The notes under the pieces: generated by a model
Database searches by the model: none
What the model was told of the DNA's origin: nothing
Seen by the model: the letters and a program-made list of their open reading frames with translations, nothing else
Translations under genes and position numbers: made by a program
Shown here: one piece after another, positions 1-64,000 of the stretch
Numbering within the stretch: the first letter of the stretch is position 1
Layout of the letters: each line of letters opens with the position of its first letter
From: Thermodesulfovibrio sp.
GTDB lineage: Bacteria; Nitrospirota; Thermodesulfovibrionia; Thermodesulfovibrionales; Thermodesulfovibrionaceae
DNA: 64,000 nt
Direction: 5' to 3'
NCBI GenBank assembly: GCA_020725335.1
Contig: DYFF01000006.1
Coordinates: 1-64,000, forward strand

Positions 1-437
1 AGTTTGAATATCAGAATACTTTGCCCGCTATCTTTTCCAGGTTTACCTGTCTTTATTTCTACATAGCTTCTGGTAAAATTCAAAGCCACCTGAATAAACT
101 CACCTTTTGAGTCAATTGTGATGTTATTAATGCTATATCTAATGTCAATGTTATAGAAGTTGCTAAAGTCTTTTCTTACACTCCACTCAAGGTCTGTCCT
201 TTCTCCTGTATAGTCCTCAGCCACATAATTCATAAAAGAGTTAATATTTCTGCTTTTATAAGCCTCTATCATATCGTCAATAGTCTGTCTTATTTCTCTT
301 TGAATCTGAAAAATAGACACGTCAAGATTTGAAGATTGTTCAATTTTTTTAGGTTTCTCTCCCATTGAGAATGATAAACACGGAAATAGAGACATAAATA
401 TTGAAATCACAAAAATCAATCCTTTAATTAACATCAT
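1..437 (-). CDS. Exported protein of unknown function, 3' part beyond left edge
   Basis: An open frame without a stop runs from an ATG at 437 leftwards off the window, about 145 codons. The first 25 residues form a signal peptide: a short charged start (MMLIKG), a hydrophobic core (LIFVISIFMSLF) and a possible lipobox or signal-peptidase region (PCLSFS). The mature part begins with a charged region and helix-like residues (QREIRQTIDDMIEAYKSRNI), then alternating beta-strand-like sequence, as in NTF2-like or SnoaL-like folds. That fold guess is weak. A strong Shine-Dalgarno (AAGGAGG) precedes the ATG. No catalytic motif is visible. Confidence 0.7.
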   Translation of the reverse strand, partial: MMLIKGLIFVISIFMSLFPCLSFSMGEKPKKIEQSSNLDVSIFQIQREIRQTIDDMIEAYKSRNINSFMNYVAEDYTGERTDLEWSVRKDFSNFYNIDIRYSINNITIDSKGEFIQVALNFTRSYVEIKTGKPGKDSGQSILIFK

Positions 438-488
438 TAGCCTCCTTACGTTATGAATTTATACTGTTTATATTTTTTTATAATTATT

Positions 489-665
489 CTATCCTCTTGT
501 TCCAATAACACAGTTGGTGCATTTAGGTTTATTTCTCTGGTCAAGGCTGTCAATAACCTTGTCAACAGCATCTTTCACTTTGTCTGTCAATGTCTTATCG
601 TCTTTTTGTTCACCAGAGGAGGATTTATTTGAATTAGCGGTTAAAAATAAAACAATGAAACTGAT
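489..665 (-). pseudogene. Small ORF that has lost its start codon
   Basis: A 58-codon frame ends at 489. It starts with a hydrophobic stretch (SFIVLFLTANS), then a charged helical segment (DKTLTDKVKDAVDKVIDSL) and a terminal CTNC motif. A perfect AAAGGAGG site sits 4 nt before codon ATC at 665-663, where an ATG would be expected, and a TAG lies in frame just upstream. The simplest reading is a small exported or lipoprotein-like gene whose ATG mutated to ATC. Initiation at a rare ATC codon is the alternative. The family is not recognised. Confidence 0.4.
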
Positions 666-881
666 CTATCCTCCTTTTGTATTTTTTTTCAATTTTTGGC
701 GTTGACATTAGAATATAATGATTACCCCTGCCTATATTGGAATCTCTTAAACCGTCAAATCCAGTTCCTGCACTACTTCTTGCACTCTCGGCAGGACTGT
801 TTAAATTTTGATATTTAATTTCTCCCTGTGATTGCTGATCTGCTCAGTGACTGCTACTTTAGATTCTATATGCACTGTCAT
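634..881 (-). pseudogene. Frameshifted ORF remnant, unknown family
   Basis: On the minus strand an ATG at 881 opens a short coding-like segment (MTVHIESKVAVTEQ). Around 840 the open frame shifts and continues as a glycine- and serine-rich stretch (SPAESARSSAGTGFDGL) down to a TAA at 634. No family is recognised. The compositional coherence on both sides of the shift suggests one decayed gene. It shares the gene-poor 440-1127 interval with the small broken ORF at 489-665. Nothing else convincing is seen there apart from the tRNA-Phe promoter. Confidence 0.22.
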
Positions 882-1074
882 AGTGTTTGGCTTCCTACTT
901 TTTGTTTTTTTGTTAAGTGTGTGCAAGTGTATATCCTTAGGGAAGAAACCCGGATAATTTAACTATCTCTTCTAATAGAGTCTTCTCTTGTGGTTATCCT
1001 CAGGAATAAAAACTTCTATACCCATGTTTATTATTACACTGGATACTATTTGCTAACCTGAAAGAGACAAATTG

Positions 1075-1102
1075 TTGACTTTTCCTTATAAAATATTGTA
1101 AT
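1075..1102 (+). promoter_or_regulatory. Promoter of tRNA-Phe
   Basis: A -35 box TTGACT (1075-1080), a 16-nt spacer and a -10 box TGTAAT (1097-1102) lie 25 nt before the tRNA-Phe gene. Predicted start is near 1109, leaving a short 5' leader for RNase P removal. Confidence 0.55.
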
Positions 1103-1127
1103 TTAAGAAAGTTTTGATTATTCTCAT

Positions 1128-1200
1128 GGGCAGGTAGCTCAGTCGGTAGAGCAGGGGCCTGAAAAGCCCCGTGTCGGCGGTTCAATTCCGTCCCTGCCCA
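1128..1200 (+). tRNA. tRNA-Phe (GAA)
   Basis: A 73-nt cloverleaf. The acceptor arm GGGCAGG pairs with CCTGCCC, with discriminator A at 1200. The D-loop contains AGCTCAGTCGGTAGAGC. The anticodon stem GGGGC/GCCCC holds loop CTGAAAA, giving anticodon GAA. The T-arm carries GTTCAATTC. No CCA is encoded. It is the first of three clustered tRNA genes before a terminator at 1486. Confidence 0.95.
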
Positions 1201-1287
1201 TTTTTATTAAAAGTTTATTTTTGGACATTAAAAATTTATCAAAATATCGATATACAATAGTATAAAACATTATCTGTTCTTTGAAGT

Positions 1288-1316
1288 TTGACAAAATTTA
1301 TATTATAATTTTAAAT
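1288..1316 (+). promoter_or_regulatory. Promoter of the tRNA-Lys/tRNA-Glu pair
   Basis: A consensus -35 TTGACA (1288-1293) is followed after 17 nt by TTAAAT (1311-1316). The tRNA-Lys 5' end lies 11 nt beyond. The -10 match is moderate in a very AT-rich stretch, so the exact -10 is uncertain. Confidence 0.45.
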
Positions 1317-1327
1317 TATAAAACATC

Positions 1328-1400
1328 GGGCCGCTAGCTCAGCAGGCAGAGCACCGCCCTTTTAAGGCGGGTGTCGTTGGTTCGAATCCAACGCGGCTCA
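1328..1400 (+). tRNA. tRNA-Lys (TTT)
   Basis: A 73-nt cloverleaf. The acceptor arm GGGCCGC pairs with GCGGCTC (one G-T pair), discriminator A at 1400. The anticodon stem CCGCC/GGCGG encloses CTTTTAA, anticodon TTT. The T-arm has GGTTCGAATCC. No CCA is encoded. tRNA-Glu starts 9 nt later, so the two are probably one transcript. Confidence 0.95.
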
Positions 1401-1409
1401 TATAATATT

Positions 1410-1484
1410 GTCCCCATCGTCTAGCCCGGCCTAGGACATCGCCCTTTCAAGGCGGTAACAGGGGTTCGAATCCCCTTGGGGACG
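1410..1484 (+). tRNA. tRNA-Glu (TTC)
   Basis: A 75-nt cloverleaf. The acceptor arm GTCCCCA pairs with TGGGGAC, discriminator G at 1484. The anticodon stem CGCC/GGCG encloses CTTTCAA, anticodon TTC. The T-arm has GGGGTTCGAATCCCC. No CCA is encoded. A strong terminator begins 2 nt after it. Confidence 0.94.
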
Positions 1485-1485
1485 T

Positions 1486-1527
1486 AAAAAGAAAAAGCCG
1501 TGACGACTGTCACGGCTTTTTCTTTTT
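1486..1527 (+). terminator. Strong intrinsic terminator after the tRNA cluster
   Basis: A perfect 19-bp inverted repeat (arms 1486-1504 and 1509-1527) with a GACT loop. The GC-rich core GCCGTGAC/GTCACGGC is flanked by A-rich and T-rich outer arms, so the hairpin could terminate transcription from either direction. Confidence 0.92.
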
Positions 1528-1569
1528 TATTTTTAGGAAATGCAATGCAATTTTCAAGAAATTGATATG

Positions 1570-1578
1570 TGGTATAAT
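1570..1578 (+). promoter_or_regulatory. Extended -10 promoter, leaderless start
   Basis: TGG-TATAAT, an extended -10 element, ends 5 nt before the ATG at 1584. No Shine-Dalgarno is present and no good -35 is seen. Transcription should start at or next to the A of the ATG. The same geometry recurs before several other genes of the window. Confidence 0.6.
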
Positions 1579-1583
1579 TTTTT

Positions 1584-2486
1584 ATGGATCCAATTAGTCA
1601 CACTCTATCAGGTTTAGTTTTCAGTAAGACTATAACTAAAAATAAAGTTTTAATTATTATTTTTTTAGTTTTCTCGCTACTTCCTGATATCGATTTTGTA
1701 TTGAGAATTCATAGTGCAGAGTTGTTTCTGTATTATCATCGAGGTATAACACATGGAATACTTGCATTGTTCCTTTTACCCTTAATCCCTGCCTTTATTT
1801 TCAGAAGTAAATTTGGATTTTTAAAAACCTACTGTTTTGCTTTTTTAGGTTACGGATTGCATGTTCTCTTGGATTTTACCAACCAATACGGAATAAAAAT
1901 TCTCTCTCCTTTGGATTGGAACTCCTATGATTTGTCATTAACTTTTATAGTAGACCCTTACGTTATTTTTCCTCTGTTAATTGCTCTTATTTTATCTATT
2001 AAATTTAAAAAACAAGCCAAATTTTTTTATATTTTTTCTATGATTTTCATAGCAATTTATATAGGACTAAAGGCTTACTTTAAATTTGAGGCAAGAGAAT
2101 TTTTAAAACAAAAAATTGAAGCACATCAATATAGAGTATATCCTTTACCGAATGATTTTTTAAGATGGTGGTTTGTGGCAAGATTTTCTGATGAATACAT
2201 AACAGGTTGTGTAGATTTATTGGGACAACGCATTTATACAGACAGTAAATACAGAATAAAAAATGATGAAGTAATTTTAAAATCTAAGGAATCTGAGTCA
2301 GTAAAGGCTCTTGTTAATTTTGCAAAACATCCTGCAACAGAAATAAAGCGAGAGGGAGATACAATATTAGTCATATGGCGTGAACTCTCCTATGGATTCC
2401 TTCCTAATGATAGATTTACTGCAAAAGTTTGGCTTAAAGAAACTTCTCAGGGTTATAAAATCATAAATTCAAAACTTAAAATATGA
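1584..2486 (+). CDS. YdjM/DUF457-family membrane protein (predicted metal-dependent hydrolase)
   Basis: A 300-residue polytopic inner-membrane protein of the DUF457/YdjM family, annotated as membrane-bound metal-dependent hydrolase; the substrate is unknown. The N-terminus has the family histidine (DPISHTLSG), then LLPDIDFVL at about residue 34, YYHRGITHG at about 50 and HVLLDFTN at about 93, a His/Asp set expected to bind metal. Four or five hydrophobic segments cover the first 165 residues. The last 130 residues are soluble. The gene overlaps queE by 4 nt (ATGA), so the two are translationally coupled, although no functional link is known. It appears to be expressed from a leaderless promoter. 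Confidence 0.8.
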   Translation: MDPISHTLSGLVFSKTITKNKVLIIIFLVFSLLPDIDFVLRIHSAELFLYYHRGITHGILALFLLPLIPAFIFRSKFGFLKTYCFAFLGYGLHVLLDFTNQYGIKILSPLDWNSYDLSLTFIVDPYVIFPLLIALILSIKFKKQAKFFYIFSMIFIAIYIGLKAYFKFEAREFLKQKIEAHQYRVYPLPNDFLRWWFVARFSDEYITGCVDLLGQRIYTDSKYRIKNDEVILKSKESESVKALVNFAKHPATEIKREGDTILVIWRELSYGFLPNDRFTAKVWLKETSQGYKIINSKLKI

Positions 2487-3097
2487 AAGTTTGCGAAATT
2501 TTTCCAAGTATTCAGGGAGAAAGTTCCCTTGCTGGTATTCCAATGCTATTTGTCAGACTAACAGGTTGTAATCTAAGATGTGTTTACTGTGACACCACTT
2601 ATGCTTATACAAATGGAAGCGAATACTCAGTGCAGGAAGTTTTAGATAAAATTAAAGCATATAAATTTAAATATATTGAACTTACAGGAGGAGAACCTTT
2701 ACTACAGGAGGAAGTTTATGAACTTATGGATGCCCTTGTTAAAGATTTTTATGTTATCCTTGAGACTAATGGTTCAATATCAGTAGAAAAGGTCAATCCT
2801 TCTGTAAAAATAATACTTGATATTAAAACTCCTGGCAGCGGAATGAGTGATAAAAATTACTTTGAAAATTTAAAATTTATCAAAGAAAAGGACGAAATTA
2901 AATTTGTGATCACTGATCGCAAAGACTATGAATGGTCAAAAGAATTAATAAAAAATCATCCTATAAAAACAAAAGAAATTTTATTTTCACCAGCTTTCGG
3001 ATTACTTAATCCAAAGAAACTTGCAGAATGGATTATTGAGGATGGTCTTAATGTAAGACTTAATATTCAAATTCATAAATATATCTCAATAAAATAA
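2483..3097 (+). CDS. queE: 7-carboxy-7-deazaguanine synthase (QueE)
   Basis: A radical-SAM enzyme that contracts 6-carboxytetrahydropterin to 7-carboxy-7-deazaguanine, the committed ring-forming step toward preQ0 and queuosine. The cluster motif CNLRCVYC (C-x3-C-x2-C, first Cys near residue 29) coordinates the 4Fe-4S cluster. GESSLAGIP near the N-terminus and TGGEPLLQ near residue 68 are the family substrate and SAM motifs. The length of 204 residues is typical of short QueE proteins. The next step, QueC, is encoded about 53 kb away at 56256, so the pathway is dispersed. It converges on rarA with only a 5-nt gap. Confidence 0.9.
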   Translation: MKVCEIFPSIQGESSLAGIPMLFVRLTGCNLRCVYCDTTYAYTNGSEYSVQEVLDKIKAYKFKYIELTGGEPLLQEEVYELMDALVKDFYVILETNGSISVEKVNPSVKIILDIKTPGSGMSDKNYFENLKFIKEKDEIKFVITDRKDYEWSKELIKNHPIKTKEILFSPAFGLLNPKKLAEWIIEDGLNVRLNIQIHKYISIK

Positions 3098-3102
3098 TTA
3101 TT

Positions 3103-4347
3103 TTAAGGCTTGTAATATTTTTTCTTCTTTGGAAGATATTCCTGCTCTACATATCCACCATAGTCATGGGGATATTTATAACCTTTGCCATGACCAAGTT
3201 TTCTTGCTCCAGGATAATGGGAATCTTTTAAGTGGTCAGGAACAGAGAGAGTTCTTTCCCTTTCAATATCTTTTAAAGCTTCCTCAATTGCCATATAGCA
3301 GGCATTACTTTTTGGTGCAGTTGCCACATAAATGGCTGCTTGTGCAAGGATTATTCTTGCCTCTGGCATTCCAACAAATTCTACTGCCTGCGCAGCTGAA
3401 TTAGCAACTACCAATGCCATTGGGTCTGCATTACCCACATCCTCACTTGCAGCAATAACAATCCTACGAGCTATAAACCGAGGGTCTTCACCAGCGTAAA
3501 TCATTTTTGCAAGCCAGTAGACAGTAGCATCAGGGTCACTGCCACGCATGCTTTTTATAAAGGCAGATGCTGTATCATAGTGTTGATCCCCAGTTTTATC
3601 ATATACAATATGTTTTTTCTGAATGCTTTCCTCAGCGATATTGACATCTATAATAATATAGCCATTTTGATCTGGTGGAGTTGTTAAAGCCGCTATTTCA
3701 AGGGCAGATAAAGCTTTTCTCGCATCACCATCTGAGGATTTAGCTAAGTGCTTTAATGCTTCTTCAGTGATTCTAATATTTAAATTTCCTAAGCCACGTT
3801 CTTTGTCCATAAGAGCGTTCTTCAGAATTTTAATAATTTCTTCCTCTGATAGAGGTTTTAGTTCAAAAACATGACTTCTTGAAAGAAGAGCGCTATTCAG
3901 ATAAAAAAAAGGATTTTCAGTAGTAGCACCTATAAGTATAATGTTTCCCTCTTCAATATCTGGTAAAAGAGCATCTTGAGAAGTTCTACTTAATCTGTGT
4001 ATCTCATCTATGAATAAGATAGTTTTATCTCCTTTTTTTATTCTTTGCCTGGCATTTGCTAAATGTCTTCTTATTTCCTCTATATTTAAAGTTGATGCGT
4101 TAAGCCATTGAAAGGATGCCTTTGTTTTATTGGCAATTATTCTTGCAAGGGCGGTTTTACCAATACCTGGAGGTCCGTATAGTATAAGAGAGGTTATTTT
4201 ATCTGAATCAACTGCTCTTTTAAGTAATTTACCTTTTCCTAAAATATGAGTTTGTCCAACATATTCATTTATATCTCTTGGGAACATTCTGGCTGCAAGA
4301 GGTTGACTTTGCCATATGACTTTATCCTCATCAAATAAACTATTCAT
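3103..4347 (-). CDS. rarA: Replication-associated recombination protein A (RarA/MgsA), AAA+ ATPase
   Basis: A clamp-loader-related AAA+ ATPase that acts at stalled replication forks with SSB. Visible motifs are Walker A GPPGIGKT (about residue 58), Walker B LFIDEIHR (about 108), sensor region GATTENP (about 140) and SRS arginine finger (SALLSRSHVFEL). The C-terminal tetramerisation half includes the conserved MRGSDPDATVYWLAKM and PKSNA segments. Length (414) is normal. Its ATG overlaps the stop of the upstream HD-GYP gene by 4 nt, so it is translated as the second gene of that unit. Confidence 0.92.
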   Translation of the reverse strand: MNSLFDEDKVIWQSQPLAARMFPRDINEYVGQTHILGKGKLLKRAVDSDKITSLILYGPPGIGKTALARIIANKTKASFQWLNASTLNIEEIRRHLANARQRIKKGDKTILFIDEIHRLSRTSQDALLPDIEEGNIILIGATTENPFFYLNSALLSRSHVFELKPLSEEEIIKILKNALMDKERGLGNLNIRITEEALKHLAKSSDGDARKALSALEIAALTTPPDQNGYIIIDVNIAEESIQKKHIVYDKTGDQHYDTASAFIKSMRGSDPDATVYWLAKMIYAGEDPRFIARRIVIAASEDVGNADPMALVVANSAAQAVEFVGMPEARIILAQAAIYVATAPKSNACYMAIEEALKDIERERTLSVPDHLKDSHYPGARKLGHGKGYKYPHDYGGYVEQEYLPKKKKYYKP

Positions 4348-5606
4348 CTTACATTACCTAACATTTTTATAAATTCTTTAAGGAGTTCCTTATCGTAATC
4401 TTTTTTTTCTCTTGTTATTATAGACAGAGCAAAAAATGGAGTTAAAGCTGATTTATAAGGTCTTCTTGTTGTAAGGGCATCATAGCAATCAGCAATAGCA
4501 GTAATTCTACCAAAGATACCGATTTCGTCATCTTTTATTCCATAAGGATATCCCTCTCCAGTAAGTTTCTCGTGATGTTGAAGTATAGCAGTAAAGGATT
4601 CTTTTGGAACATTTTTATTGTCCTTTATAAGCTCGTAACCCATAAGTACATGTTGCTTTATTGTTTGATATTCTGTATCTGTAAGTCTTCCCTGTTTATT
4701 AAGAATTTCATGAGGGATTTTTGTTTTACCAAAATCATGTAAAATGGCACCTATCCCAAGTTTTTGAATTTGGTCTATATCCATCTTTATGTGTATACCT
4801 AAACCTATGGCAAGAATTCCTACATTAATACTGTGGGTATATGTATAGTAATCATAGCCCTTAATTGTAAGTAAACTATATATAGACTCTGGTTCTTCTA
4901 TTATTTTGTTAATAATATTATCAACCAAACTACCTACTTTTTTAATTTTTTCACCGCTACGAGGGTCTTTTAATAATTCTTTCATTAAAACTTTTGAGTT
5001 TTCTTTGAATATTAAATTCTTAAGAATTTTTTCATCTTCTTTAGATAGTATTAAGTTTTTTAGAATTTCTGGAAGGCTTTTAATATATTCTTCATAAAGT
5101 GGTATGTCTTTATCTTCAATTACAAAATCTCCCTCTAATTCTAAAATATTTTGTTCTGTGATTACTGGCTTATTGATTGATGCATCAACTACTTTGTTTA
5201 ATTCAAAACCCTTCAAATTATATATAGAAAAATTAACTTTTGTTTCAGGAATAAGCAGCTTTTTATCAATTTGATAGTGTTTTTCTTTAAAAAAGGAATA
5301 ATTATTGAATGCAATTTTAATATCTTGGGCTTTCGGTTTTGGTTTTTTTTGAGTAAGATATAACTCTAAATTTTTTATTTCTTCCCTATTGATATAAACA
5401 TTATCAAATCCTTTTTCTCGGAGGATCTCAAGAAATACTTTATTTAAAACATTCCCTTTATTAAAAATTTTTTTTGTAACGTTGTTCTCCTTTACATAAA
5501 CATTGAAAGGGAGAGCAACTCCAGTTTGAAGTCTTTCTGTTGGTACTTTAACTAATCCTTCTTGTGGGGGAATTTCGGTGATAAGACACTTAAAGTTGAT
5601 AGCCAT
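4344..5606 (-). CDS. HD-GYP domain protein, probable cyclic-di-GMP phosphodiesterase
   Basis: A 420-residue protein with an unassigned N-terminal half and a C-terminal HD-GYP domain. The latter shows THSINVG, HDFGK (about residue 289), a later histidine (KQHVLMG), HHEKLTGEGYPYG (the GYP signature) and ADCYDALTTRRPYK. These are the metal-binding and signature residues of c-di-GMP phosphodiesterases that cleave to pGpG or GMP. No transmembrane segment or receiver domain is evident, so the input signal is unknown. It is followed by rarA with a 4-nt overlap. A GAF-GGDEF cyclase at 8756 provides the opposing activity. Confidence 0.85.
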   Translation of the reverse strand: MAINFKCLITEIPPQEGLVKVPTERLQTGVALPFNVYVKENNVTKKIFNKGNVLNKVFLEILREKGFDNVYINREEIKNLELYLTQKKPKPKAQDIKIAFNNYSFFKEKHYQIDKKLLIPETKVNFSIYNLKGFELNKVVDASINKPVITEQNILELEGDFVIEDKDIPLYEEYIKSLPEILKNLILSKEDEKILKNLIFKENSKVLMKELLKDPRSGEKIKKVGSLVDNIINKIIEEPESIYSLLTIKGYDYYTYTHSINVGILAIGLGIHIKMDIDQIQKLGIGAILHDFGKTKIPHEILNKQGRLTDTEYQTIKQHVLMGYELIKDNKNVPKESFTAILQHHEKLTGEGYPYGIKDDEIGIFGRITAIADCYDALTTRRPYKSALTPFFALSIITREKKDYDKELLKEFIKMLGNVR

Positions 5607-5612
5607 GAAATA

Positions 5613-5621
5613 ATTATCTCA
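5613..5621 (-). promoter_or_regulatory. Extended -10 promoter of the HD-GYP gene (leaderless type)
   Basis: On the minus strand TGA-GATAAT ends 6 nt before the ATG at 5606, with no Shine-Dalgarno between. It is back to back with the TAAAAT box of yfiH (5639-5644). Confidence 0.45.
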
Positions 5622-5638
5622 AAAATTATGGTTTAATG

Positions 5639-5644
5639 TAAAAT
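5639..5644 (+). promoter_or_regulatory. -10 box of the YfiH gene, near-leaderless
   Basis: TAAAAT ends 8 nt before the ATG at 5653. No Shine-Dalgarno lies in the gap (ACTAAAAA), which is consistent with a one- to two-base or absent 5' UTR. Confidence 0.4.
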
Positions 5645-5652
5645 ACTAAAAA

Positions 5653-6318
5653 ATGGAAAATATTATCTATCCAGAGAATTTAAATAGTTCCGATATAATT
5701 TCATTTTTCACAGATAAAACTTTTGATATTAAAAAATTTTTAGAGAAATACGAAGTCTATATGCCAATTCAAAAGCATACAGATAAAGTTTTGCTTCTTT
5801 GGGAGGATAAAAATCCAAAGATTGCCGATGCAGTGATAACAAGTAAAAAAGGCATATTCATTGGAGTAAAAGTTGCAGATTGTTTACCTATCCTATTATA
5901 CGATTCTACAAAAAAAGTAATAGCTGCTGTACATGCAGGATGGAGAAGCACAGCAAAGGGTATTTTAAAAAATACTTTAGCGAAAATGTATGAAATATTT
6001 AATTGCCAGTCAAAAGATATTTTTATTGCAATGGGTCCGAGCATAAGAGGCTGTTGTTATGAAGTCGGGCAAGAAGTTATTGATGCACTAAAGGCTCAAA
6101 CATCATCCGATGAATATATTTTATTTTTAAACGGTAAGAAACATATTGACCTTGCAATCGCTAACAAGATACAGGCATTGTCAATGGGAATAAATATCAA
6201 AAATATATGGATTTCTAAAGATTGTACATATTGTAATCATGAACGTTATTCATCGTATAGGTTTCATGGCAAAGGAACTGGCAGACAATATGGAATAATA
6301 GGGATGTTAGAGTTATAA
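5653..6318 (+). CDS. pgeF: YfiH/PgeF-family multi-copper polyphenol oxidase or purine nucleoside phosphorylase
   Basis: The YfiH (DUF152/LACC1) family has been described as laccase-like and as a purine nucleoside phosphorylase, and as a peptidoglycan-editing factor that removes wrongly incorporated L-Ser. The metal-site signatures are HAGWRSTAKG (about residue 95), GCCYEVG (about 132) and CTYCNHERYSSYR near the C-terminus, all intact. Length (221) is somewhat short but complete. The TAA stop overlaps the -10 box used by tRNA-Pro. The true physiological substrate cannot be told from the sequence. Confidence 0.82.
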   Translation: MENIIYPENLNSSDIISFFTDKTFDIKKFLEKYEVYMPIQKHTDKVLLLWEDKNPKIADAVITSKKGIFIGVKVADCLPILLYDSTKKVIAAVHAGWRSTAKGILKNTLAKMYEIFNCQSKDIFIAMGPSIRGCCYEVGQEVIDALKAQTSSDEYILFLNGKKHIDLAIANKIQALSMGINIKNIWISKDCTYCNHERYSSYRFHGKGTGRQYGIIGMLEL

Positions 6319-6319
6319 T
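6314..6319 (+). promoter_or_regulatory. -10 box of tRNA-Pro, overlapping the yfiH stop codon
   Basis: A perfect TATAAT ends 7 nt before the tRNA 5' base at 6327, predicting initiation at the mature tRNA end. No convincing -35 lies 16-18 nt upstream. No room for another promoter is evident between the tRNA and the downstream leader peptide, so this box may also drive aroF. Confidence 0.5.
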
Positions 6320-6326
6320 ATAAAAA

Positions 6327-6400
6327 CGGGGTGTAGCGCAGTTTGGTAGCGCACACGGTTCGGGACCGTGGTGTCGGAGGTTCAAATCCTCTCACCCCGA
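6327..6400 (+). tRNA. tRNA-Pro (CGG)
   Basis: A 74-nt cloverleaf. The acceptor arm CGGGGTG pairs with CACCCCG, discriminator A at 6400. The anticodon stem CACGG/CCGTG holds TTCGGGA, anticodon CGG. The T-arm has GGAGGTTCAAATCCTC. No CCA is encoded. Only 22 nt separate its 3' end from the ATG of the aromatic leader peptide, suggesting a common transcript. Confidence 0.95.
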
Positions 6401-6422
6401 TAAAAGCAAAGGGAGAAAATTG

Positions 6423-6470
6423 ATGTCAAGAAACTCTTATTATTTCTGGTTTGGCTTTTACTTTAAATAA
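6423..6470 (+). CDS. Aromatic leader peptide controlling aroF (MSRNSYYFWFGFYFK)
   Basis: A 15-residue ORF with a Shine-Dalgarno (AGGGAG, 6410-6415) 7 nt before its ATG. Nine of its last ten residues before the terminal Lys are Tyr, Phe or Trp apart from one Gly, which is the composition of an attenuation leader peptide. It is followed by antiterminator and terminator stems and then by DAHP synthase, the first enzyme of aromatic amino-acid synthesis. A ribosome stalling on uncharged tRNA-Tyr, tRNA-Phe or tRNA-Trp would sense all three products. The function is inferred from the sequence and from known trp/phe leader logic. Confidence 0.88.
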   Translation: MSRNSYYFWFGFYFK

Positions 6471-6556
6471 TCTGCCTCTGGCAGTTTAGTCTGTTTTAGG
6501 ATATATAGGCAGGCAAGTCAGGGGCAGATATAGTCCCTGATTTGCCTGCTTTTTTT
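6470..6556 (+). promoter_or_regulatory. Transcription attenuator of aroF (antiterminator/terminator switch)
   Basis: The antiterminator is ATCTGCCTCTG (6470-6480) pairing with CAGGGGCAGAT (6519-6529), 11 bp with one G-U pair. It starts on the leader stop codon. The competing terminator is GCAGGCAAGTCAGGG (6509-6523) with CCCTGATTTGCCTGC (6535-6549), 15 bp with one G-U pair, followed by seven T (6550-6556). The two share 6519-6523. CTGCC/GGCAG (6472-6484) can form a small protector or pause hairpin. A ribosome at the leader stop covers the left antiterminator arm, allowing termination. A ribosome stalled on the aromatic codons leaves that arm free, giving readthrough. Confidence 0.85.
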
Positions 6557-6585
6557 ATTTAAAAAATCAATAAAGGAGGGTAAAG

Positions 6586-7599
6586 ATGGTAATTGTAATG
6601 AAGCCAGAAGCAACAGAAGAACAGCTTAAGGAGGTTATATCCAAAATTGAGGAGCTTGGATATAAACCTCATGTAATTTATGGTGCTACAAGGAATGTAA
6701 TTGGTGCAGTAGGTGATGAAAGGGGTAAATTTATCCTTCAGAGCCTTGAAGTTATGGATGGAGTTGAGGCTGTTATTCCTATATTGAAGCCATATAAATT
6801 GGCATCTAAAGAAGTAAAGAAAGACAAAACAATTATTGATGTAAAAGGAGTCTCTATTGGTGGAAATGAGGTAATAGTTATAGCTGGTCCTTGTGCAGTA
6901 GAGGATGAGGAACAAATTATTAAAACAGCGACTACTGTTAAATCTTATGGAGCACACATTTTAAGAGGTGGTGCCTATAAGCCAAGAACCTCTCCCTATT
7001 CTTTTCAGGGACTTGGAGAAGAAGGATTAAAAATGCTTAAAAAAGCAAGCGAATTTGCAAATATGCCTGTGGTCACAGAGGTTATAAATCCTGAACATGT
7101 TGATCTTGTATGTGAATATGTTGATATTCTTCAGATAGGAACACGTAATTCACAGAATTTTGAACTTTTAAAAAGAGTTGGTCAGGCTTCTAAACCTGTT
7201 ATTCTTAAAAGAGGAATGTCAATGACTATTAAAGAATGGCTAATGAGCGCCGAATATATACTTAGTGAGGGTAATATGAACGTAATTCTATGTGAAAGAG
7301 GCATTAGAACATTTGAGGCTGCTACAAGAAACACACTTGATTTAGCAGCTGTAGCAGTGTTAAAAGAGGAAACTCATTTGCCGGTAATTGTTGATCCTTC
7401 TCATGCGACTGGTTATGCTAAATATGTTGGACCAATGTCCTGTGCCGCTGTTGCAGCCGGTGCAGATGGTATAATGATAGAAGTACATCCTCAGCCTGAA
7501 AAAGCTTTTTCTGACGGGCCACAGTCTCTTAATTTTAAATCTTTTGCTGAAATAATAACAAAAATACGTCAGTTTGCTCAGGTTGCAGGAAGAACTTAA
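6586..7599 (+). CDS. aroF: 3-deoxy-7-phosphoheptulonate (DAHP) synthase, type I-beta with N-terminal regulatory domain
   Basis: Condenses phosphoenolpyruvate with erythrose 4-phosphate to DAHP, the entry step of the shikimate pathway. Residues 1-70 form the ferredoxin-like (ACT-type) domain known from the Thermotoga enzyme (MVIVMKPEATEEQLKEVI). This domain gives Tyr/Phe feedback inhibition there. The catalytic barrel shows GPCAVE, RGGAYKPRTSPYSFQG, ILKRGMSMTIKEW, CERGIRTFE and VDPSHATG. Length (337) is typical. A Shine-Dalgarno (AAAGGAGG) precedes the ATG. Expression is predicted to be set by the attenuator at 6423-6556, so control would be both transcriptional and allosteric. Confidence 0.95.
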   Translation: MVIVMKPEATEEQLKEVISKIEELGYKPHVIYGATRNVIGAVGDERGKFILQSLEVMDGVEAVIPILKPYKLASKEVKKDKTIIDVKGVSIGGNEVIVIAGPCAVEDEEQIIKTATTVKSYGAHILRGGAYKPRTSPYSFQGLGEEGLKMLKKASEFANMPVVTEVINPEHVDLVCEYVDILQIGTRNSQNFELLKRVGQASKPVILKRGMSMTIKEWLMSAEYILSEGNMNVILCERGIRTFEAATRNTLDLAAVAVLKEETHLPVIVDPSHATGYAKYVGPMSCAAVAAGADGIMIEVHPQPEKAFSDGPQSLNFKSFAEIITKIRQFAQVAGRT

Positions 7600-7874
7600 C
7601 CATATTTGATTTTCATAAATATTATAGAAAAAATGAGAATTAAGGAGAAGGAATTGGCTAATATTATGGGAATTTCATTTATGAGTAAACCATATAAAAA
7701 CCATAATGCAATTCCAAAAGCAAGAAATATAAACATCAAAAGTGATACGTCTTTTGCAGACTTAGTTTTATATATTTTAAGAGCCTGTGGAATCATGGCA
7801 GAGGTTGTTATTATTCCTGCTATAATCCCAATAACATCAGAGAAATTTTTAAATAAATCCATTGCAATGTTCAT
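7596..7874 (-). CDS. SemiSWEET / MtN3-type sugar transporter
   Basis: A 92-residue protein with three hydrophobic helices and the PQ-loop signature PQALKIYKTKSAKDVS near residue 29. This matches bacterial SemiSWEETs, which dimerise to form a passive sugar uniporter. The second helix contains FGIALWFLYGLL and the third NSFSLILIFSIIF. It converges on aroF with a 4-nt overlap. A TAAAAT box (7882-7887) lies 7 nt upstream of its ATG with no Shine-Dalgarno. The sugar carried is unknown. Confidence 0.85.
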   Translation of the reverse strand: MNIAMDLFKNFSDVIGIIAGIITTSAMIPQALKIYKTKSAKDVSLLMFIFLAFGIALWFLYGLLINEIPIILANSFSLILIFSIIFMKIKYG

Positions 7875-7910
7875 AACTAATATTTTATTATTAAATAAAT
7901 TTTATACAAA

Positions 7911-8759
7911 ATGAATCAAGTTGATAAAATAAGAATTGAAATTCAGATGCTGAAAAAGCTACCTACACTCTCTCATTCAGCAGAGAAAATTTTACGTTTA
8001 ACTAATAGTGAACTTACACATCTTGATGAATTAATAAATATTATAGAGAACGATCTTCCAATTTTATCAAAAGTTCTTAGCATTGCCAATATAATGTGTC
8101 TTGGATATTCTGGACCGATAACAAATCTAAAAGATGCGCTCTTCAAAATAGGTTTTAATAATCTTAAAAATGTTGCTTTGAGCGTATCTATATTTAGCCT
8201 TTTTAAAGTTTCAGGACACAAGGAAAAAACATATAAAAAACTTTTTAAACATTCTATTGCTACAGGAATAATAAGCAAATATATATCTGAGGAATTTCTT
8301 GATATTCAAGATGAATCTGCCTTTACTGCGGGTATATTACATGATTTAGGATTGTTTGCCATTCATCACTTGTATTATGATGCCTATTTAAAGATTGAAA
8401 ATTTAGTTTTAAGTGGTAAAAATGTTTCAGAAGCAGAAAATGAAGTAACAGATTTAGATCATTCCATCATTGGCAAATGGCTTTCAGAGTGGTGGGGCTT
8501 ACCAGAGGAAATTGGAGAAGTCATTTTATATCACCACGAAGACCCTGGGAAATTAGACAATAAATACAGAAGAAATATTGCTTTAATTCATTTAGCAAAT
8601 TATGTTGCAGAGAAAATAGGATATTCAATATACAATGGTATAAAAGAGTCAGTTTTCTACGAACCAGGAGTCTATAGTTTATTAACATTGCCAGAGATAG
8701 GAGATTTAATCAATCATATAAAATCGGAATTACCTTTAGAGGAGATAAATATTTTATGA
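7911..8759 (+). CDS. HDOD domain signalling protein
   Basis: A 282-residue single-domain HDOD protein, a family related to HD phosphohydrolases but usually without catalysis and found in bacterial signalling. The N-terminus has LPTLSHSAEKILRLTNS. The HD-like core shows HSIATGIISKYI (about residue 117), AGILHDLGLFAIHH (about 140) and LDHSIIGKWLSEWWGLP (about 183), followed by ILYHHEDP. It overlaps the GAF-GGDEF gene by 4 nt, so the two are coupled and probably act in one c-di-GMP response. It has no sensor domain. Confidence 0.85.
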   Translation: MNQVDKIRIEIQMLKKLPTLSHSAEKILRLTNSELTHLDELINIIENDLPILSKVLSIANIMCLGYSGPITNLKDALFKIGFNNLKNVALSVSIFSLFKVSGHKEKTYKKLFKHSIATGIISKYISEEFLDIQDESAFTAGILHDLGLFAIHHLYYDAYLKIENLVLSGKNVSEAENEVTDLDHSIIGKWLSEWWGLPEEIGEVILYHHEDPGKLDNKYRRNIALIHLANYVAEKIGYSIYNGIKESVFYEPGVYSLLTLPEIGDLINHIKSELPLEEINIL

Positions 8760-10003
8760 GAGAATTTCTAAATCAATTAGCTAAACTCTTAAACATTCCA
8801 AATTTTGAGAAATTAGACGAAGAGGTTCTAAAAAATTTAATTTTTGAAAGCATTAGTAGAGGCTTAAAATTAGAAAAAAGTTTGTTCAACTTGTTTGAAG
8901 AAACTTCTTGTAGCTCTGAATTTAGTATTAGAGTAACAGCTTTGATTAATTTATTGATTAAAAGAATATATGAAGAAAAGGATAAAAATTTAAAAGATTT
9001 CATAAAATTTTCATTAGAAGAATTTGCTCGATTATTGCCTATTGAGAATATATCCTATATGGAAAAGCATCCAAAATGGAATTATCTTTTACTTAAAGTA
9101 GCTTCTGGTAAGATAAAATATAAAGATTTTAAAGTAAAAAAGTTCCCTATAGAAAATTCTATATCGGGCCAGGCATACAAAAGTGGTAAATATATTTATG
9201 TACCTAATGCACACTTAGATAATAGGTTTAATAAAAATTTATCTGATTTACCAATAAAAACCTTGCTTTCAGTGCCATTAAAAGATAGAGATAGAATTAT
9301 AGGGGTTTTGAATTTTTCTCATGCTGTGGAAGAAGCTTTTAATGATGTTTCTATTTATTTATTGGTTTCTCTTGCAAATCTTTTCTCTTCAATTATTGCC
9401 TTATTTAATTTTTACGGAGAAAAATCAAACTTTAATGCAAAACTTTTAAAAGAAGTAGAAAAACAGACTTTAGAAATTCAGAAGATTAACCTTAGACTTT
9501 ATAAAACATCTATAACAGATGCTTTAACAGGTCTTTACAATAGAAGATTTTTCTTTCAGAGACTGGAAGAAGAGTTTTCTCGATTTCTTAGATATGGTAG
9601 TGGCTTTTGTCTTGTTCTTTTTGATTTGGATAGATTGAAATATATAAATGATAAATACGGTCACTTAGAAGGAGATAGATGTATAAAATTATTTGCTAAA
9701 TGTCTAAAAAATAGAAGTCGTAAAGAAGACGTTTTAGCACGAATTGGAGGAGATGAATTTGCTGGCATACTTGTAGGTTCGACGGTAGAAGGTGGAATAA
9801 CTTTTAGTCAAAGGATTAGAGAGGATTTAACTAAGCAATATAAAAAAGAAAGTCTAACTGTCAGTGCAGGGGTTGGATGTCTTAGTAAAGGTTTAAACTT
9901 TAAATTTTATAAAAACTATAAGGAATTTTTTAAATATGTAGATAAAGCCCTCCTAAAAGCTAAAAAAACAAGAGACGAAGTTAAAACCATTGAAAATGAT
10001 TAA
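8756..10003 (+). CDS. GAF-GGDEF diguanylate cyclase
   Basis: Residues about 75-225 form a GAF domain (AYKSGKYIYVPNAHLDNRF, TLLSVPLKDRDRIIGVLNF). Residues about 245-410 form a GGDEF domain that makes c-di-GMP from two GTP. TDALTGLYNRRFFF, LFDLDRLKYINDKYGHLEGD and the active site ARIGGDEFAG are intact. The inhibitory I-site RxxD (RKED) sits 5 residues before GGDEF, so product inhibition is expected. The first 75 residues are helical and unassigned. It is coupled to the HDOD gene upstream. What the GAF domain binds is unknown. Confidence 0.9.
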   Translation: MREFLNQLAKLLNIPNFEKLDEEVLKNLIFESISRGLKLEKSLFNLFEETSCSSEFSIRVTALINLLIKRIYEEKDKNLKDFIKFSLEEFARLLPIENISYMEKHPKWNYLLLKVASGKIKYKDFKVKKFPIENSISGQAYKSGKYIYVPNAHLDNRFNKNLSDLPIKTLLSVPLKDRDRIIGVLNFSHAVEEAFNDVSIYLLVSLANLFSSIIALFNFYGEKSNFNAKLLKEVEKQTLEIQKINLRLYKTSITDALTGLYNRRFFFQRLEEEFSRFLRYGSGFCLVLFDLDRLKYINDKYGHLEGDRCIKLFAKCLKNRSRKEDVLARIGGDEFAGILVGSTVEGGITFSQRIREDLTKQYKKESLTVSAGVGCLSKGLNFKFYKNYKEFFKYVDKALLKAKKTRDEVKTIEND

Positions 10004-10017
10004 CCATATATGATAAA
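9990..10017 (+). promoter_or_regulatory. Candidate promoter of the rpsB operon
   Basis: TTGAAA (9990-9995), a 16-nt spacer and GATAAA (10012-10017) predict a start near 10024, just before the structured leader. An alternative -35/-10 pair (TTGACC 10043-10048, CATAAA 10066-10071) lies inside the leader hairpins and would remove them. Confidence 0.35.
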
Positions 10018-10034
10018 TTGAAAACTTAAGTGGA

Positions 10035-10110
10035 AAAGGTCTTTGACCTTTCTATATCACACGCTCATAAATTTCTCCAATGGTCCCGAAAGGGTTAAGG
10101 AGAAAGAGCG
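10035..10110 (+). promoter_or_regulatory. Structured 5' leader of rpsB (candidate S2 autoregulation element)
   Basis: Two structures precede rpsB. The first is AAAGGTC/GACCTTT (10035-10041 with 10045-10051, TTT loop). The second is a nested stem: CGCTC/GAGCG (10062-10066 with 10106-10110), TTTCTCC/GGAGAAA (10072-10078 with 10099-10105), and an inner CCC-GAAA-GGG tetraloop hairpin (10085-10094). The ribosome-binding region follows within 20 nt. rpsB leaders are autoregulated by S2 in other bacteria. That this one binds S2 is inference. Confidence 0.5.
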
Positions 10111-10137
10111 GAGGAAAAACCAACTGAGGAGGAATTA

Positions 10138-10923
10138 ATGGCAGTAGTAAGCATGAAGGAACTTCTTGAAGCAGGAGCCCATTTCGGGCATCAGGTCAAA
10201 CGTTGGAATCCCAAAATGAAAAAGTATATTTTTGCAGAACGTAACGGGATTCATATAATTGACCTACAAAAGACAGTAAAAGGCATTGAAGAAGCTTACG
10301 AATTTATTAAGGAAGTAGCTTCACGTGGAGAGGGTATTCTTTTTGTAGGAACAAAAAAACAAGCCCAAGAAGCAATAGCAGAAGAAGCAAAAAGGGCAGG
10401 TGTATACTATATTAATCACCGTTGGCTTGGTGGTATGCTTACGAACTTTTCAACAGTTAGAAAAAGCGTTGAAAAATGGCAGAGAATTGAACAGATGAAA
10501 GAGGATGGAACACTTTATTTACATACAAAAAAGGAAATTGCTAAGTTAGAAAAGGAAAGGCAGAGATTGGAAGCTAATTTAATTGGTATTAAAGACATGA
10601 TGGAACTTCCTAAGGCTATTTTTATAATTGACATAAAAAAGGAAAAAATAGCTGTGGCAGAAGCAATTAAGCTAAATATTCCTATTGTGGCAATCGTTGA
10701 TACAAATTGCGACCCTGATGTAGTTGATTATGTTATTCCAGGAAACGATGATGCTATAAGAGCGATAAAACTTATAACCTCAAAAATCGCAGATGGTGTC
10801 CTCGAAGGTAAAGAAATATTTATCAAAAAAATTGAAGAGGAAGCCGAAAAAGCTGCCATAAAGGAAAAAATACTCCAGGAAGAGGAGTATCAGAAATCAA
10901 TGGATGAATACATAGAACAGTAA
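10138..10923 (+). CDS. rpsB: 30S ribosomal protein S2
   Basis: Small-subunit protein S2, 261 residues. Signatures are [20 protein letters not shown] at the N-terminus, [27 protein letters not shown] and the S2 motif [12 protein letters not shown] with [11 protein letters not shown]. The C-terminal 40 residues form a charged helix. A strong Shine-Dalgarno (GAGGAGG) precedes the ATG. It leads a five-gene translation unit with tsf, pyrH, frr and a DksA-like gene. This order is conserved in many bacteria, here with dksA-like added. Confidence 0.97.
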
Positions 10924-10936
10924 GGGAGGAATCGAT

Positions 10937-12804
<1,868 letters not shown>

Positions 12805-12809
12805 ATATA

Positions 12810-13199
12810 ATGAAAATTGATAGTGAAAGAAAAGATCGCCTTAAAAAAATGCTTAATAAAATGAAAGAAGAGATACTTCAGGAAGCCCGTGAAGAGATGA
12901 AAAAGTTTCAAACAGGTGAAAAAAGACAGATTGTAGAAGCAGTTATGGATGATGCTGATTTGAGTGCCATAGATTTATCAGAGGATATCAGCTTAAAACA
13001 GCTTAGTACTCATAGAGATATTTTGAAGAAAATAGAAGAAGCCCTTAGGAAACTTGAAGAAGGTACTTATGGAATATGTGAAATGTGCGGAGATGATATA
13101 TCTGAGGAAAGATTAAAAGTACTGCCATTTGCTATATACTGTAGAGACTGTCAAGAGAATATAGAAATGATGGAGAAGTTTGAATCAGAGGAAGGCTAA
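12810..13199 (+). CDS. DksA/TraR-family zinc finger protein
   Basis: A 129-residue member of the DksA/TraR family, small proteins that enter the RNA polymerase secondary channel and, with ppGpp, adjust stable-RNA promoters. The N-terminal 75 residues are coiled coil (RLKKMLNKMKEEILQEAREE). The C-terminal zinc finger CEMCGDDI...CRDC gives four Cys. In the coiled-coil tip DDADLSAIDLSED supplies acidic residues comparable to the DksA tip. Its place 5 nt after frr links it to translation output. Whether it is a true DksA or a YocK/YteA-type paralogue is not decided. Confidence 0.82.
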   Translation: MKIDSERKDRLKKMLNKMKEEILQEAREEMKKFQTGEKRQIVEAVMDDADLSAIDLSEDISLKQLSTHRDILKKIEEALRKLEEGTYGICEMCGDDISEERLKVLPFAIYCRDCQENIEMMEKFESEEG

Positions 13200-13960
13200 T
13201 AGATTATTTTTTCAAGAAATAAACCGTGGGGAGGAGCTGTTCTTAAAGGATTAGGTCTCCTTCCCGTTTTCATTGCTTCCACTATTGCCCCTTTTGTTAA
13301 GCCCCCTCTTGCCACTTCAACTAAACAACCTACAATATTTCTTACCATGTATTTTAGAAAACCATCTGCTTCGATCCTAAATTTGACAAAAGAACCTTTC
13401 ATGGTCATGTCAAGGAAATAAAGTTTATCTGAAAGTTCAATTGTTAAATCATAAACTGTTCTAATTTTGTCCTTAACCTCTGTACTTCCTGAAAAAGGGG
13501 TAAAATCCTTTGTTCCTAAAAATAACTCCTTTGCCTCTTCCATTAGATAGAGATTGAGCCTCCTTTCATAATGCCAGACATATCTCTGAAGAAAAGGATT
13601 ACAGTATTCATTATAACAGACATAGTATAAATAAGATTTTTTTTTAACAGAATATTGAGGATGAAAACTTTCCTCAGCTTCTTCAATATCTATTATTCTT
13701 ATATCAGAAGGCAGTAAGGCATTCATTGCTTTTTTAAGTTTATCAATAGGAAAATTAATATCCATATTGAATGTAGCTACTTGTCCTATGGCATGCACCC
13801 CTGCATCAGTTCTACCAGCTCCGCGAATTTTAACCTCTCTTTTAAAAATTTTAAATAAAGCATCTTCTACCTTAGCCTGAATGGTTTGTCCTTTCTTTTG
13901 CCTTTGCCACCCCAAATAATTAGTACCATCATACTGAATTGTGAGTTTGATCCTTACCAT
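13196..13960 (-). CDS. truA: tRNA pseudouridine synthase A
   Basis: Makes pseudouridine at tRNA positions 38-40. The catalytic aspartate lies in GRTDAGVHA (about residue 48). Other family motifs are TIQYDGTNYLGWQRQ at the N-terminus, LPSDIRI, SVKKKSYLYYVC, GTKDFTPFSG and DGFLKYMVRNIVG near the C-terminus. Length (254) is normal. It converges on the DksA-like gene with a 4-nt overlap and is divergent from the DUF763 gene. A TGT-TATAAT element (13971-13979 on the minus strand) ends 10 nt before its ATG. Confidence 0.95.
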   Translation of the reverse strand: MVRIKLTIQYDGTNYLGWQRQKKGQTIQAKVEDALFKIFKREVKIRGAGRTDAGVHAIGQVATFNMDINFPIDKLKKAMNALLPSDIRIIDIEEAEESFHPQYSVKKKSYLYYVCYNEYCNPFLQRYVWHYERRLNLYLMEEAKELFLGTKDFTPFSGSTEVKDKIRTVYDLTIELSDKLYFLDMTMKGSFVKFRIEADGFLKYMVRNIVGCLVEVARGGLTKGAIVEAMKTGRRPNPLRTAPPHGLFLEKIIY

Positions 13961-13970
13961 TTTTTAAATT

Positions 13971-13992
13971 ATTATAACATCTCTGTTAAAAT
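13971..13992. promoter_or_regulatory. Back-to-back extended -10 promoters of truA and the DUF763 gene
   Basis: On the minus strand TGT-TATAAT (13971-13979) serves truA. On the plus strand TGT-TAAAAT (13984-13992) ends exactly 5 nt before the ATG of the DUF763 gene at 13998. Neither gene has a Shine-Dalgarno. The 37-bp divergent spacer therefore seems to hold two overlapping promoters that cannot be occupied at once. Confidence 0.5.
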
Positions 13993-13997
13993 AATCT

Positions 13998-15074
13998 ATG
14001 CAGAAAACAGGTACTGCGAACTTACCACTTCACGGTGGTAAAACACCGCAATGGCTTTTTAGACGAATGCAAGCACTGTCAAGGGCGATTTTGGAGTTAA
14101 TGGTCATTGAACTTGGAAGACAAGAAGTAATAAGAAGACTATCAGACCCTTTTTGGTTTCAAGCTTTTGGATGTGTTTTAGGATTTGACTGGCATAGTAG
14201 CGGTGTCACAACCACATTAACAGGTGCTATTAAAGAAGGGCTCAAAGGTTTAGAAAAGGAATTGGGATTATTCATAGCTGGAGGTAAAGGGAGAAAAGCT
14301 ATTCAGACACCTGATGATATTATAAAATATGCTGAAAAAACAGGCTTTAATCCCAATCCTTTCATTCATGTAAGCAGGCTTTCGGCAAAGGTTGATAGTA
14401 CTGCTATACAGGATGGCTTTGCACTTTATCATCATACAATTTTTTTTACTCTCGAGGGGCACTGGTGTGTTATTCAGCAAGGGATGAATGAAAAAGTAAG
14501 AATGGCAAGGCGTTATCACTGGTTAAGCTTTAATCTTAAAAGCTTTGTAGAGGAGCCTCATAATGCTGTTTGTTGTGACATCAGGACTAAAACTCTTAAT
14601 TTTACTGTTAAAGAAGCATCTGCGCTGAGAAAAGCAACTGTCAAAATTTCAAATGAAAAGCCTGAAAAGGTAGTACAGGATATTTTAAAAATTAAGGAAC
14701 TTAATTTGCCTGTTAGACATAACGTAACCCTTAATGATATAAAAACTGAAAATCTCTACAAAGTTTTAATTCAAACCTATGAAAAACAACCATCGGATTT
14801 TGAGAGTCTTCTTTTAACTAAAGGATTAGGAGCTACAACTTTAAGAGCTCTTGCATTAACAGCTGAAATAATCTATGGCACTCCTCTTTGCTTCAAAGAC
14901 CCTGCAAGATACAGTTTTGCCCATGGAGGCAAGGATGGCACACCCTATCCAGTAAATAGAGAAACTTATGACAGAACTATTGAAATTATGAGAAAAGCTA
15001 TTGAAAATGCAAAGATTGGCAGAGATGAAAAAAAGGATGTTTTAAAGAGGCTCTTAAATTTTAGTCATTTCTGA
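13998..15074 (+). CDS. DUF763 domain protein
   Basis: A 358-residue member of the DUF763 family, which occurs mainly in archaea and thermophilic bacteria and has no known function. The family start TGTANLPLHGGKTPQWLFRRM is clear, followed by FGCVLGFDWHSSGVTT, HVSRLSAKVDSTAIQDGFALYHH, HWCVIQQGMN and, near the C-terminus, LLLTKGLGATTLRALAL and YSFAHGGKDGTPYPV. The last motifs (helix-hairpin-helix-like GLGATTLRAL, conserved His/Asp) suggest nucleic-acid contact, which is inference. It stands alone with a leaderless-type promoter. Confidence 0.85.
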   Translation: MQKTGTANLPLHGGKTPQWLFRRMQALSRAILELMVIELGRQEVIRRLSDPFWFQAFGCVLGFDWHSSGVTTTLTGAIKEGLKGLEKELGLFIAGGKGRKAIQTPDDIIKYAEKTGFNPNPFIHVSRLSAKVDSTAIQDGFALYHHTIFFTLEGHWCVIQQGMNEKVRMARRYHWLSFNLKSFVEEPHNAVCCDIRTKTLNFTVKEASALRKATVKISNEKPEKVVQDILKIKELNLPVRHNVTLNDIKTENLYKVLIQTYEKQPSDFESLLLTKGLGATTLRALALTAEIIYGTPLCFKDPARYSFAHGGKDGTPYPVNRETYDRTIEIMRKAIENAKIGRDEKKDVLKRLLNFSHF

Positions 15075-15097
15075 GCACATTTTGGTTACTAAATTAT

Positions 15098-17227
<2,130 letters not shown>

Positions 17228-17233
17228 AATAAT

Positions 17234-17503
17234 TTACTGGGAGGGTTGTGTAGTAGGATAGACGCTTACTTTGAGTCTTTGCTTGTCTTTTCTTTCAAAT
17301 TTAACAATTCCATCAATTAAAGCATAAAGTGTATAATCTGAACCAACACCTACATTAACGCCGGGATGAAACTTTGTTCCCTTTTGCCTTACGAGGATAT
17401 TTCCTGCTTTAACTATTTGACCACCAAATCTTTTTACCCCAAGTCTTTTAGCTTTACTATCCCTTCCATTACGGGAACTCCCTACTCCTTTTTTATGTGC
17501 CAT
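17234..17503 (-). CDS. rpmA: 50S ribosomal protein L27
   Basis: Large-subunit protein L27, whose N-terminus reaches the peptidyl-transferase centre. The protein starts directly with [20 protein letters not shown], so it has no cleavable Firmicutes-type extension. Also seen are [41 protein letters not shown] and a basic C-terminus. Length (89) is standard. It starts 1 nt after the rplU stop, behind a GGAGG site inside the rplU end. Confidence 0.96.
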
Positions 17504-17504
17504 T

Positions 17505-17828
17505 TTATCCTCCTACAATTTCCTTAATTTTTATTTTAGCATACCACTGTCTGTGTCCTTTAAGCTTTTTTACTGCCTTCTTTGAAGGAGGTCTATAAAC
17601 CATAACCTTTTCAGCTTTTGATTCCTCAATAACTTCAGCTTTCACCTTGAGCCCATCAATATAAGGATTGCCTATTTTAATTCCCTTATCAGATTGAAGC
17701 ATAACAACTCTATCAAATATAACTTCTTTGCCAGGCTCGAGATTGAGTTTGTCTACTTTTAATACATCACCTTCTTTCACTTTAAACTGCTTCCCACCTT
17801 TTTCTATAACTGCATACATATGTATCAC
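17505..17828 (-). CDS. rplU: 50S ribosomal protein L21
   Basis: Large-subunit protein L21, 107 residues. [18 protein letters not shown] begins at residue 4, and [21 protein letters not shown] with YAKIKIKEI closes the protein. The chosen start gives M-I-H before the conserved MYAV. The internal ATG three codons later, with AAGGAGG 6-7 nt upstream of the first ATG, makes the first start preferable. It lies only 4 nt after hisG, so no separate promoter or L21 leader can fit. Confidence 0.95.
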
Positions 17829-17832
17829 CTCC

Positions 17833-18711
17833 TTAAGGAATTACTTTATTCAATGGATATTCTACAAAGCCAGAAGCTCCTGCGTCTTTTAGCTTTGGTA
17901 AAAGTTCTCTTACCTTCTTTTCATTTATTATAACTTCTAAGGCATACCAGTTTTCATCATAGAGTTGAGATATTGTTGGAGAATGTAAAGAATTAAGCAA
18001 ACTTAGGACTCTCTTCAGTGAATCTTTTGGAACATTCATTTTTAACCCTACCTTTTCTTCTGCAAGAAGAGCTCCTTGTAAGAGCATTGCAATATTTTGC
18101 ATTTTTTTCTTTTTCCAACTATCTCTCCATGAATTTTTATTTGAGATAAATCTGGTTGTAGACTCTAATATGGTTTCAATTACACGAAGTTTATTTGCTC
18201 TAAGAGAACTGCCAGTCTCGGTTAGATCTACAATAGCATCAGCTAAATAAGGGGGCTTTACTTCGGTAGCTCCCCAAGAAAAATAAACATCTGCTTTGAT
18301 ACCTTTAGCCTTTAAATATCTTTTCGTGTATCCCATTAGTTCAGTAGCAATTCTCTTCCCTTGCAAGTCTGCAAGAGTTTTGATCGGAGATTCTTCTGGT
18401 ACAGCTATTACCCACCTTACAGGTCTAAAGCCTTCTTTTGCATATCTTAATTCTGCAACTTCGACTACATCAACATTTTGCTCAAGAATCCAGTCGTATC
18501 CTGTAAGTCCGCAATCAAGATATCCTTTCTCAACATAAACTGGTATCTCTTGTGCTCTCAGAAGCATCCCTGATACTTCTTCATCGTCAATGATAGGATA
18601 ATATGACCTATGTGAAACATGTATATTGTATCCTGCCTTCTTAAAGAGCTTTAATGTAGTTTCCTGAAGACTTCCCTTAGGTAACCCAAGTTTCAATACT
18701 TGATTCTGCAT
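17833..18711 (-). CDS. hisG: ATP phosphoribosyltransferase, long form (HisG-L)
   Basis: Catalyses the first step of histidine synthesis, joining ATP and PRPP. Residues 1-215 are the two periplasmic-binding-like lobes ([64 protein letters not shown], the PRPP-binding segment). The extra 75 C-terminal residues ([36 protein letters not shown]) form the ACT-like domain that gives histidine feedback and makes HisZ unnecessary. Length (292) fits the long form. A GGAGG lies 14 nt before the ATG, longer than usual. It heads an operon with rplU, rpmA, obgE and proB. Confidence 0.95.
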
Positions 18712-18735
18712 TTTATTTATATAATCCTCCGAAAT

Positions 18736-18749
18736 AAATTTCGAAATTT
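18736..18749. promoter_or_regulatory. Palindrome upstream of hisG (candidate operator)
   Basis: AAATTTCGAAATTT is a perfect 14-bp palindrome 25 bp upstream of the hisG ATG. It overlaps a second imperfect inverted repeat CGAAAT-AA-ATTTCG (18730-18743). The position next to the Shine-Dalgarno suits an operator or mRNA hairpin, but the low complexity makes chance plausible. Confidence 0.3.
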
Positions 18750-19083
18750 TAGTTTAAAATTTTTATTAATTTTTCGTCAACTTTTATAGATGGCTTTATT
18801 CTGTTATAAAAATATGTGCTATAAATTAAAATCACTGTCAAATTTTACTTTTCTCAGATTAAAATACTAAATTCAAAAATTTTTATAATTGAAATAAATA
18901 ATTGATTTTAAAAGATTTTCATTTAATATTATTTTTATTTCTGAATAATGTATCAGGTTAAAAGGGTATTTAAATTTTTAGAAAGAGATAAAGAGTATTT
19001 TGAAAGAAAAAGATTTAATGTAAAATTGAGTAATTTCGTGGAAATGATTTATTAGTAAAGACTTGAACTGACAGTTCAGTTTT
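18750..19083. other. AT-rich gene-free stretch upstream of hisG
   Basis: No supportable gene is seen. One 35-codon ORF (18948-19055, plus) has no Shine-Dalgarno and no recognisable product. A weak hairpin (TGAAC/GTTCA) followed by six T lies at 19064-19085. The stretch borders the IS debris that begins at 19084. Confidence 0.4.
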
Positions 19084-19345
19084 TTATGTCTGTATTTTTG
19101 GATTATAACCTACAAATTTTCCCCTTGCAATATGATTTGTCTCTTTAAATGTCTGCATCGGTCTTTTCCCATAACATTACTTCTTACTGTTTAGCCTTTC
19201 CTAATCGTAATGCCTTATCCATTCATCTAAATAAAAATGAAATTATTCAATGCTACCATAAATCTTCTTCCTGATTACTATTTGATAAAATTTTTGAAAA
19301 CTTTCCTGTGAACCTCTCATCGATTCTATTTAACTGGGGAGATTT
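19084..19345 (-). pseudogene. Decayed IS481-like transposase, C-terminal part
   Basis: Reading the minus strand gives the tail of an IS481/IS3-type integrase-fold transposase. The fragment DERFTG is followed after a frameshift by KIYGSIE, then FHFYLDEWIRHYD, ERLNSKK and CYGKRPMQTFKETNHIARG. The last four pieces stay in one frame but are separated by three in-frame stops (TAA, TAG, TAA), so the gene decayed by point mutations. The end is a TAA at 19084. A second copy of its last 17 codons lies at 25914-25975. The family call rests on the DEW-x-HY-ERLN...GK-RPMQTF pattern. Confidence 0.6.
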
Positions 19346-19561
19346 TGCCCATCTTTTTCTTGATTATTTTTTTTGCTTTACTAGCACCTGACATCTCCTC
19401 TTTATTATTTTTGTTTAGCAAAACATTTTTATTGAAATGTCATATTAAATCGTGACTACTGCATTTTAAGAAATATTTTATATTTACACAATTTTAAAGA
19501 TTTGACCTGCATCCCATTTTTTGGAACAAAGAAAGTATAAAAGTATAATTTTAAAAAATGG

Positions 19562-19849
19562 GTGAATGTTATGAAAGGAACAAAGTATCCAGTTGAAAGA
19601 ATCATTCAGATTCTCTCAGAAGCTTCACTGCCTGGCAATTCCATAACTGCAGTATGCCGTAAGTATTCTATCAGCAGAAGCACCTTTGATAAATGGAAAG
19701 CTAAGTTCAAAGGTATGTCTACTAATGATGCTAAAAGACTTAAGAGCCTTGAGGATGAAAACATGAGGCTTAAAAGAATTCTGGCTGAGAAAGAACTTGA
19801 AATCCAGGTGCTTACAGATATGGCTACAGACGTATCCATCTTGCCATAG
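19562..19849 (+). CDS. IS3-family transposase OrfA (helix-turn-helix)
   Basis: A 95-residue OrfA with a GTG start (an ATG follows three codons later). The HTH is RIIQILSEASLPGNSITAVCRKYSISRSTFDKW, followed by a leucine-zipper-like helix (LKSLEDENMRLKRILAEKELE). These regions bind the IS ends and mediate OrfA multimerisation. The last residues are out of register: the other frame shows YGYRRIH-like orfB sequence fused directly, so a deletion has removed the OrfA/OrfB frameshift region. Without OrfB the element is inactive. Confidence 0.7.
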   Translation: MNVMKGTKYPVERIIQILSEASLPGNSITAVCRKYSISRSTFDKWKAKFKGMSTNDAKRLKSLEDENMRLKRILAEKELEIQVLTDMATDVSILP

Positions 19850-19942
19850 AGAATAAAGGTATTGCTATTAACCTAAAAGAGTCTATCGCATCTACAAAAG
19901 TCTTAATCTTCAAATGCGCAGACCAACCAAACAGAAGCCTTA
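19821..19942 (+). pseudogene. IS3 OrfB fragment
   Basis: Frame 2 encodes GYRRIHLAIENKGIAINL. A one-base shift then leads to KRVYRIYKSLNLQMRRPTKQ and a stop. This is the conserved linker between the OrfB N-terminus and the integrase core (YGYRRI...VYRIYK.L.L..RR). The DDE core itself is absent. It confirms that the element is an inactive remnant. Confidence 0.65.
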
Positions 19943-20066
19943 ATGACAATATACCCTCGGAGGTTTTTAGTAGACATGGTTTGTAAATATTTTGTTCCAA
20001 AGTCTGGGTCCATAAGTTTTAAGAAACCAAAAGTTCGTCTTTATAATATTCCAAAAACGGGGCATA

Positions 20067-20183
20067 TCAAAACCCAATAAGTTCTTGAGCTTCCCTGAGG
20101 TTTATTTGTTCTGATAGCACCTTTTGTACTACCTCATATCTTTTCATCTCCTCCTCCGTAACTATATACTTTCTTTCTTCCAT
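20067..20183 (-). pseudogene. Truncated transposase N-terminus (HTH start)
   Basis: A 38-codon ORF with a good Shine-Dalgarno (AAGGAGG) begins MEERKYIVTEEEMKRYEVV and continues KVLSEQINLREAQELIGF before a TGA. It reads like the first helix-turn-helix of ISNCY- or IS481-type transposases, cut at the point where the second helix should follow. An IS-end-like sequence TGTGACATTTCTAAATAGCAA lies at 20227-20247 upstream of it. It points the same way as the transposase tail at 19084, with the IS3 remnant between them. Confidence 0.4.
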
Positions 20184-20305
20184 GTAGCCTCCTTAAAGTT
20201 TTAATCCTCAATAGAAGGCTACCATATGTGACATTTCTAAATAGCAACAACAAATTACAGATGTTTTCTTGATTTTTAAAGATTACAATTTTCAAACTAA
20301 GCCTT

Positions 20306-21230
20306 ATGGATAAGATTTTTCTTAAACCATTTAAAAGATACCGCAGTTTGTGGATTTACAGAACTGAAATTCAATCGAATATTGACAAAATAGAGACTGG
20401 CAGTATTGTAAAAGTATACGAAGCTGCAGTAAACAAATTTATAGGTATGGGCTATATTAATCCAAAATCCATTATAGCAGTCAGACTCCTAAGTTTTAGG
20501 GAGGAAAATATTGATGAAAACTTTTTAAAAAGAAGAATACTAAAAAGCTTGAAATATAGAGAAGAGTTTTTAGGATTAAAAGATACCTACAGATTAATTT
20601 TCAGTGAGTAAGACTTTCTACCTGGTCTCATAGTTGATAGATACAATAAATGCTTAGTAATTCAAATATCTACTGCTGGTATTGAAAAATTAAAAGAAGA
20701 CATAATATCTATTTGTCATGAAATACTCTCACCTGAGATAATAGTTCTCAAAAACGACTCTCATGCCCGATTAAAAGAGGGATTAAAAATAGAGAAGGAA
20801 ATTATAAAAGGACTATTAAGCCAATTACCTCTAATTATTGAGGATGATATTAAATTTATAGTCGACCTTTCCATGTTCAAAAAACTGGTTTTTTCCTTGA
20901 TCAAAGGGATAATAGACTATTTCTCAAGAGCTGCATAAATTCAGGTGAAGGAATTGACCTATTTTCATATTAAGGATGTTATTAGAGGATATTTAAATCT
21001 CAAGACTGTGGCTATTAAACTTTTTAGAAAAAATGGCATCTTTGCAACTTCTTCATGTTCACAACTTATTTCTGAAACTGAATTTTTAGAGATAATTAAG
21101 CAAGCCTTCTTAGTTAATAAAAAGACAGGGATACTAATTGATAAAGGCACTTAAAGTTAAAGACCATCCAATTCTTTTCACAATGCCAGAGACAGTTTAC
21201 TTGAAGTGTTTAATCTTCCAAGTTTTTTAA
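20306..21230 (+). pseudogene. RlmI-like 23S rRNA (cytosine-5) methyltransferase pseudogene
   Basis: The frame starts MDKIFLKPFKRYRSLWIYR, a PUA-like N-terminus, and reads GLKDTYRLIFSE. It meets a TAA at 20609-20611 exactly where a residue is expected before DFLPGLIVDRYNKCLVIQ. It continues to IVDLS, loses the frame near 20870, and the tail returns as FATSSCSQLISETEF, DHPILFTMPETVYLKCLI and a stop at 21230. These are hallmarks of class I rRNA methyltransferases such as RlmI/YccW. At least one nonsense mutation, several frameshifts and loss of the SAM-binding region show it is dead. Confidence 0.75.
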
Positions 21231-21285
21231 GAACGAAATTTCCTGTTATATCTTCAGTCATGGTGTTTATTAAATAGGAAAAAAC

Positions 21286-21319
21286 TTGAGTTTTTATATT
21301 AGATATAGTTTAAAACTAT
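21286..21319 (+). promoter_or_regulatory. Promoter with palindrome over the -10, upstream of the double-cubane operon
   Basis: TTGAGT (21286-21291), a 17-nt spacer and TTTAAA (21309-21314) form a candidate promoter. The -10 lies inside ATAGTTT-A-AAACTAT (21305-21319), inverted 7-bp arms around one base. A protein bound there would block the promoter. The Shine-Dalgarno CGGAGG follows at 21368 before the ATG at 21379. Confidence 0.35.
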
Positions 21320-21378
21320 TAGACATATAAATATTTCCTCTATTAAAATATTCAAAATTCAAATTTCGGAGGCAAAGC

Positions 21379-22647
21379 ATGACAAAAGATTACACGCCTT
21401 TATGGAAAGAAATAGGTTTAGATTTAGCAAAGCATGACGGACTCCTTTCTGTGCTTTCAGATGCCTACAAAAACATCTATCTTTCTCAGAAAAATAGACC
21501 AGAAGGCATGAAGTATTTTGACTTTGTAATTTCAGAAGTCCACGGGTTAAGAATTGAAGAGCTCTATGAAGCAAAAAAAGAAAAAAGAAAGATAATAGGA
21601 ACATTTTGTGTTTATGTACCTGAAGAGCTTATACTTGCTGTTGATGGAGTCTTTGTGGGACTTTGTGCAGGTGCAGAGGTGGGTTTTGAAGAAGCAGAGA
21701 AATATGTGCCAAGAAATACATGTGCTTTAATAAAAGCATTTATGGGATTTAAACTCTCAGGTCTATGTCCCTATGTAGAACTAACTGATTTAATTGTGGG
21801 AGAGACAACCTGTGACGGAAAAAAGAAAGCCTATGAAATATTTGATGAAATTACAAAGAAAATGTATGTAATGGAAATACCTAACATGAAAAATGAAATG
21901 GACAGAGAGTTATGGCATAAAGAAGTAATAAAATTTAAGGATAAACTTGAAGAAATTTCAGGCAAAGAAATAACTTTAGACTCACTTAAAAGAGCAACAG
22001 AAACAGTAAATCAGAAAAGACTTGCTTTACAAAGATTAAGTAAGCTAAGAGCCTATGATCCTCCTCCAATATCTGGACTTGATGCATTATTAGTGAATCA
22101 AATTTCATTCTATGATGATCCTGTAAGATTTACCATGAAAGTAAATGAACTCTGCGATGAACTTGAACAAAGAGTCAGAGAAGGAAAAGGAGTTGTTCCA
22201 AAAGGAACCCCAAAAATTTTAATATCAGGAAGCCCTTTTGCGATCCCCAACTGGAAATTGCATGCAATAATTGAAAATAGCGGTGCTGTTGCTGTAGGTG
22301 AAGAATCCTGTGTGGGAAATAGAAACTTTAGAGAACTAACAGATGAAAGCTTTAATTCAGTAGAAGAAGGAATAGAAAAAATAGCATCAAGATACATAAA
22401 AATTGACTGCGCCTGTTTTACTCCAAACAATGAAAGAATTGACAACTTAAAAAGTTTATTCAATGAACTCAAGGCAGATGGCGTAATACATTATTCACTC
22501 CAATTCTGCACGCCCTATATGATAGAGGCTTTCAAAATAGAAAAGAAGGTAGATTTTCCCTATATGCGAATTGAAACTGATTACAGTATGGAAGATTTTG
22601 GTCAGCTTAAAACAAGAGTTGAAGCTTTTATTGAAACGCTAAAATGA
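21379..22647 (+). CDS. Double-cubane-cluster protein (2-hydroxyacyl-CoA dehydratase-like, YjiM/DCCP family)
   Basis: A 422-residue HgdB/BcrC-fold protein. Related double-cubane-cluster proteins carry an [8Fe-9S] cluster and reduce small substrates such as acetylene in vitro after ATP-driven electron transfer from an activase; the physiological substrate is unknown. Conserved Cys segments are GLCAGAEVGFEEAEKYVPRNTC, GETTCDGKKKAYE, GEESCVGNRNF, DCACFTPNNERID and LQFCTPYM. A single large subunit rather than HgdA/HgdB pairs favours the YjiM/DCCP group over a true dehydratase. The activase gene overlaps its stop by 4 nt, and a molbindin gene follows. Confidence 0.8.
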   Translation: MTKDYTPLWKEIGLDLAKHDGLLSVLSDAYKNIYLSQKNRPEGMKYFDFVISEVHGLRIEELYEAKKEKRKIIGTFCVYVPEELILAVDGVFVGLCAGAEVGFEEAEKYVPRNTCALIKAFMGFKLSGLCPYVELTDLIVGETTCDGKKKAYEIFDEITKKMYVMEIPNMKNEMDRELWHKEVIKFKDKLEEISGKEITLDSLKRATETVNQKRLALQRLSKLRAYDPPPISGLDALLVNQISFYDDPVRFTMKVNELCDELEQRVREGKGVVPKGTPKILISGSPFAIPNWKLHAIIENSGAVAVGEESCVGNRNFRELTDESFNSVEEGIEKIASRYIKIDCACFTPNNERIDNLKSLFNELKADGVIHYSLQFCTPYMIEAFKIEKKVDFPYMRIETDYSMEDFGQLKTRVEAFIETLK

Positions 22648-23396
22648 GCTTTCTTGGAATTGATATTGGTTCAAGGTATATTAAGGCTGTTTCAATTGAA
22701 AAGGGTAAAATTTTGGAACGGACGGTAGTTGAGACTTCCTATGATCCGCTAAAAAAGAGTATAGAAATATTAAAATCATACAATCCAAGAAGGACTGTTG
22801 CTACAGGTTATGGAAGACATCTTTTAAGTTTTAATGGGAGGACTCCCACAATTACAGAAATCAAAGCCTTTGCAATAGGTGCAAAATATCTAATACCGTC
22901 CTGCAAAACAATAATAGACATTGGTGGACAGGATACAAAAATAATAAGCCTTGATGAAAAAGGTAATGTAAAAAAATTTGAGATGAATGACAGATGTGCT
23001 GCAGGAACTGGAAGATTTCTTGAAATAATGGCTTCTGCATTGGGATATTCTATTGATGAGTTTGGAAATATAGATGATATTGAAGGCACTTTGCAAATCA
23101 GTAGTATGTGCACAGTCTTTGCTGAATCTGAAGTTATATCTTTGATTGCAAAGGGAGTAAATCGCAAAGAAATTGCTGTTGCAATTCATAAAGCCATAGC
23201 CAAAAGAGTAATATCAATGCTCAAAAAAGTCTCTTTGGAAGAAGAAATTGTATTTGCGGGAGGTTGTGCAGGTAATACCTTGCTTAAAAATATAATTGAA
23301 AGGGAGATAAATAAAAAAATTATAGTGCCTAAGAATCATCATATATTAGGCGCCCTTGGCGCTGCAATACATGCAGAAAATTATTTTGGAGGGTAA
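22644..23396 (+). CDS. Activase of the double-cubane protein (BadF/HgdC-type ATPase)
   Basis: A 250-residue ASKHA-fold ATPase that holds one 4Fe-4S cluster between two monomers and injects low-potential electrons into its partner on ATP hydrolysis. Nucleotide motifs are FLGIDIGSRYIKAV and DIGGQDTKII. The cluster cysteines are in NDRCAAGTGRFLE (about residue 115) and SSMCTVFAESEVISL (about 154). FAGGCAGNTLL and LGALGAA complete the fold. Its start overlaps the double-cubane gene (ATGA), which supports a dedicated two-component system. Confidence 0.88.
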   Translation: MSFLGIDIGSRYIKAVSIEKGKILERTVVETSYDPLKKSIEILKSYNPRRTVATGYGRHLLSFNGRTPTITEIKAFAIGAKYLIPSCKTIIDIGGQDTKIISLDEKGNVKKFEMNDRCAAGTGRFLEIMASALGYSIDEFGNIDDIEGTLQISSMCTVFAESEVISLIAKGVNRKEIAVAIHKAIAKRVISMLKKVSLEEEIVFAGGCAGNTLLKNIIEREINKKIIVPKNHHILGALGAAIHAENYFGG

Positions 23397-23398
23397 AA

Positions 23399-23608
23399 AT
23401 GAAGTATGGAGCAAGAAATACAATTCTGGCAAAAGTAAAATCAGTTAAAAAGGGGGATGTAATGAGTTTGGTAAAATATGAAATTTCAACTCCAACTGAG
23501 ATGTCTTCTGTTCTTACAACTGAATCATGCGAAGACCTTGACCTTAAACCAGGAGATACTGTGAGGCTGGTTATAAAAGCTATACATGTCTTGCCAGTTA
23601 AGGAGTAA
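23399..23608 (+). CDS. Molbindin-like TOBE-domain protein
   Basis: A 69-residue single Mop/TOBE domain: ARNTILAKVKSVKKGDVMSLV, then LTTESCEDLDLKPGDTVRLVIKA and HVLPVKE. Such molbindins form hexamers that bind molybdate or tungstate, and TOBE domains also serve as oxyanion sensors. It lies 2 nt after the activase behind GGAGGG and so belongs to the double-cubane operon. The link between an Fe-S reductase pair and a molybdate-binding protein is unusual. No Mo enzyme or transporter is adjacent. Confidence 0.82.
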   Translation: MKYGARNTILAKVKSVKKGDVMSLVKYEISTPTEMSSVLTTESCEDLDLKPGDTVRLVIKAIHVLPVKE

Positions 23609-23660
23609 GATCAAAAGATAATTTTTCAGCAATTAAATAAGAATATTCCAAAAATATTTG

Positions 23661-23669
23661 TGCTAAAAT
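23661..23669 (+). promoter_or_regulatory. Extended -10 promoter of the sugar dehydrogenase gene (leaderless type)
   Basis: TGC-TAAAAT ends 5 nt before the ATG at 23675, with no Shine-Dalgarno. The geometry is identical to that at 1570-1584, 13984-13998 and 57623-57637. Confidence 0.5.
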
Positions 23670-23674
23670 AGAGC

Positions 23675-24811
23675 ATGAATCTAATTATTAAGTTTATAGT
23701 TTATCTTTCTTTTTTTCTTTTATTCCCTATAAAAATATATTCCAAGGAATTAATTGAAGTATCACTTCCTGAAGGAGACAAAGTCAGAGTTGAACAATGG
23801 ATAGAAGGACTCGAAATACCTTGGTCGCTGGTTTTTTTACCTGATGGAAGAGCACTTTTAAGTGAAAGACCGGGCAGAATTAGGTTGATAGAGAGAGGCG
23901 TGTTGAAAAAAGAATATTATGCATCAATTGATGTTGCCCATGTAGGAGAGGGTGGATTAATGGGACTCGCGGTTCATCCTAATTTTCCAAAAAAATCGTA
24001 TATATATGTAATGCATACATACAGAAAGGGAAATACACTATTTAATAGAGTAATTAGGCTAAAAGATGAGGGAAATATTGGCAGATTTGATAAAGTTATA
24101 ATTGACAATATTCCTGGTGCCAGATTTCACAATGGGGGAAGAATTGCCTTCGGTCCTGATAAAATGCTATACATTACTACAGGTGAAATATATGAATCAG
24201 AGATTGCTCAAAACCTAAATTCTCTTGGTGGAAAAATTCTGAGGGTTACTCCAGAAGGTGAAATTCCCCATGATAATCCATTCAAGGGAACTCCAATTTG
24301 GTCATTAGGACACAGAAATCCTCAAGGGCTTGCATGGCATCCTCAAACTGGTGAACTTTTCTCTTCAGAACATGGTCCATCTGGAGAATATCTTAAATTT
24401 GGTAATGATGAAATAAATATTATAAAAAAAGGAGGTAACTATGGCTGGCCCATAGTTATAGGGAAAAAGACAAAGTCACCCTTCATTGCTCCATTAGTTT
24501 TGTGGGAAGAGACAACGCCCCCATCAGGAATGACCTTTTATTTTTCAAACAAGTTAATTCATCTCAGAGGAGATCTTTTTGTGGCAACTTTAAGGAGCGA
24601 GTGTTTAATTCGAATTAAACTTCAAAAAGATGATGGTGAATATAAAGTAACAAGAATTGAAAGATGGTTTAAAAACAAATACGGAAGAATAAGAGATGTT
24701 GTTATGGGACCTGACGGTTACCTATACTTTTTAACTAATAACAGAGATGGCCGAGGCAAGCCAAAACTTGGAGATGATAGAGTTTACAGAATAATGCCAT
24801 TAAAAGAGTAA
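23675..24811 (+). CDS. PQQ-type soluble aldose (sugar) dehydrogenase, exported
   Basis: A 378-residue six-bladed beta-propeller of the glucose/sorbosone dehydrogenase (YliI/Asd) family, oxidising aldoses in the periplasm with PQQ. Residues 1-23 are a signal peptide (IIKFIVYLSFFLLFPIKIYS). Family motifs are EGLEIPWSLVFLPDGRALLSERPGR, GEGGLMGLAVHPNF, HNGGRIAFGPDKMLYITTGE, LGHRNPQGLAWHPQTGELFSSEHG and GGNYGWP. The conserved catalytic His is in the FHNGGR segment. No PQQ biosynthesis gene is in the window, so cofactor supply is unknown. The physiological electron acceptor is not indicated. Confidence 0.88.
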   Translation: MNLIIKFIVYLSFFLLFPIKIYSKELIEVSLPEGDKVRVEQWIEGLEIPWSLVFLPDGRALLSERPGRIRLIERGVLKKEYYASIDVAHVGEGGLMGLAVHPNFPKKSYIYVMHTYRKGNTLFNRVIRLKDEGNIGRFDKVIIDNIPGARFHNGGRIAFGPDKMLYITTGEIYESEIAQNLNSLGGKILRVTPEGEIPHDNPFKGTPIWSLGHRNPQGLAWHPQTGELFSSEHGPSGEYLKFGNDEINIIKKGGNYGWPIVIGKKTKSPFIAPLVLWEETTPPSGMTFYFSNKLIHLRGDLFVATLRSECLIRIKLQKDDGEYKVTRIERWFKNKYGRIRDVVMGPDGYLYFLTNNRDGRGKPKLGDDRVYRIMPLKE

Positions 24812-24946
24812 AATATAAACCTTAAGCTCTACAGAATTGTGATTCCTAAAAGTTTCATCTGAACCATGTGGGATATAAAGATATTTGCAATCATCAGGTG
24901 AAGAGAAGATTGTGAGGCGTTCTATCTGAACAATTGACTTGATCAT
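24800..24946 (-). CDS. Small hypothetical ORF
   Basis: A 48-codon ORF on the minus strand with an excellent GGAGGA site 7-8 nt before the ATG at 24946. It ends 12 nt inside the 3' end of the sugar dehydrogenase gene (convergent). The sequence (MIKSIVQIERLTIFSSPDDC, then LYIPHGSDETFRNHNSVELK) matches no family I recognise. The frame stays open upstream to about 25105, opposite the interrupted ORF at 25037, so it could instead be the end of an older decayed gene. Confidence 0.3.
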   Translation of the reverse strand: MIKSIVQIERLTIFSSPDDCKYLYIPHGSDETFRNHNSVELKVYILLF

Positions 24947-25036
24947 TATAGAAGCTCCTCCGAATTTGGATTTGATTACCTCTGCTTCAATAGCATCATC
25001 TGATGGTATAATTTTATTCCCATACAGCTTAACAGC

Positions 25037-25369
25037 ATGGCAATTCAGGGAGCAAAGGATATAATTGAGGACATACTGGTTAAGACCAAGACATACTTTA
25101 ATCCTGATACTGTTGTTTTAGGAGTTACCATAAATCTTTACATGAAGCAGACCAATGTAGCTAACATCAGTCTTAAGACAGCAATGTAATATTTTAAGAA
25201 TTTGCTTATTTTACCGTCACTCAATAGTCCTATAGAGATAGAGGAGTTCTCCATGGGGAAGGAGACTTTTTCTTACAGCTCATCCAAAGTTAAAGCACTG
25301 GAAAAGTTTATCAGCATAGCAGAACAAATAAGGGAAGGGATAGAAAAATTAAGGGAAGAACACGGTTGA
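25037..25369 (+). pseudogene. ORF interrupted by one in-frame stop, unknown family
   Basis: MAIQGAKDIIEDILVKTKTY at 25037 runs 50 codons to a TAA (25187-25189). The same frame continues without another stop through LLILPSLNSPIEIEEFSMGK and a charged helix (SSSKVKALEKFISIAEQI) to TGA at 25369. Both halves look coding, so a single nonsense change in a 110-codon gene is the simplest view. The small alpha/beta then coiled make-up is phage- or plasmid-like, but I do not recognise it. Confidence 0.4.
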
Positions 25370-25383
25370 AATTATTTCAACCG
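25363..25383. repeat. Perfect hairpin at the end of the interrupted ORF
   Basis: CGGTTGAAA and TTTCAACCG (9-bp arms, TTA loop) overlap the TGA stop at 25367. No T run follows on either strand. It is terminator-like only in position and may limit readthrough or mRNA decay. Confidence 0.45.
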
Positions 25384-25417
25384 CTCTCCTGAGAGTTAAT
25401 TTAAAAAAGCTAAATTT

Positions 25418-25505
25418 TATCAAACGATTATTATTAAACGCTTTTTATATCAAACCTTTAAACCAAACTTCATTTAAATCAAACTATTAATAAAATATAT
25501 CAAAC
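25418..25505. repeat. Phased ATCAAAC direct repeats
   Basis: The motif (T/A)ATCAAAC occurs at 25418, 25448, 25477 and 25498, spaced 30, 29 and 21 bp, close to whole helical turns. A variant ACCAAAC lies at 25462. The region is otherwise gene-free and AT-rich (25384-25603). It could be an array of protein sites or low-complexity noise. Confidence 0.35.
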
Positions 25506-25603
25506 CATTATAAATTTTTGAGATAAATTTAGGTCCGATTTGGGGCTAGTGAAAATGGGATAAAATTGAGATAAAAATTATTTAAAATCAAAAACTTAAA
25601 AAA

Positions 25604-25687
25604 TGCCGAAGGCGGGATTTGAACCCGCACGGTGGAACCACCACCAGATCCTGAATCTGGCGCGTCTGCCAATTCCGCCACTTCGGC
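25604..25687 (-). tRNA. tRNA-Leu (CAG)
   Basis: A type II tRNA of 84 nt with a long variable arm. The acceptor arm GCCGAAG pairs with CTTCGGC, discriminator A at 25604. The anticodon stem CCAGA/TCTGG holds TTCAGGA, anticodon CAG. The variable arm is GTGGTGGTTCCACC-like, and the T-arm has GGGTTCAAATCCC. No CCA is encoded. It lies between the interrupted ORF and the restriction-modification genes. Confidence 0.95.
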
Positions 25688-25696
25688 ATATAGTAT

Positions 25697-25725
25697 TTTA
25701 AACTTTTTTGTTATCTTTTGTTCAA
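25697..25725 (-). promoter_or_regulatory. Promoter of tRNA-Leu
   Basis: On the minus strand TTGAAC (25725-25720), a 17-nt spacer and TTTAAA (25702-25697) end 9 nt before the tRNA 5' end at 25687. Confidence 0.5.
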
Positions 25726-25913
25726 GAATCAATTCAAATCGGTAATGTAAAAAATTTTATGCGTAAAATCAAAGAATGAATAAAAGATGGTATAATCTCC
25801 ATTGATTTAAAAACTAAACCTCAAAAAAAGAAAAATACACCCATTAAAGAGAAAGTTCTGACTAATTTAACTGTATTAGTAGTCAAGCTTCGTTCTATAT
25901 TTCATTTTCACAC

Positions 25914-25975
25914 CTATTTTTTTGAATCATAACCTATCATTTTTCCCTTTGCAAGATGAATTGCGTTAATTTATA
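25914..25975 (-). pseudogene. Second IS481-like transposase tail
   Basis: The minus strand reads NAIHLAKGKMIGYDSKK then TAG at 25914, closely similar to NHIARGKFVGYNPKIQT at the end of the remnant at 19084. Only the last 17 or so codons remain. The rest of the interval 25726-26004 holds no gene that I can support. Confidence 0.5.
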
Positions 25976-26004
25976 TGTATCATCACAACGAAGTTTACTA
26001 AGTA

Positions 26005-26790
26005 TTATTTATCTTTTCTAAATTCCTCAAATTTTTCATCAATTTCCGCTCTTAATTCTTTGCCAACATTTTGAAATACCTCTAAAAGCTGATTGTAAAT
26101 ATTGTCACTTGCTACAAAATTCCAAAATTCGTCTCCAACTAAAATCTCTCCATTTTCTAAATCATATAGCCCCTTTAATGTCCATCTCTCATAGGGCTCA
26201 GGGTGATAAGGATTGTAAGGTATTGCTAACCTTGTAAAAACCTTAGCATTCTTATCTTGGCTGAATCGTAAAGCTGTCCATCGTAGAAGTTTGAGTTTTA
26301 ATGCTACAAATTCTTTCATGTTTGGCTTAGCACTAGTAATATCAAAATAATTTTCTTCATCCTTAATTTTTACAAACAAATCTACAACCGAATCTGGATC
26401 TTCTTTTGGGGATCCTTCCTTTATTTTTCTTCTAATTTTTTCTACTTCATCTTTCTTATCAGCAGTCGCCTCACCCTTCCTCAATTTATAATGAATTTCA
26501 TTTATAACCTTCTCCGTTTCTTCGTCAACTTCACCAAGCAATTTATATTGCCTCTCCGCATAATTATTTGCATCTTTAGCTAAAATAAACGCTACCTGTT
26601 CCCATATGGATATGCCAAAAGTTGTATTCATTGATTGAATGAATGAAAACATAGCGTATCTATCTTTTCCAAGTAGTCTATGATGAAAAGGCATGTGCAC
26701 TGTTTCAGGTTTATAAGCCTTTAATTTTTCTCTTACAGTTGCCTTAAGAAGTTCTGCGATTTTTCTTTCGGCAGTTGATGATAATGCCAT
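26005..26790 (-). CDS. Type II restriction endonuclease, TdeIII-like
   Basis: A 261-residue protein resembling the TdeIII family of type II restriction enzymes. The N-terminus reads RKIAELLKATVREKLKAYKPE and MPFHHRLLGKDRYAMFSFIQS. A PD-(D/E)xK-like core is suggested by DPDSVVDLFVK (about residue 131) followed by NYFDITSAKPN (about 147). It lies 2 nt downstream of the DNA methyltransferase gene and is co-transcribed, the normal order that protects the host first. A GGNCC-type target is known for TdeIII; specificity here is not shown by the sequence. Confidence 0.75.
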   Translation of the reverse strand: MALSSTAERKIAELLKATVREKLKAYKPETVHMPFHHRLLGKDRYAMFSFIQSMNTTFGISIWEQVAFILAKDANNYAERQYKLLGEVDEETEKVINEIHYKLRKGEATADKKDEVEKIRRKIKEGSPKEDPDSVVDLFVKIKDEENYFDITSAKPNMKEFVALKLKLLRWTALRFSQDKNAKVFTRLAIPYNPYHPEPYERWTLKGLYDLENGEILVGDEFWNFVASDNIYNQLLEVFQNVGKELRAEIDEKFEEFRKDK

Positions 26791-26792
26791 AT

Positions 26793-28013
26793 TTATACTT
26801 TCCTGAAATAGAATATTGATTCAAAAAACTTATTTTCATCTCTCTCTGTTCTCATAAGCACAGGTCTGTGAAAAATATCTATTAATTTAAATCCGCTTTG
26901 TTTTCCTATTTCTGGATATAGGTTAAACTTATCATTTGCAACAATAAATATTGGGGCATTATCAACTAAATTTTTAGAGACATTCCTGAAAACTTCAACT
27001 ATTCCTTTTATATATTCTGTCTTTGCATTTTCATTTTTGCCCTTAAAAGCAGGTCCTATTTCTAAATCATCTTGTCTCTGAAAATCAAATAATTCATAGG
27101 CATACCTATGTTGCTCATGGTAATCTATTAAACCAAGATATGGTGGAGAAGTAAATATTCCGTCTATTTTAAGTTCTTTTGTTAATTTTACCTTTCTTGA
27201 ATCTCCCTGAATAATTTCAATAAATGCTTCTGTCCTTAATTTATCAAATTCTTTTATCCTTTTTATGGTATCCAAACTGTAACGATTGATAAATTTTAAT
27301 GCTTCATTTATAGGGTCACAGTATCTTTTGTGTTTAATACACCAATAGGTTTGTCTTACAGGCTTTTTTGGTCTTGCCAGGTCATAGTGTGGAATAAGCC
27401 TTGCAGAACGAGCAGACCTTGAAAGAATAATTTTTAAAATGTCTTGATTTCTGTAATCTTTTATTATACTCCGATAAAATAATATCTCCTGCAAAGCTCG
27501 TTCGCTGAACCATTCTTTCAAGTATTCACTTTTAGTATCAAATCTTTCTATTTGCTCATTGAAAAGAGTTTGACCTTTATTTTGCAAACAATAACTAAAA
27601 GACTTCAGTCTTTTTAAAGCATCTTTAATTTCTCTTTCAACTTCTGGAATATCATATTTCTTAGTCTTTACCTTTTGAATTAAAACATTAAAAGGTGACA
27701 ATTCTATGCCGACAGAGTTAATACCTAAAACATTCGCTTCTACAAGGGTAGTTCCAGAGCCTGAAAATGGATCAAGAATTGTATCTCCTTTTTTAAAATA
27801 TTTTCTCAAGAAAACTTCAACCAACTGAGGAATAAACTTCCCAAGATATGGATGTAATCTGTGAACATGCTTTGTTCTTTCAGACTCTCTAACGCTTAAA
27901 AATGTTAAATCATTTCCTAATATTTCAATGTTTTTCTTTGTATCTATGTTTGCTTCAATTATCTCTGGGTCTATTCCGAATTTTTTAGCTTCCTTTTTAT
28001 TTATCTCAAGCAT
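26793..28013 (-). CDS. DNA methyltransferase (SPPY type), partner of the restriction enzyme
   Basis: A 406-residue class I SAM-dependent DNA methyltransferase. Motif I is LDPFSGSGTTLVEA (residues 80-93) with VGIELSP after it. Motif IV is TSPPY (residues 288-292), typical of N4-cytosine or some N6-adenine enzymes. About 200 residues separate the motifs, including a Cys/His-bearing YWCIKHKRYCDP segment that may belong to target recognition. Motif I before a distant motif IV is the alpha-like order. It begins 260 bp from the next gene and precedes the endonuclease, so the pair is a complete type II system. Confidence 0.85.
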   Translation of the reverse strand: MLEINKKEAKKFGIDPEIIEANIDTKKNIEILGNDLTFLSVRESERTKHVHRLHPYLGKFIPQLVEVFLRKYFKKGDTILDPFSGSGTTLVEANVLGINSVGIELSPFNVLIQKVKTKKYDIPEVEREIKDALKRLKSFSYCLQNKGQTLFNEQIERFDTKSEYLKEWFSERALQEILFYRSIIKDYRNQDILKIILSRSARSARLIPHYDLARPKKPVRQTYWCIKHKRYCDPINEALKFINRYSLDTIKRIKEFDKLRTEAFIEIIQGDSRKVKLTKELKIDGIFTSPPYLGLIDYHEQHRYAYELFDFQRQDDLEIGPAFKGKNENAKTEYIKGIVEVFRNVSKNLVDNAPIFIVANDKFNLYPEIGKQSGFKLIDIFHRPVLMRTERDENKFFESIFYFRKV

Positions 28014-28181
28014 AATTTTTTATTCCCTCATAATTAAATTTCATCAATTTCGCAAACCTCAAAAATTATCAGTATAGAGCTTTATTTTATTCTCAACATT
28101 TATTATACAAAATGTTTATAAAAACAAAAACCAGCAAAAATTGAAAAAAACTATATTTTCTATTTTCATAAAAAATAAATC

Positions 28182-28262
28182 ATGTATAAAAAGATTATAG
28201 CAGAAATTGATGAAAGGCTCACTTCGGAGAGTATTGCAGGGTATGCTTTAAAGTTTGCATAA
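28182..28262 (+). pseudogene. Truncated universal stress protein N-terminus
   Basis: A 26-codon ORF begins MYKKIIAEIDERLTSESIAG and ends YALKFA-stop. This is the first strand and helix of UspA-type proteins (MYKKIIV.ID.S..S..A..YAL..A). The remainder of the domain is absent. It occupies the otherwise empty 28014-28274 gap beside the restriction-modification genes. Confidence 0.5.
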
Positions 28263-28274
28263 TATGTTAGTGCA

Positions 28275-28667
28275 ATGATTTACCTACGAGGGCATCATCT
28301 GATATGTTTGCATTTCTTTACAGGTGAGGGATACAACAAAGAATTTGTTGAAAATCTTTATACAGTTATTGATAGAACAAAAGATGAAATTATCCTTGTT
28401 GTTGAAGGAGCAGATGAAATATGTAAAAAATGTCCCTATCTGATAAACATTATCTGCAAAGATGAAAAAGAAATAGCAGAAATGGACAGAACTGCCTTAG
28501 AATTGCTAAAACTTAAGACAAACAATACTGTTTCATGGGACTACTTAAAAGAAAAACTGCCTGAAATTTTTACTCACTGGTATAAGCTTTATTGCATTCC
28601 CTGCATTTATCTTAATGTTTGCTCAAAAACCTCGCTATTTAAGTCTTTTCGGAAGGGCTCTTCCTGA
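28275..28667 (+). CDS. DUF1284 iron-sulfur-type protein
   Basis: A 130-residue DUF1284 protein. The family start is YLRGHHLICLHFFTGEGYN. Cysteines follow in DEICKKCPYL, NIICKDE and YCIPCIYLNVCSK, a pattern of paired Cys that suggests a metal or Fe-S site. The function is unknown. Its last 33 nt overlap the 3' end of the convergent gene at 28635. No Shine-Dalgarno is obvious before the ATG. Confidence 0.8.
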   Translation: MIYLRGHHLICLHFFTGEGYNKEFVENLYTVIDRTKDEIILVVEGADEICKKCPYLINIICKDEKEIAEMDRTALELLKLKTNNTVSWDYLKEKLPEIFTHWYKLYCIPCIYLNVCSKTSLFKSFRKGSS

Positions 28668-28958
28668 TAAACTTCTTTTTGAATCTATTCTTTCTTTATA
28701 AAGCTTTATTGAATCTTCCACATCCTTCAAGCCTTCAGCGTAAATGTATCTTAAGTATCCTTCAGTTCTATATGCAGTAATGGCTCTAAACCTTTCTTTA
28801 AGGGTTAAAAAGTAGCAGTAATAAAAAAGGTCTTCGTCAGGAGTATAACCATCTCTATAAACAGCTTCATTTACTCTATTAAGAAAGTAATATTGCTCTG
28901 AGGGTGATAACTCTTTTAAAAATTTTTTTGCAATTTCTTTATTAAAAACTTCTGCCAT
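28635..28958 (-). CDS. Hypothetical protein, small helical
   Basis: A 107-residue soluble, helical protein with no family I recognise. It is rich in aromatic and charged residues (SEQYYFLNRVNEAVYRDGY, EDLFYYCYFLTLKERF). An extended -10 TGA-TATAAT (minus strand, 28967-28975) ends 8 nt before its ATG with no Shine-Dalgarno. This overlaps the stop of the upstream gene at 28973, so the gene probably has its own near-leaderless promoter. Confidence 0.6.
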   Translation of the reverse strand: MAEVFNKEIAKKFLKELSPSEQYYFLNRVNEAVYRDGYTPDEDLFYYCYFLTLKERFRAITAYRTEGYLRYIYAEGLKDVEDSIKLYKERIDSKRSLSGRALPKRLK

Positions 28959-28972
28959 TTTGATTAATTATA

Positions 28973-29635
28973 TCAAACCATCCCTAGTATCAACTGAGTA
29001 ACCCTCAAAAGTTCTCTTACTTCCTGTTCCCATGACTCACTTCTGTATGGTGAAATCCTCTCTACTAAAACCTTTGAACCTGTTGAACGAATTACAACAT
29101 TACCGCACTGTGGCAGAACATTGTAAAAATCACTATGGAAGGAAGGTATAAAGTCATTTTTGTTAATATAAAGCTCTAAATGCTCTATTGATTGAGCAAA
29201 AAAATGATGTTCAATTTTTTTAAAGCCTGCGGTTGAAAGTGATAATTCATTACTTTTCCGAAAGATATTGCCAATCTTACCTTTTATGGCAGGAATAGAA
29301 AAAAGAATCCATCTTCCGGTTTTGACTTTTTGAGGTATTACTGATATTAAAGCATTGTTATCACCCTCTGTATTTGAAACCCAGCAAATAATCAAATCAT
29401 CCTGTGGTCTGTAAAATGCCTGTTCTATGAAAACTGAATAAGGAACAATCGATTTAAAGGCTTCTTTTGCAGATTGAATTTTAGAGTCTGACAAATCCAA
29501 ATTTATAAATCCTTCTTGGGACAAAGCCTTGTTAATAGGGATAGCAACTTTTTGATTGGGCTTCCTCTTAGCAAAAAATAATACAAGAATAAAAATTACA
29601 AAAGCTAAAAATATTCCTAATAAACCCTCAATCAT
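28973..29635 (-). CDS. Hypothetical single-span membrane protein
   Basis: A 220-residue protein with one N-terminal membrane helix (LLGIFLAFVIFILVLFFA) followed by a basic KRKPNQK, so the rest is probably cytoplasmic. The soluble part has alternating strands (DLIICWVSNTEGDNNALISV) and a C-terminal helix. I recognise no family. It is upstream of the small ORF at 28635 and divergent from the gene at 29737. Confidence 0.6.
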   Translation of the reverse strand: MIEGLLGIFLAFVIFILVLFFAKRKPNQKVAIPINKALSQEGFINLDLSDSKIQSAKEAFKSIVPYSVFIEQAFYRPQDDLIICWVSNTEGDNNALISVIPQKVKTGRWILFSIPAIKGKIGNIFRKSNELSLSTAGFKKIEHHFFAQSIEHLELYINKNDFIPSFHSDFYNVLPQCGNVVIRSTGSKVLVERISPYRSESWEQEVRELLRVTQLILGMV

Positions 29636-29724
29636 AATTCAATTAATCTAACACATGTTTAGCAAAAAATTTAAAATTTTATTAATCTTCAAGAAAATGT
29701 TTGTAAAAATTTGCCTTAAAGTCC

Positions 29725-29730
29725 TATTAT
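29725..29730 (+). promoter_or_regulatory. -10 box 6 nt before an ATG (leaderless candidate)
   Basis: TATTAT ends 6 nt before the ATG at 29737, with TTGTAA 18 nt upstream (29701-29706). There is no Shine-Dalgarno. Confidence 0.35.
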
Positions 29731-29736
29731 TTATTT

Positions 29737-30714
29737 ATGCCTTATGAAGTAAATATTGTCTTTTCATCTCATAGGATTGAATTTTTGTCTTCTATGTATG
29801 ATTTGATGCAACAATCTGACCTGATAATTCTTGAGGAAGCTCCGAATGATATGTTTAGGAAAATGCTCAAAGAGGAAATTTCTATTAAGGAATATCTTGA
29901 AGAAGAAATTTTTGAATTCCCTGAGTTTTCCTACCAATTCTATGAAATTCTCAAAAAACTCCATAAAAGTGGAAAGGAGATAATACAAGTTGAACCCTAC
30001 ATGGAGAAGCTTTTAAAAATTTATGATTTGTTTTCAGAAGGGAAAATGCCTCAGGATATAGAAAAAATTGCAGAATTAAAAGAAGTCTATGAAGTGGAAA
30101 AGAAAGCAACAAAAGAATTGATAGATTTCTATGAGGCATCAATAAGTAGCCCCTTTAATGAAATAATTGAAACAGTAAAAAAATTTGCTAAGTCTGATGC
30201 TGAAAGATTTCATCTCCGCGATAATCTTCGCGCTAATGCAATTGTAAATTCCTTGCCTGAGAAAGGAAAAATTTTCATAGAAGCAGGTGCAATTCATCAG
30301 TATTTAAGCAGCGTGCTTTCTGAGAAATTAGCAGATCATTGCAAGATAAATAAAGTTTTTTCATTAGAAAATAGAATAAAAGAACTCACCGGCAAGAGAT
30401 GGTTATTCCCACCAGGAGACATTCTTACAATTAGATATATTTTCAACAAAAAGGAAAATGAAGAACTGGAAAATCTTCTTTCTGCAAGGTCTTTGATATA
30501 TATAATGCTGATTGAAAAAGAAGAGATGCTTCCAGATGATAGAAATAAAACACCTCATCTTGACGACGAAATTCAGGTTGTAAAATTAGTTAATACACTC
30601 TCATTCAATGATTGCGAAACACTTTACAGCAAAATAAGATTTAAAAACAAAGAGGAAGCAAAAAAGATTGTCAATAACTTTGTTTTATCAAAACAGCAGC
30701 CAATAGCGCTTTAG
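29737..30714 (+). CDS. Hypothetical protein, possibly TraB/Tiki- or ChaN-like
   Basis: A 325-residue soluble protein. DLIILEEAPNDMFRKML near residue 28 and KIFIEAGAIHQYL near residue 188 recall the paired acidic/His motifs of the TraB/Tiki and ChaN/EreA-like superfamily (GE.H...E and EAGA.H). The match is distant, and the first His motif reads SSHRIEF. The middle is helical and acidic. The C-terminus converges with the M28 peptidase gene, overlapping by 44 nt. The hydrolase role is a guess. Confidence 0.45.
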   Translation: MPYEVNIVFSSHRIEFLSSMYDLMQQSDLIILEEAPNDMFRKMLKEEISIKEYLEEEIFEFPEFSYQFYEILKKLHKSGKEIIQVEPYMEKLLKIYDLFSEGKMPQDIEKIAELKEVYEVEKKATKELIDFYEASISSPFNEIIETVKKFAKSDAERFHLRDNLRANAIVNSLPEKGKIFIEAGAIHQYLSSVLSEKLADHCKINKVFSLENRIKELTGKRWLFPPGDILTIRYIFNKKENEELENLLSARSLIYIMLIEKEEMLPDDRNKTPHLDDEIQVVKLVNTLSFNDCETLYSKIRFKNKEEAKKIVNNFVLSKQQPIAL

Positions 30715-31573
30715 TAACATCTTCCATAAAGGCAAAATTAAGCTTATCAGGCGTATCCTGAGAAGTATGATAATAGGGATTCCTAAACATAGCTGTATCA
30801 GTAAGCATAACTGCCTGAAAACCCGCATCCCAAAAAGGTGCATGGTCACTGAATCTCGTCTCAAGGGATAGCCAGCCATTCATTGGAACTTTATGCGTAA
30901 TAAGATTAAGGGAAGGAATAAAGGTTTTTACATGTTCAAAAAGTTCCAAAAGGAATTTAGATCTGCCATTTCCTACAACGCCAAGAAAATTTCCCACATC
31001 AGGTCCTTTTATAAAAGCAGGCAGTTTCTGTGACCCTCTTATCTCTGAAAAATAACCCACCGACTCAAGTATCAGAGCTTTGTATCTGTGCCCAAGCTTT
31101 TTGAATTTTTTTACAAACTGACTGCTTCCGATTATGAATTTAAGATCAAAAGCCTGTGGCTCTTCAAGGGTAAAGGCAACAAATTTTATCTTTTCAGCAA
31201 TAGGATTATCTCTTATAATTCTTGCTACTTCAAGCATTACAGCCACACCACTTGCATTGTCATCAGCACCAGGAGAACCTATGGCAGAGTCATAGTGTGC
31301 TCCTATCAATAGCCATTCTTTGTTTGAGTTAATACCCTTTAGAGTAGCTATAATGTTTTTGTATTCCTTGCCATTATAGGGAAATTCATCAATTTCAACA
31401 ATATAACCATATTCTCGAAATCTCTCCTCAATAAATTTTGCAACTGACAATAGTGCTTCGTAGTTATACCAGTCATGTCTTGGAATGGATATTGTTTTAA
31501 CAATATTCTTAAGGTTGTTCTGTTCTACTTTCTGTAAAACTTTTTCAATATCCATTTCATATTGCAAATTCAA
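30671..31573 (-). CDS. M28-family zinc aminopeptidase
   Basis: A 300-residue co-catalytic dizinc peptidase. Ligand and catalytic motifs are IGAHYDSAIGSPGADDNASGVA (His, Asp), TLEEPQAF (Glu pair) and, at the C-terminus, FSDHAPFWDAGFQAVMLTDTA with YHTSQDTPDKL (last His). No signal peptide is seen, so it is probably cytoplasmic. It is the last gene of a minus-strand run with the nitroreductase and DUF488 genes, overlapping the DUF488 gene by 17 nt. The natural peptide is unknown. Confidence 0.88.
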   Translation of the reverse strand: MNLQYEMDIEKVLQKVEQNNLKNIVKTISIPRHDWYNYEALLSVAKFIEERFREYGYIVEIDEFPYNGKEYKNIIATLKGINSNKEWLLIGAHYDSAIGSPGADDNASGVAVMLEVARIIRDNPIAEKIKFVAFTLEEPQAFDLKFIIGSSQFVKKFKKLGHRYKALILESVGYFSEIRGSQKLPAFIKGPDVGNFLGVVGNGRSKFLLELFEHVKTFIPSLNLITHKVPMNGWLSLETRFSDHAPFWDAGFQAVMLTDTAMFRNPYYHTSQDTPDKLNFAFMEDVTKALLAAVLIKQSY

Positions 31574-32027
31574 TGGATTTCTGTTCTAAAACTGCTCTTT
31601 TATGCTCATAGATTCTTTCTTTTTCAACTATATGCGAGACCCTCCATCCTCTTTCTGTAAGCACTTCTGAAATAAATCGCCTGTGACAGTGAAAAAACAG
31701 CTTTTCAGCACAGAAAAATACTGATAAACTACGTTCTCCAATTTCTTCAAGTTTTGTAATTCCTTTTTTAAATTCTTCTGTTTTAGTGTAATTCTCATAG
31801 CCACCTTTTCTGAAGCCGCCAAGTTCCTTTCCGAGATAGACATATCTAATTCCTTCTTTTTTTAAGGCTCCTATGAGACTACCGGAATTAAAATGAGGAA
31901 ATTTTTTTGATTTAGGAAAACTTCTTACATCTATGGCTGTCTTTATTTGGTATTTTTTAAAAATATCTATGAACTCATCTATTGAACGATTAGCTGTGCC
32001 AATTGTATAAATCAGTTTTTCAGACAA
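31557..32027 (-). CDS. DUF488 family protein
   Basis: A 156-residue DUF488 protein. Signatures are YTIGTANRSIDEFIDIFKKY, AIDVRSFPKSKKFPHFNSGSL, RYVYLGKELGGFR and the Cys/His segment FFCAEKLFFHCHRRFISEVL. The family is widespread and of unknown function; the conserved His/Cys residues suggest a metal or nucleic-acid role. It overlaps the nitroreductase gene by 8 nt and the M28 gene by 17 nt. Confidence 0.85.
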   Translation of the reverse strand: MSEKLIYTIGTANRSIDEFIDIFKKYQIKTAIDVRSFPKSKKFPHFNSGSLIGALKKEGIRYVYLGKELGGFRKGGYENYTKTEEFKKGITKLEEIGERSLSVFFCAEKLFFHCHRRFISEVLTERGWRVSHIVEKERIYEHKRAVLEQKSIEFAI

Positions 32028-32526
32028 TTTTTATTATTGCTTCATCAAGGCTCTTTATTTTCTTAGATGATGGTGTATCATCAGGATAACCAATTCCGAT
32101 GCAGGCAATAATTCTTAAATTCTCTGGAATATCAAGTACTTGCCTTACATGATTTTCTCTCTCCAAAGATTCAGGATTATAAATGGCACCCCAGCATGCT
32201 CCTAATCCAATAGAATGAGCTTCAAGTAAAAGTGCCATAATAGCACATCCCATATCTTCAAGCCAGTGATTGCTTTTCTTTTCATCAGCAAGTGCAACTA
32301 CAACATAAGGTGCACCTTCAAGAAACTTTGTGTAAGGTTGAGATTTGCTTAATTTTTGAATTGTTTCTTTATCCTTAACAAGAATAAATGACCAAGGCTG
32401 AGAGTTTCTCGCTGAAGGAGCATAAAGTGCTGCTTCAATACATTTTTTAATCATCTCCTCTGGGGGAGGCTCATTTTTGTATTTTCTGATGCTTCTGCGA
32501 GTTCTGATTATATCAAAAATATCCAT
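32020..32526 (-). CDS. Nitroreductase-family FMN protein
   Basis: A 168-residue nitroreductase-fold flavoprotein. IIRTRRSIRKYKNEPPPEE at the N-terminus, ALYAPSARNSQPWSFILVKD, DMGCAIMALLLEAHSIGLGACWG and ACIGIGYPDDTP are the FMN-binding and dimer motifs. The substrate is unknown; small members reduce quinones, nitro compounds or flavin-linked cofactors. A TGC-TATAAT element (minus, 32533-32541) ends 6 nt before its ATG, so it is probably leaderless and divergent from clpS. Confidence 0.88.
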   Translation of the reverse strand: MDIFDIIRTRRSIRKYKNEPPPEEMIKKCIEAALYAPSARNSQPWSFILVKDKETIQKLSKSQPYTKFLEGAPYVVVALADEKKSNHWLEDMGCAIMALLLEAHSIGLGACWGAIYNPESLERENHVRQVLDIPENLRIIACIGIGYPDDTPSSKKIKSLDEAIIKIV

Positions 32527-32532
32527 AGTTGA

Positions 32533-32541
32533 ATTATAGCA
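32533..32541 (-). promoter_or_regulatory. Extended -10 promoter of the nitroreductase gene (leaderless type)
   Basis: On the minus strand TGC-TATAAT ends 6 nt before the ATG at 32526. It fills almost the entire 16-bp gap to clpS, so the clpS promoter must overlap it or lie inside the neighbouring gene. Confidence 0.5.
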
Positions 32542-32542
32542 T

Positions 32543-32905
32543 ATGTTAAAAGGAGAAAATGAAGTTGTAGAAGAAATGTCGTATCTATTAATATTAAATA
32601 TGGATGATAAAATCCAGCTGGAAGAAAGACGAGAAATCTCATTAGAAAGGCATAATTTATATAGAGTTTATCTTCTAAATGATGATTACACCACAATGGA
32701 TTTTGTTGTTTATGTCCTAATGACAATTTTTGATAAATCAAAGATTGAAGCTACTTCAATAATGCTACATGTTCATCGTCATGGTAAAGGTCTTGCCGGA
32801 ATCTATACTAAGGAAATTGCTGAAACAAAAGTATATGATGTAGAGAGACTTGCAAGAATTAATGGTTTCCCTTTAAAATGCATTATAGAAAGAGATGATA
32901 GATAA
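32543..32905 (+). CDS. clpS: ClpS, N-degron adaptor of ClpAP
   Basis: Binds proteins with N-terminal Leu, Phe, Tyr or Trp and delivers them to ClpA. The binding region is LLNDDYTTMDFVVYVL (canonical NDDYTPMEFVV) with MLHVHRHGKGLAGIYTKEIAETKV after it. The 35-40-residue N-terminal extension is longer than in E. coli and needs an upstream ATG with no Shine-Dalgarno. A start at the internal ATG 32576 is an alternative. It overlaps clpA by 11 nt. Confidence 0.9.
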   Translation: MLKGENEVVEEMSYLLILNMDDKIQLEERREISLERHNLYRVYLLNDDYTTMDFVVYVLMTIFDKSKIEATSIMLHVHRHGKGLAGIYTKEIAETKVYDVERLARINGFPLKCIIERDDR

Positions 32906-35117
32906 AGACTTACAAATAATAATATCTGCAACTGTGGAAGATGCTATTGAACGGGGTCATCAGTATTTGACAGTAGAGCATCTTACATACGCAATTTTAC
33001 ATGACGAATACGGCATGGAAATAATAAAAAACTGCGGTGGAAATCCAGAAAAGATTAAAATGAGCCTTGAGACTTTTCTTGACCAAAATATACCAAAGAA
33101 AAAAGGCAAAGGACAGGCTCATCCAACAATAGCCTTCCAAAGAGTCATGGAAAGAACTTTAAACCATATTAAATCAGCAGAAAAAAAACTTGCTGATGCT
33201 GGAGATTTTCTTGCTGCCATTTTCCTTGAAGAGGAAACTTATGCAGTAAGCCTTTTAAAATCTTACGGAATAACAAGAATAGATATTTTAAATTACATCT
33301 CCCATGGTATACCGAAAACAGATTTTGAAGAAGAAGGCACTAAAGAAGAAGATAAAAAATTAGATGCCTTAAAAACCTTCACTTCTGAATTAACAGAAAA
33401 AGCAAGAAAAGGAGAGATTGACCCAATTGTAGGAAGACAGGATGAATTAGAAAGGGTCATTCAGGTTCTAACAAGAAGGCGAAAAAATAATGTTATCCTT
33501 GTTGGAGAACCTGGAGTAGGTAAAACAGCAATAGTTGAAGGACTTGCCCTAAAAATTGCTAAAGGTGATGTCCCTCAACATCTGAAAAATTTTAAAATAT
33601 ATGCTCTTGATATGGGTTCTCTTCTTGCTGGAACAAAATACAGAGGTGATTTTGAAGCGAGAATGAAAACTCTAATAAATTCTCTCTATAATATTAAAAA
33701 TTGTATCCTTTTCATAGATGAAATTCATACAATTGTAGGGGCAGGTTCAGCAAGTGGAAGCACTGTTGACGCCTCTAATCTGCTAAAGCCTATACTGATT
33801 GAAGGAAAAATAAGAACCATAGGGGCTACAACCTATGAGGAATACAGAAATTATTTTGAAAAAGATAGAGCTCTTTCAAGAAGATTTCAAAAAATAGATA
33901 TATCTGAGCCTACTGAAGAGGAAACCTATGAAATTCTCAAGGGACTTAAAAACTATTATGAAAAACATCATGGAGTAACCTATACCGATGAAGCTTTGAA
34001 AGCTGCAGCTCAACTTTCTGCACGCTACATAAACGATAGATTCTTACCAGACAAGGCAATAGACCTTATTGATGAGGCAGGTGCTGTAGTAAGGCTTTAT
34101 CAGGAAGACAAAATTGTTGATCTAAAGGTAATTGAACAGACTGTATCTAAAATTGCAAGAATCCCCTCTCAAGAAATTACCTCGAATGACATTGATAGAC
34201 TCAAAAATCTCGAAGGAGAATTGAAAACGCAGATTTTTGGTCAAGATGAAGCAGTAGATGCTGTTGTAAGAGTAATAAAATTATCAAAGGCAGGACTTAA
34301 AGAAATTCAGAAACCTATAGGTAGCTTCCTGTTTACAGGACCTACAGGAGTTGGAAAAACTGAACTGGCAAAACAACTGGCAAACAGTTTAGGCATAGCC
34401 TTTTTAAGATATGACATGAGCGAATATATGGAAAAACATTCTGTCGCAAAACTAATAGGAGCACCACCTGGATATATAGGATTTGAACAAGGAGGACTTC
34501 TTACTGAGCAAATAAGAAAAACACCCCACTGTGTTCTTCTGCTTGATGAGATAGAAAAAGCCCATGAAGATATATTTAATATTCTTCTTCAAATTATGGA
34601 TTACGGTACTCTCACAGACAACACGGGGAGAAAAGCAGATTTTAGGAATGTAATCTTAATAATGACCTCAAATCTCGGTGCAAGAGAGATGGAAAAGCCG
34701 GTAATCGGATTTGGAGACAGGACTTCAGATCAAATGAATAAAAGCAAAGAGGCAATTGAAAGACTGTTTAATCCAGAGTTTAGAAACCGCCTTGATGCTG
34801 TCATAACTTTCAATCCTCTGCCTGAAGATATTGTCATAAAAATAGTAGATAAATTCATATCAGAGCTCAATAAACAATTATCCACAAAAAATATTTCAGT
34901 TTTTCTTACTGAAAAGGCAAAGAAATGGCTTTCCAAAAGAGGATTTGACGCAAAGTTTGGAGCAAGACCTTTACAAAGACTTATTCAAAAAGAGATTAAA
35001 ACTCCTCTTGTGGAGGAAATTCTTTTTGGAAACCTTAAAAATGGCGGAACAGTAACAATTGATATTGTAAAAGATGCACTCCATTACAAAATAAATGACT
35101 GTATTCTTGCTTCCTGA
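32895..35117 (+). CDS. clpA: ClpA, ATP-dependent protease specificity subunit
   Basis: A 740-residue Hsp100 unfoldase of the ClpAP protease. The N-domain (residues 1-145) docks ClpS. AAA-1 has [13 protein letters not shown] (about residue 202) and [16 protein letters not shown]-2 has [12 protein letters not shown] (about residue 484) and [15 protein letters not shown]. The C-terminal domain ends NDCILAS. It lacks the ClpB middle coiled coil, so it is ClpA. It lies between clpS and aat with overlaps of 11 and 23 nt. clpP is not in the window. Confidence 0.95.
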
Positions 35118-35838
35118 TGCTCTTGTTTTTCCTAACCCAGAATTAGCTGAACCTGATGGTTTGCTCGCAATAGGTGGCGACTTAAGCCCAGAAAGATTAA
35201 TTCTTGCATATAAATCAGGAATCTTCCCCTGGTATAATCAACTACCTATTATGTGGTGGTGTCCCCCCGTAAGACCTATAATTTTTCCGCGACTTTTTAG
35301 ACTTTCTAAAAGTCTAAATCATATTTTGAAAAGAGATATCTTCACTGTGACTTTTGATAGAAATTTTTTCGGAGTTATTGAGGGCTGTGCTAATGCAAAG
35401 AGAAGAGACTCAATAGGCACATGGATTACTCCAGAAATGAAAGAAGCTTATATTCAACTTTACAATCTTGGCTTTGCTCATTCTGTAGAGGTATGGAAAG
35501 GAAACAACCTTGTAGGAGGACTTTATGGAGTTTCAATTGGTAAAGCCTTCTTTGGAGAGTCCATGTTTTCTCTATTAAGCAATGCCTCCAAAGTTGCCCT
35601 CGCATGCCTGGTTGAGTTTTTGATAAAGGAGAATTTTTATTTTATTGATTGTCAGATAACCAATGAACATCTTTTGAGGATGGGAGCGATAGAGATCCCA
35701 AGAATTGTTTTTTTAAAAATTCTCAACGAGGCCGTATCAAAAAATTTTATAATAAAAAAATGGAGTCGTAACAAAATGTATACCCAGGAAACAGCTTATT
35801 TCCTTAAAGAAAAATTAATTAAAAGGAGTTTGTATTGA
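35095..35838 (+). CDS. aat: Leucyl/phenylalanyl-tRNA-protein transferase
   Basis: Adds Leu or Phe from charged tRNA to proteins starting with Arg or Lys, creating N-degrons read by ClpS. Motifs are FPNPELAEPDGLLAIGGDLSPERLILAYKSGIFPW, the signature MWWCPPVRPIIFP, GVIEGCANAKR, GTWITPEMKEAYIQLYNLGFAHSVEVW and GGLYGVSIGKAFFGESMFS. Length (247) is standard. Its start lies inside clpA. With clpS and clpA it forms a complete recognition arm of the N-degron pathway. Confidence 0.96.
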   Translation: MTVFLLPDALVFPNPELAEPDGLLAIGGDLSPERLILAYKSGIFPWYNQLPIMWWCPPVRPIIFPRLFRLSKSLNHILKRDIFTVTFDRNFFGVIEGCANAKRRDSIGTWITPEMKEAYIQLYNLGFAHSVEVWKGNNLVGGLYGVSIGKAFFGESMFSLLSNASKVALACLVEFLIKENFYFIDCQITNEHLLRMGAIEIPRIVFLKILNEAVSKNFIIKKWSRNKMYTQETAYFLKEKLIKRSLY

Positions 35839-36512
35839 TGAAACTTCTACTCTTTGATATTGATGGAACTTTACTGAGTGCAGGTGGCGCTGGTACAAGG
35901 TCTCTTAATAAAGCCTTTGAAAAAGTGCTTGGGATAACGGACGCTTTCACAAATTTTGAAATGGCAGGAAAAACAGATATACTCATAGTAAAAGAAGGGC
36001 TTAAAAGGTGGAATATTGAGCCAAATACATCATTAATTGCTGAACTTATTGAAAATTATCTTGCTTTTCTAAAAATTGAGATTAATAATAACTCGAAACA
36101 TTTAAAACCCGGTGTTCTTGAGTTTCTTCAACTTAATATGGAAAAATTTGGCTATCCAATGGGATTATTAACAGGTAATCTTGAAAGAGGTGCAAGAATC
36201 AAGCTTGAACCTTTTGGCTTAAATTCCCTTTTCCCTTTTGGAGCTTTTGGTAGTGACCATGAAGACAGAAATCATCTTTTACCAATTGCAATTGATAGGT
36301 TTTGGTCTAAATTTGAGAGAAAAATAGATTTTCATCAATGTATTGTCATAGGTGATACTCCCAGAGATGTTGATTGTGCGAAACCCTACGGAGCTCGAGT
36401 AATAGCAGTAGCTACAGGACCTTATAGTAAAACTGATTTAGAGAAAACAGAAGCAGATATAGTAGTTGAAAATTTATCAGAAATAAATAAATTACTCCCG
36501 CTCCTAACATAA
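35835..36512 (+). CDS. HAD-superfamily hydrolase, phosphoglycolate phosphatase-like
   Basis: A 225-residue HAD phosphatase. Motif I is LLFDIDGTLLSAGGAG, motif II GLLTGNLERGARIKLEPFGL and motif IV VIGDTPRDVDCAKPYGARVIAVATG. The cap domain (residues 18-85) is the small alpha-helical type of Gph-like enzymes. The substrate is unknown. It overlaps aat by 4 nt and precedes the rescue-factor gene by 11 nt, so it is part of the clpS operon by position only. Confidence 0.85.
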   Translation: MMKLLLFDIDGTLLSAGGAGTRSLNKAFEKVLGITDAFTNFEMAGKTDILIVKEGLKRWNIEPNTSLIAELIENYLAFLKIEINNNSKHLKPGVLEFLQLNMEKFGYPMGLLTGNLERGARIKLEPFGLNSLFPFGAFGSDHEDRNHLLPIAIDRFWSKFERKIDFHQCIVIGDTPRDVDCAKPYGARVIAVATGPYSKTDLEKTEADIVVENLSEINKLLPLLT

Positions 36513-36523
36513 ATAAAATTTAG

Positions 36524-36880
36524 ATGGGAAAATTTCCTGTAACTGAAAAAAAAGAAAAAGAACTTCTAATGGATATGGAACAACTTGATATAAGGGAGAT
36601 TGATATTGAAGAGAAATTCATTAAGTGCTCAGGACATGGAGGTCAGAAGGTTAATAAAACCTCGACAGGAGTTTATCTCAGACATATTCCTACAGGAATT
36701 GAGGTTAAATTCACAAAAGAACGCTCGCAAGGACTTAATAGATTTTTTGCAAGACGTCTGCTCGTAGAAAAAATTAGAGAAACACTCGGTTTACCTACTG
36801 AAAAATCAAAAGAAATCGAAAAAATAAAAAGGAAGAAACAAAGAAACAAGAAAAGAAATAAGGAAAGAGAGGGCATTTAG
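36524..36880 (+). CDS. GGQ-domain peptidyl-tRNA hydrolase (ArfB/C12orf65-like ribosome rescue factor)
   Basis: A 118-residue protein consisting of the release-factor catalytic domain only. The core is IKCSGHGGQKVNKTSTGVYL, with the universal GGQ, preceded by an acidic DIREIDIEEK. It ends in a basic tail (KIKRKKQRNKKRNKEREG) like the ArfB tail that enters the empty mRNA channel. There is no stop-codon recognition domain. The predicted role is to free stalled ribosomes without a stop codon. It follows protein-quality-control genes. The stop codon is part of the terminator at 36864. Confidence 0.82.
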   Translation: MGKFPVTEKKEKELLMDMEQLDIREIDIEEKFIKCSGHGGQKVNKTSTGVYLRHIPTGIEVKFTKERSQGLNRFFARRLLVEKIRETLGLPTEKSKEIEKIKRKKQRNKKRNKEREGI

Positions 36881-36890
36881 CCCTCTCTTT
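36864..36890 (+). terminator. Intrinsic terminator at the end of the clpS-aat-GGQ operon
   Basis: GAGAGGGC (36867-36874) pairs with GCCCTCTC (36880-36887) around an ATTTA loop; outer AAA/TTT extend it. The TAG stop of the rescue-factor gene (36878-36880) lies in the loop and stem. The symmetric A/T flanks also allow it to stop transcription of the converging atp operon. Confidence 0.85.
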
Positions 36891-37315
36891 TATCTGGGTA
36901 TCAGTTTTGTTGCTAATTGAATTCTTATTGTTGCCCTCTCAAGAGCAGCCTGTGCTCTTGCGTGGTCAATATCAGCTTCACCAGCCTGTGCTTTGCGAAG
37001 TCTTTCCTCTGCACGTGCCAATGCAGCTTTTGCTCTCTCTACATCTATCTCCTCAACTTTCTCTGCACTTCCTACTAATACCAAAACTCTATCATTGAGA
37101 ACTTCACAGTATCCGCGATTAATAAATACATATTGAGTTTGTCCGTCTTTCTTGTACGAAAGAGAGCCAATTCTTAAAGCTGTCATAAAGGCACAGTGCC
37201 CAGGAAATACTCCAAAATCACCTTCAGCACCTGTTGCATAGACTTCGTCTACTTGTTCATTTATTAATTCACCATATGGTGTTATAACTTCTAAAGTCAA
37301 CTTGTTCTCCATCAT
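36890..37315 (-). CDS. atpC: ATP synthase epsilon subunit
   Basis: F1 central-stalk subunit that couples and can inhibit rotation. LTLEVITPYGELINEQVDEVYATGAEGDFGVFPGH opens the beta sandwich. ALRIGSLSY and GYCEVLNDRVLVLVG follow, and the C-terminal two-helix hairpin is complete (DVERAKAALARAEERL). Length (141) is normal. It is the last gene of the atp operon, 12 nt after atpD. Confidence 0.96.
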   Translation of the reverse strand: MMENKLTLEVITPYGELINEQVDEVYATGAEGDFGVFPGHCAFMTALRIGSLSYKKDGQTQYVFINRGYCEVLNDRVLVLVGSAEKVEEIDVERAKAALARAEERLRKAQAGEADIDHARAQAALERATIRIQLATKLIPR

Positions 37316-37327
37316 TCACTCCTTTAA

Positions 37328-38752
<1,425 letters not shown>

Positions 38753-38782
38753 TTAAAACCTCCTTTATTCTTTTTTAAAATT

Positions 38783-39670
38783 TTATCCTTCACTTTGCTT
38801 TAAAGCCTCAACACCGCCAACAATATCCATAAGTTCTTTTGTAATGGATGCCTGTCTTACTTTGTTTGCAAGCAGTGTTGTCTTTCTGATAAGTTCATCA
38901 CAGTTCTTTGTTGCATTATCCATGGCTGTCATTCTTGCTGCTTCTTCTGCAGCCTGAGATTCTAATAGAGCCCTGTATATTTGAATTTCAATATAAATAG
39001 GAAGCAACATTGCAAAAAGCTCAGGTGCTCTTGGTTCATAGGTAAAAGGTATAAATGTAGGCTGTTCAGCAGGCGTTGAATCTATCCTTCCGATAGGCAG
39101 CAATCTGTTGATTACAACCCTCTGTGCAATAACTGACTTAAACTCGTTAAATATGACAACAACCTCATCAACAGCCTCTGTTACATAGGCATTTATCATC
39201 TCCTGAGCTATCATCTGAGCATGGGTATATTGAAGTTTTCCAGAGATACCAGTCCATACATTCTTTAATTGAAAATCTCTCCTTTTAAAGTAATCTCTCG
39301 CTTTTCTTCCTACAACTGAAAGAACAATATTAAGCCCTTCACCTTTTAACCTGTTAATTTCCTTGTGGGCAGCTCTTAGTATATTTGTATTAAAAGCACC
39401 GCAAAGCCCTTTATCTGATGTCATCACCAATACTTCTACGGTTTTAACAGGCCTTCTAAGAAGAATTGGTGGAACATCACCTCTTGTCTCTACAGCACCA
39501 GCAAGATCTGCAAGAACTTGCTGCATCTTAGTGGCATAAGGCCTATATCTGAGCATGCTGTCTTGGACTTTACGGAGCTTTGCCGCTGCCACCATCTTCA
39601 TGGCAGAGGTGATCTTTTTTGTTCCCTGTATTGCCTTTATTTTCTTTCTTATATCTCTTAATGTTGGCAT
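38783..39670 (-). CDS. atpG: ATP synthase gamma subunit
   Basis: The rotating F1 shaft. The N-terminal coiled coil is PTLRDIRKKIKAIQGTKKITSAMKMVAAAKLRK, then MTSDKGLCGAFNTNI and FNEFKSVIAQ. The C-terminal coil carries the signature ESQAAEEAARMTAMDNATKNCDELI. Length (295) is standard. It lies between atpA and atpD in the usual order. The intergenic gaps are about 30 nt with strong Shine-Dalgarno sites. Confidence 0.97.
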   Translation of the reverse strand: MPTLRDIRKKIKAIQGTKKITSAMKMVAAAKLRKVQDSMLRYRPYATKMQQVLADLAGAVETRGDVPPILLRRPVKTVEVLVMTSDKGLCGAFNTNILRAAHKEINRLKGEGLNIVLSVVGRKARDYFKRRDFQLKNVWTGISGKLQYTHAQMIAQEMINAYVTEAVDEVVVIFNEFKSVIAQRVVINRLLPIGRIDSTPAEQPTFIPFTYEPRAPELFAMLLPIYIEIQIYRALLESQAAEEAARMTAMDNATKNCDELIRKTTLLANKVRQASITKELMDIVGGVEALKQSEG

Positions 39671-39699
39671 TTAACAGCTCCTACCTTCAGATTTTTATA

Positions 39700-41208
39700 T
39701 TAAGGCTGAAATGTCTTCTTAAACTCTACTATGGCATCTGTGATTTTCTGCCTAAGTGTATCGTCAAGCTCTTTCTTCTCTCTAATTTCTTTTCTTAGGT
39801 CCTCTTTCTGGCTCCTAATGAAGCTCAAGAAGCCTTGTTCAAATGCCTTAATTGCTGAAACAGGTAATTCATCAAGATGTCCCTGTGTTCCAGCAAATAT
39901 AAGCATTATCTGGTCCTCAACAGGCATTGGTACATATTGGTCTTGCTTCAGAAGCTCAACCATTCTCTGTCCTCTTTCGAGCAATGACCTTGTTGCTTTA
40001 TCAAGGTCTGCAGCAAACTGAGCAAAAGCTACAAGCTCTCTATACTGGGCAAGGTCAAGTCTTAACATACCTGCAACTTGCTTCATTGCTTTAATCTGTG
40101 CTGCACCACCGACACGGCTGACAGAAAGACCGACGTTAATAGCAGGACGAACACCAGCATAGAAAAGCTCTGGTTCAAGATATATCTGTCCATCAGTAAT
40201 GGAGATAACGTTTGTTGGAATATATCCAGAAACGTCACCCGCCTGTGTTTCGATAACAGGTAATGCTGTAAGAGAACCTCCACCCTCGGCATCGGAGAGT
40301 TTTGCTGCTCTCTCAAGCAGTCTTGAATGGAGATAGAAAACGTCACCAGGATAAGCTTCTCTTCCTGGCGGTCTTCTTAGAATCAAGGAAACCTGTCTAT
40401 ATGCATAAGCCTGTTTTGTAAGGTCATCATAGCAAACTAAGGCATGCATTCCTTTATCTCTGAAGTATTCACCCATTGCACAACCTACGTATGGTGCAAG
40501 ATATTGCATGGATGCAGGTTCAGAGGCTGTTGCAGCTACTACAATGGTATGATCCATTGCACCATACTTTTTAAGAGTCTCTACCACCTGAACAACACTC
40601 TGACGTCTCTGTCCACATGCTACATAAATACATATACAGTTCTGACCTTTTTGATTTATAATTGTGTCAAGCAAGATTGCTGTTTTACCTGTCTGACGGT
40701 CACCAATAACAAGCTCTCTCTGACCTCTTCCTATCGGAATCATTGCATCTATTGCTTTAAGACCTGTTTGAAGAGGCTCTTTAACGGGTTGACGTTTAAT
40801 AATACCAGGAGCAATAATATCAACCTTTCTGGTAGCCTTTGCATTAATTGGACCTTTACCATCAATTGGAATACCGATGGCATTGACTACTCTTCCAATT
40901 AATTCCTCTCCAACAGGTGTTTCCATAACTCTTCCAGTTCTTTTGACAATGTCACCCTCTTTAACAAGTCTGTCATCACCAAATAGAATTGCACCGACAT
41001 TGTCCTCTTCAAGGTTTAGAGCCATTCCATAAACACCGTTTGGAAGCTCAAGCATCTCAGATGCCATACAATTGTCTAAACCATAAATTCTTGCAACACC
41101 GTCACCGATAGAGGTAACAATTCCTACCTCGCTGACATCAGCCTTCTTCTCAAAGTCAGCAATCTGCTTCTTAAGGTACTCACTAATTTCTTCCATCTTA
41201 AGTTCCAT
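39700..41208 (-). CDS. atpA: ATP synthase alpha subunit
   Basis: Regulatory F1 subunit, 502 residues. Motifs are Walker [17 protein letters not shown] (about residue 168), [65 protein letters not shown] and [36 protein letters not shown]. It begins 6 nt after atpH. Confidence 0.98.
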
Positions 41209-41214
41209 AGTTTC

Positions 41215-41760
41215 TCACCCCTTTATAAGCTTATCTCTTAAAAGACCCAACTGGCCTTTTATACTCAAATCATACATAGTACTACCAACCTTAACTCTCA
41301 CTCCACCAATCAATGAGGGATCAATCTCATATTGAAGTTCTACCTCTCTTCCTGTAATTGACTTAAGTGATTCAACAATCTTTAACTTTATACTATCAGG
41401 AAGTTCAACAGCAGAGGTAACCACCCCTTTAACCTTCTTCTTAGCTTCCAGGTATAGGGCATTAATGTACCTTACAATTTCTCCAAGTCCTATTAATACT
41501 CCTTCAATGCTCAAAAAGCTTAAAAACTTTTTAACCTCTTCTGGAAGCCCTAATTTTTCACAGAGATAACTTATAACTCCGACTCTTTCTTCATCCCTAA
41601 AGGAAGGCGAAGTAAGCATATTGCGGAACTGCTTTTCCTTCTGCATAAGAATTATAACTGACTCAAGTTTTACAACAATGTCTGGGACCTGGTCAAGATT
41701 CACCAGGCTTAAAAATTGTTTTGCATACTTTTTTGCCTTTGTGCCTCTTACCTTTCTCAA
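41215..41760 (-). CDS. atpH: ATP synthase delta subunit
   Basis: Stator subunit that caps F1 and holds the b dimer (OSCP homologue). The N-terminal helical domain starts [18 protein letters not shown]. The C-terminal region carries the family motif [30 protein letters not shown]. Length (181) is normal. Its ATG overlaps the b-subunit stop by 4 nt, giving equal translation of the stator parts. Confidence 0.93.
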
Positions 41761-42326
41761 TTTTTCCGCCCCTCTATTATTTTTATTGATTCCTGAAGAA
41801 GCTTTTCTTGCTCTTCAGGTGTTATTTTTTCCTTTAATTTCTGCTCACTTAGCTGAATTGCAAGCTCAGCAGCCTCAAGTCTCAGAGCATCTTTAGCCAT
41901 CTTAACTTCAAATTCTATGTTTGTTTTTGCTTGCTCAAGAATTTTCTCCTTCATCTTATCTGTTTCCTGTATTATCTGTTGCTTTTCCTGTTCACCAATC
42001 TTTTTAGCAGACTCTATAATGTCTTGAACATCCTTGTCTTTTAATCTTAATTTTTCTTCTACTTCTTGAAGAGCTTTCTGAGCAAGCTCTTTGGCTTCCT
42101 GTGATTCTTTTATGCTCTTCTCAATAAGCTCTTGCCTTTGAGCAAGATAGTTTTTTATTGGTTTGCCGAGAAATTTAACAATTATAAAAACCAATATGGC
42201 AAAGTTTATAGTCTTAAATGCCCAATCTTTTAAACTTCCTCCTCCTGCTTCTCCTCCACCACCTGCAAATGCAGATACAGCAGAAAACACAAATATTAGT
42301 GATAGTAAAATAATCAATCTTTTCAT
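41757..42326 (-). CDS. atpF: ATP synthase b subunit with signal-like N-terminus
   Basis: Peripheral-stalk subunit of 189 residues. Two hydrophobic stretches are present. Residues 3-20 ([19 protein letters not shown]) read like a cleavable signal peptide, followed by a Gly-rich linker (GGGGEAGGG). The membrane helix is at about 35-53 ([18 protein letters not shown]). The rest is a long charged right-handed coiled coil ([21 protein letters not shown]). The signal-like extension is seen in b subunits of several deltaproteobacterial and related lineages. It pairs with the shorter b' encoded upstream. Confidence 0.9.
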
Positions 42327-42336
42327 ATCGCCTCCA

Positions 42337-42756
42337 TTATGCCTTTACCAGTTTGTTGACAATCTCTTCCGAAAGCCTTTCAACTTCTTGCTTAAGCATT
42401 GCTCTAACCTTTTCTGTCTCTGCCTTAATCTCTCCCCTTGCCTTTTCAATCATCTGAACAGCCTCTTTCTCAGCAGATGAAACAACCTCTCTCTGATAAG
42501 CTAATGCCTCTTCCCTTAGAGAATTAATAATCTGCTTCGCCTGAGCTTTAGCATTTGCAAGATCAGCATTCATCTGAGCAACTGCCTGTTCTTTCTTTTC
42601 ATTCATAATTTGAGCCTCTTCAAGAGCACCCTTAATCATCTGGTCACGCTGCCTGAAAAGCTCCATCATGGGTTTAAAGAGGATAGCATTGAGAATAAAC
42701 ATTAAAACAAAAAATTGAATCATTAAGACAAAAAACCAGTTGTTAAACTCTAACAT
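42337..42756 (-). CDS. ATP synthase b' subunit
   Basis: A 139-residue second b-type subunit: a membrane helix (WFFVLMIQFFVLMFILNAILF) then a coiled coil (EAQIMNEKKEQAVAQMNADLANAKAQ). Paired b and b' genes indicate a heterodimeric stalk as in cyanobacteria and several anaerobes. It is the first gene of the operon. Subunits a and c are not encoded here and must lie elsewhere in the genome. Confidence 0.88.
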   Translation of the reverse strand: MLEFNNWFFVLMIQFFVLMFILNAILFKPMMELFRQRDQMIKGALEEAQIMNEKKEQAVAQMNADLANAKAQAKQIINSLREEALAYQREVVSSAEKEAVQMIEKARGEIKAETEKVRAMLKQEVERLSEEIVNKLVKA

Positions 42757-42810
42757 ACCCCACCTTCTTTCTGTTAGATTTTTTTTGTTGCTTTAAAACA
42801 ACTGCAAGAC

Positions 42811-42839
42811 AAGATACCATATACAGCTTTTTTTGTCAA
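42811..42839 (-). promoter_or_regulatory. Promoter of the atp operon
   Basis: On the minus strand a perfect -35 TTGACA (42839-42834), a 17-nt spacer starting with six A, and -10 TATCTT (42816-42811). The start would be near 42804, about 48 nt before the b' ATG. It is the best sigma-70 promoter of the window. Confidence 0.8.
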
Positions 42840-42882
42840 GAAATTAGCAATTTTAAATTTTTATGGTTTTATTAAAAATTTC

Positions 42883-43734
42883 TTATAAATCCCTGTGAAT
42901 GGTCGCAACATCAAACAATTTGTTCCTTATATACGCCGAAATTACCTCTGCAATAACAACAGATCTATGCCTTCCTCCTGTACAACCTATAGCAATTGTT
43001 AAATAAGCCCTTCCTTCCTTTTTATATCTCGGTAAAACAAAATTTAAAAAACTCTTAACATGAGTAATGAATTTCTTTGTATCATCGTGACTTAAAACAA
43101 AATCTCTTACAGGTTTGTCTATACCTGTTAATTGAGAAAGGTTATCGACAAAATAAGGATTGGGTAGATACCTTACGTCAAATACCAAATCTGCATTTAT
43201 AGGGATTCCATTTTTATAACCAAAAGAAATTACTGTTACTGAAGGATAGAGTGCTTCTTTTTCATAAATACTTCTTATAAATGCCCTTAGTTCATGAGGA
43301 TTAAAGTTAGTAGTGTCTATTATTCTATCAGACAACTCCCTTAAGGATGAAAGCAAATTATGTTCTTGCCTTATTGATTCTATTAAACTTGTGTTCTTTG
43401 TAAAAAGAGGATGAGGTCTTCTTGTCTCTTTATATCTCTTTAGTATAGTTTCCTCATCAGCTTGAAGAAACAATATTTCTGTTGTGTATGTTCCTTTTAT
43501 TTGTCTTATAAATTCAGAGGCTTCCTCAAAAAAACTATAGCCTCTTATGTCAACTCCGATTGCTACCTTATCACAATAACCATAATCATGTATTAACTTA
43601 ATAAAATTACTTACCAGAGGGGGAGGCAAATTATCACTACAAAAAAAGCCTAAATCTTCAAGAGTCCTGAGAGTTACAGTTTTACCAGCTCCTGATAATC
43701 CCGTAACGATTACTATATAAGGATCACAACTCAA
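42883..43734 (-). CDS. rapZ: RapZ-family P-loop protein
   Basis: Nucleotide-binding adaptor; in E. coli RapZ guides RNase E to the GlmZ sRNA, and elsewhere (YvcJ) it senses metabolites. Walker A is VTGLSGAGKTVTLRTLEDLGFFCSDNLPPPL, with SFGYKNGIPINADLVFDVRYLPNPY and the C-terminal IGCTGGRHRSVVIAE. Length (283) is normal. It ends the conserved lpt-rpoN-hpf-rapZ cluster, 13 nt after hpf. No GlmZ-like target was identified here. Confidence 0.93.
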   Translation of the reverse strand: MSCDPYIVIVTGLSGAGKTVTLRTLEDLGFFCSDNLPPPLVSNFIKLIHDYGYCDKVAIGVDIRGYSFFEEASEFIRQIKGTYTTEILFLQADEETILKRYKETRRPHPLFTKNTSLIESIRQEHNLLSSLRELSDRIIDTTNFNPHELRAFIRSIYEKEALYPSVTVISFGYKNGIPINADLVFDVRYLPNPYFVDNLSQLTGIDKPVRDFVLSHDDTKKFITHVKSFLNFVLPRYKKEGRAYLTIAIGCTGGRHRSVVIAEVISAYIRNKLFDVATIHRDL

Positions 43735-43746
43735 GCTAAAAACTCC

Positions 43747-44274
43747 TTACTTAGCAGGTTCTATTAAGCCGTAATGCCCGTCCTTTCTTCTGTATACCAC
43801 GTTTATATCACCAGTAAAAGAATTTAAGAATATAAAGAAATCCTTATCAAGTAGTTCCATTTGATCAACCGCCTCATCAGGCGCCATTGGTCTTAAATCG
43901 AATTTTTTAAATTTCACAATTTTTTTGACTTTTTCTGATGATTCTGTAGGAGCTACATTATATTTATTTGAATCTTTCTTATTTTTATTTTGTACTTTTT
44001 CTTTATATTTGAGTATCTGCTTTTCAAGTTTTTCTACAACTTGATCAACAGCAGAGTATAAATCCTCTGTTTTGCCTTCTGCCTGAATTAAATGTCCATT
44101 TACTTTTAATAAAACGTCTATTTTATGAGTAAACTTTTCTGTACTTATAGTTACAATAGCTTCTGATAATTCTCCTAAAAACTTTTCAAATTTGTTAATC
44201 CTTTTTTCAATATACTGTCTTAATGCATCTGTTAGTTCAATATTCCTTCCTTTAATATTTAGTTTCATTTTCAA
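43747..44274 (-). CDS. hpf: Ribosome hibernation promoting factor, long form
   Basis: Dimerises 70S ribosomes into inactive 100S particles. The N-terminal domain (residues 1-100) reads KLNIKGRNIELTDALRQYIEKRINKFEKFLGE and HIDVLLKV-type strands. A linker then leads to the C-terminal dimerisation domain (KFKKFDLRPMAPDEAVDQMELLDKDFFIFLNSFTG...VVYRRKDGHYGLIEP). Length (175) and the C-terminal domain show it is the long form, which needs no RMF. It sits directly after rpoN, as in many bacteria. Confidence 0.94.
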   Translation of the reverse strand: MKMKLNIKGRNIELTDALRQYIEKRINKFEKFLGELSEAIVTISTEKFTHKIDVLLKVNGHLIQAEGKTEDLYSAVDQVVEKLEKQILKYKEKVQNKNKKDSNKYNVAPTESSEKVKKIVKFKKFDLRPMAPDEAVDQMELLDKDFFIFLNSFTGDINVVYRRKDGHYGLIEPAK

Positions 44275-44281
44275 GTCCTCC

Positions 44282-45691
44282 TTAATATTTTTTCGTCCTT
44301 CTTAATGCCTTAGACGGAATTTTTAACTCCTCTCTATATTTTGCTACAGTTCTTCTTGCAATATCTATCCCTTCTTTTTTTAATATTTCCGATATCTCGC
44401 TGTCAGATAGCGGATTTGCTGGATTTTCTTCATCTATTACTTTGCGAATCAATTCCTTTACTCTTGAAGTTGAAATAGCACCATCTTTTGAAGGAAGAGC
44501 GTTACTAAAGAAAAATTTAAAACTAAATATTCCATGATCGCATGCAAGGTATTTGTTTGAAGTTACCCTACTTATGGTGCTCTCGTGCAAGCCTAAATCT
44601 TCCGCAATGTCTCTAAGATTCAAAGGCTTAATAAAGTCTGCGCCCTTTTCAAAAAAATCTCTCTGAAATTTAATTATACTCTCTGTGACTCTATAGATAG
44701 TTCTATGTCTTTGCTCAAGCCCTTTTAATAACTCTATAGCATTCCTAAATTTTTCTTTCAAAAATTTTTTCTCCTCTGAAGGTAGTCTCTTAGCTCTTAC
44801 CATCTCTTTATAAAAATTATTTAATCTTATTTTTGGAATTCCCTCATCATTCAAAATAATTTGATATTCATCCTCGATTTTTTTAACATATACATCAGGG
44901 ATCGGGAACGAAGAGGCTACTACTGCAAAATTCCTACCCGGTCTTGGTTCAAGTTTCTCGATAATTTTTATTGCATTTAAGATATCTTCTACAGATAAAT
45001 TGAACCTCTTAGATATTTTTTCATACTTTTTACGCTGAACATCTTCCAAATGTTCTGCAATTATTGAAGCTACTATAGAATTTTCTAAACCCAATGCTCT
45101 TAGTTGTAATAGTAAACATTCTTTCAAATCTCTTGCTCCTACACCCGGTGGATCAAACTCTTGAACTAATGAAACAGCTGCTTTTACTGTATCTAAATCA
45201 GTATCAGCAAGCTTTAAAATTTCTTCATCAGAGGCTCTAAGATATCCATCTTCATCAATATTTCCGATAACTATTTCAGCTACAAGCCTTATTCTATGGT
45301 CTGCATTGCTTAATCTTAATTGCCAAATCAAATGTTCCCATAAATCTGTTCTTTTAGAATAGAAAAGTTCAAAATTAGGTTTATCTTCTATCCCCGGAGT
45401 AAAATATCCTAAATCTCTTCCATCATCTGCTCTTTCTGAGAAATAATCATCAATTATTATTTTTTCAATTTTATCTATGACTAAGGGTTCTTGATCTTCA
45501 AATGGCTTTTCTAAGTCAAGCGATTGCTCTTCCTCCTCTAACTCTAATAATGGATTTTCCATCAGTTCCATTTGGATATACTGACTTAATTCAAGTTGAG
45601 GAAGCTGTAGTAATTTCAGCTGCATCTGCAGTTGAGGTGTCAGAGCCAGTTTTTGAGTTAATTTTAAATCTACTCTCTGTTCAAGGGTCAT
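44282..45691 (-). CDS. rpoN: RNA polymerase sigma-54 factor
   Basis: Alternative sigma factor of 469 residues. Region I is Gln/Leu-rich (LTQKLALTPQLQMQLKLLQLPQLELSQYIQMELMENPLLE). Region II is acidic. The core-binding domain follows (YLRASDEEILKLADTDLDTVKAAVSLVQEFDPPGVGARDLKECLLLQLRAL). The HTH and the RpoN box ARRTVAKYREELKIPSKALRR close the protein. All parts are intact. It overlaps lptB by 1 nt, and hpf follows. sigma-54 needs AAA+ activators, none of which is in the window. Confidence 0.96.
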   Translation of the reverse strand: MTLEQRVDLKLTQKLALTPQLQMQLKLLQLPQLELSQYIQMELMENPLLELEEEEQSLDLEKPFEDQEPLVIDKIEKIIIDDYFSERADDGRDLGYFTPGIEDKPNFELFYSKRTDLWEHLIWQLRLSNADHRIRLVAEIVIGNIDEDGYLRASDEEILKLADTDLDTVKAAVSLVQEFDPPGVGARDLKECLLLQLRALGLENSIVASIIAEHLEDVQRKKYEKISKRFNLSVEDILNAIKIIEKLEPRPGRNFAVVASSFPIPDVYVKKIEDEYQIILNDEGIPKIRLNNFYKEMVRAKRLPSEEKKFLKEKFRNAIELLKGLEQRHRTIYRVTESIIKFQRDFFEKGADFIKPLNLRDIAEDLGLHESTISRVTSNKYLACDHGIFSFKFFFSNALPSKDGAISTSRVKELIRKVIDEENPANPLSDSEISEILKKEGIDIARRTVAKYREELKIPSKALRRTKKY

Positions 45692-46428
45692 TAGAGATTA
45701 AACTCCTTTCCAAGATATGATTCTCTAACAACCGGATTATTAACCAAATTCTCTGGTGTTCCCTCAGCAAGTAATGTACCATTATGAATAATAAAAGCTC
45801 TATCCGTTATTGAAAGAGTTTCTCTCACATTATGATCTGTTATTATCACACCTATGCCTTTGTCTTTTAATTGTTTGATAGTTTTTTTTAATTCCATTAC
45901 TGCCAAGGGGTCAATCCCAGCAAAAGGTTCGTCAAAAAGCATAAATATTGGCTTAAGAGCTATTGCCCTTGCTATTTCTGCCCTACGTCTCTCACCCCCT
46001 GAGAGCTTATAGCCTTCTCTATCAGCAAACTCTAAAAGATTAAATTCTTTCAAAAGAGAATTTACTTCATCATCAATATTCTGCAAAGCTTCTCTATTGT
46101 CAGTATATTTAATTTCCAATACAGCCTTTAAGTTATCTCTAACTGTGAGTTTCCTAAAAATAGAAGGTTCTTGAGGTAAATAACCAAGACCGAGTCTTGC
46201 TCTCTTATATATGGGCAAAGAAGAAATATCATTATTGTCGAGAAATATTCTCCCACTGTCTGGTTTCACAATCCCTATCATCATATAAAAAGTGGTGGTT
46301 TTCCCGGCTCCGTTAGGACCAAGAAGCCCTACAATTTCTCCACTTTTAATATTAAAACTAACCCCTTTTACAGCTTCTTTCTTACCAAAGGTTTTTTTTA
46401 AATTCTCAACTTTTAAAAAATTATTCAT
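45691..46428 (-). CDS. lptB: LPS export ABC transporter ATP-binding protein LptB
   Basis: Energises extraction of lipopolysaccharide from the inner membrane. Motifs are Walker A GLLGPNGAGKTTTFYMMIG (about residue 34), Q-loop LGYLPQEPSIFRKLTV, signature YKLSGGERRRAEIARA and Walker B FMLFDEPFAGIDPLA with H-loop ITDHNVRETL. The C-terminal GTLLAEGTPENLVNNPVVRESYLG is LptB-specific. The gene overlaps both lptA and rpoN. LptF and LptG are not in the window. Confidence 0.96.
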   Translation of the reverse strand: MNNFLKVENLKKTFGKKEAVKGVSFNIKSGEIVGLLGPNGAGKTTTFYMMIGIVKPDSGRIFLDNNDISSLPIYKRARLGLGYLPQEPSIFRKLTVRDNLKAVLEIKYTDNREALQNIDDEVNSLLKEFNLLEFADREGYKLSGGERRRAEIARAIALKPIFMLFDEPFAGIDPLAVMELKKTIKQLKDKGIGVIITDHNVRETLSITDRAFIIHNGTLLAEGTPENLVNNPVVRESYLGKEFNL

Positions 46429-46904
46429 CGGTTGGATTTTCTTTCTTTTAAATAAACCTTACTTTTTTCTACAACTGCTTTATCATCCTTTAAAAAATAG
46501 GTAATCTTCTCACCAGTAATTAGATTTTTACCTTCTGTTACTCTGGGTTCTCCTGAAAATATAACCTTCTCATCCGGTTCAGGAAAATAGGTAGCTTTGT
46601 GTGCTGTTATTAATCTTTCTGCTTTTTGTAGTTTTACATTCCCTACAGCCTCAATTTTTTTTATATTTCCACCCTTTTCTTCCTCTTCATAATAAACAAT
46701 CATTTTATTAGCATTTAATGTCACTTCACCCTTTTTAGCTATGACATTTCCGTCGAAAGTAGCTGTTTTAGCTTTATTGTCATTAATTAAAGACTGAGAG
46801 GTTATAACTATAGGTTCGTTAGTATCTTTTTTTACTTCCGAAAACCCTAAACTTACAAATAAGATTAAACAAAAAAATATTAGACTATTTCGAAGAATAT
46901 ACAA
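46425..46904 (-). CDS. lptA: Periplasmic LPS transport protein LptA
   Basis: A 159-residue OstA-fold protein that bridges the periplasm for LPS. The signal peptide is residues 1-22 (ILRNSLIFFCLILFVSLGFS). The beta-jelly-roll follows, with PIVITSQSLINDNKAKTATFDGNVIAKKGEVTLNANKMIVYY, the canonical OstA start, and repeated strands (VGNVKLQKAERLITAHKATYFPE). It overlaps lptC by 20 nt and lptB by 4 nt. Confidence 0.88.
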   Translation of the reverse strand: MYILRNSLIFFCLILFVSLGFSEVKKDTNEPIVITSQSLINDNKAKTATFDGNVIAKKGEVTLNANKMIVYYEEEEKGGNIKKIEAVGNVKLQKAERLITAHKATYFPEPDEKVIFSGEPRVTEGKNLITGEKITYFLKDDKAVVEKSKVYLKERKSNR

Positions 46905-47397
46905 TTGCTTTCACCCCTTTTTTTAATTCTATCAAACTTTCATCTGCTTTACCAGAGCCGCCTTCAATTTTGAATTTTTTACCCTCTATTTTAATTGGCT
47001 TTTCTGAGTAAAGAACCTTGCTTTTAGAATCCCAGTTAGCCTCAGAAGCTAATATTTTAAAATTCTTAGTGATACCCTCTATCATTTCCCGAAGAGAAAA
47101 ATCTCCTGTTTCTAAATGATAAAAACCTTTTTGAGCAAAAACCTTAAAATCCCTCTCTGGTATGAAAATTGTTAATTCCTTCAACTCCATTAATTTCCCT
47201 TCATCATATAAAAAAGCTTCCTTTGAATAGAGATTTAACTTTATCTGTCCTTCTCTTTTTTGTATAAATTCTAAATCCTTAAACGTAGAACCTTCAATTC
47301 CTATCTTAACTTTTATCGGTGTCTCCTGTTCTATATGACTTAAAATTATAAATAATAAAATAACAAGTAAAACTAAAAATAGAATACTTTTTTTCAT
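46885..47397 (-). CDS. lptC: LPS export protein LptC
   Basis: A 170-residue bitopic protein: an N-terminal membrane anchor (ILFLVLLVILLFIILSHI) and a periplasmic beta-jelly-roll (GSTFKDLEFIQKREGQIKLNLYSKEAFLYDEGKLMELKEL, then FFKI/LYSEKPIKIEGKKFKIEGGSGKADE). LptC receives LPS from LptBFG and passes it to LptA. It overlaps lptA, and mrp lies 32 nt upstream. Sequence conservation in LptC is low, so context carries much of the call. Confidence 0.82.
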   Translation of the reverse strand: MKKSILFLVLLVILLFIILSHIEQETPIKVKIGIEGSTFKDLEFIQKREGQIKLNLYSKEAFLYDEGKLMELKELTIFIPERDFKVFAQKGFYHLETGDFSLREMIEGITKNFKILASEANWDSKSKVLYSEKPIKIEGKKFKIEGGSGKADESLIELKKGVKAIVYSSK

Positions 47398-47429
47398 ATT
47401 TGATTAACTATAACATAATTTATCAAATT

Positions 47430-48266
47430 TTATAGATACTCTATCACCTTATCAATAACTTTTGAAAATGCTTTAGCTGACTCACTGTCAGGATAGAAAA
47501 GTATAAAAGGTTTTCCTTCATCCCCTGTTACTGTAATTGAAGGATCAATAGGAATCCTGCCTAAAAAAGGTATTTCATATGTCTCTGCAAGTTTCTCTGC
47601 TCCACCTGATTTAAATATTTCCACTGATTTTCCACATTCAGGACAGATAAAGCCACTCATATTCTCAATTAATCCTAAAACAGGAATTGAAGAATCTTGA
47701 CAAAACCGTACAGTTCTACGAACATCAGCTAAAGCTACATCCTGAGGTGTAGATACTATAATGGCTCCATCAATTTTATCTAAAATCTGCACAATAGACA
47801 AAATTTCATCTCCAGTTCCAGGAGGAGAATCTACTACAAGACAATCAAGCTCCCCCCACCTTACATCAGTTAAAAAATTTTCTATTAATCTATGCTTTAA
47901 TGGCCCTCTCCATGCAACTGCTTCATCTCTTTTTTCAAGGAAAAAGCCCACTGAGATTAATTTCAAATTATCTGAGTAATGCAACGGCATTATTCCAAGG
48001 TCTGTTACTAATGGAGCAAGTCCTTCAAGCCCAAACATATTAGGTATATTAGGACCATGTATATCTATGTCTAATAGTCCAACCTTGTATCCTTTTGCAG
48101 ACAAGCCAGCAGCTAAATTTGTAGAAACAGTACTTTTACCAACTCCTCCTTTACCAGATAACACCAAAAACTTTTTTTTAATAGATCCCAAGTTTGTTTT
48201 TAAAACCATGCCTCTTCTTATTTGTTCTCTTTCATCACAATTGCAGTTTTTCTTTTCCTCTGCCAT
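47430..48266 (-). CDS. Mrp/ApbC-family iron-sulfur cluster carrier
   Basis: A 278-residue deviant-Walker P-loop ATPase that binds and transfers Fe-S clusters. Walker A is LVLSGKGGVGKSTVSTNLAAGL (about residue 33). LLDIDIHGPNIPNMFGL and VVDSPPGTGDE follow. The cluster CxxC is GFICPECGKSVEIF (about residue 207). A short N-terminal extension holds NCNCDE. Length and motifs are typical. It heads the minus-strand run into lptC, 32 nt ahead, behind a GGAGG Shine-Dalgarno. Confidence 0.93.
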   Translation of the reverse strand: MAEEKKNCNCDEREQIRRGMVLKTNLGSIKKKFLVLSGKGGVGKSTVSTNLAAGLSAKGYKVGLLDIDIHGPNIPNMFGLEGLAPLVTDLGIMPLHYSDNLKLISVGFFLEKRDEAVAWRGPLKHRLIENFLTDVRWGELDCLVVDSPPGTGDEILSIVQILDKIDGAIIVSTPQDVALADVRRTVRFCQDSSIPVLGLIENMSGFICPECGKSVEIFKSGGAEKLAETYEIPFLGRIPIDPSITVTGDEGKPFILFYPDSESAKAFSKVIDKVIEYL

Positions 48267-48353
48267 TTTCCACCTCCAGCAAATTTATATATTTAATATA
48301 ACTTAAAAGAGAAAAGTTAATTCAAATGACCCAAAATTATAAAAACAAAATTT

Positions 48354-48381
48354 TTGACATTACCGATATTTTTGATTTAAA
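48354..48381 (+). promoter_or_regulatory. Promoter directly before the gene at 48389 (leaderless)
   Basis: A perfect -35 TTGACA (48354-48359), a 16-nt spacer and TGA-TTTAAA (-10 at 48376-48381). The ATG follows 7 nt after the -10, so transcription should start at the A of the ATG. No Shine-Dalgarno is present. Confidence 0.6.
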
Positions 48382-48388
48382 CTTTTAA

Positions 48389-50050
48389 ATGTTCGTTTTA
48401 TGTAGGATACTTATCTTAATTAGCTTTCTTTTATTTCTTTCATTTGGAATTTCTTCAGCATCCGATGAATATTTTCAGAAATTAAAAGAAGATGTCTTAT
48501 CATATTTCCCTGTAATCTCTGGAAGCGTGAAAAAATCAGAAGGAAATTTTTTAATTTTAGATAAAGGGTTAAAAGATGGTGTAAAAAAAGGACAAAGAGT
48601 GATTCTTTTCGAAGAAACCGTCCCGCTAATTCATCCTGTTACAAAACAGATTATTGGTAAATCTGAAAAAATAGTAGGTTCTGCTGAAATTATCAGTGTT
48701 GATAATGATTTCTCTAATGCAATTATCCTTGAAGGGAATTTAAAAGCAAAGGATAACCAGGTTCTTTTTAAAATACCTAAATCAAAAATTAAAATTCTCT
48801 ATGCTCAAACAAATACTGAATGGGCAATTGGTGAAGCATATTATAGAAATTTAAAAGAAACTCAGAGATTTGAAATCATTGATGCACCTGTAAATGTTGA
48901 TAATAAAGAACAACTTTTTAAAGATAGTAAGGGAGCTGAAATTTTACTTTTTCTAAGTCCTTCGAAACAAAATGAAAATATAAAACTTTCTCAAGAACTT
49001 TATTGGATAAAAGATAAAAAACTTTTTTCTAAAACCGAAATTGAACTTTCACCCACAGCAATTAGCGAACTAAGGAAAAAATACGCGTCCTTAATTGTTC
49101 CAGAAGGTCATACCCTCTTGTCTTTCAGGCTTTCAAGAAGCATTAATAGGATATCATCAGGTAATTTTGACGGCATAAGTCCCAGTCAAATATTAATAGC
49201 TTCAGACAGTGAAATAAGCCTTTATATTATAGATGTTGACCTTAAACTTAAAAGCAACTATTTAGTGCCATTAGGTGGCGAAATCCTATGGTTTGATACG
49301 GGAGACATTGATAAAGATGGAAGAGACGAAATAATAATGACCCTGAAAAAAGACAATAGAGTAATTTCTTCAATAATAAAATGGCAGGAAGGAGATTTTA
49401 AAGAAACTTCAAGATTTGAAGATATCTTTTTAAGGGTGTTTGAAGGCAAACTAATTGCCCAGGCTTATTCCCCGTCTTCTGGTTTTGAGGGAGAAATATT
49501 TTATTTAAAGCCTCTTATAAAAGGTTACGAGAAATTAGAGTCATTAAAACTTCCTATAAAAACAAATATATATGATTTCTATGTTTTTGGTAGTTCTATA
49601 TTCAAATGGGAAGAAGGAGGTTTTCTGGCAGTATATAATGAAAAAGGTATCCCAATGTGGCGATCAACTGAACCGCTCGGATTCGGATTACAGTATGAGA
49701 AACAAACTGGTGTTGCCATGTTAAGTCTCGGTAAGTGGCAAGTTCAGAGTAGAATTAAACCATTAAGCAATGGAGTGATTGTTATTGAGAAAAAACCTCT
49801 TCTTGGCTTTGTAAATTTCTCCACCTTTGGCTATAGAAGCTCAAAGCTTCAGCTACTTCAATGGACAGGAATTGGAGTTGAACAAACTGATATTACAGAA
49901 GAAATGTCAGGCGAAATACTCGATTATGCTGTTTCAGCTGACAAACTTTTCGTTCTTGTAAAACCTCCCTTTGGTGTAAACCCAAAAAGAATTCTTCAGG
50001 GAGAAAGTCCCTTTGAAACGCTCCTTCATATTTTGTCACTCAAATATTAA
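48389..50050 (+). CDS. Exported protein with FlgT-like N-terminal and VCBS/FG-GAP-like C-terminal parts
   Basis: A 553-residue periplasmic protein with a signal peptide (ILILISFLLFLSFGISSA). Residues 45-140 resemble the FlgT C-terminal or PilZ-like beta fold seen in surface proteins (VKKSEGNFLILDKGLKDGVKKGQRVILFEE, then SAEIISVDNDFSNAII). The later part has integrin-like repeats (RISSGNFDGISPSQILIASD, FDTGDIDKDGRDEIIMTL) with a DxDxDG calcium-type loop. I know no experimentally studied homologue. uppS starts 2 nt after it, so it may lead the envelope-biosynthesis operon. Confidence 0.6.
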   Translation: MFVLCRILILISFLLFLSFGISSASDEYFQKLKEDVLSYFPVISGSVKKSEGNFLILDKGLKDGVKKGQRVILFEETVPLIHPVTKQIIGKSEKIVGSAEIISVDNDFSNAIILEGNLKAKDNQVLFKIPKSKIKILYAQTNTEWAIGEAYYRNLKETQRFEIIDAPVNVDNKEQLFKDSKGAEILLFLSPSKQNENIKLSQELYWIKDKKLFSKTEIELSPTAISELRKKYASLIVPEGHTLLSFRLSRSINRISSGNFDGISPSQILIASDSEISLYIIDVDLKLKSNYLVPLGGEILWFDTGDIDKDGRDEIIMTLKKDNRVISSIIKWQEGDFKETSRFEDIFLRVFEGKLIAQAYSPSSGFEGEIFYLKPLIKGYEKLESLKLPIKTNIYDFYVFGSSIFKWEEGGFLAVYNEKGIPMWRSTEPLGFGLQYEKQTGVAMLSLGKWQVQSRIKPLSNGVIVIEKKPLLGFVNFSTFGYRSSKLQLLQWTGIGVEQTDITEEMSGEILDYAVSADKLFVLVKPPFGVNPKRILQGESPFETLLHILSLKY

Positions 50051-50052
50051 AC

Positions 50053-50760
50053 ATGAGCAGAATTATAAAACACGTTGGCATAATTATGGATGGGAATGGA
50101 AGGTGGGCTCAACTAAGAGGATTACCTCGTTATGAAGGACATAAAAGAGGAGTAGAAAAGGTAAAGGAAATCATTCGTGCTGCTCTCAGGCTAAAAATAA
50201 ATGTTATCACTTTCTATGCCTTTTCAATAGAAAACTGGCAAAGGCCTAAAAAAGAAGTTGATATAATAATGGAACTCCTTCAAAATCATCTTAAAAAGGA
50301 AATAAATAATTTCATCTCCCAGGGAATAAAATTTAAAATGATAGGAAATCGTAGTCTAATGCCAGCTGATGTTTTATATATAATAGAGGAAGCTGAAAAA
50401 GCTACGGCTAACTGTAAAGAACTCATTGCCCAATTTGCAATTAGCTACTCGGGCAGAGACGAGATTATTAGAGCAGTCAAAAAAGCAATTCAAAAAAATA
50501 TTAAGCCTGATAATTTTGATGAAAATACTATGAATTCTTTACTTGATACATCAGAAGTTCCCGAGCCTGATCTTATAATAAGAACTTCTGGAGAGCAAAG
50601 ACTCAGTAATTTTCTTATATGGCAATCTGCTTATTCAGAGTTTTATTTTACTCAGGCACTATGGCCTGATTTCACAGATGATGAATTTACAGAGGCGATT
50701 CTTGACTTTCAGAAAAGGCAAAGGAGATTTGGAAAGGTAAGTGAGTTTACAAGGACATAA
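50053..50760 (+). CDS. uppS: Undecaprenyl pyrophosphate synthase (isoprenyl transferase)
   Basis: Extends farnesyl diphosphate by eight cis-isoprene units to the C55 lipid carrier of peptidoglycan and LPS O-unit synthesis. Motifs are HVGIIMDGNGRWAQLRGLPRYEGHKRGV (catalytic Asp, residue about 12), YAFSIENWQRPKKEV, SGRDEI and RTSGEQRLSNFLIWQSAYSEFYF. Length (235) is normal. It overlaps cdsA by 20 nt, the widely conserved uppS-cdsA-dxr-rseP order. Confidence 0.96.
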   Translation: MSRIIKHVGIIMDGNGRWAQLRGLPRYEGHKRGVEKVKEIIRAALRLKINVITFYAFSIENWQRPKKEVDIIMELLQNHLKKEINNFISQGIKFKMIGNRSLMPADVLYIIEEAEKATANCKELIAQFAISYSGRDEIIRAVKKAIQKNIKPDNFDENTMNSLLDTSEVPEPDLIIRTSGEQRLSNFLIWQSAYSEFYFTQALWPDFTDDEFTEAILDFQKRQRRFGKVSEFTRT

Positions 50761-51529
50761 AAAAAGAGTTATTGTCGCTTTAATAGCTCTTCCCCTTCTA
50801 ATATTAGTTATTGTTAAGCTTCCACCATACTTTTTCTTAGGACTTTTAACATTAATAAACATTGTTGCAATGTGGGAGTTCTTAAGAATGTATAAAACCT
50901 TAAGAATTTTTATCGTATTAGGAGTCGGATTATCAACAGTAATATTTTTATTTAACTGTTTCTATTGGGAATTTGCAATATACTATTACTCTATAAGTTT
51001 TTTAATTATAACTTTAATCCGTCTGTTTATTAAAAAGGAACCTAATAATTCATTGATGGAAATATCTCCAGTTATTGTAGGAATTCTATACATTCCAACC
51101 TTACTGGCTTTTCATTGGTTTATAAGACAAGAAGGATGGCAATGGATATTATATTTATATGCAATGGTTTGGGCTGCAGATAGTTTTGCCTATTATATTG
51201 GAAAGGGATTTGGAAAACGCAAACTCTATCCTGAAGTAAGCCCTAAAAAAACTTGGGCAGGAGCTTACGGTTCATTAATAGGTGGTGTTTCTACCTCTTT
51301 ACTCGTTGGCTATTTATTATTAAATAAACCACTGATAAGCCTTTTTCTGATAGGGCTTTCAATTGGTTTTATATCTATATTAGGGGACCTTATAGAATCA
51401 ATGTTTAAAAGAGATGCAGGGATTAAGGACTCCAGTTTTATCTTTCCAGAACACGGAGGCGTACTTGATAAAATAGATGCTATGCTTTTTGCTGGAGTAC
51501 TACTTTATTTTGGAATTAGATTGATGTAG
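50741..51529 (+). CDS. cdsA: Phosphatidate cytidylyltransferase
   Basis: Forms CDP-diacylglycerol from phosphatidate and CTP, feeding all phospholipid head groups. A 262-residue membrane protein with about eight hydrophobic segments. The family signature is SPKKTWAGAYGSLIGG, with ILGDLIESMFKRDAGIKDSSFIFPEHGGVLDKID holding the conserved Asp pair. It starts with GTG inside uppS. pgsA, which uses its product, is about 4 kb downstream. Confidence 0.94.
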   Translation: MSLQGHKKRVIVALIALPLLILVIVKLPPYFFLGLLTLINIVAMWEFLRMYKTLRIFIVLGVGLSTVIFLFNCFYWEFAIYYYSISFLIITLIRLFIKKEPNNSLMEISPVIVGILYIPTLLAFHWFIRQEGWQWILYLYAMVWAADSFAYYIGKGFGKRKLYPEVSPKKTWAGAYGSLIGGVSTSLLVGYLLLNKPLISLFLIGLSIGFISILGDLIESMFKRDAGIKDSSFIFPEHGGVLDKIDAMLFAGVLLYFGIRLM

Positions 51530-51538
51530 GAGGGCTAA

Positions 51539-52681
51539 TTGAAAAAAGTTGTTATACTTGGTAGTACAGGGTCTATAGGAAAAAGTGCTCTTGATGTAAT
51601 ACGAAAGTTCCCCGATAAATTTAAAGTCATAGGGCTGGCAGCAAGAAGCAGTATAAATATACTTGAAGAACAAATTAAGGAATTTAAACCAAAATATGTG
51701 GCAGTTTATGATAATAAAGCTTGGAATGAACTTAGAAAAAAAATAAAAAACATTGAAATCATGCATGGTACAGAAGGAATTTGCCAAATTGCTACCAAAA
51801 CAGAAGCAGATATTATTCTTTCTGCAATAGTGGGTGCTGCAGGACTTCTTCCAACCTTTGAAGCAGTATTGGCTGGTAAAACTATAGCTCTTGCTAATAA
51901 AGAGAGTCTTGTAATGGCTGGCGAACTTATAAAAACAACAGCTAAAAAAACCAATGCTAAAATTATCCCTGTTGACAGTGAACACAGTGCTATTTTTCAG
52001 TGTATCAACAGTTGCAATAAGCCATACATAAGTAAAATATGGCTTACAGCCTCAGGAGGGCCTTTTAGAGGCATGAAAAAAAATGAGATAAAAAATGTTA
52101 CTCCGCAGGAAGCTTTAAATCATCCAAAATGGAAAATGGGAAAGAGAATTACAATAGATTCTGCAACTCTTATGAATAAAGGATTCGAAGTAATTGAAGC
52201 ACACTATCTTTTTGATATTAAAGCAGAAGATATAGGAGTACTAATTCATCCACAAAGTATAGTACACTGTCTTGTTGAATTTATTGACGGAACATATATT
52301 GCACAAATGAGCAATCCTGATATGAAAGCACCAATCGCTCTTGCGCTCTCTATACCTGAAAGACTAACAAATATAGTTAAACCAATTGACTGGACAGTTA
52401 CAAGTCAGTTACAGTTTGAAATGCCTGATACAGACTTGTTCCCATGTCTTAATCTTGCCTATGAAGCTTTAAAAACTGGAGGAAGCATGCCAGCTGTTTT
52501 AAATGCTGCAGATGAGATAGCTGTTGAAGCTTTTCTTGCAGGAAAGGTAAAATTTAATAATATATATGAAATAATTAAAAAAATCATGGATGCCCACAAT
52601 GTAGTGCCTATCAATAGTATAGATGATGTGCTCGAAGCTGACAGTTGGGCAAGAAAAATGGCAAAAAAGGAGATAGGATAA
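51539..52681 (+). CDS. dxr: 1-deoxy-D-xylulose 5-phosphate reductoisomerase
   Basis: Second step of the MEP isoprenoid route, producing 2-C-methyl-D-erythritol 4-phosphate with NADPH. LGSTGSIGKSALDVIRKFP is the nucleotide site, ANKESLVMAG and PVDSEHSAIFQ the metal site, and SGGPFRG with HPKWKMGKRITIDSATLMNKGFEVIEAHYLF the substrate loop. The start is TTG behind AGGAGGG. Its product pathway supplies UppS, encoded two genes upstream. Confidence 0.96.
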   Translation: MKKVVILGSTGSIGKSALDVIRKFPDKFKVIGLAARSSINILEEQIKEFKPKYVAVYDNKAWNELRKKIKNIEIMHGTEGICQIATKTEADIILSAIVGAAGLLPTFEAVLAGKTIALANKESLVMAGELIKTTAKKTNAKIIPVDSEHSAIFQCINSCNKPYISKIWLTASGGPFRGMKKNEIKNVTPQEALNHPKWKMGKRITIDSATLMNKGFEVIEAHYLFDIKAEDIGVLIHPQSIVHCLVEFIDGTYIAQMSNPDMKAPIALALSIPERLTNIVKPIDWTVTSQLQFEMPDTDLFPCLNLAYEALKTGGSMPAVLNAADEIAVEAFLAGKVKFNNIYEIIKKIMDAHNVVPINSIDDVLEADSWARKMAKKEIG

Positions 52682-53754
52682 TGAGTTTTATTTATGCAAT
52701 AATTCTGTTTGGTTTCTTAATATTTATTCATGAATTAGGACACTTCCTTGCAGCAAAACTAAGTGGTGTCAAAGTTCTTAAATTCTCCATTGGTTTCGGG
52801 CCGAGAATAATTGGGAAAAAAATTGGAGACACAGAATATCTTTTAAGTGCTGTTCCTCTTGGTGGATATGTAAAAATGTATGGAGAAGATGTTGGAGAGG
52901 AAGCAATAGATAAAAAGAGATCTTTCAAACATCAACCAGTACATAAAAAAATGTTCATAGTTCTTGCAGGTCCTCTTTTTAATATTTTCGCAGCAATATT
53001 TCTATTTTGGGTAATATTTGTTTATGGAGTTCCTGTTCTAAAACCTTTTATAGGAGAGGTTATAGAAAACTCTCCGGCATACACAGCAGGACTAAAAAAA
53101 GGAGATAAAGTCATAGCAATCAATGGACAAGAAATTACTAATTGGTTTGAGATGGCTCAGTTTATACAGCAAAATCCGAATAAGACTATTAATTTCAAAA
53201 TAGATAGAAACGGTCAAATAATTCAGATTGCCATAATGCCTCAAGAAAAAGAAACAAAAAATATTTTCGGAGAAAAAATTTTTGTAGGTCAAATTGGCAT
53301 AAAACCATCCGATGAAGTCTATATCAAAAAAGAAGATCCTTTAACTGCTATTAATAAATCATTCGAAAAGTGCTATGAAATTGTTGAACTTACATATTTA
53401 ACAATTGTAAAAATATTCCAAAGAGTTGTATCAACAGATGTTATTGGTGGTCCAATACTTATATTTCAGGCTGCAGGAAAAACTGCTGAGCAAGGCTTAA
53501 TAAGTTTTTTAAGCTTTGCTGCAATAATAAGCATTAATCTTGGTGTTTTAAATCTCTTACCAATTCCTGTTCTTGATGGAGGACATATTCTTTTTTTCAT
53601 GATAGAAGGTATAAGAAGAAAGCCTTTAAGTGAAAAATTCATTACGATTTCCCAAAAAATAGGAATAGTTTTTCTCATTACCCTTATGATGCTTGCTTTT
53701 TACAATGATATTTTAAGACTATTTAATCCTGAAAAGATGCCCTTTGGGAAATGA
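52681..53754 (+). CDS. rseP: Site-2 metalloprotease RseP
   Basis: Intramembrane zinc protease that cleaves anti-sigma factors and signal-peptide remnants. The HELGH zinc motif is in the first helix (FLIFIHELGHFLAAKL), and the third ligand is in LPIPVLDGGHILFF. A single PDZ domain lies between (ENSPAYTAGLKKGDKVIAINGQEI), where E. coli has two. The start at 52681, sharing one base with the dxr stop and preceded by GGAGA, is chosen over the in-frame upstream ATG 52645, because the protein then begins at the first membrane helix (MSFIYAIILFG). Confidence 0.94.
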   Translation: MSFIYAIILFGFLIFIHELGHFLAAKLSGVKVLKFSIGFGPRIIGKKIGDTEYLLSAVPLGGYVKMYGEDVGEEAIDKKRSFKHQPVHKKMFIVLAGPLFNIFAAIFLFWVIFVYGVPVLKPFIGEVIENSPAYTAGLKKGDKVIAINGQEITNWFEMAQFIQQNPNKTINFKIDRNGQIIQIAIMPQEKETKNIFGEKIFVGQIGIKPSDEVYIKKEDPLTAINKSFEKCYEIVELTYLTIVKIFQRVVSTDVIGGPILIFQAAGKTAEQGLISFLSFAAIISINLGVLNLLPIPVLDGGHILFFMIEGIRRKPLSEKFITISQKIGIVFLITLMMLAFYNDILRLFNPEKMPFGK

Positions 53755-54161
53755 AAAAAGCTTTTTCAGCAGGCGGAGTTGTTTATAAATTTGAAAAAGG
53801 CGATTTAAAAATCCTCTTAATTGTCACTAAGAATGGTAGAGTTTGGTCTCTTCCGAAAGGTATTGTTGAAAAGGACGAATCTCCAGAAAAAGCTGCTATA
53901 AGAGAAATAAAGGAAGAAACAGGAGTTGATGGTGAAATAATTGATGAAGTTGGAGAAGTATCTTACTGGTTTATCCATAAAAATGAAAAATATTTTAAAA
54001 GAGTTAAATATTTTCTTGTTAAATATACAAGTGGTGACATTAATCCAGACGAGGAAGTCGATACTGCTCAGTGGCTTAGTCCTCAAGAGTCTTTAGAAAA
54101 GCTCACATACAAAAGTGATAGGGAAATTTTGAAAAAAGCTTTGGAGAAAATTAATGGGTAA
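53751..54161 (+). CDS. NUDIX hydrolase
   Basis: A 136-residue NUDIX pyrophosphohydrolase. The box is intact: LPKGIVEKDES, then AAIREIKEETG with its REIKEET core for Mg binding. The sequence (AGGVVYKFEKGDLKILLI, WSLPKG) resembles diadenosine-polyphosphate and ADP-sugar hydrolases. It overlaps rseP by 4 nt and the next gene by 8 nt. The substrate is unknown. Confidence 0.88.
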   Translation: MKKAFSAGGVVYKFEKGDLKILLIVTKNGRVWSLPKGIVEKDESPEKAAIREIKEETGVDGEIIDEVGEVSYWFIHKNEKYFKRVKYFLVKYTSGDINPDEEVDTAQWLSPQESLEKLTYKSDREILKKALEKING

Positions 54162-55152
54162 AATACTAACTCAAAGAGAATTAAAAAACAAGTTAGAAAA
54201 GCTAAAAAAAGATAGCAAGAAAATTGTTTTTACAAATGGCTGTTTTGATATTATACATGCTGGCCATGTAAGATATCTTAAAGAAGCAAAAAGTTTGGGA
54301 GATATTCTTGTAATAGGGCTCAACTCTGATAAATCCATCAAACAGATAAAACCTTTAAGACCAATTAATTCAGAAAATGAAAGGGCAGAAGTACTCGCAT
54401 CTCTTGAAATGGTTGATTTTGTCGCTTTATTTGATGAAGAAACTCCCTATAATCTAATAAAATTTCTCCAACCAGATGTTCTTGTCAAGGGAGGAGACTG
54501 GAAGATTGAAGATATTGTAGGTGCAGAACTTGTTAAAGAAGTGTATAGCCTCCCCTATGTTGAAGGTTTTTCAACAACAGGTATAATAGAAAAAATTTTG
54601 CAGAAATATTCAACAAAAAAACCCGCTAACAAAATTATGGATAAGGCAAAAAAAATAAAGTTTTTGATGCTTGATGTAGATGGAGTCCTCACATCCGGTG
54701 GAATAATTCTTGATAATGAGAGTAATGAGCTTAAAATTTTTAATGTAAGAGACGGTCATGGACTCGTTATGTTACACAAATCAGGAATAAATATTGCGGT
54801 TATCACGGGTAGATACTCTAAAGCATTAGATAGAAGGATGAAAGAATTAGGAATTACAGAAGTATATCAAGGCACAAGAGAAAAACTCAAAATTTTTAAT
54901 GAAATAGTTAAAAAATACAATCTTAAAAAAGAAGAAATTGCAGCCATGGGGGATGACATAATTGATTTATCGATCTTAAGTAGAGTTGGATTCTCTGCTT
55001 CACCTCAGGATGGACATGAAGAAGTAAAAAAGATGGTGGACTATGTTACTGAAAAAAAAGCTGGAGAAGGGGCTGTAAGAGAAATCTGTGATATCATACT
55101 CCAATCAAAAAAGCTTTTAGGTAAATTCATAAATGAATATAAGAACATTTAA
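54154..55152 (+). CDS. Fusion of RfaE2-type ADP-heptose nucleotidyltransferase and KdsC-type KDO-8-phosphate phosphatase
   Basis: A 332-residue two-domain protein. Residues about 1-155 are the HldE/RfaE domain II: IVFTNGCFDIIHAGHVRYLKEAKSLGD (the HxGH nucleotidyltransferase motif), RPINSENERAEVLASLEMVDFV, LVKGGDWKIEDIVGAE and FSTTGIIEKI. Residues about 165-325 are KdsC: FLMLDVDGVLTSGGIILD (DVDGVLT), FNVRDGHGLVMLHKSGINIAVITGRYS and IAAMGDDIIDL. The first activates heptose 1-phosphate and the second makes KDO from KDO-8-P, so one chain serves two arms of LPS inner-core synthesis. Both active sites look intact. Confidence 0.9.
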   Translation: MGKILTQRELKNKLEKLKKDSKKIVFTNGCFDIIHAGHVRYLKEAKSLGDILVIGLNSDKSIKQIKPLRPINSENERAEVLASLEMVDFVALFDEETPYNLIKFLQPDVLVKGGDWKIEDIVGAELVKEVYSLPYVEGFSTTGIIEKILQKYSTKKPANKIMDKAKKIKFLMLDVDGVLTSGGIILDNESNELKIFNVRDGHGLVMLHKSGINIAVITGRYSKALDRRMKELGITEVYQGTREKLKIFNEIVKKYNLKKEEIAAMGDDIIDLSILSRVGFSASPQDGHEEVKKMVDYVTEKKAGEGAVREICDIILQSKKLLGKFINEYKNI

Positions 55153-55669
55153 CCTTCCTACCACTTTAACAATTATTCGCATATTAATTATACCCATTTT
55201 TGTAATAGAAGCACCTTCTAATCCTCAATTAGGTGCTTTTTTATTTCTTATCGCAGCTGGAACCGACTTTCTTGATGGCTATTTAGCAAGAAAATTTAAA
55301 CAGATAACAAAAGTAGGAATTATTTTAGACCCTATCGCTGATAAACTTCTTGTAATCACTGCCCTTATAATTCTTGTTGATCTCGTGAGAATTCCTGCAT
55401 GGATAGCAACTGTTATTATTCTTAGAGAATTTATAATAACTACATTAAGATTTTATGCGCTCTCAAGAGGAGTAGTTATTCCTGCTGAAAAGGCAGGTAA
55501 GGCAAAAACAGTCTTGCAAATGATAGCGATCCTTTTTCTTCTCTTAGCAGAAGAAATCTACGGCATAGACTTTTATGATTTAGGACTTGTTTTAATATAT
55601 ATTGCAACATTGGTAGCAGTATATTCTGGGATTCAGTATATTTTCCACTTTTGGAGGAACATAAAATGA
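55133..55669 (+). CDS. pgsA: CDP-diacylglycerol-glycerol-3-phosphate 3-phosphatidyltransferase
   Basis: Makes phosphatidylglycerol phosphate from CDP-diacylglycerol. The CDP-alcohol phosphotransferase motif is DFLDGYLARKFKQITKVG followed by ILDPIADKLLV. Several membrane helices are present (LFLIAAGTDFL, LLVITALIILVDLV). Length (178) is standard. It starts 20 nt inside the preceding fusion gene and overlaps plsY by 4 nt. Confidence 0.94.
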   Translation: MNIRTFNLPTTLTIIRILIIPIFVIEAPSNPQLGAFLFLIAAGTDFLDGYLARKFKQITKVGIILDPIADKLLVITALIILVDLVRIPAWIATVIILREFIITTLRFYALSRGVVIPAEKAGKAKTVLQMIAILFLLLAEEIYGIDFYDLGLVLIYIATLVAVYSGIQYIFHFWRNIK

Positions 55670-56259
55670 GTCTTCTTTTATGTATTTTTGCCTTTATCAT
55701 TGGCTCTATTCCGTGGGGATATATAATTGGAAAAACAAAGGGAATTGACCTAAGAAAAGTAGGAAGTGGAAATATCGGCGCTACTAATGTATTAAGAATT
55801 ATTGGGAAAAAAGAAGCATTAATTACCCTTTTATTAGATATTTCAAAAGGAATTATTCCTGTTTTAGTTATCAAATTAATTCCATCCTATGGAGATAATC
55901 TATTCTTGACAGGCTTAGTAGGAACTTGTGCAATTCTTGGACATTGTTTTTCTCCTTTTTTAAGACTCAAAGGAGGAAAAGGTGTTGCAACCACAATTGG
56001 TGTTCTTTTAGCCTATACACCTTTAGCTGGATTTATAACCATTATTATATGGATAATTACCTTTAAATTTAGCAAAATTTCTTCCTTAGGAGCTCTTATT
56101 TCATTTACTCTTTTGCCTATAAATGTATATCTTTTAAATTATTCTGATGAAATTATATTTTTTGCCTTTTTATTTACTATTATTATATATATTAGACATG
56201 CACCAAACATTAAGAGATTATTACAAGGGACTGAGTCCAAAATCAGGGAGAAACAATGA
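55666..56259 (+). CDS. plsY: Acyl-phosphate:glycerol-3-phosphate acyltransferase PlsY
   Basis: Membrane enzyme that acylates glycerol 3-phosphate, the first step of phospholipid synthesis in the PlsX/Y route. Motifs are [30 protein letters not shown] and [21 protein letters not shown]. The ATG at 55666 is chosen because GGAGG (55653-55657) is well placed before it and it overlaps the pgsA stop (ATGA). An upstream in-frame ATG at 55651 lies before that site. PlsX is not in the window. Confidence 0.94.
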
Positions 56260-56930
56260 AGAAAGCCATTGTTTTGTTAAGTGGGGGTATTGACTCATGT
56301 ACAACACTTGCCATAGCAAATTCAGAGGGTTTTGAATGTTATGCGATTTCCTTTGATTATGGTCAGAGACACAAAATAGAACTTGAATCAGCGAAAAAAG
56401 TAGCTAAAAACATAGGTGTAAGAGAACATTTAATTATATCATTTGATTTGAGGAAAATTGGCGGCTCTGCCCTTACATCAGACATTGATGTTCCAAAAAA
56501 GGAAAGTGAAGGAATTCCAGTTACCTATGTCCCTGCAAGAAACACTATTTTTTTAAGCTTTGCGATAGCGTGGGCAGAGATTCTTCAATGTCCTAATATT
56601 TTCATAGGTGCAAATGTGGTAGATTATTCTGGTTATCCTGATTGCAGGCCTGAATATCTTGAAGCATTTGAAAAAATGGCTAATCTTGCAACCAAAATTT
56701 CCGTTGAAAGCAATTTCAAATTTAAAATACAGGCACCACTTATTTATTTAACAAAGTCACAAATAATTAAAAAAGGATTAGAGTTAGGATTAGATTATTC
56801 TCTTACATGGAGTTGCTATGATCCAAAAGGTCATCCTGATAACCCTATCCCTTGTCTTAAATGCCCAAGCTGCCTTTTTAGATTAAAAGGCTTTGAAGAA
56901 GTCGGAATAAAAGATCCTCTAATCAAATGA
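56256..56930 (+). CDS. queC: 7-cyano-7-deazaguanine synthase (QueC)
   Basis: Converts the QueE product (7-carboxy-7-deazaguanine) to preQ0 in an ATP-dependent step. The PP-loop is [16 protein letters not shown] (residue about 9). [44 protein letters not shown] and the Zn-binding C-terminal [10 protein letters not shown] are present. It sits inside the phospholipid gene run with 4-nt overlaps on both sides (plsY and plsC). queE is at 2483. Confidence 0.96.
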
Positions 56931-57634
56931 TAACAGTTAGGCTTTATACAAATGTAATAAAAAAAATTATCTTAAGTGCAATAAAAGCAAACAAGGGACA
57001 ATACTCTTATGAAGAGTTAGTTGTTGACGGATTAAAAATCCTTGATATGATGAGAAATGTTGGCTGCAAAATAACTATAGAAGGAAAGGAAAATTTAAAA
57101 GATTTAAAACCCCCCTGTGTTTTTATTGCTAATCACATGAGCACTCTTGAAACGCTTGTGCTCCCAGCCGTTATTGGAAAAGAGTTTAAAGTAACCTTTG
57201 TTGTTAAAAAATCATTGTTAAAATATCCTTTTTTTGGTAAGATTTTATCTGCTTTAAATCCAATACCTGTAACAAGAGAGAATCCAAAGGAAGATTATAA
57301 AATAGTTTTACAGGAAGGGCTCAAAAGATTACAAGAAGGGATATCCATAATAGTTTTTCCTCAAGCAACAAGAGAAATTACTTTTGAACCTTCTAAATTT
57401 AATACCTTAGGAATTAAACTTGCCAAAAAAGCAAATATACCCGCTGTTCCAATTGCGCTTAGAACTGACGCATGGGGAGTAGGCAGAATATTTAAAGATT
57501 TTGGTAAAATTGATACCTCTAAACCCATATGTTTTTATATTGGAAAGCCTCTATATATTCAAGATAAGGGAGTAAAGGAACATTTGGAAATCATTGATTT
57601 CATTCAATATTCTTTGAGCAAATGTTATAATTAA
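56927..57634 (+). CDS. 1-acylglycerol-3-phosphate O-acyltransferase (PlsC-like)
   Basis: A 235-residue LPLAT-family acyltransferase. The catalytic NHxxxxE is [16 protein letters not shown] (about residue 69). The second motif region is [24 protein letters not shown], then [10 protein letters not shown] and a proline-rich [14 protein letters not shown]. It would convert lysophosphatidate to phosphatidate, the CdsA substrate. Fatty-acid-pathway neighbours plsY, pgsA and cdsA support this role. Its TAA stop lies within 1 nt of the endoQ -10 box. Confidence 0.86.
57623..57631 (+). promoter_or_regulatory. Extended -10 promoter of endonuclease Q, overlapping the end of plsC
   Basis: TGT-TATAAT ends 5 nt before the ATG at 57637, with the plsC stop TAA at 57632-57634 in between. 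No Shine-Dalgarno is present. The geometry matches the other leaderless promoters, and it would let the repair genes be expressed separately from the lipid genes. Confidence 0.55.
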
Positions 57635-57636
57635 AT

Positions 57637-58899
57637 ATGTTTTACGCTGACCTTCATATTCATTCAAAATTTTCAAGAGCAACAAGCAAAGACATGAATC
57701 TTGAAACCATTGAGCAATGGGCTCAGATAAAGGGAATTAAATTAATTGGCACGGGTGATTTTACTCATCCTCAATGGCTTAAAGAAATAGAAAAAAATCT
57801 CGATGATGAGGGCAATGGTTTATTTACATTGAAAAGACAATATAAAAAAGATGTTCCCGAATCTTGCAGAGAAAAGGTTTTTTTTATTCTTTCCTCTGAA
57901 ATAAGCTGCATCTATCAAAAAAATGGCAAATTAAGAAAAATTCACTTAGTAATTTTATCCCCCTCTTTAAAAGATGTTAGTAAAATAAATCATGCCTTAA
58001 CTCAAATAGGCAGTCTTCTTTCTGATGGAAGACCTATTCTTGGAGTTGATGCAAAAGAATTAACTAAAATTGTACTTGAATTAAGCCCTGACTCATTAAT
58101 AATTCCTGCCCATGCTTGGACTCCTCATTTTTCAATTTTTGGCTCTCAATCAGGTTTTGATAGCATTGAAGAATGCTTTGAAGAATTAACTCCCTATATT
58201 TACGCCATTGAAACAGGTTTAAGCTCAGACCCAAGGATGAACTGGCGATTAAGCAAACTTGATAAAATAATTCTCATATCCAACTCTGATGCCCATTCAC
58301 CAGCGAAAATAGGAAGGGAAGCGAATATTTTTGATACTGAAATTAACTATAAAGCAATAACTGAAGCAATAAAAACAGGAAAAGGATTTCTCGGTACAGT
58401 GGAGTTTTTCCCTGAAGAAGGGAAATACCACTATGATGGGCACAGAGCATGTGGCATAAGGCTCTCACCAAAAGAGACCATAAAAAGAAACTATCTCTGC
58501 CCAGTATGCAGCAAAAAAGTTACTGTAGGGGTTATGCATAGAGTAGAAATACTCGCAGATCGTGAAGAGGGTAGAAAACCTCCTCAGGCACCTCCCTTTA
58601 AGTCAATTATACCTCTTCAGGAGATAATTGCAGAGATTAATAAAAGTTCAACCCAAAGTAAAAGTGTATCAAATCTTTACATCAAAGCTATTCACAATTT
58701 AGGAAGCGAATACAGCATACTTTTAACAAAAGACCTAAAAGAAATAGAAAGATTTAATGAACTTCTCGCAGTGGCAGTTGATAGAATGAGAAAAGGTAAA
58801 ATTGCTGTTGAGCCTGGTTACGACGGAGAATACGGTAAGATAAAAGTTTTTGGTGAGCCCTGTGAACCCGCAATTAAAGGGCAGGCATTACTTTTTTAG
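57637..58899 (+). CDS. Endonuclease Q-like PHP-domain nuclease
   Basis: A 420-residue EndoQ-family protein. In archaea and some bacteria EndoQ nicks 5' of deoxyuridine, hypoxanthine, xanthine and abasic sites. The PHP metal site starts with YADLHIHSKFSRATSKDMN and GTGDFTHP. VFFILSSEISCIY, IIPAHAWTPHFSIFGSQSGFDSIEE and LISNSDAHSPAKIGREAN supply further ligands. A C-terminal zinc-type segment (NYLCPVCSKKVTVGVMHRVE) is also typical. Its start has a leaderless-type promoter, and the helicase begins immediately after its stop. Confidence 0.88.
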   Translation: MFYADLHIHSKFSRATSKDMNLETIEQWAQIKGIKLIGTGDFTHPQWLKEIEKNLDDEGNGLFTLKRQYKKDVPESCREKVFFILSSEISCIYQKNGKLRKIHLVILSPSLKDVSKINHALTQIGSLLSDGRPILGVDAKELTKIVLELSPDSLIIPAHAWTPHFSIFGSQSGFDSIEECFEELTPYIYAIETGLSSDPRMNWRLSKLDKIILISNSDAHSPAKIGREANIFDTEINYKAITEAIKTGKGFLGTVEFFPEEGKYHYDGHRACGIRLSPKETIKRNYLCPVCSKKVTVGVMHRVEILADREEGRKPPQAPPFKSIIPLQEIIAEINKSSTQSKSVSNLYIKAIHNLGSEYSILLTKDLKEIERFNELLAVAVDRMRKGKIAVEPGYDGEYGKIKVFGEPCEPAIKGQALLF

Positions 58900-60564
58900 A
58901 TGAATCTAAATAAAAATCAAAAATTAGCTGTAGAAAGTTCAGATAAATATCTATGTGTTTTAGCAGGTCCAGGGACAGGAAAAACCCTTACCATTACAGC
59001 AAAAATAATCCATCTCCTAAAAAAAGGATTAGAACCTGAAGAAATAGCTGCTCTAACCTTCACTCAAAAGGCAGCCCTTGAAATGAGAGAGAGAGTCCTA
59101 AAACATCTCGAAAGGAAAGAAGACTCACCTTTTATTGGTACCTTTCATCTTTTGTGCATAAGACTTTTAAGAGAATTTCTTCCAGAAAAGGAAAAACACT
59201 TTCAACTATGCACAAAAACAAAACAAAAGGATATAATCCATAGTCTTGGCGAAAAAAATGCTGATAGAATTATTGAAAAAATATCGAAATTTAAAAACAG
59301 GGGATTATCCTTAGATGATAAGACCTATTCAATATATGAAAAATACGAGGCAAGAAAAAAAGAACTTAATCTTCTTGACTTTGATGACCTATTGATTAAA
59401 ACTCTCGAAATGCTAAAAGAAAGGGAAATTCCACAATTTTTTAGTCACATTATTGTCGATGAATTTCAAGACATAAACAAGATTCAGTATGAAATCATAA
59501 AAAGACTTTTAAAAGAAAAGGGTTCTCTCTCAGTTTTTGGGGATCCAGACCAGGCAATATATTCATTTAGAGGGTCTGAAATAGACCTCTTTTTAAATTT
59601 ACCTACAGACTTTAAAAACCTTACTCTCTTGAATCTTTCTCTTAATTATCGATCTCAAGCAAATATAGTAGCTGCATCAAATAAGTTTATTACAGCAAAT
59701 ACAAAGAGATTTTCAAAAAGAATTGAACCAACGAAACCTTCTACAACTCCATTAGTTTTAATTGAAGTAGGAGATGAATATGAAGAAGCAAAAATTATTC
59801 TTAAGGAGATAAAAAAAAGGCTTGGAGCAACTGACTTTACAGAATTATATAGCAATAAAGAAGAAACACCCTACAGTTACAGCAGTTTTGCAATTCTTGC
59901 AAGGACTAACAAACAGTTGAAAATTATCAAGGAACAATTGATAAAAGAGGGTATTCCTATAAAAACAATAAAAAAAGATGCTGACACATGGATAGAATCG
60001 TTTATAAAAAATTTTTCTTCTTTCTTATCAAATCAGACTATATCAAAAAAACTTGTAACCTATATTCCTTTATATGAATTTTTAGAATCCTCAGGTATTT
60101 TTGAAAGTTTACATGAATATGAAGCCCAGGTAATCCGAAACATAGCATTAAGCTATAAAAAAGGAACTATAATTGAACAAATTCAAGCATTTTTAGATGA
60201 ACTTCATGGCATGACTTCCTTTGACCTCTTTCCAGAAACACTTAATGCTGTGAGTTTACTTACTCTTCACAGTACAAAGGGGCTGGAATTTCCTATAGTC
60301 TTTATTGCAGGATTTGAAGAAGGACTTATACCCTACACATTATCCTCTGAGTGGGATATAGAAGAAGAAAGAAGACTTTTTTATGTAGGAATGACACGAG
60401 CCATGGATGAATTGATTCTTCTCCATGCGAACAGTAGATTCATACACGGAGAAAGAGTATCTCTTCCTGTTTCCTCTTTTTTAAAGGAAATCCCAGAAGA
60501 ATATTTAGAAACAAAAAAAATCCGTCCTAAAAAGGACGGACCCTCACAGAAAGAGCTTTTTTAA
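58900..60564 (+). CDS. UvrD/PcrA-type SF1 DNA helicase, short form
   Basis: A 554-residue 3'-5' superfamily-1 helicase. Motifs are complete: [15 protein letters not shown], Ia [90 protein letters not shown] and [21 protein letters not shown]. It lacks about 150 residues of the full UvrD/PcrA. It abuts endonuclease Q without a gap, suggesting strand removal after base-lesion nicking. The last codons hold the terminator of the opposite-strand gene. Confidence 0.9.
60513..60540 (-). terminator. Minus-strand terminator embedded in the helicase coding sequence
   Basis: TCCGTCCT/AGGACGGA (8-bp arms, 60521-60540, AAAA/TTTT loop) is followed on the minus strand by eight T (60520-60513). It lies 21 nt past the stop of the PfpI gene and terminates it. 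On the plus strand the same bases are the codons I-R-P-K-K-D-G of the helicase. Confidence 0.85.
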
Positions 60565-61145
60565 GCTTTAATCTTAGTTCCAATGAGTTCAAGAAACTTC
60601 TTTATCCATTCAGGATGAGCTGGCCATGCAGGAGCAGTAACAATATTTCCATCCACACAGGCATTTGAATAAGTAGCATTAACATCACACCATTTACCTC
60701 CTGCAAGTAAAATTTCAGCTTTTACTGCAGGATAGGCAGTAAGTGTTCTACCTTTTATCACATCAGCAGCAGTAAGTAACTGTATTCCATGACAAATAGC
60801 AGCCACAGGTTTACCAGAGGTAACAAAATGTTTTACTATCTCAAGCACCTTTTCATTAAGCCTCAAATATTCAGGAGCTCTTCCTCCTGGGATAACAAGA
60901 GCATCATATTTTTTCGGGTCAATTTTGTCAAAATTAGCATTAATCATAAAATTATGTCCTCTTTTCTCCGTATAAGTCTGATCACCTTCAAAATCATGGA
61001 TTGCTGTTTTAACAGTATCTCCTGCTTTTTTGCCAGGACATACTACATGAACAGTATGTCCTACCATTTTAAGCATCTGGAAAGGAACCATTGCCTCGTA
61101 ATCCTCAACAAAATCTCCTACAAGCATTAAAATTTTCTTTGCCAT
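60561..61145 (-). CDS. DJ-1/PfpI-family protein
   Basis: A 194-residue DJ-1/PfpI protein, proposed as deglycase, protease or glyoxalase-like enzyme. The nucleophile elbow is [10 protein letters not shown] (Cys near residue 116, followed by His). [13 protein letters not shown] and [11 protein letters not shown] support the fold. Length fits intracellular PfpI/YhbO members. A GGAGG site precedes the ATG. It converges on the helicase (4-nt overlap) and is divergent from mlaE. Confidence 0.88.
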
Positions 61146-61209
61146 GTTACACCTCCATAGGAATTTATTAAATTATAACGTATTTTATGTTAAGATATTT
61201 TTGTTTTCT

Positions 61210-61986
61210 ATGAAATTCATTACTAAAATTCAAAAAAATATTTATGATTTACAAAACTTTTATCTAATTTGCATAAATTCCTTACTAAAACTTTTCAGAA
61301 AACCTTTTTATTTGGATGACATAGTAGAACAGATGGAATATGCAGGTGCCTCTTCAGTTTTTATTGTCTCCTTGGTATGTCTTTTTGTTGGTATGGCATT
61401 GAGTTTACAGTTAAGTGCAGAACTCAGCGGACTTGGTTTAAAAATGTATACGGGTAAAATTGTAGGTATAGCTGTAATAAGAGAGATAGGTCCTTTAGTA
61501 ACAGCCTTGGTATTTATTGGCAGAGTAGGAGCAGGACAGGCTGCTGAAATCGGCTCGATGATACTTGGACACCAAATCGATACACTAAGAGTATATGGTA
61601 TTGATCCGATTAAAAAAGTAGTAATTCCAAGAGTAATTGCCTCAGTTATTATGCTACCCTGTTTAACAATCATAGGAGACTTAATATGTCTTTTTGGTGG
61701 CTATTATATAGCAGTTTTTGTAAGTAATCAAAGTGGCTCTTTTTACTGGTCAAGCATAATTAAAGAACTCACCTTTGAGAATGTTTTTTCTGGTTCAATA
61801 AAGCCCTTTATTTTTGGTTACCTAATTTCATGTATAAGCTGTTTCTACGGGCTTACTACACGAGGCGGAGCAAAAGGACTAAGAACATCAACAACAAAGG
61901 CAGTTGTTACATCAATAGTAGTGGTAATTGCAACGGATTTTGTGCTTACAAGAATACTTCTTTATGCATTAGGATTTAGCGTATGA
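61210..61986 (+). CDS. mlaE: MlaE-family lipid ABC transporter permease
   Basis: Inner-membrane permease of a phospholipid transport system between the membranes. The family start helix (YDLQNFYLICINSLLKLFRKPFYLDDIVEQMEYAG) and FVGMALSLQLSAELSG, ALVFIGRVGAGQAAEIGSM and RTSTTKAVVTSIVVVIATDFVLTRILLYALG are clear. The ATG at 61210 gives 258 residues, the family norm. The further upstream ATG (61144) lies before a TGT-TAAGAT element (61188-61196), so it is less likely. It overlaps mlaF by 4 nt. MlaD is not in this window. Confidence 0.9.
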   Translation: MKFITKIQKNIYDLQNFYLICINSLLKLFRKPFYLDDIVEQMEYAGASSVFIVSLVCLFVGMALSLQLSAELSGLGLKMYTGKIVGIAVIREIGPLVTALVFIGRVGAGQAAEIGSMILGHQIDTLRVYGIDPIKKVVIPRVIASVIMLPCLTIIGDLICLFGGYYIAVFVSNQSGSFYWSSIIKELTFENVFSGSIKPFIFGYLISCISCFYGLTTRGGAKGLRTSTTKAVVTSIVVVIATDFVLTRILLYALGFSV

Positions 61987-62726
61987 TAGTATTCGATGAT
62001 GTATGGTTTTCTTATGGAGATAGGGAAGTACTTAAAGGAGTAAGTTTTTCTGCAAACTTTGATGAACGTATAGCGGTTCTTGGTGAAAGCGGAGAAGGTA
62101 AAACAACAATTTTAAAACTTATTTTAGGATTGATTGTACCAGATAAAGGGAAAATAATTATTGATGGAGTAGATATAACCCAATTAGATGAAGAAGAATT
62201 AATCCCGATAAGAAGACAATTCAGTATAGTCTTTCAAGAAGGAGCACTCTTTGACTCACTGCCTGTCAAGGAAAATGTAGCATTTTTTATGAGAGAGATT
62301 TTAAAGCTTCCTGACGAGCAAATTTATAAAAGGGTAAGCGAGCTACTCAATAGAGTTGGAGTTATAGATGCAGAGGAACTTATGCCAGAAGAACTAAGTG
62401 GTGGAATGCATAGGAGAGTAGCAATTGCAAGAGCATTGGCAGCAGGAAAAACAAAGATGTTCCTCTATGACGAACCAACTGCAGGACTTGACCCCATTAA
62501 CTCTGAAAGAATAATGTCGCTCATAGAAGACCTTGCAAACAAGGAAAATATAGGTTTCATGATAATAACCCATGTAGTGTATGTGGCATGGCAACTTTGT
62601 AATAGATTTATCTTCATCAAAGACGGAAGCATTTTATTTGACGGAAATAAAAAAGAGCTTATTTTAACTGAAATACCCGCTGTGAAAGATTTTATCAAAG
62701 AATTATTTTTCAGGGTTGAAGGATAA
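61983..62726 (+). CDS. mlaF: MlaF-family lipid ABC transporter ATP-binding protein
   Basis: ATPase of the MlaFEDB-type lipid transporter. Walker A is AVLGESGEGKTTILKLILGL (GESGEGKT), Q-loop IVFQEGALFDSLPVKENVAFFM, signature ELSGGMHRRVAIARALA and Walker B FLYDEPTAGLDPINSERIM with H-loop IITHVVYVAWQ. GALFDSLPV is characteristic of Mla/Ttg2 ATPases. It ends the mla pair, and thrC follows after 79 nt. Confidence 0.92.
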   Translation: MIVFDDVWFSYGDREVLKGVSFSANFDERIAVLGESGEGKTTILKLILGLIVPDKGKIIIDGVDITQLDEEELIPIRRQFSIVFQEGALFDSLPVKENVAFFMREILKLPDEQIYKRVSELLNRVGVIDAEELMPEELSGGMHRRVAIARALAAGKTKMFLYDEPTAGLDPINSERIMSLIEDLANKENIGFMIITHVVYVAWQLCNRFIFIKDGSILFDGNKKELILTEIPAVKDFIKELFFRVEG

Positions 62727-62805
62727 CTTTACTTTAGAAACAATAGCCATATTTTACCTTTTTGATTTAAAATAAAAAATTAATCTTTAAAATCGGAGGT
62801 GGGAG

Positions 62806-64000
62806 ATGAAATATGTAAAGGGACTTAAATGCAGGGAGTGTGGAAGAGAATACCCTGTTGAGCCCATATATGTTTGTGAATTCTGTTTCGGACCCTTAGA
62901 AGCAATTTATGATTATGGAAAGATAAAAAGAGCTTTAACAAGAAAAACTATAGAAAAAAGACCAAAAACACTATGGAGATATAAAGAACTTCTACCAATA
63001 GATGGTGAACCACAAGTAGGGCTTAGCTCAGGTTTTACTCCTCTTGTAAAAGCTGACATTCTTGCTAAATATTTAGGAGTAAAGGAACTTTACATAAAAG
63101 ATGATACAGTCAACCATCCCACGCTTTCCTTTAAAGATAGAGTTGTTGCTGTAGCACTTACAAAGGCGAAAGAGTTTGGCTTTGACACTGTTGCCTGCGC
63201 TTCTACTGGTAATCTTGCTCATGCTGTTTCAGCTCATGGAGCAAAATCAGGTTTTAATAGGTTTATTTTTATTCCTGCCTCCCTTGAGCAGAGCAAAATT
63301 ACAGCATCCATTGTTTATGAGCCAAATTTAGTTGCTGTAGACGGAAACTATGACGATGTAAACAGACTATGTAGTGAAATTGCAAACAAATACAGATGGG
63401 CATTCGTAAATATAAATATTCGTCCCTTTTATGCTGAAGGCTCAAAAACCATAGGTTTTGAAATAGTTGAACAGCTTGGGTGGGATACACCTGATAGCAT
63501 TGTTGTGCCTTGTGCAAGTGGTTCATTGCTTACAAAAGTATGGAAAGCATTAAAAGAATTTAAAGAAATTGGCATACTAAAAGAAGTGGAAACAAAAATA
63601 TACGGTGCTCAAGCAACTGGATGTTCACCCATATCTACAGCCTTCAAACAAGGAACAGATGTAATCAGACCTGTAAAACCCAATACAGTAGCTAAATCTC
63701 TTGCTATTGGGAATCCTGCTGATGGTTTTTACGCTCTGCAGGCTGTGAGAGAAAGCGGAGGAGCAATGGAAGATGTATCAGATGAAGAAATAATTGATGC
63801 AATAAAGTTGCTTGCAAAAACAGAAGGTATCTTTGCTGAAACAGCTGGAGGAGTAACCCTTGCTACTTATATTAAACTTCTTAAGGAAGGTAAGATTGAT
63901 AAGAAAGACTGCACAGTACTATGTATTACTGGTAATGGGTTAAAAACAGCAGAGGTTTTAGACGGTAAAACAGCAGAAGTTTACCATATTAAACCGAATC
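62806..64000 (+). CDS. thrC: Threonine synthase (3' end beyond right edge)
   Basis: PLP enzyme that converts O-phosphohomoserine to threonine. A small N-terminal zinc ribbon precedes the catalytic domain (LKCREC, then VCEFCFGP, two CxxC pairs). The PLP lysine is in HPTLSFKDRV. CASTGNLAHAVSAHGAKSG, then VPCASGSLLTK, ETAGGVTLATYIKLL and the final ITGNGLKTAEVLDGK follow. The frame is open to the window end, 398 codons, and a family member is about 400-410 residues, so only a few are missing. A GGAGG-type Shine-Dalgarno precedes the ATG. Confidence 0.94.
   Translation, partial: MKYVKGLKCRECGREYPVEPIYVCEFCFGPLEAIYDYGKIKRALTRKTIEKRPKTLWRYKELLPIDGEPQVGLSSGFTPLVKADILAKYLGVKELYIKDDTVNHPTLSFKDRVVAVALTKAKEFGFDTVACASTGNLAHAVSAHGAKSGFNRFIFIPASLEQSKITASIVYEPNLVAVDGNYDDVNRLCSEIANKYRWAFVNINIRPFYAEGSKTIGFEIVEQLGWDTPDSIVVPCASGSLLTKVWKALKEFKEIGILKEVETKIYGAQATGCSPISTAFKQGTDVIRPVKPNTVAKSLAIGNPADGFYALQAVRESGGAMEDVSDEEIIDAIKLLAKTEGIFAETAGGVTLATYIKLLKEGKIDKKDCTVLCITGNGLKTAEVLDGKTAEVYHIKPN

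Follow-up and report, generated by a model that had tools for sequence, protein, structure and literature searches.

A putative ribosome-mediated attenuator with a Tyr, Phe and Trp leader peptide upstream of aroF in Thermodesulfovibrio and its relatives

E. coli controls aromatic synthesis with the TyrR and TrpR repressors. A short aromatic-rich open reading frame and two alternative RNA stems upstream of aroF in Thermodesulfovibrio sp. raise the question of whether a ribosome translating a leader peptide governs transcription of this DAHP synthase gene and, if so, which amino acids it would sense. We analyzed the locus in a window of 64,000 nucleotides (the whole stretch of DNA under study) and compared it with related genomes. 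On sequence comparison and modeling, we consider it very probable that the element is a ribosome-mediated transcription attenuator of aroF. Every defining feature of a trp/phe-type attenuator that can be examined in sequence was found, and masking by a ribosome at the stop codon was seen in the model only. Translation, termination, stalling and responses to Tyr, to Phe and to Trp are what we infer from these features.

The leader region upstream of aroF

The leader peptide ORF occupies positions 6423..6470 of the forward strand (ATG 6423-6425, stop codon TAA 6468-6470), with a Shine-Dalgarno sequence, GGGAG, on the same strand at 6411..6415, 7 nt before the ATG. Its 15 codons encode MSRNSYYFWFGFYFK, in which nine of the 15 residues are aromatic. 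No ATG ORF with seven aromatics in eight residues appeared in 20,000 dinucleotide shuffles, and ORFs with six of eight were present in 0.15% of shuffled upstream regions.

The leader ATG lies only 22 nt past the end, at 6400, of a tRNA-Pro (CGG) gene (6327..6400, forward strand; ARAGORN and Rfam), which the first-pass annotation did not mention and which is flanked on its left by pgeF (5653-6318). In 12 of 13 loci of the genus, the same tRNA lies before the leader ATG, at a distance of 15-23 nt. The sequence TATAAT at 6314..6319 (forward strand) is the probable -10 box of a joint tRNA-Pro/leader transcript, and it recurs at the equivalent spot before tRNA-Pro in all ten genus loci checked for it; no promoter-like site was found on the forward strand between the tRNA and the leader ORF. 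Since the 22 nt between the tRNA and the leader ATG are too short for a second promoter and the tRNA-leader order is kept in 12 of the 13 loci, the attenuator probably rides on the tRNA-Pro transcript, from a presumed start before the tRNA gene.

Two mutually exclusive stems follow, all of their elements on the forward strand. Strand A of the antiterminator (6470..6482, core TCTGCC at 6471-6476) was recognized from sequence, predicted fold and covariation with its partner over 71 sequences. The same lines of evidence define the partner, strand B (6517..6529, core GGCAGA at 6523-6528), which is also part of the terminator's 5' arm. Positions 6470-6480 (ATCTGCCTCTG) pair with 6519-6529 (CAGGGGCAGAT) through 11 pairs including one G-U. 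Between the leader and the first gene lies an intrinsic terminator hairpin of 15-19 pairs (6507..6551), supported by folds, genus comparison and a terminator scan: 6509-6523 and 6535-6549 form 15 pairs, one of them G-U, which the scan lengthens to 19 (6507-6551), and a run of seven T follows at 6550..6556. Direct reading of the sequence confirmed the first-pass positions of the leader ORF, antiterminator, terminator, T run and aroF. Fold prediction gave the antiterminator 13 pairs, between 6470-6482 and 6517-6529, and added inner stems; the fold of the region is unusually stable (z = -4.4; 0 of 200 shuffles equally stable). It also revealed a small hairpin, CTGCC-TCT-GGCAG (6472..6484; 6472-6476 with 6480-6484), absent from the earlier annotation, which competes for strand A and would occupy it before B is made. 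Its modeled probability is 0.8-1.0 in nascent RNA reaching 6500-6520, and it is a possible pause or protector hairpin.

The downstream gene, aroF (6586..7599, forward strand), whose ATG at 6586 stands 29 nt after the T run, encodes a type I-beta DAHP synthase of 337 aa with an N-terminal ferredoxin-like domain (PF00793 and PF18152; TIGR01361 above its cut-off), and would be the regulated gene. The same genome carries a second DAHP synthase gene in a pheA-hisC-aroF2-tyrA cluster on contig C8, and trpE on contig C2; in the DNA read there, no convincing aromatic leader precedes either the cluster or trpE. The proposal that the switch controls entry to the whole shikimate pathway was therefore too broad, as the second synthase without such a leader means that the switch is not the sole gate. 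Convergent with aroF, at 7596-7874 on the reverse strand, lies a gene for a small PQ-loop/SWEET-like transporter, which is retained in several members of the genus.

Conservation within and beyond the genus

Across 13 distinct Thermodesulfovibrio loci, an aromatic leader ORF is present in every case, with its stop codon abutting strand A, which reads TCTGCCTCTG in the genus and GCTGCTCCTG in L013. All 13 peptides end in Y/N-F/Y-(W,L,C)-(F,Y)-(G,S)-F-(Y,F)-F-(K,N,R,I). Trp is present in ten of them; L006, L007 and L010 have Leu (CTC) or Cys (TGT) in its place and may have lost Trp sensing. The terminator arms vary among species with pairing retained: double changes occur at five pairs, and several 5'-arm positions appear as A-T, G-C, G-T or T-A pair types. 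Terminator pairs were counted on per-sequence folds, as MAFFT misaligned the arms of L014 and L041. In L035 and L040 about 110 nt more than in other members of the genus separate the T run from aroF. A conserved aromatic ORF and stop position, together with compensatory changes in the terminator arms, emerged from this comparison, of the kind that the first-pass annotation had proposed as a check.

A covariance model built for the genus scored the window site at 110.9 bits, the sole strong sense-strand match in its own genome; the second match there is the same hairpin on the opposite strand. Over 149 genomes of the order, the model matched the 13 genus genomes and one genome of a sister genus, G107, and at the loci examined among these matches the element stands before aroF. 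By this model, on which the single-copy statement is based, each genus genome has one sense-strand site, at aroF. G075, which lacks this type of aroF (its best match is a 57% copy), also lacks the element by the same model.

Sister genera of the order (L016-L021, with L042 assigned by name; L015 is weak, with four aromatics of eight) also carry related leaders before aroF, which read for example FYFWWGFYFRLSALGNG or FSYFSFGYWFGFYFRPSALGRVN. In these genera the TCTGCC core of strand A lies inside the ORF, as Pro/Leu-Ser-Ala codons, and B retains GGYRGA. By eye, the leader ATG in L016-L021 and L042 comes a few nucleotides after a TTGAC...-10-like sequence, without a Shine-Dalgarno sequence; these peptides are apparently leaderless, unlike that of the window.

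We also surveyed a class of deltaproteobacterial metagenome genomes centered on L046 (hereafter the delta class; aroF loci L115-L204), scoring a leader where at least five aromatics in eight residues lay within 350 nt of aroF. Such a leader precedes 82 of 90 aroF genes, compared with 5.5% of shuffles, and 78 of the 82 contain Trp, Phe and Tyr. The ORF here continues into a V-C-P stretch, GTCTGCCC, with the same core as A. In L044, L046 and L047, the delta loci read downstream, aroF heads a cluster of aroB, pheA and further shikimate genes (named by eye from protein starts), so the common pathway in these loci would come under the mixed leader. In all, the element was seen before aroF in about 100 relatives from distant bacterial lineages. 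More aromatic-rich short ORFs stand before DAHP synthase genes in L027, L030, L033, L076, L099 and L114, in part with different antiterminator layouts; by eye, A:B pairing looks feasible in L030 and L076. Candidates in L081, L099, L106 and L114 were read, and none is claimed as a relative of the element.

To assess the antiterminator across groups, A and B (12 nt each) were stacked from 71 distinct loci. Sixty-one rows were anchored blind to complementarity, on the conserved motif in the genus and, for the delta class, on the Cys codon and the terminator arm's first GGG; the other ten were anchored by hand with complementarity in view. In the stack, 90.3% of cells are paired, compared with 34-45% when the strands slide by 1-3 columns; nine of the 12 pairs have changed on both sides, and the covariation score is 0.345, higher than in any of 500 shuffles (mean 0.242). 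With the ten hand-anchored rows left out, 91.4% of cells are paired, a figure that none of 5000 reassignments of B reached (mean 87.4%). In the delta class taken by itself, the strands barely vary, and covariation is for that reason not significant (362 of 5000). Altered cores that still pair are seen in L042 (TCTATC:GATAGA) and L061 (ACCGCC:GGTGGT) in place of TCTGCC:GGCAGA. By this measure, an antiterminator that shares an arm with the terminator, and excludes it, is conserved by covariation across the groups.

These comparisons bear on two other explanations of the locus. The hairpin sits after a tRNA gene and would end that transcript too, as expected of a plain terminator of the tRNA-Pro transcript next to a chance aromatic ORF, with no regulation. 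We find this barely credible, because the ORF, the stop position and the complementarity of A to the terminator arm are all conserved and because the arrangement also occurs without the tRNA in the sister genera and the delta class. The peptide might alternatively be a small hydrophobic toxin of a type I toxin-antitoxin pair, or the peptide or its RNA might attenuate in trans; it is short and aromatic-rich, and both the RNA and the peptide of S. meliloti trpL act in trans (PMC7298713). Its constant place before aroF, the lack of a visible antisense partner gene and a conservation already explained by RNA pairing make either role highly improbable. The first-pass proposal of a ribosome-stalling aromatic attenuator of aroF is instead strongly supported: the peptide, the place of its stop codon and both alternative stems are conserved, with compensatory changes, and the element is unique to the aroF site.

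Predicted stalling and the amino acids sensed

In the attenuator as we picture it, RNA polymerase, probably starting before tRNA-Pro, would transcribe the leader. With Tyr-, Phe- and Trp-tRNA charged, the ribosome would reach the stop codon and cover strand A; B would then pair with the 3' arm, the terminator would form and transcription would end near 6556. A ribosome stalled on the upstream Tyr, Phe or Trp codons would leave A free to capture B the moment it emerges, allowing transcription to continue into aroF. At full length (6462-6556), the terminator is more stable than the A:B fold (-43.8 and -29.2 kcal/mol, respectively), equilibrium favoring it by about 15 kcal/mol; A:B must therefore act by forming first. 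To our knowledge, attenuators of the trp/phe type all depend on co-transcriptional kinetics.

We modeled stalls with a ribosome covering 12 nt past its A-site codon. In the window, with nascent RNA extending to 6534, stalls at Tyr, Tyr, Phe, Trp, Phe and Phe gave an A:B probability of 0.98-1.00. The final Tyr codon gave 0.70, the final Phe codon 0.21 and the stop codon 0.00; without any ribosome, antitermination was predicted. Among the 13 genus loci, modeled stalls permit A:B at all 32 Tyr codons, all ten Trp codons and 41 of 54 Phe codons, and at none of the 13 stop codons. The corresponding counts over 73 delta loci are 249/281 for Tyr, 157/197 for Phe, 69/75 for Trp and 0/73 at the stop. 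All three residues thus appear positioned to act, and we infer from the model that the leader would sense a shortage of any of them.

A narrower response is conceivable: the attenuator might answer in practice to one or two amino acids, Phe and perhaps Tyr, with Trp and the other aromatic codons as passengers. According to the published account, the C. glutamicum aroR leader contains Phe-Tyr-Phe and answers limitation for Phe and not, despite its Tyr codons, for Tyr (PMC11802643), and Trp has given way to Leu or Cys in L006, L007 and L010. Yet Trp is retained by ten of the 13 leaders in the genus and by 78 of the 82 in the delta class, which would be quite unexpected for the rarest residue if it were neutral, and modeled stalls at Trp codons free A as well as or better than the others. 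We regard this narrower response as rather unlikely. A different kind of stall, a TnaC-like arrest in which the conserved end F-W-F-G-F-Y-F halts the ribosome on a free ligand and not on uncharged tRNA, would account for the conservation of the last nine residues in the genus, including a Gly or Ser amid the aromatics. It is very unlikely: from one relative to the next F, Y and W freely change their order and spacing, and the C-terminal end is wholly different, which fits codon counting, and arrest by free ligand at high aromatic acid would act in the wrong direction for a biosynthetic gene.

Known systems and tandem terminators

The E. coli ilvGMEDA leader mixes amino acids. The first-pass statement that each leader has one dominant amino acid does not hold in general, as the C. 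glutamicum ilvB leader mixes Ile, Val and Leu (PMC11857589) and aroR is described as having Phe-Tyr-Phe (PMC4046766, PMC11802643; Neshat et al. 2014 cited there). By those descriptions, aroR-aroF resembles the window in placing an aromatic-codon leader under ribosome-mediated attenuation before a DAHP synthase. Compared through the published Phe-Tyr-Phe description alone, the actinobacterial aroR has only these residues and responds to Phe, whereas the window leader has nine aromatics of 15, including Trp, and a type I-beta enzyme; a sequence relation is not evident from that description. The C. glutamicum ilvBNC leader likewise reads several related amino acids for a shared pathway, but for branched-chain synthesis and with a different RNA (PMC11857589). 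The uORFC-13-1 motif combines a uORF with Phe codon(s) and a terminator before aroF; it differs in being confined to Acholeplasma and environmental sequences, in Phe alone and in structure, and attenuation there is a proposal (PMC8632094). The E. coli trp, pheA and pheST attenuators share the terminator-antiterminator logic and control-codon stalling (PMC11802643) but read one amino acid each and have no sequence in common with the window. S. meliloti trpL has a leaderless leader-peptide ORF, as in the sister genera (PMC7298713), but reads Trp only, whereas the window leader has a Shine-Dalgarno sequence.

No Rfam 15 family, the trp leader (RF00513) included, matched the leader at gathering score in the window and 13 related loci, and all leader-region matches were far below the cut-offs. 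Relaxed matches to the terminator hairpin were chance, microRNA-like hits, and a cobalamin riboswitch in L061 is unrelated. Putative attenuators before aromatic operons, some with a type I-beta DAHP synthase, have been computed for other bacteria (PMC1173090). Our search covered the open-access literature, where we found no account of a type I-beta DAHP synthase under a Tyr/Phe/Trp leader and no paper joining Thermodesulfovibrio with 'leader peptide'. The mechanism is the known trp/phe type, and what is apparently undescribed is the Tyr/Phe/Trp leader at aroF with its unusually broad and coherent distribution. This suggests that one RNA switch counts three end products at the committed step of aromatic synthesis, in whole lineages with little known regulatory biology. 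The element is a clean test case for how a single leader weighs several amino acids, as well as a new RNA family for annotation.

Control appears linked to the enzyme clade. In a quick tree of 134 aroF proteins, whose deep order is unsure, 59 of the 63 genes that have a leader fall in one clade of 75 (SH-aLRT 99), together with 15 that have none; outside it 4 of 58 score for a leader, at least two of them probably by chance or independently. This fits one origin with some losses, or spread of the leader along with the gene.

The groups differ in the number of terminators: at least two terminator-like hairpins lie within 190 nt before aroF in most delta loci (75 of 82) and most sister loci (6 of 8), a few of these assignments evidently not being true tandem pairs, and the genus has one. 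The inner arms match each other, as noted for L115-L204 and L015-L020: the first terminator's 3' arm (C) is complementary to the second one's 5' arm (D), and more strongly within than between genomes (energy test, 0 of 200; pair count, 6 of 2000). With A:B enforced, C:D formed before E, the 3' arm of the second hairpin, was made in all five folded examples, and at full length it survived against D:E in two of the five. A relay is therefore possible in the folding model, in which A:B would free C and C would pair with D, so that both terminators (B:C and D:E) would open or close together. Duplication of a terminator would yield similar C:D complementarity, and for this reason the relay remains a lead. 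We tentatively entertain, as somewhat short of probable, a single ancient Tyr/Phe/Trp attenuator tied to the type I-beta DAHP synthase clade and common to Nitrospirota and deltaproteobacterial lineages, which would work in most members elsewhere as a two-terminator relay and in Thermodesulfovibrio would have lost the second terminator and been placed behind tRNA-Pro. If the double-terminator arrangement does work as a relay, it would constitute a new attenuator architecture.
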